From a virus, in IMG/VR virus record IMGVR_UViG_3300033144_000979, positions 1 to 20,778 of that record: a DNA stretch of 20,778 nucleotides. One strand, 5' to 3'. Shown one piece after another: positions 1-20,778 of this stretch (its first letter is position 1; the number at the start of each line of letters is the position of its first letter). Below the pieces are notes generated by a model. The model saw nothing but the letters and a program-made list of their open reading frames with translations, had not been told where the DNA came from and ran no database searches. The position numbers and the translations under genes are program-made.

Positions 1-74
1 CAGGTTTGACAAAACCAATAGAAATATTACCTTTTGAAGAAAACACCATTCCTTCACCGAATACTATACCATAA
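1..74 (+). CDS. C-terminal end of an upstream gene (partial)
   Basis: An open frame enters from the left edge (codons starting at position 3) and ends at the TAA at 72-74. Only about 23 residues are visible, rich in Pro, Glu and Ile, too few to identify. The stop shares its last A with the ATG of the large virion gene (TAATG junction), the same coupling seen at many other junctions in this window, which supports its being a real gene end. Given its place it is probably another structural or virion gene, but that is inference. Confidence 0.55.
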   Translation, partial: GLTKPIEILPFEENTIPSPNTIP

Positions 75-3000
75 TGGCTACTACATCACAACTAACACCT
101 GAAAGAAAACTAGAACTCCAACAGATGATAAATAACATGCCCGGTGCGGGGCAGGATATGCTACGGCGTATGCTTACTGGTAAGGGGTATGCTGAGGGTA
201 CTATTGAAAAGCCTAATGTAATTGATAAGCTAGCTTACGGTTATGATAAGAGTCCTTATACTATCCAGAAGATAGGTGCGTGGTCTCAGGATAAACTAAA
301 GGAGTATCTTATCGCTCGTAAGATCGAGGAAGATAAGGATAAGGAACTAGCAGAGCTTATAAGAACAGACCCAAACTTCTACGCTGCAACTGCGAAGAAC
401 GTTGAAGAAGTGCATGATCGGTGGAGAGACCAGTATGGTATGAATATGGCTCAACTGAAATATGCTACAGATAAACACGTTAAAGAGACTTACCCTGCTA
501 TTTGGGGTAGTCATATGGAGGATGACTTATCAACAATAGCTGGTAACATAGCTAAGTTTGTAGCTGATCCAACCACACTAATACCTCTAACACAAGGCTG
601 GAAAGCAGCCTCGTTGGTTGGTGGTGCTGTTGTGGCATATGATACAGCTTTTAATCAGCTCTATGAACGTGGAGAGATTGATGGGCAAGAGTTATTTCTG
701 TTTAGTGCTTTGGGTGCTATTGCAGCCCCTATCATTGTTTGGGGTGGTCGTAGACTATCCCATTGGGTATCAGGTAAGATACGCAAGGGAGAAACTGTAA
801 CTGAGGAGGAGTTAAAGCAAGTCTTCTTGTTAGAGAAAGACCCTCACAGTACTATCAATGTGCCACCCACAGCAGGGCAGACTGGTGTTGAGCGTGGGGC
901 AGGTAGGCTCTTAACTGATGAAACTAAGCTAGGTGGACTGAATAAAATGTCTGCTGAAGACATGATTTCTATTGTAGAGAAAGAAGTCCATGCTGGTCGT
1001 ATGACACCGGGGGAAGCTGCTGCGTTACGCAGAGAGTGGGGTATTGATGAAGTAGTACCTAAGGGTGGACATATCGGCCCACAGAAACGTATTGAACAAC
1101 AGAAAAGATTAGCTGCTCCTGAGTGGGAAGTAGACCAACGTATGAAGGGTGTTAACTTTAAACAGTTAGCATCTGAGATAAACAGAGTTAGTCATGAATC
1201 TAAAATACGCCCACCCGGGCCACCTACTAGAAAGCAGTTTGATGAGCTAGCGTCTGCATATAAGTCTATGGAGAAGGTAATAGAGCCTCCTGTTAGGAAT
1301 CCTAAGACAGGTAGGTTTGAGAGTGCAAACGCACCACGTAGAGACCCTGTAACAGGGCGTATGCGTGTGGGCAAAGACAAGCGTAACTATTACACCATGC
1401 CTTCACTTAAGTCCTTGTTCCAAGGCTTTACAGCCAAACAAGCAGAGGCTTTACGGATTAAGTCAGGTAAGAAGTACCTGCGTAAAGAAGTAGAGGACAT
1501 GCATCAGCTTAGAGGTAAGGAAATAGAAGTCCTTACTGCTAGGATGAATCGTAGCGAAGCAGAGCATAAGGCTCTTATTAAAGCTATGAAGGAAAGAATA
1601 ACTCCTGATACTGTAATGAAGCTACTGAATGGTGCAGGTCAGGGTGGTTATGCGGAGGGATTATTGTTACAACACATATCTGGTGGTTTAGCAGGTGGAC
1701 TCGCGGGTTTATATCTAGGTGATGCAGAGATGGCCTTCTTAGGTATGATAGCCGGAGGGTTTGCTCCTATCTGGATACCTAAACTATGGGGTGGTGTCGG
1801 TCGCTTAGATGAGACATTCTTAAGTAAGAAGTGGCGTATGAACGCTGAGTCAGCTAAACATTATACCTCACCTGAGACTTTCATTAGAGCAATCCCCGGT
1901 ATAGGAGATAAGGTAGCCGATAGGTTACATGAGTTTGGTATCTACAAGACTCGTATACAATCTCTGTCACTACATGCTGTAGAGAATCTGATAAGACAAA
2001 TACCAGAAGGATCAATACCTCACTTCATCGGTGCGATGCAGACGGGTGTTATGACTGGAGATAAAGTAGTTGATAAGGCTGTTGTTAAGACTCAGACTAT
2101 GTTCAAGAACTTTGCTAGGATGGCGCGGGCACATAAGATTATTAATGCGGGCAAGTTTCAAGCTATGATGGATGCTAAGTACTGGCCTCGTATATATAAC
2201 CAACCCTTCTTAGAGACTAAGGAAGGTAGGGATATGTTTATAAACCTCCTGACTAAGGAAGGCTTTAAGCAGAAAGGTCAAGGTGAAAGAATACTTGGTA
2301 GCCTACTACGAGCAGAGGAGAAACACGTTCCTCAGTTCAAGATGCGTAAGAATAAGGCAGGTGAAGTAACCTACATACTAGACAAGAAAGCAGCGGATAG
2401 AGTAATGCTGCGTAGGATGAAGGTATCTATGAGCAAGCGTTCTACTCATATGGACTACGAAAGAAAGCTAAAGGTATCAGATGAGACTGTGTTACAACGT
2501 TTCATGATACAAGACCCACTAACTGTAATCACAGAGTATGGTCATGACGTAGCTACTCGGCTGTCAGCAGCCAGAAACTTCGGTCCTAATGAAGAAGTGA
2601 TAAAAATACTAGCCAACAGCAATTGGGGTAAGAACCCAGCTAATGCTAGAGACCTAGACTATATACTAGATACATTCTACACAGCACTAGGAGACAGCCG
2701 TGCTGCCTCTGTTGCCAAGCAGATTAACATATCTGATAAGAGTAGGCATGTACTAGGTTCTATTAACTCCTTCGAGACACTTAAGCTGTCACTAGCTCAG
2801 ATACTTAATATGACACAGGCTACTGTGAATGGTATGACCTTTGCCTCCAAGCATGGGGCAGGGACAGCCATCAAGACTTATGCTAAAGGTTTAAGGGATG
2901 TGTTTAGTAAAGAGGGTCAGGACTTTGCAGCACGATCTGGTGCAGCCCTAGAAACCACTATCATGAGTATGATTACAGAGCACTCAGCTAACGCTACAGT

Positions 3001-3916
3001 GTTAGGTATGTTTGGTAAGGGTGAATTTAAGGGAGCTATGTCTTGGTTGAATACTCTTAATAATCCTTCTAAGTTCTTAAAGAACACAGGATTTATGGAC
3101 ATTGAGATGTTCCAGAGGAAATTAGCTGCTAACCAAGGTAAGGCACTGTTCGAGGAAGCAATGGAGCATTATGCTGCTGCAACTAGTGGCAAGCTAGCAG
3201 GGCCTCAAGCTAAGTCTATGAAGAAGAAGGCTATAAGGATAGCTAAAGACTTAGGTATGTCGGAAGATCAACTTGTAGCTAGGTCACCAGAACAAGCTAT
3301 GGCTTCACTGGAGATAGCAGGACTGGAGTTCTCTAACCGAATCAACCACACTAACAACTTCGACAGACTCCCCGCCTCATGGCGTGGACCGTATGCCCGG
3401 GTAGCGTTAAAGTTTAAGTCCTTCATGTTCCATCAAGGAGCATTTATTAAGGATAACGTGTTAGCCCCTGCTCATATGTTTATGAAGACAGGTGGTAAGG
3501 ACGGTAGCCTAACACCTATAGCTGCATACGTTGGGGTGGGTACTCCGATGGGTATGACTTCAGATCAGATACGGAGGATGTTAGCTCAAGACGATAGAGA
3601 GCTTACTATGACTGGTAGGATGCTGAGAGGTATATCAGCAGTAGGAGCTGCGGGTCTCTGGTTAGACTCAGCAGTACTATTCACAACTAACCCCTATGCA
3701 GGTTCAGCGTTTGGCTTGATGGGTGGTCCGGCTCTTAGCTCGCTCTTTGGAGCTAGCAGGGCTGTAACGGATGCGGCACTTGGCATGACTGGTAAACCAG
3801 TAGTCAGGCAAGCTATTAAAGACGTCGGTGGCGGAGTCCCCGGCAAACGTTTCTTAATTGATATGTTTAGGAACAAAACCCCAATGAATCTAGAGGCTAT
3901 CTATGGCAACCAATAA
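74..3916 (+). CDS. Large virion-associated protein, probable internal/ejection protein
   Basis: A 1280-aa protein, by far the largest in the window. I do not recognise a catalytic motif. It is mainly helical and charged, with hydrophobic Gly/Ala-rich stretches near residues 165-225 and 539-570 and again near 1186-1230, the last two regions being candidates for membrane insertion. Size, mixed helical and hydrophobic composition, and position just upstream of the lysis genes match the large internal virion (ejection) proteins of T7-like podoviruses, which form the trans-envelope DNA channel; this is inference from context. The start is fixed by the TAATG overlap with the upstream gene; no strong ribosome binding site is seen, suggesting translational coupling. 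A tape-measure or polyvalent protein is the main alternative. Confidence 0.6.
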   Translation: MATTSQLTPERKLELQQMINNMPGAGQDMLRRMLTGKGYAEGTIEKPNVIDKLAYGYDKSPYTIQKIGAWSQDKLKEYLIARKIEEDKDKELAELIRTDPNFYAATAKNVEEVHDRWRDQYGMNMAQLKYATDKHVKETYPAIWGSHMEDDLSTIAGNIAKFVADPTTLIPLTQGWKAASLVGGAVVAYDTAFNQLYERGEIDGQELFLFSALGAIAAPIIVWGGRRLSHWVSGKIRKGETVTEEELKQVFLLEKDPHSTINVPPTAGQTGVERGAGRLLTDETKLGGLNKMSAEDMISIVEKEVHAGRMTPGEAAALRREWGIDEVVPKGGHIGPQKRIEQQKRLAAPEWEVDQRMKGVNFKQLASEINRVSHESKIRPPGPPTRKQFDELASAYKSMEKVIEPPVRNPKTGRFESANAPRRDPVTGRMRVGKDKRNYYTMPSLKSLFQGFTAKQAEALRIKSGKKYLRKEVEDMHQLRGKEIEVLTARMNRSEAEHKALIKAMKERITPDTVMKLLNGAGQGGYAEGLLLQHISGGLAGGLAGLYLGDAEMAFLGMIAGGFAPIWIPKLWGGVGRLDETFLSKKWRMNAESAKHYTSPETFIRAIPGIGDKVADRLHEFGIYKTRIQSLSLHAVENLIRQIPEGSIPHFIGAMQTGVMTGDKVVDKAVVKTQTMFKNFARMARAHKIINAGKFQAMMDAKYWPRIYNQPFLETKEGRDMFINLLTKEGFKQKGQGERILGSLLRAEEKHVPQFKMRKNKAGEVTYILDKKAADRVMLRRMKVSMSKRSTHMDYERKLKVSDETVLQRFMIQDPLTVITEYGHDVATRLSAARNFGPNEEVIKILANSNWGKNPANARDLDYILDTFYTALGDSRAASVAKQINISDKSRHVLGSINSFETLKLSLAQILNMTQATVNGMTFASKHGAGTAIKTYAKGLRDVFSKEGQDFAARSGAALETTIMSMITEHSANATVLGMFGKGEFKGAMSWLNTLNNPSKFLKNTGFMDIEMFQRKLAANQGKALFEEAMEHYAAATSGKLAGPQAKSMKKKAIRIAKDLGMSEDQLVARSPEQAMASLEIAGLEFSNRINHTNNFDRLPASWRGPYARVALKFKSFMFHQGAFIKDNVLAPAHMFMKTGGKDGSLTPIAAYVGVGTPMGMTSDQIRRMLAQDDRELTMTGRMLRGISAVGAAGLWLDSAVLFTTNPYAGSAFGLMGGPALSSLFGASRAVTDAALGMTGKPVVRQAIKDVGGGVPGKRFLIDMFRNKTPMNLEAIYGNQ

Positions 3917-4124
3917 ACCCAACTGGAATCTTATAATGGCCTGTCTCGCTATGCTCACCTTATCAGGGGCAGGAGTAACAGGTTACACTGTAGTTAAGGA
4001 AGATATCAAAGAAAATCAAACTAAGATCGAGCAACAAGAAGCACAGAATACTGAACGCTATGAGAACATACAAAAACAGTTGGGTACTATCCTAGATCAT
4101 ATACTAGATGATGATGACAATTAA
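3903..4124 (+). CDS. Small membrane protein with cytoplasmic/periplasmic coiled coil, lysis block
   Basis: 73 aa. A hydrophobic segment at about residues 9-31 is followed by a charged, Glu/Gln/Lys-rich helix with coiled-coil character and an acidic DDDDN tail. It overlaps the end of the 1280-aa gene by 14 bases and the start of the amidase by 17, so it belongs to the late operon. One N-terminal transmembrane helix plus a coiled coil next to an amidase suggests a lysis accessory: an inner-membrane spanin-like protein or a small holin. It is shorter than a typical Rz and no outer-membrane lipoprotein partner was found, so the role is left open. Confidence 0.65.
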   Translation: MATNKPNWNLIMACLAMLTLSGAGVTGYTVVKEDIKENQTKIEQQEAQNTERYENIQKQLGTILDHILDDDDN

Positions 4125-4566
4125 GTATATAGCAGTACATTGCTCCGCTACTCCTCCCACTATGGATATAGGGGTGAAGGAGATAAGGAAGTGGCACGTA
4201 GATAAAGGATGGGATGACGTAGGTTACCATGTAATCATTAGACGCAATGGTGAAATAGAATGGGGTAGATCATTTGGGGTGCGAGGCGCACACGTAAAAG
4301 GTTACAATTCTGTATCCTTAGGGGTGTGTCTCATTGGGGGTGTTGACTCGGATATGGAAGCAGAGGACAACTTCACGGATGAACAGTTCAGTGCACTGGA
4401 TAATGTACTGACAGCCCTACAAGGATTGTTTCCAGAAGCGGAAGTTCAAGGACATAGAGACTTCCCTAACGTACACAAAGCCTGTCCTTCTTTCGACGTA
4501 AAGAAGTGGCTTTATAATGTAGTAGAGGAGGATTTTTATGGTACAGAAAGCACAGAGAAAACTTAA
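4108..4566 (+). CDS. N-acetylmuramoyl-L-alanine amidase, T7 lysozyme (gp3.5) type
   Basis: 152 aa, matching the T7 lysozyme family over its whole length. It cleaves the amide bond between N-acetylmuramate and L-alanine of peptidoglycan, helping lysis. Visible family residues: His11 in the VHCSAT motif, Tyr40 in DVGYH, His116 in GHRDFP, Lys124 and Cys126 in KACPSF; these correspond to the zinc ligands (H, H, C) and catalytic Tyr and Lys of T7 lysozyme. The N-terminus is about 6 residues shorter than in T7, where the extreme N-terminus contributes to RNA polymerase inhibition; no phage RNA polymerase is seen here. Three consecutive ATG codons (4108, 4111, 4114) leave the exact start open. The gene lies between two small late genes and overlaps both. 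Confidence 0.95.
   Translation: MMMTIKYIAVHCSATPPTMDIGVKEIRKWHVDKGWDDVGYHVIIRRNGEIEWGRSFGVRGAHVKGYNSVSLGVCLIGGVDSDMEAEDNFTDEQFSALDNVLTALQGLFPEAEVQGHRDFPNVHKACPSFDVKKWLYNVVEEDFYGTESTEKT
4526..4531 (+). promoter_or_regulatory. Strong ribosome binding site for the 40-aa ORF
   Basis: A perfect AGGAGG lies inside the 3' end of the amidase gene with a 6-base A/T spacer to the ATG at 4538. It is the main reason for calling the short ORF that follows, since such a site has no role for the amidase itself. Confidence 0.7.
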
Positions 4567-4660
4567 AGAAGACTGGAAACTTAGAAAGTTAGTTCCTGAG
4601 TTTATGAAGAATAACCCACCACCCTACCAAAACAGACGCAGGAAGAAACGATCTAGATAA
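4538..4660 (+). CDS. Short, highly basic protein (40 aa), unknown
   Basis: A 40-codon ORF with a textbook ribosome binding site and a start inside the amidase 3' end (29-base overlap). The product is strongly basic, about a third Lys and Arg, ending in an Arg/Lys-rich tail after a Pro-Pro-Pro-Tyr stretch, with no hydrophobic segment. The next gene begins one base after its TAA, consistent with operonic coupling. Without it a gap of about 95 bases would be the only unused space in this block. I do not recognise a family; nucleic-acid binding or a virion accessory role would suit the composition, but this is guesswork. Confidence 0.6.
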   Translation: MVQKAQRKLKEDWKLRKLVPEFMKNNPPPYQNRRRKKRSR

Positions 4661-4661
4661 T

Positions 4662-5213
4662 ATGGCTAATAAAAAAGGCAAGAAAACTAAAGCTCCTGAA
4701 CACACTGACTTCTTTTATGAAGCCTATAAAAACACAGTGCCGTCTTCCATAAGAATGTTTGGAGAGAGTTTCTTTGGAGATATGTCACCCATAAACGAGG
4801 AACATTTCTCTAAGAAAGAGCTTAAACTTTTGCGAGAGGTAGCAGAAGACGCCGAATCAAGAGGTAAGTCTGAAATAGGGTATGGTGACTACAAAGAGGA
4901 AAAACCGTGGGCTTCTGGCTTTGATCACATTAAGAGTGCTATCTTTGACCCGGGGGGTTCTATGGCTAACACCCTTGGGATGGCAGACATTAGTAGAGAT
5001 GAAGAAGGAAATCTTGTGATTACTGATATGTATGACTTTGCCGCTAGTGCTGAGTTCCAAGAACAGTCCATAAAGGATGGTACGATGCCGTCCTTACTTG
5101 ATGCCTTCGTAGAAGCAGGGCCAATTGGCCCTTTGAATTTAATAGGAAATAAGATGCTTCCTAAAGGAGAAGGCAGACCTATTAAAATAAAATTACCTAA
5201 GAGGAAAAAGTAA
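4662..5213 (+). CDS. Unknown late protein, probable virion-associated
   Basis: 183 aa, soluble, with basic ends (Lys-rich first 10 and last 15 residues) and an acidic middle. A segment around residues 49-125 contains FSKKELKLL, GYGDY, then TLGMADISRDEEGN and ITDMYDF. From memory this resembles a conserved region found in large structural proteins and stand-alone late proteins of marine phages (FxxxELxxL, then a Gly/Tyr/Asp turn, then TLGxxxxxxDxxGNxxxxDxYDF). That family has no function I can name. It sits between amidase and holin and its stop overlaps the holin ATG (TAATG). A virion or lysis-accessory role is inferred from position only. Confidence 0.7.
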   Translation: MANKKGKKTKAPEHTDFFYEAYKNTVPSSIRMFGESFFGDMSPINEEHFSKKELKLLREVAEDAESRGKSEIGYGDYKEEKPWASGFDHIKSAIFDPGGSMANTLGMADISRDEEGNLVITDMYDFAASAEFQEQSIKDGTMPSLLDAFVEAGPIGPLNLIGNKMLPKGEGRPIKIKLPKRKK

Positions 5214-5617
5214 TGGGATGGTTTAGTTTATTAAGTAATTTGTTTGTTCCGGCTGCAAAGCTGATAGACAACTTACATACCTCTGACGAGGAAAAGCTCA
5301 CCGCTAAGCAAGCGATGTTTGAACTACAAGTTGAAGCATTTAATAAGGCTGAACAGTACGAGAGCGAGCTGCTCAGTGCCAAGTCTGCTATAATCACAGC
5401 CGAGGCACAGAGTCAGTCTGTTATTGCGAGGAACTGGAGACCAATTACCATGTTGGTGTTCTTGGCTCTAGTTGTATTGGATTCATTCGGTGCATTAACC
5501 ACTCCGCTAGCGCCCGAGGCTTGGACGCTATTGCAGATCGGTATTGGTGGCTACGTTGTAGGACGCAGCGCGGAGAAAGCTGCTAGAGTACTTAAGGGTA
5601 GGAACGCCCATCTCTAG
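5213..5617 (+). CDS. Holin, 3TM (gene-transfer-agent release) type
   Basis: 134 aa. The C-terminal half has the hallmark of the Holin_3TMs family: an RNWRP motif (residues 73-77) directly before a hydrophobic helix (about 78-95), then a second helix with IGIGGYVVGRSAEK (about 104-121). The N-terminal WFSLL...FVPAAKLI stretch is a short amphipathic or membrane helix, followed by a charged helical region. Such holins permeabilise the inner membrane at the end of infection and let the amidase reach peptidoglycan. The start is supported by AGAGGA about 8 bases upstream and by the TAATG junction with the previous gene. It is the last rightward gene; its 3' end overlaps the end of a leftward gene. 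Confidence 0.85.
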   Translation: MGWFSLLSNLFVPAAKLIDNLHTSDEEKLTAKQAMFELQVEAFNKAEQYESELLSAKSAIITAEAQSQSVIARNWRPITMLVFLALVVLDSFGALTTPLAPEAWTLLQIGIGGYVVGRSAEKAARVLKGRNAHL

Positions 5618-5774
5618 CGTCTGTTCGTTCAGGGTCGTGCTTTAAACCCTCTTTCTTTTTTACGTTACCTATATAATTGTGCTTCTCAGGGTTCTGTCTT
5701 TCTTCTAAGGCACGAACCTTTTTTTCTAGTCTAGTAATTCTGCCTAGTAAAGAATCTTTATCATGTGTAGGCAT
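5592..5774 (-). CDS. Small coiled-coil protein, unknown
   Basis: 60 aa. Residues about 9-27 form a heptad-like charged helix (LLGRITRLEKKVRALEE), and the rest is polar. The ATG is preceded by GGAGGT at a good distance, and the gene start overlaps the end of the next leftward gene by 14 bases, so it is very probably translated as the last gene of the leftward operon. Its 3' end runs 26 bases into the holin gene on the other strand. No family recognised. Confidence 0.65.
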   Translation of the reverse strand: MPTHDKDSLLGRITRLEKKVRALEERQNPEKHNYIGNVKKKEGLKHDPERTDARDGRSYP

Positions 5775-5973
5775 TGAACCACCTCCGGCATAAGTATCCC
5801 ACTATAAGACTATTCACTGTAAATATACCAGTGATTAGAAAGTTATCATGAAGGGTGATTCTCTCACCCAACACCATCCACGCTACAGTCTGCCATAGTA
5901 TCATGGCCCACACAAACTTAACGAATGTGCTCGTGCACGTTTCTACCATACTCATTGTTTTAGTTTGTCCCAC
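5761..5973 (-). CDS. Small membrane protein with two predicted TM helices
   Basis: 70 aa with hydrophobic helices at about residues 17-36 and 46-62, the second followed by an Arg-Arg pair. The start is a GTG with AAGGAGA at proper spacing; the ATG six codons downstream has no comparable site. It overlaps its neighbours by 14 bases on both sides, typical of this operon. Location at the very end of the early/middle block, next to the lysis genes on the opposite strand, does not identify a role; a membrane-active or superinfection-exclusion type protein is possible but unsupported. Confidence 0.65.
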   Translation of the reverse strand: MGQTKTMSMVETCTSTFVKFVWAMILWQTVAWMVLGERITLHDNFLITGIFTVNSLIVGYLCRRWFNAYT

Positions 5974-6244
5974 TTAATATCTCCTTTTCTACTAACCGAG
6001 CATAACCTGCTATGTCATGCCAGTGGTCAGGCTCCATATCATTACCTATCAGTATCCTTCCCATCTTGACACATATCATATCAAGAGCTTCTTTTTGAAA
6101 CGGCTTTAGTCCTTTTCTGTTTCCCCAGTCTACCGCGTCCTTTAATTTGTAGGTAACTTCGCACTGGAGTTTGTAATCCCCGTGCGTGCTCCCACGGCTT
6201 TTTAAAGTTTCGTCTACTGCTTGTGTCACTATCGGGTTTGGCAT
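5960..6244 (-). CDS. DUF6378-like phage protein
   Basis: 94 aa from the chosen start. It carries the pattern of the DUF6378 phage family: SRGSTHGDY near the N-terminus, then a region ending QKEALDMICVKMGRIL and DHWHDIAGYARL. The family is widespread in phages; its function is not known to me, although the helical, acidic and His-containing layout recalls MazG-like folds. An ATG 12 bases further upstream (6256) has no ribosome binding site, whereas AGGAG at 6249-6253 sits 4 bases before the ATG at 6244, so I prefer the latter. The start lies far inside the upstream ORF, an unusually long overlap for this genome. Confidence 0.75.
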   Translation of the reverse strand: MPNPIVTQAVDETLKSRGSTHGDYKLQCEVTYKLKDAVDWGNRKGLKPFQKEALDMICVKMGRILIGNDMEPDHWHDIAGYARLVEKEILSGTN

Positions 6245-6410
6245 CATTCTCCTCATCTAAGTCAATCATCATTGTTTTCATGTATTTATCATAAGCCTTA
6301 TAAAGTACCGGGCCAAGCTTAAGCCGTAGCTTAAGGTTATGATCTTCCACTTTTAAGGTTTTTCTATAGTCCTCAAAGGACTCATCACTTCGTCTAGCTC
6401 TGGCTACCAT
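6081..6410 (-). CDS. Unknown protein, C-terminal half overlaps the next gene
   Basis: 109 aa from the ATG at 6410, which shares an A with the RNR stop (TAATG) and has AAGGAG at 6419-6424, 8 bases upstream. The first 55 residues (RARRSDESFEDYR... to the acidic DLDEEN) look like a normal soluble, helical protein. The final 50 residues, read in a second frame across the DUF6378-like gene, are unusually Arg/Lys rich and look like shadow-frame sequence. A lost stop or small indel may have extended the ORF. No family recognised. Confidence 0.55.
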   Translation of the reverse strand: MVARARRSDESFEDYRKTLKVEDHNLKLRLKLGPVLYKAYDKYMKTMMIDLDEENDAKPDSDTSSRRNFKKPWEHARGLQTPVRSYLQIKGRGRLGKQKRTKAVSKRSS

Positions 6411-6955
6411 TAGCCACACTCCTTCTGCCCTGTTGTAAGGTCAATGAAGCAAGCTGCTTCCCCTTCCTCGTTAGGCTCTGATTTATTGAGTACACCGTAC
6501 CGCTGTCCGGCAGCTCTAAAGGTTGTACAACCCTTCGCTCCACCCTTCCACGCTTTAATGTATATCTCTTTAAAGTCTTCCCAAGTCACATCATCACCTA
6601 CGTTCAGAGTCTTCGAGCAAGCACTGTCTACCCATTTCTGAGCAGCTAACAGCACCCCTAAGTGTTCATCAGGAGTGCATTCGTCAGCCGTCCGCCCCCG
6701 AACTCCAAACTCTCTAAAGCCATAATCTGTGACTGTGTGCACCTCTGCACCTGCATCAGTCTGTATAGTACGCTCGTACTCGTAAGAGAATACAGGCTCT
6801 ATACCAGAGGATACGTTATCCGCAGCCAGTGAGATAGTACCAGTTGGTGCTATCGACAGTAGGTGACTGTTGCGTGAGCCGTGAGCCATGCTCCTTAAGA
6901 AGTGCTTGTGTTTCTTTACTGAGTTGTAGCACAAACTTACTAGCAAGCCAATCAC
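6410..6955 (-). CDS. nrdJ: Class II ribonucleotide reductase, C-terminal part (frameshifted)
   Basis: This frame carries the C-terminal third of the adenosylcobalamin-dependent ribonucleotide reductase. Homologous sequence begins only at HGSRNSHLL (about position 6883 leftward); the first 24 residues of the open frame are not RNR-like. It contains RNSHLLSIAPTGTISL (substrate phosphate-binding region), SSGIEPVF, KGCTTFR and a C-terminal Cys-containing tail (ECG) consistent with the Cys pair that relays electrons. It is out of frame with the N-terminal part because of a 7-bp tandem duplication. No convincing independent start is seen at the junction: the ATG there has GGAG only one base away. 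As written, this is probably not expressed as a separate subunit. Confidence 0.85.
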   Translation of the reverse strand: MIGLLVSLCYNSVKKHKHFLRSMAHGSRNSHLLSIAPTGTISLAADNVSSGIEPVFSYEYERTIQTDAGAEVHTVTDYGFREFGVRGRTADECTPDEHLGVLLAAQKWVDSACSKTLNVGDDVTWEDFKEIYIKAWKGGAKGCTTFRAAGQRYGVLNKSEPNEEGEAACFIDLTTGQKECG

Positions 6956-8120
6956 CCTTAAACATAGGGAATGGCCCTTTATCTGCTGCTATCAGTGCGG
7001 AAGCACTATACGCTACGTTGGCTAGTGTGCGTAGTACCCTAGTTTCAAACTTAATGAAGTCAGGGGAACCATATACTAACCCCATAGCCTCACCTGCGTT
7101 AGCTAGTGCTGTGACACCTAGCCCCATCCTACGCTTCTGCTTAGCCTCAGTCTCCTGAGTAGTCAAGGGGTAGGTAGTCCGGTCTATGATGTTATCCATA
7201 GCCCTAACAACCACAGGTATGTCCGCCTCAAATCTATTCCAATCGAAGTCTATCTTATGTGTAATATTAGGTCTTTCTTTAAAGTACTGTACGAGATTAA
7301 AGCTGCCGAGTAGACACGCACCATTAGGTGGTAGTGGCTGCTCCCCACAGGGGTTGGTAGCCTCTATAGTCTCACAGTAATACAGGTTGTTCATTTCATT
7401 GATACGATCAAGGAACAGTATACCCGGCTCTGCCCAATCCCACGTAGCTCTCATGATCTTGTTGAACAGGTAGGTAGCAGATACCCTGTTATATACCCTA
7501 CCCTCAAACACTAGATCAAAGTCCTTGTCTGCTAGCACAGCCTTCATGAAGTCATCGGTTACACCGACTGACACATTGAACTGTGTTAGGTTGTAATCAT
7601 TTGTCTTAGCCTCAATGAACTCCTCGATATCGGGGTGATCGATTCGTAGCACACCCATTTGTGCACCCCGTCTGTGCCCAGAACTCTTGACGGTTTTACA
7701 CACGGCATCGTAGATTTGCATAAAGGACACCGGGCCGCTGGCCTTACTGTCAAGGGACACAATGATATCCCCCCTTGGTCTGATATTACTGAATCCATAG
7801 CCTATGCCACCTCCAAGGCGCATAGTCTGTGCGGATTGCCCCGCACGTTTCATGATACTTGAAAGGCTGTCTCTAATTGTATCAGACAGGAAGCAATTAA
7901 ACGCTGTAGTCTTCCTTGGACTACCAATTGCAGCCTGCACCCTCCCCGCAGGGAGGAAGGCTTGGGCTAGCAATATCTCTCTTAGGGCATAGAAATGAGT
8001 AGGGTCATCAGCCAGAGTATTTGCTACTCGACTGACTCCTTCCCTAAACGTTTCACCCCTTTGTCTATACTTATCAGCGTGTATCCACTTGGATACTGGC
8101 TGTGTTGGTCCTTGTTCCAT
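6816..8120 (-). CDS. nrdJ: Class II (adenosylcobalamin-dependent) ribonucleotide reductase, N-terminal part
   Basis: Reduces ribonucleotides to deoxyribonucleotides using a radical made from adenosylcobalamin, so it needs no oxygen or small subunit. The 434-aa frame contains FLPAGR, AFNCFLSDT with redox Cys76, GGGIGYGFS, the active-site NPCGEQPLPPNGACL with Asn256, Cys258 (thiyl radical site) and Glu260, and Cys269 as the likely redox partner. It also has RRMGLGVTALA. The reading is native to His411-Gly-Ser-Arg414; the last 20 residues are frameshift product. Removing one of the two 7-bp repeats joins Arg414 to the C-terminal ORF and gives a protein of about 567 aa, a normal size. The ATG follows the upstream stop directly. 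Confidence 0.93.
   Translation of the reverse strand: MEQGPTQPVSKWIHADKYRQRGETFREGVSRVANTLADDPTHFYALREILLAQAFLPAGRVQAAIGSPRKTTAFNCFLSDTIRDSLSSIMKRAGQSAQTMRLGGGIGYGFSNIRPRGDIIVSLDSKASGPVSFMQIYDAVCKTVKSSGHRRGAQMGVLRIDHPDIEEFIEAKTNDYNLTQFNVSVGVTDDFMKAVLADKDFDLVFEGRVYNRVSATYLFNKIMRATWDWAEPGILFLDRINEMNNLYYCETIEATNPCGEQPLPPNGACLLGSFNLVQYFKERPNITHKIDFDWNRFEADIPVVVRAMDNIIDRTTYPLTTQETEAKQKRRMGLGVTALANAGEAMGLVYGSPDFIKFETRVLRTLANVAYSASALIAADKGPFPMFKGDWLASKFVLQLSKETQALLKEHGSRLTQQSPTVDSTNWYYLTGCG
6874..6887 (-). repeat. 7-bp tandem duplication that breaks the RNR frame
   Basis: On the + strand GTGAGCC occurs twice head to tail (6874-6880 and 6881-6887), read as GGCTCAC twice on the coding strand. Both frames encode His-Gly-Ser-Arg at this spot, and deleting one copy makes the coding strand read through HGSRNSHLLSIAPTG without interruption. 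The repeat is therefore the exact cause of the frame change. Confidence 0.9.
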
Positions 8121-8897
8121 TTATAGTTTACTCTGTGTAAGTACTACTTTTTTCTTATCTGCTAACAATACTGTGCTACGTCCACGAAGGGGAGTGCCAC
8201 AGTCCATACATCTATATCTTTGGTAACTCTGGGTATTTAGATGCTCCATACCATTCTTTACTAGGTTTGTGGACTGGCAATTAGTACACGCTTCAATAGG
8301 GTCACCGTTCTTATCTACGATATCATCGTACAGTGCCATATTGGGGTGGTTCTTAATCCAAGGTAACAACTTAAGATACAGCTTAGGCAAGAGTTTAACG
8401 TCTTGCTTGTTGTACCGTTCCATCCTACGCCAATCAGCCTCATTACCTGCTATACAACCATTCCACAAAGACATACCTTTGTTTGGTAGCTTACTTCCTA
8501 TTCCTAAGAAGTTAGCAACAAAGTCTAGCTTGTTACTTGTTAGCCTAAAGTTACGTCTGACAGTCTGTAACAAATCTACCTGTCGGTAGGAATTAGGCGG
8601 TAACATCTCATTGTGTAAGAAGTCCTTGTTGAGTATAGGTATGTCAAAGTTAGTGCCATTATAGTGTACCACTATATCTGCCACATCTAACAACCTATGT
8701 ATCTTCCTCAACATAAGCTCCTCACCATCCCCGTGTATGCTACTAAAATGGACAGTGTTGTTATCATCCCACTTAGCTGCCCAACATAGTGTATACCCGG
8801 GTGAATCTATCTGCTCTATACTTATATTCTGTCTGAATAAGCCCCAAAAGCTACCTTTGTTGGGAGCAGTTTCTATATCTAAAAATAATATCTTCAT
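8121..8897 (-). CDS. DnaQ-like DEDDy 3'-5' exonuclease with C-terminal zinc ribbon
   Basis: 258 aa. The RNase H-fold exonuclease motifs are present in order: Asp7 and Glu9 in FLDIET (Exo I), Asp85 in HYNGTNFDIPIL (Exo II), and Tyr162 with Asp166 in RYNKQDV (Exo III, the Tyr marking the DEDDy subclass). A C-terminal zinc ribbon follows: Cys204-x2-Cys207 and Cys230-x2-Cys233. It likely trims 3' ends of DNA or RNA during replication, repair or host nucleic-acid turnover. An upstream in-frame ATG at 8945 would overlap the previous gene by 44 bases; I choose 8897 because the conserved domain starts there and the previous stop lies just before. Its TAA touches the RNR ATG. Confidence 0.88.
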   Translation of the reverse strand: MKILFLDIETAPNKGSFWGLFRQNISIEQIDSPGYTLCWAAKWDDNNTVHFSSIHGDGEELMLRKIHRLLDVADIVVHYNGTNFDIPILNKDFLHNEMLPPNSYRQVDLLQTVRRNFRLTSNKLDFVANFLGIGSKLPNKGMSLWNGCIAGNEADWRRMERYNKQDVKLLPKLYLKLLPWIKNHPNMALYDDIVDKNGDPIEACTNCQSTNLVKNGMEHLNTQSYQRYRCMDCGTPLRGRSTVLLADKKKVVLTQSKL

Positions 8898-8901
8898 ACT
8901 G

Positions 8902-9090
8902 TTATCCACCACCTTCAAGTAAGTGAACCCTATCCCACTCAGCATGTTGCATCCTTTTAGTTTCGGCTCTATCTTCTTTCTCAGCTTTAGCTAATTCTTC
9001 TGGACGCTCAAACCAACAACCACAGTTACCTGACCATATATCACCGGGGTCATTGATTGTCTTACATAACATACACATAACTTTACTCAC
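8902..9090 (-). CDS. Small Cys-rich (putative zinc-binding) protein
   Basis: 62 aa. Cys6-x2-Cys9 and Cys23-x-Cys25 could form a single metal site; the rest is a charged Glu/Lys/Arg helix. The GTG start overlaps the previous stop (GTGA) and has AAGGAG 8 bases upstream, which argues strongly for translation. No family recognised; a small zinc protein interacting with DNA or with a host enzyme is possible. Confidence 0.7.
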   Translation of the reverse strand: MSKVMCMLCKTINDPGDIWSGNCGCWFERPEELAKAEKEDRAETKRMQHAEWDRVHLLEGGG

Positions 9091-9269
9091 TTAAATTTCT
9101 CCTTCATAAGCATTTGTTTTAATATTGAATGGAATTGGGGTGGCACGTTCTTCTTAACCCAACGCGCTGCACCTGCAACCCCATACTCTTTCCCTACATA
9201 TCTGGCTGTATCTAGCCATTGCTTTATTTTATTTGAATCATTAAACCTAAACGGTAATAATTTACCCAT
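9087..9269 (-). CDS. Small basic protein, unknown
   Basis: 60 aa, basic, mainly helical, with a GAAGVARWVKK-like stretch in its middle (residues about 30-40). The ATG overlaps the stop of the upstream 56-aa gene by 8 bases, with GGAGGT about 11 bases upstream. It ends with the GTGA junction to the Cys-rich gene. No family recognised. Confidence 0.65.
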   Translation of the reverse strand: MGKLLPFRFNDSNKIKQWLDTARYVGKEYGVAGAARWVKKNVPPQFHSILKQMLMKEKFK

Positions 9270-9432
9270 CTGGTATTTGTACCTCCGTTGTTTCTAAATT
9301 CTCTAGTATATCTACTCCACCCTCACATTGTTCAGCGACGGCCCATCCGTCATCCTGATCTTCTGAGAAGGACGCACACTCCCTTAAGATAGACACTAAG
9401 TGGTCTCTCTCAAGACTTGTTATTAATATCAT
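9262..9432 (-). CDS. Short acidic protein (56 aa), unknown
   Basis: A 56-codon ORF that exactly fills the space between endonuclease I and the 60-aa protein: it begins 23 bases inside the end of endonuclease I and stops 8 bases inside the next gene. The product is acidic, with a helix (residues about 6-24) and a Glu-Asp-Gln-Asp-Asp stretch; the codon pattern looks like real coding sequence. GTGAAG precedes the ATG directly, a weak ribosome binding site. No family recognised. Confidence 0.6.
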   Translation of the reverse strand: MILITSLERDHLVSILRECASFSEDQDDGWAVAEQCEGGVDILENLETTEVQIPDG

Positions 9433-9868
9433 CTTCACTGACCCACTCCAAGGGTATATTACCTATTGCATATTTAATGTCATGAAGATCACACCATCTA
9501 CTGTACCGCATACTATGCTTCTTACTGAGCCAGTTGTCAGTCATGAACACCATTCTTATTTCATATGGTGAATACATAACTATATGACTCATAGCAGTTC
9601 TAGCTTCTGCTGTAAACTTCCCCTTTGTTTCTACATATATGTGGGATTTAGGGAAGTAGAAGTCAGGAGTATAACTCCTAACCTTAACCACATCCCCCTC
9701 TCCACACTTATTACATACAGCATTATTTATTGGTTGTCTGTATTTAAAACTGATAGGTTCATACTCAAAGTATATGTTGTTCTCTGCAAGCCTATTGGCT
9801 TGGTCAAACTCATACTTAGACTTATACGGAGAAATATCTATTCGTTTAGCAATAACAAATCCCTCCAC
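9410..9868 (-). CDS. Endonuclease I, T7 gp3 type (Holliday junction resolvase)
   Basis: 152 aa aligning with T7 endonuclease I, which cuts branched DNA and degrades host DNA as a domain-swapped dimer. The active-site residues are recognisable: Glu20 in SKYEFD, Asp69 in YTPDFYF, Glu80 and Lys82 in YVETKGKF, corresponding to T7 Glu20, Asp55, Glu65 and Lys67. C-terminal IPLEW also matches. An insertion before the catalytic Asp carries Cys52-x2-Cys55 (VCNKCGEG), absent from T7. The start is a GTG with AAGGAG only 2 bases away, so the true start may differ by a few codons. It overlaps the 5' exonuclease gene by about 31 bases, keeping the two nucleases in one transcript. Confidence 0.9.
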   Translation of the reverse strand: MEGFVIAKRIDISPYKSKYEFDQANRLAENNIYFEYEPISFKYRQPINNAVCNKCGEGDVVKVRSYTPDFYFPKSHIYVETKGKFTAEARTAMSHIVMYSPYEIRMVFMTDNWLSKKHSMRYSRWCDLHDIKYAIGNIPLEWVSEDDINNKS

Positions 9869-10725
9869 TGCTCCTTGCCCGGCGTATCTCCTTTCCTCAG
9901 GATATACACTAGCTGAGCATGTTCAATCATAACCTTCTCACCTTCCTTATAATGATTTGCTGCTGTACCATACTTCTGCTCATACAGACCTAGTATATTC
10001 TCCACTAGACCCTTATGGTCTCCTGCAAATGAGGCTACTAAGTCTCTAGCACCTGCCAATCCAAGGCCGGGTTCCTGTCTAGTACCTGACAGCCCTCTGA
10101 TGTTATCAGTTCTATCCCCCATTATCAGTTGAATAAAGAACCAATCATCTGCTGCTAGCAGGTCTATCTCAGCCCATTCATCCTTAACGAAGTTGTAGTG
10201 TTGACCCGGAATCATATGTAAGTCTTTATCTATACTTACAATGATAGTATCGGTTGTCTGATACATACCTAACAGGTCATCAGCTTCTACCTTGTTACCA
10301 CACTCAGCATCATATCTCTCTATCAGATACTTACCGATCTTATCCCTGTAAAAAGGAGGAGGTGGTCTGCCACCCTTGTAGGGCTGTGTAACAGCTATCT
10401 TATGCCTGAATGTCTCTTTAGGAGATAAGAATATAGCCTTGTTATCAGCCCCTGTTTTCTCCATGATCTGACGTATACAGTTGTCAACAAGAAACTTACA
10501 GTTGGGCCACGGCTCTAGGTTATCAACTATATCCCATGTGTCGTAGTCCTCAAAGTCGGGGTCTCCCCCGATAAATTCCTTATACCAATCCTTAGCTAGC
10601 TTCTTACCTTCAAACAACTCGTCCATTGGCTTATAGGTATAGTGCGTCTTCTGCACCGCCCACGCCATACGGTAGACAATAATATCTCCGTCTATTAGTG
10701 CTGTAGTCACATTATCACCCACCAT
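9838..10725 (-). CDS. 5'-3' exonuclease, FEN/PIN-like
   Basis: 295 aa. Acidic metal-binding motifs of the FEN/T7 gp6-type family are visible: Asp12 and Asp14 (ALIDGD), Glu147-Ala-Asp149-Asp150 (NKVEADDLLG), Asp166 and Asp168 (SIDKDLHMIPG), and Asp204 with Asp207 (MGDRTDNIRGL) leading into the helix-hairpin-helix. It should remove RNA primers and digest duplex DNA from 5' ends; the phage polymerase lacks this domain, so the two proteins together equal a PolI. Two starts are possible: the ATG at 10725, or a GTG at 10710 that overlaps the previous stop (GTGA) and would begin right before the first motif. Next gene is endonuclease I. Confidence 0.9.
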   Translation of the reverse strand: MVGDNVTTALIDGDIIVYRMAWAVQKTHYTYKPMDELFEGKKLAKDWYKEFIGGDPDFEDYDTWDIVDNLEPWPNCKFLVDNCIRQIMEKTGADNKAIFLSPKETFRHKIAVTQPYKGGRPPPPFYRDKIGKYLIERYDAECGNKVEADDLLGMYQTTDTIIVSIDKDLHMIPGQHYNFVKDEWAEIDLLAADDWFFIQLIMGDRTDNIRGLSGTRQEPGLGLAGARDLVASFAGDHKGLVENILGLYEQKYGTAANHYKEGEKVMIEHAQLVYILRKGDTPGKEQWRDLLLLNE

Positions 10726-10901
10726 CCGATACCAAACATTATAAACACTGTCTGTACTATAAGACAGAAATCTACTATCTGGTGTCGTATACCTTCAAGA
10801 TAACGTATCCTATCGAGCCTTGCTCTTGCTTCTCTATCTAAGATTGTATTCCTGTCTATAAGGAATTTAATCTGGTGTTCTAAGTCTTCTCTAGTCTGCA
10901 T
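10707..10901 (-). CDS. Small membrane-anchored coiled-coil protein
   Basis: 64 aa: a charged helical region (residues about 1-38, many Arg and Asp/Glu) followed by a C-terminal hydrophobic helix (about 42-63) rich in Trp, Phe and Ile. This is a tail-anchored layout with the charged part probably cytoplasmic. AGAGG precedes the ATG. It overlaps both neighbours (11 and 19 bases). The position between replication genes hints at a membrane tether or host-takeover role, but nothing in the sequence proves it. Confidence 0.65.
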   Translation of the reverse strand: MQTREDLEHQIKFLIDRNTILDREARARLDRIRYLEGIRHQIVDFCLIVQTVFIMFGIGWWVIM

Positions 10902-11172
10902 CTATTGCCTCTTTCACTGCATTACGCAGCGTATTGTCTTGCAGTATTCCTTTAACCCATCCTTCTTCGATGGCTCTGTTATAAAGTATGCCGTAAGCTT
11001 TCGCTATCTCCATCCAGACTATGCTCTCTAGGTCTAACCTAAATTCTTTATCCCCTGCAAGGGATGCAGCATCTATCTCTGCCTGTATGTTTGCATACTG
11101 TTGAGAACAGGCACTATCAACTCGCGCTAATAGCACCTGTACCTCATCCTCAAATAGCCTAGTGAAACCCAT
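10891..11172 (-). CDS. Unknown protein in replication operon
   Basis: 93 aa, soluble, predicted mostly helical, acidic. No motif recognised. It overlaps the upstream gene by 14 bases and the downstream one by 11, so it is co-translated with the SSB-like and nuclease genes. The ribosome binding site before its ATG is weak, suggesting coupling. Confidence 0.65.
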   Translation of the reverse strand: MGFTRLFEDEVQVLLARVDSACSQQYANIQAEIDAASLAGDKEFRLDLESIVWMEIAKAYGILYNRAIEEGWVKGILQDNTLRNAVKEAIDAD

Positions 11173-11455
11173 CCGGTGGTGGCTCGTCGCCTTCTAACAT
11201 ATTGAGTTCGTGCTCAGCTTCCATTACTTCTTCCTCTGTGGGATGCCTGTCTTTCTCAGCCATTAACCTCACCAGAGTATGCTGCGAAGCATTCGCTGAT
11301 ATAATAGCTCGTGGGAGTGAGGAGGTTTCAGCCTCTATCAGACCCGTCTGCATATTCTTTAGTTTGTATACGTCACACTTGATAGATGCGTCTGTCTCAG
11401 ACTTACCTATCTCGATGGCATACATTCCAAAGATGAGTGGGAATTCTAGCTCCAC
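11159..11455 (-). CDS. Unknown acidic protein in replication operon
   Basis: 98 aa with a beta-rich first half and an acidic helical end containing Glu-Glu-Glu and Gly-Asp-Glu-Pro-Pro-Pro. The start is a GTG inside the final codons of the SSB-like gene, with GAGGG about 6 bases upstream. No family recognised. The first half could be a small beta-barrel-like domain, but I cannot assign one. Confidence 0.65.
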   Translation of the reverse strand: MELEFPLIFGMYAIEIGKSETDASIKCDVYKLKNMQTGLIEAETSSLPRAIISANASQHTLVRLMAEKDRHPTEEEVMEAEHELNMLEGDEPPPDGFH

Positions 11456-12036
11456 TCGTCGCCCTCAGTATCGTCTAGTTCTACTTCTTCTAGATCACTG
11501 AATCCTACATCCTCAGGAGACCCAACCATCATCAGTTCATCATGACTATCAGGAGTGTTTGCTATGACACTATATAGTCTGTTAGCTTCCTCTTGCACCA
11601 TTACAGTGTAAGCCTCGAAGCGTGTTGGTGCTTTACCTTTGATTGCGGGTAGGTACTCTCGGTCTAGTGCTGCGTTCACAATGTTGATCGCTGTGTTTAA
11701 AGCACCTGCCATACGGATTTGCTTCTGTGTTGCTATGTCCCGTAGGTCTTTGTCTTTCCAGTACTGCTCTTTCTGTTGATAATCACTCTTTCTTGATGTG
11801 GAAGTTCCACCACCCCTAGTGACAGTCTTACCTTCCTTAACCTTAATGGATGATAAGTCTACCTGTTTACCGTATTGGTTCTCCTCGAACAAAAACTTTA
11901 CGGTATGACCCTTTTCAAAGGGTACGGGGTCTCTCCCTGTTCGATACCAAATGTCACCGATACAAAAAGAATAATATGTTCCAGACGATAACGCCTTGGA
12001 ACTAACTGCTGATACTACACCTGCTGCTTCACTCAT
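11446..12036 (-). CDS. Probable single-stranded DNA-binding protein
   Basis: 196 aa. Residues about 15-65 show alternating hydrophobic and polar strands with aromatic residues (YYSFCIGDIWYRTG, KFLFEENQYGKQVDL), an OB-fold-like pattern. A polar linker rich in Gly, Ser, Thr and Lys (about 66-85) follows, then a helical region, and finally a strongly acidic tail ending DDTEGDEWS with one aromatic residue. An acidic tail with a terminal aromatic is the known protein-docking device of T7 gp2.5 and bacterial SSB. Position directly after DNA polymerase, and GAGG before the ATG, fit. No sequence family is recognised outright, so the call rests on architecture and context. Confidence 0.5.
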   Translation of the reverse strand: MSEAAGVVSAVSSKALSSGTYYSFCIGDIWYRTGRDPVPFEKGHTVKFLFEENQYGKQVDLSSIKVKEGKTVTRGGGTSTSRKSDYQQKEQYWKDKDLRDIATQKQIRMAGALNTAINIVNAALDREYLPAIKGKAPTRFEAYTVMVQEEANRLYSVIANTPDSHDELMMVGSPEDVGFSDLEEVELDDTEGDEWS

Positions 12037-12046
12037 TCTATTTCCT

Positions 12047-13933
12047 CTAAGTTAAATACTGGTCTTGCCAGTCTTGTGTATCGTTCCAGTTCTTCTTAAA
12101 CTGAATCTCAACCTCTAATGGGACATTGAAATCAATGCCATAAATTTTTCCCATATACTCTTTGACAAGTTTTTCGCCAGAAAGTTCCCCTATTTCTGAA
12201 ATAATTTCACATTCTTTTGGGTGTACCTCCATTATTAAGCTGTCGTGGACAGTGTTAATGCAATAAGACTGTAGATTAGCACACCGCATAAGATGCCATT
12301 GATAAACCACACTAATGGGGACGATATCGGCTGTTGCGAGAGACTGCACATGATAATTACATATATTAGTACTATTAGTAATATATCCACGGCTAGTTAC
12401 CTTTGTGCCCGGAAAGTAGAAGTCCAACCCGTTCGGACACCTAACCTTCCCTGTGTTGAGGGCTTCCATTTTCCATACGTTCTGGATGCGAGTAATACCT
12501 TCATGCTTCTTCTGGAAGGCTTGGTAGTACCGTACCTCATCTGGCGTACCCGATTGACCACCATAAAGCGGTTTAAACGTGTGCGCCTTAGCGTCAGTTC
12601 GTAACTCTTTGTAAACTGCATCCGATACCGATAGGGACGTAAACCTTTCCCCAAAGATTTCTGAGGCGGTGAAGGCGTGTGAGTCCACTCCGTTCGCAAT
12701 ATCCGCAAGCCCTGCTGCATCCTGCCCGTACCAAACAGCGACTCTATATTCGAGCTGAGCCTGATCGATTTCACCTATGAACCATCCTTCTCTACGCGAG
12801 GAAAATAAAGGCTTAAATATGCGTGGGAAATTCTGGAATTGAGCGCCGTAATTCTTCCCTGTAGATGAGAGTCGTTGAGTTGCGGTAACAGTCTGATTAA
12901 GACTTGCCGTAAGAATATGATTCTCAGTCTCCATAACGCAATCCGTGAATTTATTAAGGCACTTCGTAAGCGCAGCATTAACTTTTGAATATTCATTTTT
13001 AAGTCGTAAGAACTCCTTTTGTTTCTTGTTTTTAGGTTTGAGAGTAATCAGGTACTTCTCGTAGCTAGTTGTAGGCTCACCTTTCTTAGTAAAGTGCTTC
13101 TTATGTGTGGGCATCCTAAACTTAAGGTCATCATATATGACCACTCTCATCTGTTTTGGTGAGCTGGGATTAGCCCCACCTGTTATTTCATCTATCTGTA
13201 TCTGTATCTTATGCAGCATGAGGGTGTAATCCTTATGTAGCTTTAACACCCTTTCTTTGTCAATATGCATACCATTCTTCTCTATGTCCACAAGGACTGG
13301 AGTGAGAATATTCCGTGTGAACACGGTCTTGAGCTTATCAGTCTTCGTTAGATAGCGCCGTTGGCTGAGAAATAGCTTCTCCGTGGCGATCACATCCTGC
13401 TTGCAGTAGGGTGCTATCCAATTCGAAGGCCACGTAGAGGGGCACACAGAGGCTCTCAGGAGCTTCTTCCCCACTGCACTTTTTCCCCCTAAACGTCTGC
13501 GTAGTAAACAAGCATCTAGGTTAAGCTCCCATCTCCTGTTGGAACATATAACATACTCAGCTATTTGCGTACAAAATGAAAGGGCAGCTTCCAACGGCAG
13601 TCCGCAACGTTCGAGCCACCCGTACTCGAACTTGGCGTTGTGTGCGATAAAGAAGTCTGCAACTTCGACAGCTCTGACAAGCTCTTTTTGAGAGAACTCG
13701 TTACCTGATTTAAAGTAAATATTAGAACCTTCCTTTGCATAGGGGTGATCTTTTCCAAGTTTATATGAGGAACAGACGATACTGTTTTCTTTTTCATAAG
13801 GGCTTCCTTTATCTATTATTGTTGTTTCAAAGTCCACGACCACGTAGTTGTCGGTCAGATATCGGTCGTGACTTGGGTTTTTTAACCACTCTGGTAGTTC
13901 GCTTAGTAAATTTTTTATATTCTCTCTCCGCAT
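12047..13933 (-). CDS. polA: DNA polymerase, family A, with 3'-5' exonuclease domain
   Basis: 628 aa replicative polymerase without a 5' nuclease domain. Exonuclease: Asp34 and Glu36 (VVDFETT), Asn99 to Glu103 in HNAKFE (Exo II, Glu where Asp is classical), Tyr176 and Asp180 in YCKQD (Exo III). Polymerase: motif A GEIDQAQLEYR with Asp390 and Glu395, motif B from Arg445, Lys449, Phe453 to Tyr457-Gly458, motif C VHDSLIMEV with Asp564. Phe453 corresponds to E. coli Phe762, a residue used to sort marine phage polymerases. GAGAGGGA lies 8-9 bases before the ATG. It is flanked by the helicase and SSB-like genes, the core of the replication module. Confidence 0.97.
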   Translation of the reverse strand: MRRENIKNLLSELPEWLKNPSHDRYLTDNYVVVDFETTIIDKGSPYEKENSIVCSSYKLGKDHPYAKEGSNIYFKSGNEFSQKELVRAVEVADFFIAHNAKFEYGWLERCGLPLEAALSFCTQIAEYVICSNRRWELNLDACLLRRRLGGKSAVGKKLLRASVCPSTWPSNWIAPYCKQDVIATEKLFLSQRRYLTKTDKLKTVFTRNILTPVLVDIEKNGMHIDKERVLKLHKDYTLMLHKIQIQIDEITGGANPSSPKQMRVVIYDDLKFRMPTHKKHFTKKGEPTTSYEKYLITLKPKNKKQKEFLRLKNEYSKVNAALTKCLNKFTDCVMETENHILTASLNQTVTATQRLSSTGKNYGAQFQNFPRIFKPLFSSRREGWFIGEIDQAQLEYRVAVWYGQDAAGLADIANGVDSHAFTASEIFGERFTSLSVSDAVYKELRTDAKAHTFKPLYGGQSGTPDEVRYYQAFQKKHEGITRIQNVWKMEALNTGKVRCPNGLDFYFPGTKVTSRGYITNSTNICNYHVQSLATADIVPISVVYQWHLMRCANLQSYCINTVHDSLIMEVHPKECEIISEIGELSGEKLVKEYMGKIYGIDFNVPLEVEIQFKKNWNDTQDWQDQYLT

Positions 13934-13979
13934 GTTCTAATCCCTCTCTGAGGTCTTTGCCTTTATCTCGTTTCTTCAT
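13827..13979 (-). CDS. Possible 50-aa basic ORF overlapping the polymerase start
   Basis: A 50-codon ORF starts at an ATG overlapping the helicase TGA (ATGA) and runs 107 bases into the polymerase gene in another frame. The product would be extremely Lys/Arg rich. The first 15 codons occupy the only space between helicase and polymerase, so ribosomes finishing the helicase could restart here and then stop near the polymerase start region. The N-terminal part could be real; the rest is likely a shadow of the polymerase frame. Low confidence. Confidence 0.3.
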   Translation of the reverse strand: MKKRDKGKDLREGLEHAEREYKKFTKRTTRVVKKPKSRPISDRQLRGRGL

Positions 13980-14782
13980 TCAACTCTCATCGTGGTAGTG
14001 TTAAAAAAAACTTGTATAGGGCTTTTGTTGCCCGAGACTTTATTCTTCGCGAATGAAAGAGTACGGATTCCATCAATCTCTTGCTGTATAGTTGCACCGA
14101 TTCCCAACATAAGATCAGTCGTACCCGGTATTCCAACGTTGCTGCCATAAATGTCTCCCCTACCGAGGATTGCTTTCCCATCTGCGCTATCTCCTGCTTG
14201 TGTTATACTTATTGATACAATGTTGTGCTTCTTAGCTAGGTTACGCATACCAGTGGCAGCGTTCTCTAGGCGCACAACCCCGTCCTTATCACCTGTCTCG
14301 ATGTTCCTTATCTGATCAACCATTAATATTTCTGGTTTATGCTTCTGTATTAGACTCTCAATCTCGGGAAAAGTTCCCGGCAATAGTTCAGCCCATATCA
14401 TTTTATCCCATCCTTTGGCTTCTGCAAAGGTCTGAGCCTTCTGATAATGCTTCCGTATAGCCCACTTATCCCTACCCAACAGAGTCACTAAGAACCTCTC
14501 TATTAGATCACTCCGAGGGTCTTCGTTGTGGACATACAATACCTTCCTACCACATTCAATGAAATGCCTAGCCTGATCTAAGGAGAACAATGTCTTCCCT
14601 AGGTCAGTCACAGCATAGATCACCACATGGTGCCCGGGTAATAGCCCACCCTCAAGCTGATTGTTTAAAGCCTCAGGTGTTACAGAGATACGGTTCTCTC
14701 GCTTCCTAGCTTCAAAGATTTCCTTTAGGTCTGGTGCTATAGCTATCTGGTTGTCTTCATCAGCCATAAGAGCACCCGACAC
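13976..14782 (-). CDS. DnaB-like replicative helicase, ATPase domain (second part of split gene)
   Basis: 268 aa covering the RecA-like motor domain: Walker A-like AVTDLGKT (residues about 57-64, where the first Gly of GxxxxGKT is Ala), an Asn-Glu-Asp after a beta strand, Walker B-type EILMVDQIRN, SISITQAG (sensor), and GSNVGIPGTTDLMLG. It should unwind duplex DNA ahead of the polymerase, as a hexamer. The listed start is a GTG without a convincing ribosome binding site; the frame stays open for about 29 codons upstream (helix QTKLEELWNERELL), which fits the linker helix of DnaB. The N-terminal domain is in another frame at 14812-15105. Its TGA lies just before the polymerase gene. Confidence 0.85.
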   Translation of the reverse strand: MSGALMADEDNQIAIAPDLKEIFEARKRENRISVTPEALNNQLEGGLLPGHHVVIYAVTDLGKTLFSLDQARHFIECGRKVLYVHNEDPRSDLIERFLVTLLGRDKWAIRKHYQKAQTFAEAKGWDKMIWAELLPGTFPEIESLIQKHKPEILMVDQIRNIETGDKDGVVRLENAATGMRNLAKKHNIVSISITQAGDSADGKAILGRGDIYGSNVGIPGTTDLMLGIGATIQQEIDGIRTLSFAKNKVSGNKSPIQVFFNTTTMRVE

Positions 14783-14811
14783 TAATAGCTCTCGTTCATT
14801 CCATAGTTCTT

Positions 14812-15105
14812 CTAACTTGGTTTGTTTATTACTGACAAGCGCCTGTGATAGGGGATAGAGGGCTTCTCATATCTATCTATGAGAGTATGAAACATCTCGG
14901 CGTGCTTTGGGACTTCTCTTGACACGCTTTGTTTTAATAGTTCTACATCAATTGAAGTACAAGAGGTGTCCGTGTTGTAGAATGTCCGAAGTAACTTCCA
15001 TATGACCTGCCCCTGATCGGACAGGTCCGGACATATTTTATATCCTTCTAACTGGTCAAACGCATTGCGGTCAAAGACCGCTGCGCTTATTATTTTATTT
15101 TCCAT
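14812..15105 (-). CDS. DnaB-like helicase, N-terminal domain (first part of split gene)
   Basis: 97 aa. The first 83 residues resemble the N-terminal helical domain of phage DnaB-like helicases: an initial KIISAAVFDRNAF helix, DLSDQGQVIWK, SIDVELLKQSV, and PKHAEMFHTLID. After Pro85 the frame degenerates into a short tail and stops. The neighbouring helicase frame continues the expected protein: if one C is added to the CCCC run at 14851-14854, the reading becomes ...KPSIPLSQALVSNKQ and joins the ATPase domain, giving about 376 aa. The ATG follows the upstream gene's TAG directly. The product alone would be an oligomerisation domain without a motor. Confidence 0.75.
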   Translation of the reverse strand: MENKIISAAVFDRNAFDQLEGYKICPDLSDQGQVIWKLLRTFYNTDTSCTSIDVELLKQSVSREVPKHAEMFHTLIDRYEKPSIPYHRRLSVINKPS

Positions 15106-15306
15106 CTACTCTTTACATGGTCTAGGTTCTTGTAGTAGTTGATTCCAACACATTACTTTGACTGGATCAATCTCTATGTGTGATACCATAGTCAGGTGCT
15201 CGCGGCACGGGTCTAGTGGTAATGGTTTCTCAAGCATACCTGTTAATAGGACAAACAGAAGGATGGAGCCTACACCAGTACATACATACCTTAAAAGTTC
15301 CATCAT
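15106..15306 (-). CDS. Small membrane or secreted protein
   Basis: 66 aa from an ATG that overlaps the TGA of the preceding 38-aa ORF (ATGA). A hydrophobic helix at about residues 5-24 is followed by a Pro/Cys-containing polar tail with four Cys residues in all after the helix start (two close to each end of the tail). It may be an anchored protein with a periplasmic tail, or exported. An upstream in-frame start at 15366 would swallow the 38-aa ORF and is not favoured. The next gene, the helicase N-terminal part, starts right after its stop. Confidence 0.6.
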   Translation of the reverse strand: MMELLRYVCTGVGSILLFVLLTGMLEKPLPLDPCREHLTMVSHIEIDPVKVMCWNQLLQEPRPCKE

Positions 15307-15419
15307 GCACAGAGACCGCCTGTTATCAATGCCGCTGTTAAATACACGGCTGTTACAAGTATACAAACCATTATTGTACCAAAGAAAAATATACCAAAAC
15401 TTTCTGCTATTTTATCCAT
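15303..15419 (-). CDS. Tiny membrane protein (38 aa)
   Basis: A 38-codon ORF bridging the metallophosphoesterase and the 66-aa gene. Its ATG shares an A with the previous TAA (TAATG), AGGAG lies about 10 bases upstream, and its TGA overlaps the next ATG. These three junction features make it credible despite its size. After an MDKIAES start nearly the whole product is hydrophobic (about residues 8-35), a single transmembrane helix. Function unknown; together with its neighbour it forms a pair of tiny membrane proteins. Confidence 0.6.
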   Translation of the reverse strand: MDKIAESFGIFFFGTIMVCILVTAVYLTAALITGGLCA

Positions 15420-16159
15420 TAAAACTCTACTCCTAAGTTAATATCAAATTCCTTGTTTAACATATAACCGTAATAACCCCGAGGATTACAGATGATGGTA
15501 GTCTCACCAACATCGTACTCCCAAGAGTTATGCATGTGCCCATGAATCCATACATCAGGCATATAGGTCTCTATAATATCTGTAAGATCAGTACCGTAGG
15601 CACTGTTCAAGGCGCTACCCTTAAACTCTGCAATGCACCGCATAGTAGGAGCGTGGTGAGTCATGACAATGATCTTCTTTTTGCTGTGGTGCTTCATCAT
15701 ACCAACAATGTAGTCTAGGTGCTTATAGTGCATAGCCCTAGCAATCTTAGTATCGAAGTTCTTAACAATCCGAAAGTCATTCATACTTCTACCAATATCC
15801 CACTCATACTTCCTATCAATATCACTCCAAAGAGTGCTACCAATAACAACTAGATCATCAGCTAACTCATAAGTATCATCGTTCAAGAAATGAACGTTGT
15901 GTAGCTCATGAGAATCTATAGCTTGTTGTATCTGATCAGCAGACTTGTTGAAGTCACCGTGGTAATGCTCATGGTTACCCATAATCATCAGTACAGTTTC
16001 ATACAAATTACTAGCTCTTTCTAAGAAAGGGATATAGGTTCCAAAGTCTGCTGCTAACCCAATATCTCCCGCAAGTAGGAGAACATCGCCACCGGGCAAT
16101 CCCTCCATATCACCTTTACTAAACTCTAGGTGAAGGTCTGACATAATATTAATTTTCAT
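15419..16159 (-). CDS. Calcineurin-like metallophosphoesterase
   Basis: 246 aa with the complete dinuclear metal signature in order: SDLHLEF (Asp8, His10), LLLAGDIG (Asp32), MGNHEHY (Asn62, His63), MTHHAP, and HGHMHNS near residue 207. Such enzymes hydrolyse phosphodiesters or phosphomonoesters of nucleotides, nucleic acids or proteins. It is a single-domain cytosolic protein without a signal peptide. Stand-alone versions occur in many podoviruses, where nucleotide recycling or removal of a host signal nucleotide is often proposed, though the substrate cannot be read from sequence. The ATG shares an A with the previous TAA. It lies between an acidic protein and tiny membrane proteins upstream of the helicase. 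Confidence 0.93.
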   Translation of the reverse strand: MKINIMSDLHLEFSKGDMEGLPGGDVLLLAGDIGLAADFGTYIPFLERASNLYETVLMIMGNHEHYHGDFNKSADQIQQAIDSHELHNVHFLNDDTYELADDLVVIGSTLWSDIDRKYEWDIGRSMNDFRIVKNFDTKIARAMHYKHLDYIVGMMKHHSKKKIIVMTHHAPTMRCIAEFKGSALNSAYGTDLTDIIETYMPDVWIHGHMHNSWEYDVGETTIICNPRGYYGYMLNKEFDINLGVEF

Positions 16160-16428
16160 TATATACTCTCTGGGGCCTCATCCCCTCTTGACTCATAAAA
16201 CTCATGAGCATCATCGTTAGTTACTTCTTCTAAATCAGCTAACCATCCAAAAAATAAAGATAGTTCAGGAAACTCCTTTGCAAATTCTTCAGCCTTTTTA
16301 TCAGCCAACCAAGCTACACCACACTCAAAGTCAGACTGTAAAGCTAAGTCCATCCTCTCAAGTATTTCATCCAGTGTAGTTACTGTTTGGTATTCTTCTT
16401 CATCATCATCTTGTAAGCCGTGCGTCAT
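16159..16428 (-). CDS. Acidic protein, unknown
   Basis: 89 aa, very acidic (Asp/Glu-rich start DDDEEE and later clusters), helical, no Cys pair or membrane segment. The chosen ATG overlaps the TAA of the HTH gene (TAATG) and has AAGGTGG a few bases upstream; a TTG 18 bases further out would also be in frame but is unlikely. No family recognised. Small acidic phage proteins often mimic DNA or bind host enzymes, but that is speculation. Confidence 0.65.
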   Translation of the reverse strand: MTHGLQDDDEEEYQTVTTLDEILERMDLALQSDFECGVAWLADKKAEEFAKEFPELSLFFGWLADLEEVTNDDAHEFYESRGDEAPESI

Positions 16429-16577
16429 TAAGCCACCTTTTTCCAAGTAACCCCATTCTTAATATCAGACATAGTACTTGTACCAACTCCGTATACTTTT
16501 GCTATATGCTTTACTGTACTTCATGCCAGTAAACCCTGTCTAATACCTACTACATTTTTTTCTGTTAACTTTCTCAT
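16428..16577 (-). pseudogene. Small helix-turn-helix gene with an in-frame TGA
   Basis: Forty-nine codons plus TAA in one frame, interrupted by TGA at codon 19 (16521-16523). Before it: RKLTEKNVVGIRQGLLA, the recognised opening of HTH modules found in phage and HNH-endonuclease proteins (KLTxxxVxxIRxLL). After it: HIAKVYGV, TSTMSDIKNG and TWKKV, the two helices and the SxxTxxxIxxGxxW end of the same module. Start (ATGA overlap with the primase, AAGGAG 8 bases upstream) and end (TAATG with the next gene) are both intact, so only the codon itself is wrong. Either a nonsense mutation, a sequencing error or read-through. The product would be a compact DNA-binding protein. Confidence 0.7.
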
Positions 16578-17386
16578 AATTCTAACTCCTTCTGTAATTG
16601 CTCGTGTGTTAAATCTTTAGGGTCATTTGTTAAGCTAACAACCCTAAACGTGTCGAAGAATATACCATACTTCTTCTTAATAGCTATAGCCTTGCCCAGA
16701 GCATCTGGGTCTAATGCTATCACTACATTCTTAGCCCCCCAAGCTAGGAGGTTCTGCACCTTCTTGTCATTCAGATGTGTCCCTAGTAACGCAACACCTT
16801 GTCTGAATCTACTAACCCTTATAGCAGAGATTACATCCTCTACCAGTATTACCCAACCGTTATTGATTGGTGAGGTGTTGTATGCGTAGTGAAGATTACA
16901 AGTCTCTTTTGTCAGGTAGTGTTGAGCCTTAGTATATTTATATCCTAACTCAGACTGTTCCTTATCTTTAAATAGCTTAGTGGTATGACCAAAGTTATTA
17001 CCAAAACTATCAAACAAAGGAAAGATATAACCGTCTTCACCAAAGGTTCTTCGTATACCATTGTTCTTTACCTCATGTGTAGTTAAGTGCCATAAGTCCT
17101 TCAGATTTTCTGGGTCTGCTATCATGGAGGGCTTAGTGTAAGGTCTCGGGGTAAATCCTTGTGCTTTCCCTTTGTCGCCAAAGTTGGCAGGAAGGGAACC
17201 GATCATACCCTGACCGGAGCAACACGCCCTGAAACAATTGTACAATATACCTTCTTCTATGCGAGTCAGTGAGAGACTCGGAGCATAAGGTGGGTCATTA
17301 TCACAGAAGCAACAGTACACCGTTTTACTCTGTCCAACGGGTGTACCAAGTGCTTCCATTTTAATGTACTGTAAACTATTTATCAT
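16574..17386 (-). CDS. DNA primase, T7 gp4A-like (zinc-binding + TOPRIM)
   Basis: 270 aa. The N-terminus has a zinc-binding region with Cys25-x2-Cys28 and Cys51-x3-Cys55 (extra Cys26 and Cys56 alongside). The TOPRIM domain follows: Glu183 in VILVEDVISAIR and Asp226-x-Asp228 in VVIALDPDALGKA, which bind catalytic metal. It makes RNA primers for lagging-strand synthesis; in T7 it is fused to the helicase, but here the helicase is a separate gene about 1.5 kb downstream. The first ATG overlaps the end of the 56-aa Cys-rich ORF; a second at 17359 is possible. The TGA overlaps the start of the HTH gene (ATGA). Confidence 0.92.
   Translation of the reverse strand: MINSLQYIKMEALGTPVGQSKTVYCCFCDNDPPYAPSLSLTRIEEGILYNCFRACCSGQGMIGSLPANFGDKGKAQGFTPRPYTKPSMIADPENLKDLWHLTTHEVKNNGIRRTFGEDGYIFPLFDSFGNNFGHTTKLFKDKEQSELGYKYTKAQHYLTKETCNLHYAYNTSPINNGWVILVEDVISAIRVSRFRQGVALLGTHLNDKKVQNLLAWGAKNVVIALDPDALGKAIAIKKKYGIFFDTFRVVSLTNDPKDLTHEQLQKELEL
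16586..16591 (-). promoter_or_regulatory. Ribosome binding site of the interrupted HTH gene
   Basis: AAGGAG on the coding strand, 8 bases before the ATG at 16577 and inside the primase 3' end. It shows that the HTH gene was, or still is, selected for efficient translation, which makes the in-frame TGA worth checking. Confidence 0.65.
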
Positions 17387-17546
17387 TGAAATCTAAGGCT
17401 TCGTTATAATGAGGGAGTTCAACGCACTCCCCTGTACAGTCAACCTGTTGACCGCTACAGAACAAGCATGGTTCTTTCTCTTGAGGTAGTTCCTCAAGAT
17501 ATACCGAGTGGTCCATAGCATCTTCACTTGTTATTCTTCTTATCAT
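17376..17546 (-). CDS. Short Cys-rich protein (56 aa), putative zinc binder
   Basis: A 56-codon ORF, first gene after the control region. It has an acidic start and a compact cluster Cys27-x2-Cys30 ... Cys37-x3-Cys41 (CLFCSGQQVDCTGEC), suggesting a metal knuckle. Its stop lies 11 bases inside the primase start, so the two are coupled. No good ribosome binding site precedes the ATG; the hairpin-forming leader upstream may matter for expression. No family recognised. Confidence 0.6.
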   Translation of the reverse strand: MIRRITSEDAMDHSVYLEELPQEKEPCLFCSGQQVDCTGECVELPHYNEALDFNDK

Positions 17547-17554
17547 TTTTATTA

Positions 17555-17586
17555 TTCTCTATTAGAGAAGTGGTCCCGACCACTTC
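17555..17586. promoter_or_regulatory. Two overlapping dyads in the leader before the primase operon
   Basis: First, TTCTCTA-T-TAGAGAA (7-bp arms, 17555-17569). Second, GAAGTGGTC-CC-GACCACTTC (9-bp arms, 17567-17586). They share three bases and lie 9-40 bases upstream of the ATG at 17546, downstream of the predicted promoter. They could be DNA operators for a dimeric regulator, or fold as alternative hairpins in the leader mRNA. No poly-U tract follows the strong one, so I do not call it a terminator. Confidence 0.5.
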
Positions 17587-17611
17587 CTATTGTTATAGTA
17601 TATATAATTAA

Positions 17612-17628
17612 GAGTATATATTATACTC
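17612..17628. promoter_or_regulatory. Dyad GAGTATA-TAT-TATACTC, operator candidate
   Basis: A perfect 7-bp inverted repeat with a 3-base centre in the AT-rich intergenic stretch. It lies just downstream of the predicted -10 box, across the expected transcription start, the classical place for a repressor site. The A/T content raises the chance of coincidence. Confidence 0.4.
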
Positions 17629-17629
17629 A

Positions 17630-17657
17630 ATTGTAGTATTAGACAGCTAAATGCCAA
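17630..17657 (-). promoter_or_regulatory. Sigma70-like promoter for the leftward replication operon
   Basis: On the minus strand TTGGCA (17652-17657) and TACAAT (17630-17635) are separated by 16 bases; each box matches the consensus at five of six positions. The stretch is AT rich and free of genes, and the downstream genes are the primase operon. Several alternative TATACT/TATAAT-like boxes overlap, so the exact start is uncertain. Confidence 0.5.
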
Positions 17658-17673
17658 TAAAGTTCCCTAAAAT

Positions 17674-17877
17674 TTACGATTTATAGTTATGCTTGTATTC
17701 TGCTAACGCAATCGCGGTCTTAAGAGTTAACCTATGTGCTGCTTCTAGTTCTTCTCTTAACCACGAAGGAGGATCATATACTCTTTCCTCTACTTTCATC
17801 TGGATTTGTCGGATACCTGATGCTGCTTCGAAAGCATTTGCAGACATTACTGTGAGTTTTGCATGGTTATTTTTCAT
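17674..17877 (-). CDS. Small protein upstream of the control region, unknown
   Basis: 67 aa, mixed charge, helical, with a PPSWLREELEAAHRLTLKTAIAL segment split over residues about 36-58 that would make an amphipathic helix. No motif recognised. The ATG overlaps the TGA of the zinc-ribbon gene (ATGA), with a purine-rich AGGAAAAAG just upstream. It is the last gene before the intergenic control region. Confidence 0.6.
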   Translation of the reverse strand: MKNNHAKLTVMSANAFEAASGIRQIQMKVEERVYDPPSWLREELEAAHRLTLKTAIALAEYKHNYKS

Positions 17878-18047
17878 TTCTTTTTCCTGTTTCTGTTAAG
17901 TCGATCAGCCTCGTGATCATACTTTTTTAAGGCTGCATAGTTTATATCACAAAGAGGGCAGTGCACAATTGCCCTATAACCTGTATTCTGTGCCAGTGTA
18001 GTTACTGTACTACACTTAGGACAAGCTACTAGCTTCGGTTGCGCCAT
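17874..18047 (-). CDS. Zinc-ribbon protein (57 aa)
   Basis: A 57-codon ORF with two Cys knuckles, Cys9-x2-Cys12 (CPKC) and Cys30-x2-Cys33 (CPLC), separated by 17 residues: a zinc ribbon. The C-terminus is a basic helix ending in Arg-Lys-Lys-Lys. It starts 19 bases inside the GGCT-like gene and its TGA overlaps the next ATG. AGGA lies 8 bases before the ATG. Small zinc ribbons like this bind nucleic acid or act as transcription adaptors; the target here is unknown. Confidence 0.65.
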   Translation of the reverse strand: MAQPKLVACPKCSTVTTLAQNTGYRAIVHCPLCDINYAALKKYDHEADRLNRNRKKK

Positions 18048-18433
18048 AAACCATCCTGTACAACTGCGTCCATGTTCGAGCTATTCATCATAGGATGAAA
18101 GTACATCCACGCTAGGTTGACTACTTCCTCACCGTTAGGCATATCCAATGCCACAGGTATCTGTTCCCTTCTGAAGAAGGTAGGGTGTCCCTCAAGGGAA
18201 TCCATTGCTTCGAAGTCCTCAACTGAGAACACTTCTACCTGTATAGGACAGATGGAGTGGTCTTTGGTTACTCGTGGGAAGCCCCATCCACCGTACATAC
18301 AATAGTGGTGGATTGTACGGGCTGTCCCTATGAACTCAGAGTCACATGCCTGTGTGACACCATAGTTGCTCTCACCCCGCTTAAGGGTTCCGTATACTGC
18401 TACTAATTTACGATGTTGCTGTTTTCTTGGCAT
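18029..18433 (-). CDS. Gamma-glutamylcyclotransferase-like (GGCT/AIG2-like) protein
   Basis: 134 aa from the chosen start. The family signature is clear: KLVAVYGTLKRGESNYG (substrate-binding YGTLxxG loop) at about residues 9-24, and later MDSLEGHP containing the expected Glu acid/base (about residue 82). Members cyclise gamma-glutamyl peptides or amines to 5-oxoproline with release of the other part. The ATG at 18433 is preferred over one 33 bases upstream because it has AGGAAAG-type purines before it and begins right before the domain; it overlaps the 293-aa gene by 26 bases. It lies in the same run as an ATP-grasp ligase, which would make the bond that a GGCT-like enzyme can break or remodel. 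Confidence 0.85.
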   Translation of the reverse strand: MPRKQQHRKLVAVYGTLKRGESNYGVTQACDSEFIGTARTIHHYCMYGGWGFPRVTKDHSICPIQVEVFSVEDFEAMDSLEGHPTFFRREQIPVALDMPNGEEVVNLAWMYFHPMMNSSNMDAVVQDGLWRNRS

Positions 18434-19289
18434 TAGCTTCTTTCCTCGTTTCGATTGTAAATGCAATTAAATTGCCCATTAATTCTTTGTTCACCATCAT
18501 GTGCTTGTTCTTTGAGAACTCAACCATTGGTTTAGGCTTAGCCACATAGCTCATCAAACTGTTCCATGCCCCATAGATACCGGAGGAGTTGTGCACATAA
18601 TAGTACTTGCCTGATATAACCTCTCTTTTAAGTTCCTCGAAGGAATCAGGTGCCATACACATGCAGTTGTCATACTTCAGCTTCATAGCAGGGAAGAACA
18701 CACCTTTCCATAGACTATCCTTGACAGGTGCAGCCATCGATTCAGGGAACCTAGTCTTGTTCATCAACGAGACACAGGACTCAGCATAGGAATCCTCTGC
18801 TGTCACATTGAGTGGGTTACTATAGTGGAGTGTCCGGAGTAAAGCAGTGAAGTAAGATGAACGTACAATAGTCGCATGATACCATGCAGGAACCTTGATA
18901 AGAAAGCCACAAGTTTCCTCTGCATTACCCCAAGGGGCAAGGGTATTACCCATGTCCAGTTGTTCAAAGGTAATCTTAGGTACTGTACCCTTTAAGTTCT
19001 TGTTGACAAGACCCAGCTTCACCAAGACATTAGCAGCAGGTTGTTGGTAGGTGGTGATAACATACTTACCATCCCACCCTGTCTTCAAGGTATCGAACCG
19101 ATACTCTTTCAGACCTATGCCAGTGTGAATGGTGAATAAAGCATCACCATAATACTCGCGGCACTTGAAGACTTGGCATACTGCATGAACCTCCCCATCA
19201 ACTACATTAGCTAACTGTAGCTTATGGCGAGCTGTCTGTCCATTTTCACAGTAAGTTACCGCTGCCCATTTCTTTGTTACTTTTCTCAT
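18408..19289 (-). CDS. Unknown protein between ATP-grasp and GGCT-like genes
   Basis: 293 aa, soluble, no signal peptide or membrane helix. I recognise no catalytic motif. Visible features: Cys14, Cys38 and Cys43 in the N-terminal third, a run of aromatic residues around 61-82, a Cys-Met-Cys-Met near residue 215, and a Lys/Arg-rich end. A Cys-nucleophile amidotransferase would fit the company it keeps, but there is no Cys at residue 2 as in class II glutamine amidotransferases. It is joined head to tail with the ATP-grasp gene (ends and starts at 19289) and overlaps the GGCT-like gene by 26 bases, so the three are probably one functional unit. Confidence 0.75.
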   Translation of the reverse strand: MRKVTKKWAAVTYCENGQTARHKLQLANVVDGEVHAVCQVFKCREYYGDALFTIHTGIGLKEYRFDTLKTGWDGKYVITTYQQPAANVLVKLGLVNKNLKGTVPKITFEQLDMGNTLAPWGNAEETCGFLIKVPAWYHATIVRSSYFTALLRTLHYSNPLNVTAEDSYAESCVSLMNKTRFPESMAAPVKDSLWKGVFFPAMKLKYDNCMCMAPDSFEELKREVISGKYYYVHNSSGIYGAWNSLMSYVAKPKPMVEFSKNKHMMVNKELMGNLIAFTIETRKEANAKKTATS

Positions 19290-20080
19290 TAGACCTCTAG
19301 TTTCTTAAACTCGTTAATGTATGCATCGAATGTGGTGTTAACCATACCCGGTGCGGCGTTTGTTTCACATACAACAGCATCAAGCAGCTCATCTCCCTTC
19401 CATCTCGCTAGAATATCTACACCACAGAAATCTAGTCCTAGCGCGTTGGTAGCTGCCACAGCGATCTGATCTAGCTTGATATCATGCTTGATATCTTTCC
19501 TGCTAAATATCCATCCGTTCTCGTAGCTACGGATGAGTCGCTTGTTATCAATCCCTCGCTTCTCTCGTTCTTCCTTGCTCAGTAATCTTTTCTGAGTTAC
19601 ATCAATGACCCTGTTCTGGAACACATGGACTCTGTACTCATGTGTCTTAGCCCAATACTTAGTATACAGTGGGCAGTCCGGTAAATCGTCAGTGGTCTTA
19701 GGTTTATCGACGATAGTTATACCCCTTCCCTTAGTGCCACAGATAGTATCGCGGCACACTACACGTTTCCACGTAGAGGGTCTGTCCTTATGTTCGGAGT
19801 ACTCAAGGTGAGGCACGTTTCTACTGGCAAGACGCTGGAACGTCTGTATTTTATTAGAGCTTGCCTTAACGCTCATCCAGTGATTGATTATACTAACTCC
19901 AGTAAACCTTAGCATCTCATGCCATTGAGGTTCAGTGCTGCTTCCATAGTTAATCAGAAAGTCACCCCTACAGAGTGCTGTAGGTAGCTGATTATACTTG
20001 AGGATTTTAGCACCTAGCTTTTTGGCAATTCTCCGGGATATTCCGGGAGTGCGTTTAGGTAGGGTATACAGAAATATCAT
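19289..20080 (-). CDS. ATP-grasp ligase (RimK-like)
   Basis: 263 aa. ATP-grasp marks are present: the small-loop CGTKGRGI (residues about 114-121) that covers the ATP phosphates, YTKYWAKTHEYRVHVF with Glu148 and Arg150, GVDIL with Asp222, and VCETNAAPGM with Glu239 and Asn241 (Mg2+-binding ETN of RimK/carboxylate-amine ligases). The expected reaction is ATP-driven joining of a carboxylate to an amine through an acyl phosphate; the substrate is unknown. The N-terminal 60 residues form the pre-ATP-grasp half. ATG overlaps the previous TGA (ATGA). Genes downstream are the 293-aa unknown and the GGCT-like protein, a combination that suggests peptide synthesis or modification. Confidence 0.88.
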   Translation of the reverse strand: MIFLYTLPKRTPGISRRIAKKLGAKILKYNQLPTALCRGDFLINYGSSTEPQWHEMLRFTGVSIINHWMSVKASSNKIQTFQRLASRNVPHLEYSEHKDRPSTWKRVVCRDTICGTKGRGITIVDKPKTTDDLPDCPLYTKYWAKTHEYRVHVFQNRVIDVTQKRLLSKEEREKRGIDNKRLIRSYENGWIFSRKDIKHDIKLDQIAVAATNALGLDFCGVDILARWKGDELLDAVVCETNAAPGMVNTTFDAYINEFKKLEV

Positions 20081-20778
20081 TTCTTTTTATCCTTCGGTGG
20101 GGTGAATAGAAAATCTCCGCATGATTCACAGATGGGAACCATCTTCTCCTTACCATGCTCAATGTAAGACTTCCAAGTGATTGTATCATGGTCCTTCATG
20201 TACAAGTCATGAGTGCAATAGCCACAGCCAGACTTAACAGCAGCCATCCATTCGTCAAGAGAGACATTAGAGGTGCCGATTCTCCATGATCGATTAGCTC
20301 CTCTGCTGCCCGTATCCTTAGTGGAGGTACGGGCCAGTGGCTGTTTTTCTGGGGGTTTCTCCTTTGTCTCGTCGGTAGCAATATCTTCAATGTCCTCCAC
20401 CGCCTCCTCGTAAGGAGTAACGATAAACTCTATCGAGAGGCTCTTAGGTTTCAGACTTACCACCCATTTGTTGGAGTTCTTAATGCGAGTGCATTGAGTG
20501 ATTTCTCCAATGAGGAATATCTCCTCTATATCAGTAGGGGATATTTCACTAGCACCTTCGGCATCAACAATGGCATCCTTCCATTCCATCCACTCCTTGT
20601 GCAGCTTACCATACCTGCTCTTGGTAATGTTAGGCGCAACAAAGCTAATCTCTGGGAAGTCGGCAGACATACCCGTTATCTTACCACCCTTACGAGAGTT
20701 ATCAGCCATCTTAATGTAATCCCATGCATCAGCAAACAGTGTATCACCTTTCTTATAGGCGCAGTCTACCGATGTGAC
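20077..20778 (-). CDS. Unknown protein with C-terminal zinc site (partial, runs off the right edge)
   Basis: The frame is open to the window edge: 23 further codons precede the Met at 20709 and read like normal protein (YKKGDTLFADAWDYIK), so the true start is probably outside. The visible 233 residues hold a compact N-terminal domain, an acidic Pro/Glu/Lys linker (about 128-155 counted from the edge), and a C-terminal part with CGYC and CESC, a likely zinc knuckle, ending in Lys residues. Its TGA overlaps the ATP-grasp start, so it belongs to the same operon. No family recognised. Confidence 0.7.
   Translation of the reverse strand, partial: VTSVDCAYKKGDTLFADAWDYIKMADNSRKGGKITGMSADFPEISFVAPNITKSRYGKLHKEWMEWKDAIVDAEGASEISPTDIEEIFLIGEITQCTRIKNSNKWVVSLKPKSLSIEFIVTPYEEAVEDIEDIATDETKEKPPEKQPLARTSTKDTGSRGANRSWRIGTSNVSLDEWMAAVKSGCGYCTHDLYMKDHDTITWKSYIEHGKEKMVPICESCGDFLFTPPKDKKK

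What the first reader, a model, noticed from the sequence alone, without database searches (positions are those of the whole stretch)
18029..20080. ATP-grasp ligase, unknown 293-aa protein and GGCT-like enzyme in one cassette
The three genes are coupled in order. ATP-grasp ligases make amide bonds; GGCT-like enzymes act on gamma-glutamyl bonds. Comparative work on ATP-grasp amidoligases, from memory, reports phage cassettes that combine these families, with suggested roles in peptide synthesis or protein/cell-surface modification. The middle protein has no family I know and is a candidate for the missing component (substrate carrier, amidotransferase or target). This is the best candidate for an undescribed system here.
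Basis: partly seen in the sequence, partly recalled or inferred. Interest (0 to 1): 0.68.

Follow-up and report, generated by a model that had tools for sequence, protein, structure and literature searches.

The report
New member of phage amidoligase cassette
The three genes are the tail end of a known but untested phage gene set that makes unusual amide bonds, and the unnamed middle protein belongs to a previously unrecognised family, with an invariant cysteine, that was found only next to genes of that set.

Summary
ATP-grasp (19289-20080), the 293-aa protein ("MID", 18408-19289) and GGCT (18029-18433) lie on the minus strand with overlapping start/stop codons. The upstream frame (20077-20778) is the C-terminal tail of a class-II glutamine amidotransferase cut off by the contig end. 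The window therefore holds the downstream end of the phage amidoligase ("peptidoglycan modification") cassette known from phiEco32, PA11, CW02 and RIO-1; that system is not new.

MID is new. It matches no Pfam, NCBIfam, PHROG or PDB sequence family. Its relatives were found in 26 other contigs, including a Leptolyngbya phage. Twenty-two of these were fetched with MID alone, and all 26 carry genes of this cassette close to MID. A profile built without the window copy finds MID at E=2.5e-11; the next hit is at E=0.3. One Cys is invariant, and one His and one Gly are nearly so. A relative folds with high confidence (pLDDT 93) but has no significant PDB match.

Best reading: MID is a dedicated, optional cassette subunit, probably a Cys/His-dependent transferase or hydrolase acting on the amide-linked product. 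Membership in the cassette is well supported; the chemistry is inferred. The strict trio is too narrow, because GGCT is optional.

The parts
20077..20778 (-). C-terminal part of a class-II glutamine amidotransferase (5' end lies off the contig), with a Cys-rich tail (CxxC ... CxxC)
   Evidence: open frame to the contig end; a profile of class-II GATase tails built without the window matches it at E=4.5e-14; single-tail hits E=1.5e-5 and 2.6e-4
19289..20080 (-). ATP-grasp (RimK-like) amide ligase, 263 aa
   Evidence: Pfam RimK E=5e-5; phrog_2599 E=1.7e-49; about 28-34% identical to the cassette ATP-grasp proteins of CW02, CVT22, PA11, T5S1 and phiEco32, with R150, D222 and E239-x-N241 kept
18408..19289 (-). 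MID, 293 aa: member of a new protein family confined, in all cases found, to amidoligase cassettes; invariant C43, near-invariant H233 and G237
   Evidence: profile without the window copy: E=2.5e-11, next hit E=0.3; conservation; gene context in 27 contigs including the window
18029..18433 (-). gamma-glutamyl cyclotransferase-like enzyme (GGCT/AIG2/BtrG type), 134 aa from ATG
   Evidence: Pfam GGACT E=2.4e-17; phrog_2520 E=2.5e-21; keeps the YGTLKRG loop and the DSLEGHPTFF motif with its Glu
16574..17386 (-). TOPRIM primase, the usual right-hand neighbour of this cassette in related phages (not part of the cassette)
   Evidence: Pfam Toprim E about 5e-6 to 2e-5; phrog_47 DNA primase E=1.5e-18; same order in related loci

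Best explanation
The window carries the downstream end of a phage amidoligase cassette: class-II glutamine amidotransferase (cut), ATP-grasp, MID, GGCT. In complete relatives the cassette also has a class-I glutamine amidotransferase (C26), two COOH.NH2-type amidoligases and a ~210-aa protein. SHOWN by sequence: the gene set, its order and coupling, MID as a family that tracks the cassette, and MID's invariant Cys with near-invariant His and Gly. INFERRED from the known families: the ligases activate carboxylates with ATP and join them to amines to build a short gamma-glutamyl or isopeptide-type chain, the amidotransferases supply or move ammonia, and GGCT clips a gamma-glutamyl group as 5-oxoproline. 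INFERRED and weakest: MID uses its Cys, with the His as base, as a thiol nucleophile to transfer the chain onto its target or cut it. This follows the logic of butirosin synthesis, where an ATP-grasp ligase (BtrJ), an acyltransferase (BtrH) and a GGCT (BtrG) act in turn (BtrJ-BtrH-BtrG roles from memory). The target is unknown; published guesses are the cell wall, to block superinfection.
For: Cassette identity: PF14395, PF12224, PF13522, PF07722 and PF06094 in the syntenic relatives L061/L091, annotated relatives in CW02, PA11, CVT22, T5S1 and phiEco32, and the truncated GATase-II in the window. MID family: profile from four relatives without MID finds it at E=1.3e-6, rising to 2.5e-11 with 32 members. 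Linkage: 22 contigs fetched with MID alone, from viral contigs, annotated phages and bacterial bins, all carry cassette genes; in all but one MID lies within 300 bp of a cassette gene. MID tracks the cassette, not the primase: in L167, L170, L171, L176, L179 and L183 no TOPRIM gene was detected near it. Catalytic pattern: C in 28/28, H in 26/28, G in 27/28 aligned members. The Cys sits just before the first helix in a confident model, pLDDT 92.9, pTM 0.90.
Against: No activity is shown for any protein of the cassette here. The distance between Cys and His in the model could not be measured. Two members lack the His (L179 and one L183 copy), and Cys plus His could equally bind metal. No fold match reaches significance. 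MID is absent from most cassettes: 4 of 72 loci that hold both ATP-grasp and primase, so it cannot be needed for the core chemistry. The window copy itself models poorly (pLDDT 60).
Confidence: 0.5

Rival explanations
1. MID is a non-catalytic binding subunit that holds the growing chain or the substrate for the ligases, as the N-domain of cyanophycin synthetase does for its ATP-grasp domain, or it is a far-diverged glutamine-synthetase-fold protein that lost its active site.
For: In the structural re-alignment of the confident model the best rows are glutamine synthetases (Z 5.3, 132 residues, rmsd 4.4) and cyanophycin synthetase N-domains (Z 4.3, 109 residues, rmsd 3.9). The other amidoligases of the cassette are themselves described as glutamine-synthetase-like (Iyer et al. 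2009, as titled in PMC10580990).
Against: Z is below 8, where such matches may be only a common arrangement; the window's own model gives other rows. No profile link to the two amidoligase families: hhalign probability 0.1%. A plain binding role does not explain an invariant Cys.
Confidence: 0.25
2. MID is the acceptor of the modification: a carrier that bears the intermediate on its Cys as a thioester, or the protein target of the ligases.
Against: At 220-300 aa with a compact alpha/beta fold it is unlike small carrier proteins; the conserved His and Gly are not expected for a mere acceptor.
Confidence: 0.15
3. MID is a hitch-hiker of the phage replication region, without a role in the cassette.
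For: It is absent from most cassettes and often lies between ATP-grasp and primase.
Against: Linkage to the cassette in all 27 contigs including the window, in several arrangements, some without a primase nearby, and in a cyanobacterial phage of another lineage. On the ATP-grasp tree the MID label changes at least 9 times (3 forced by well-supported branches), so it is not one clade's accident.
Confidence: 0.06

Closest known systems
Phage amidoligase / 'peptidoglycan modification' cassette (phiEco32, RIO-1, PSA-HP1, PA11, LUZ24, CW02)
   Same: ATP-grasp, GGCT and class-II glutamine amidotransferase, next to the replication genes; full relatives hold COOH.NH2 ligase, Amidoligase_2 and C26 in the same order (PMC5498523).
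   Different: Carries MID, for which no counterpart was found in those model phages (PA11 ORF009 in the same slot is unrelated by BLASTP). The amidoligases themselves lie off this contig and were not seen.
Butirosin side-chain enzymes BtrJ / BtrH / BtrG
   Same: Same logic on paper: ATP-grasp ligase, presumed thiol enzyme, and GGCT that removes a protecting gamma-glutamyl group.
   Different: Analogy from memory only; no homology of MID to BtrH was tested, and no carrier protein was found in the window.
Cyanophycin synthetase N-domain / glutamine synthetase fold
   Same: Weak structural resemblance of the MID relative (Z 4.3 and 5.3).
   Different: Below the significance level; no sequence relation; a conserved Cys/His instead of metal-binding glutamates.

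Membership tests
ATP-grasp amide ligase (RimK type) | curated profile match | tested here: met
   Pfam RimK 23.3 bits against a cut-off of 21; phrog_2599 E=1.7e-49
ATP-grasp amide ligase (RimK type) | Arg of the first kinase-like strand, acidic residue, and ExN motif (as listed in PMC4431377) | tested here: met
   R150, D222 and E239-x-N241 invariant in the alignment with five phage relatives
ATP-grasp amide ligase (RimK type) | conserved lysines that bind ATP | tested here: inconclusive
   the aligned position carries an invariant Arg (R110); the second Lys varies among relatives
GGCT / AIG2-like | profile match, YGxLxxG loop and catalytic Glu | tested here: met
   Pfam GGACT 64 bits against 22.8; YGTLKRG and DSLEGHPTFF present
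GGCT / AIG2-like | release of 5-oxoproline | not testable with these tools
   needs an enzyme assay
Class-II glutamine amidotransferase | N-terminal catalytic Cys (MCG) domain | not testable with these tools
   the N-terminus lies beyond the contig end; only the tail is present
Class-II glutamine amidotransferase | tail shared with cassette GATase-II proteins | tested here: met
   tail profile E=4.5e-14, CxxC...CxxC kept
Phage amidoligase cassette | ATP-grasp, amidotransferase and GGCT side by side | tested here: met
Phage amidoligase cassette | GS-like COOH.NH2 ligase / Amidoligase_2 genes | tested here: inconclusive
   none in the window; the contig ends inside the gene next to where they lie in relatives
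MID family (new) | profile match, invariant Cys, His, Gly | tested here: met
   E=2.5e-11 against a profile that leaves the window out; C43, H233, G237
Glutamine-synthetase-fold amidoligase (considered for MID) | fold match | tested here: inconclusive
   Z 5.3, tied with other folds
Glutamine-synthetase-fold amidoligase (considered for MID) | sequence-profile relation to PF14395 / PF12224 families | tested here: not met
   hhalign probability 0.1%; no Pfam match of that kind among 28 members

The most novel reading that the evidence does not exclude
MID is a new Cys/His enzyme family with no solved relative that performs the final transfer step of the phage amidoligase cassette, joining the amide-linked chain to a cell-wall, protein or DNA target.
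Probability: 0.33. Interest if true: 0.72.

Novelty: new variant of a known kind. Interest (0 to 1): 0.52.

Why it matters
Phage amidoligase cassettes are widespread (the window's ATP-grasp alone matches 242 of 50,697 phage records), yet I found no paper in the held library that tests what they make. A family that tracks these cassettes, carries an invariant Cys and is sometimes present in several copies is a handle on that question: it may mark the transfer or target step, and it gives a point mutant (Cys to Ala) that can be tested.

Tried and rejected
Direct searches with the window's MID found nothing: Pfam, PHROGs, NCBIfam, PDB sequences, 50,697 phage records, viral contigs. The family came only by way of syntenic loci. 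A scan with an alignment headed by the window MID failed, and one alignment was too diverse to search. PA11 ORF009, the 292-aa protein in the same slot, is not related by BLASTP. Stray hits of single members to DUF3212 and phrog_12526 were set aside as chance. Profile-profile comparison with all other cassette families was negative. Fold searches: none significant in PDB; one hit in predicted viral structures, A0A6J5LH58 of an uncultured phage (E=9e-9), probably a family member of unknown function. Weak hits to small phage cysteine proteases in that list (E above 0.3) were noted but not used. Structural rows with Z of 5 or so were not taken as homology. The papers that proposed the cassette's role (Iyer 2009; Hardies 2013) were not held, so I could not check whether they mention MID.

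Full report
What is there. The window is a 20,778-base virus record whose DNA polymerase is closest to Vibrio phages placed in Zobellviridae (42% identity). On the minus strand, reading from the right end, come an open frame that runs off the contig (20778-20077), an ATP-grasp gene (20080-19289), a 293-aa gene called MID here (19289-18408) and a GGCT gene (18433-18029); a primase, helicase, phosphoesterase and polymerase follow.

The frame above ATP-grasp. It has no Pfam match, but its last part resembles the tails of class-II glutamine amidotransferases of related phages. A profile made from 58 such proteins' tails, without the window, matches it at E=4.5e-14 and shows the shared GCxYC...PxCxxC tail. 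The contig therefore ends inside a glutamine amidotransferase gene, and what would lie beyond it is not known directly.

The cassette. In annotated phages the same ATP-grasp lies with glutamine amidotransferase, COOH.NH2 ligase, amidoligase and often GGCT: CW02, CVT22, PA11, T5S1, phiEco32. In environmental relatives the order is C26 amidotransferase, COOH.NH2 ligase (PF14395), a ~210-aa protein, Amidoligase_2 (PF12224), class-II amidotransferase, ATP-grasp, sometimes GGCT, then primase. The literature calls this a seven-gene peptidoglycan modification cassette, hypothesised to alter the host surface and block superinfection (PMC5498523; see also PMC10580990, and PMC11318856). I found no paper in the held library that tests it.

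MID is a family. Searches with the window copy alone found nothing. Among loci fetched by ATP-grasp or polymerase, two proteins in the same slot gave weak hits, E=0.03 and 0.56. Those two match each other at about 2e-7 and bring in a third and, by tblastn, a protein of Leptolyngbya phage Lbo-JY46. A profile of these four, without MID, finds MID at E=1.3e-6 with the next hit at 1.5. After further scans the profile of 32 members, still without the window copy, finds MID at E=2.5e-11 with the next hit at 0.3. No Pfam or PHROG family covers the members and no PDB sequence does.

MID tracks the cassette. Counting each contig once, 27 contigs including the window hold MID, and all hold at least one cassette gene; the nearest lies within 300 bp in 26 of them and at 1.2 kb in L176. 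Twenty-two were fetched by searching for MID alone, so the link was not built in by the search. ATP-grasp was detected in 23 of the 27 stretches. GGCT was detected in nine, plus Lbo-JY46, where it is annotated at the edge of the stretch, so GGCT is optional. In L171, L183, L199 and L200 MID lies directly before the COOH.NH2 ligase and no ATP-grasp was found in the fetched stretch. MID is also optional to the cassette: it was found in 4 of 72 loci with both ATP-grasp and primase; undetected divergent copies could raise this. On an ATP-grasp tree the MID label changes at least 9 times, 3 of them forced by well-supported branches, and is clustered compared with shuffles. Tandem copies occur in several contigs, four in L183.

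What MID may do. In 28 aligned members Cys (C43 in the window) is invariant, His233 is kept in 26 and Gly237 in 27. A model of the 224-aa relative from L189 with 28 sequences is confident, pLDDT 92.9 and pTM 0.90, with a beta-beta-alpha-beta-alpha-beta-beta-alpha core; the Cys sits just before the first helix and the His in the C-terminal helical part. The window copy itself models only at pLDDT 60. Foldseek finds no significant PDB match. A slower re-alignment puts glutamine synthetases (Z 5.3) and cyanophycin synthetase N-domains (Z 4.3) first; at that level a common arrangement is enough to explain it, and the window model gives different rows. Because the neighbours are amide ligases this is a lead worth keeping, not a result.

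Interpretation. That MID is a dedicated part of the cassette I hold at about 0.9. That it is a Cys/His enzyme acting on the amide-linked product is the best single guess, at about 0.5. A binding subunit, a carrier or target, and a hitch-hiker are the rivals in falling order.

Novelty. New variant of a known kind: a known type of cassette with a previously unrecognised family. Whether the fold is new cannot be said from these searches.

Noticed in passing
window 6410-8120 (-): The ribonucleotide reductase gene is split by a change of frame into 6816-8120 and 6410-6955, both matching Pfam PF02867; sequencing error, frameshift or decay not decided.
   Followed up: partly
window 13976-15105 (-): The DnaB-like helicase is likewise split (14812-15105 and 13976-14782) by a frame change; the relative L091 has one intact 395-aa frame. 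Two such breaks in replication genes suggest assembly error or programmed frameshifts.
   Followed up: partly
L061 3424-4062; L006 3990-4538; L037 6505-7239: A second unassigned cassette protein, about 180-240 aa, lies between COOH.NH2 ligase and Amidoligase_2 in many relatives (phrog_11055; phrog_4877 in phiEco32; function unknown).
   Followed up: partly
L183 (four copies), L171, L180, L186, L188, L190, L199, L200 (two each): MID occurs in several, often tandem, divergent copies; some copies lack the near-invariant His.
   Followed up: partly
L167 (Leptolyngbya phage Lbo-JY46, record 21706-38071): A cyanobacterial phage outside Zobellviridae carries MID together with the amidoligase cassette, so the pair crosses phage lineages.
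   Followed up: partly
L199, L200: Contigs binned as Parcubacteria and Stahlbacteria genomes carry MID with COOH.NH2 ligase; they look like phage contigs caught in the bins.
   Followed up: no
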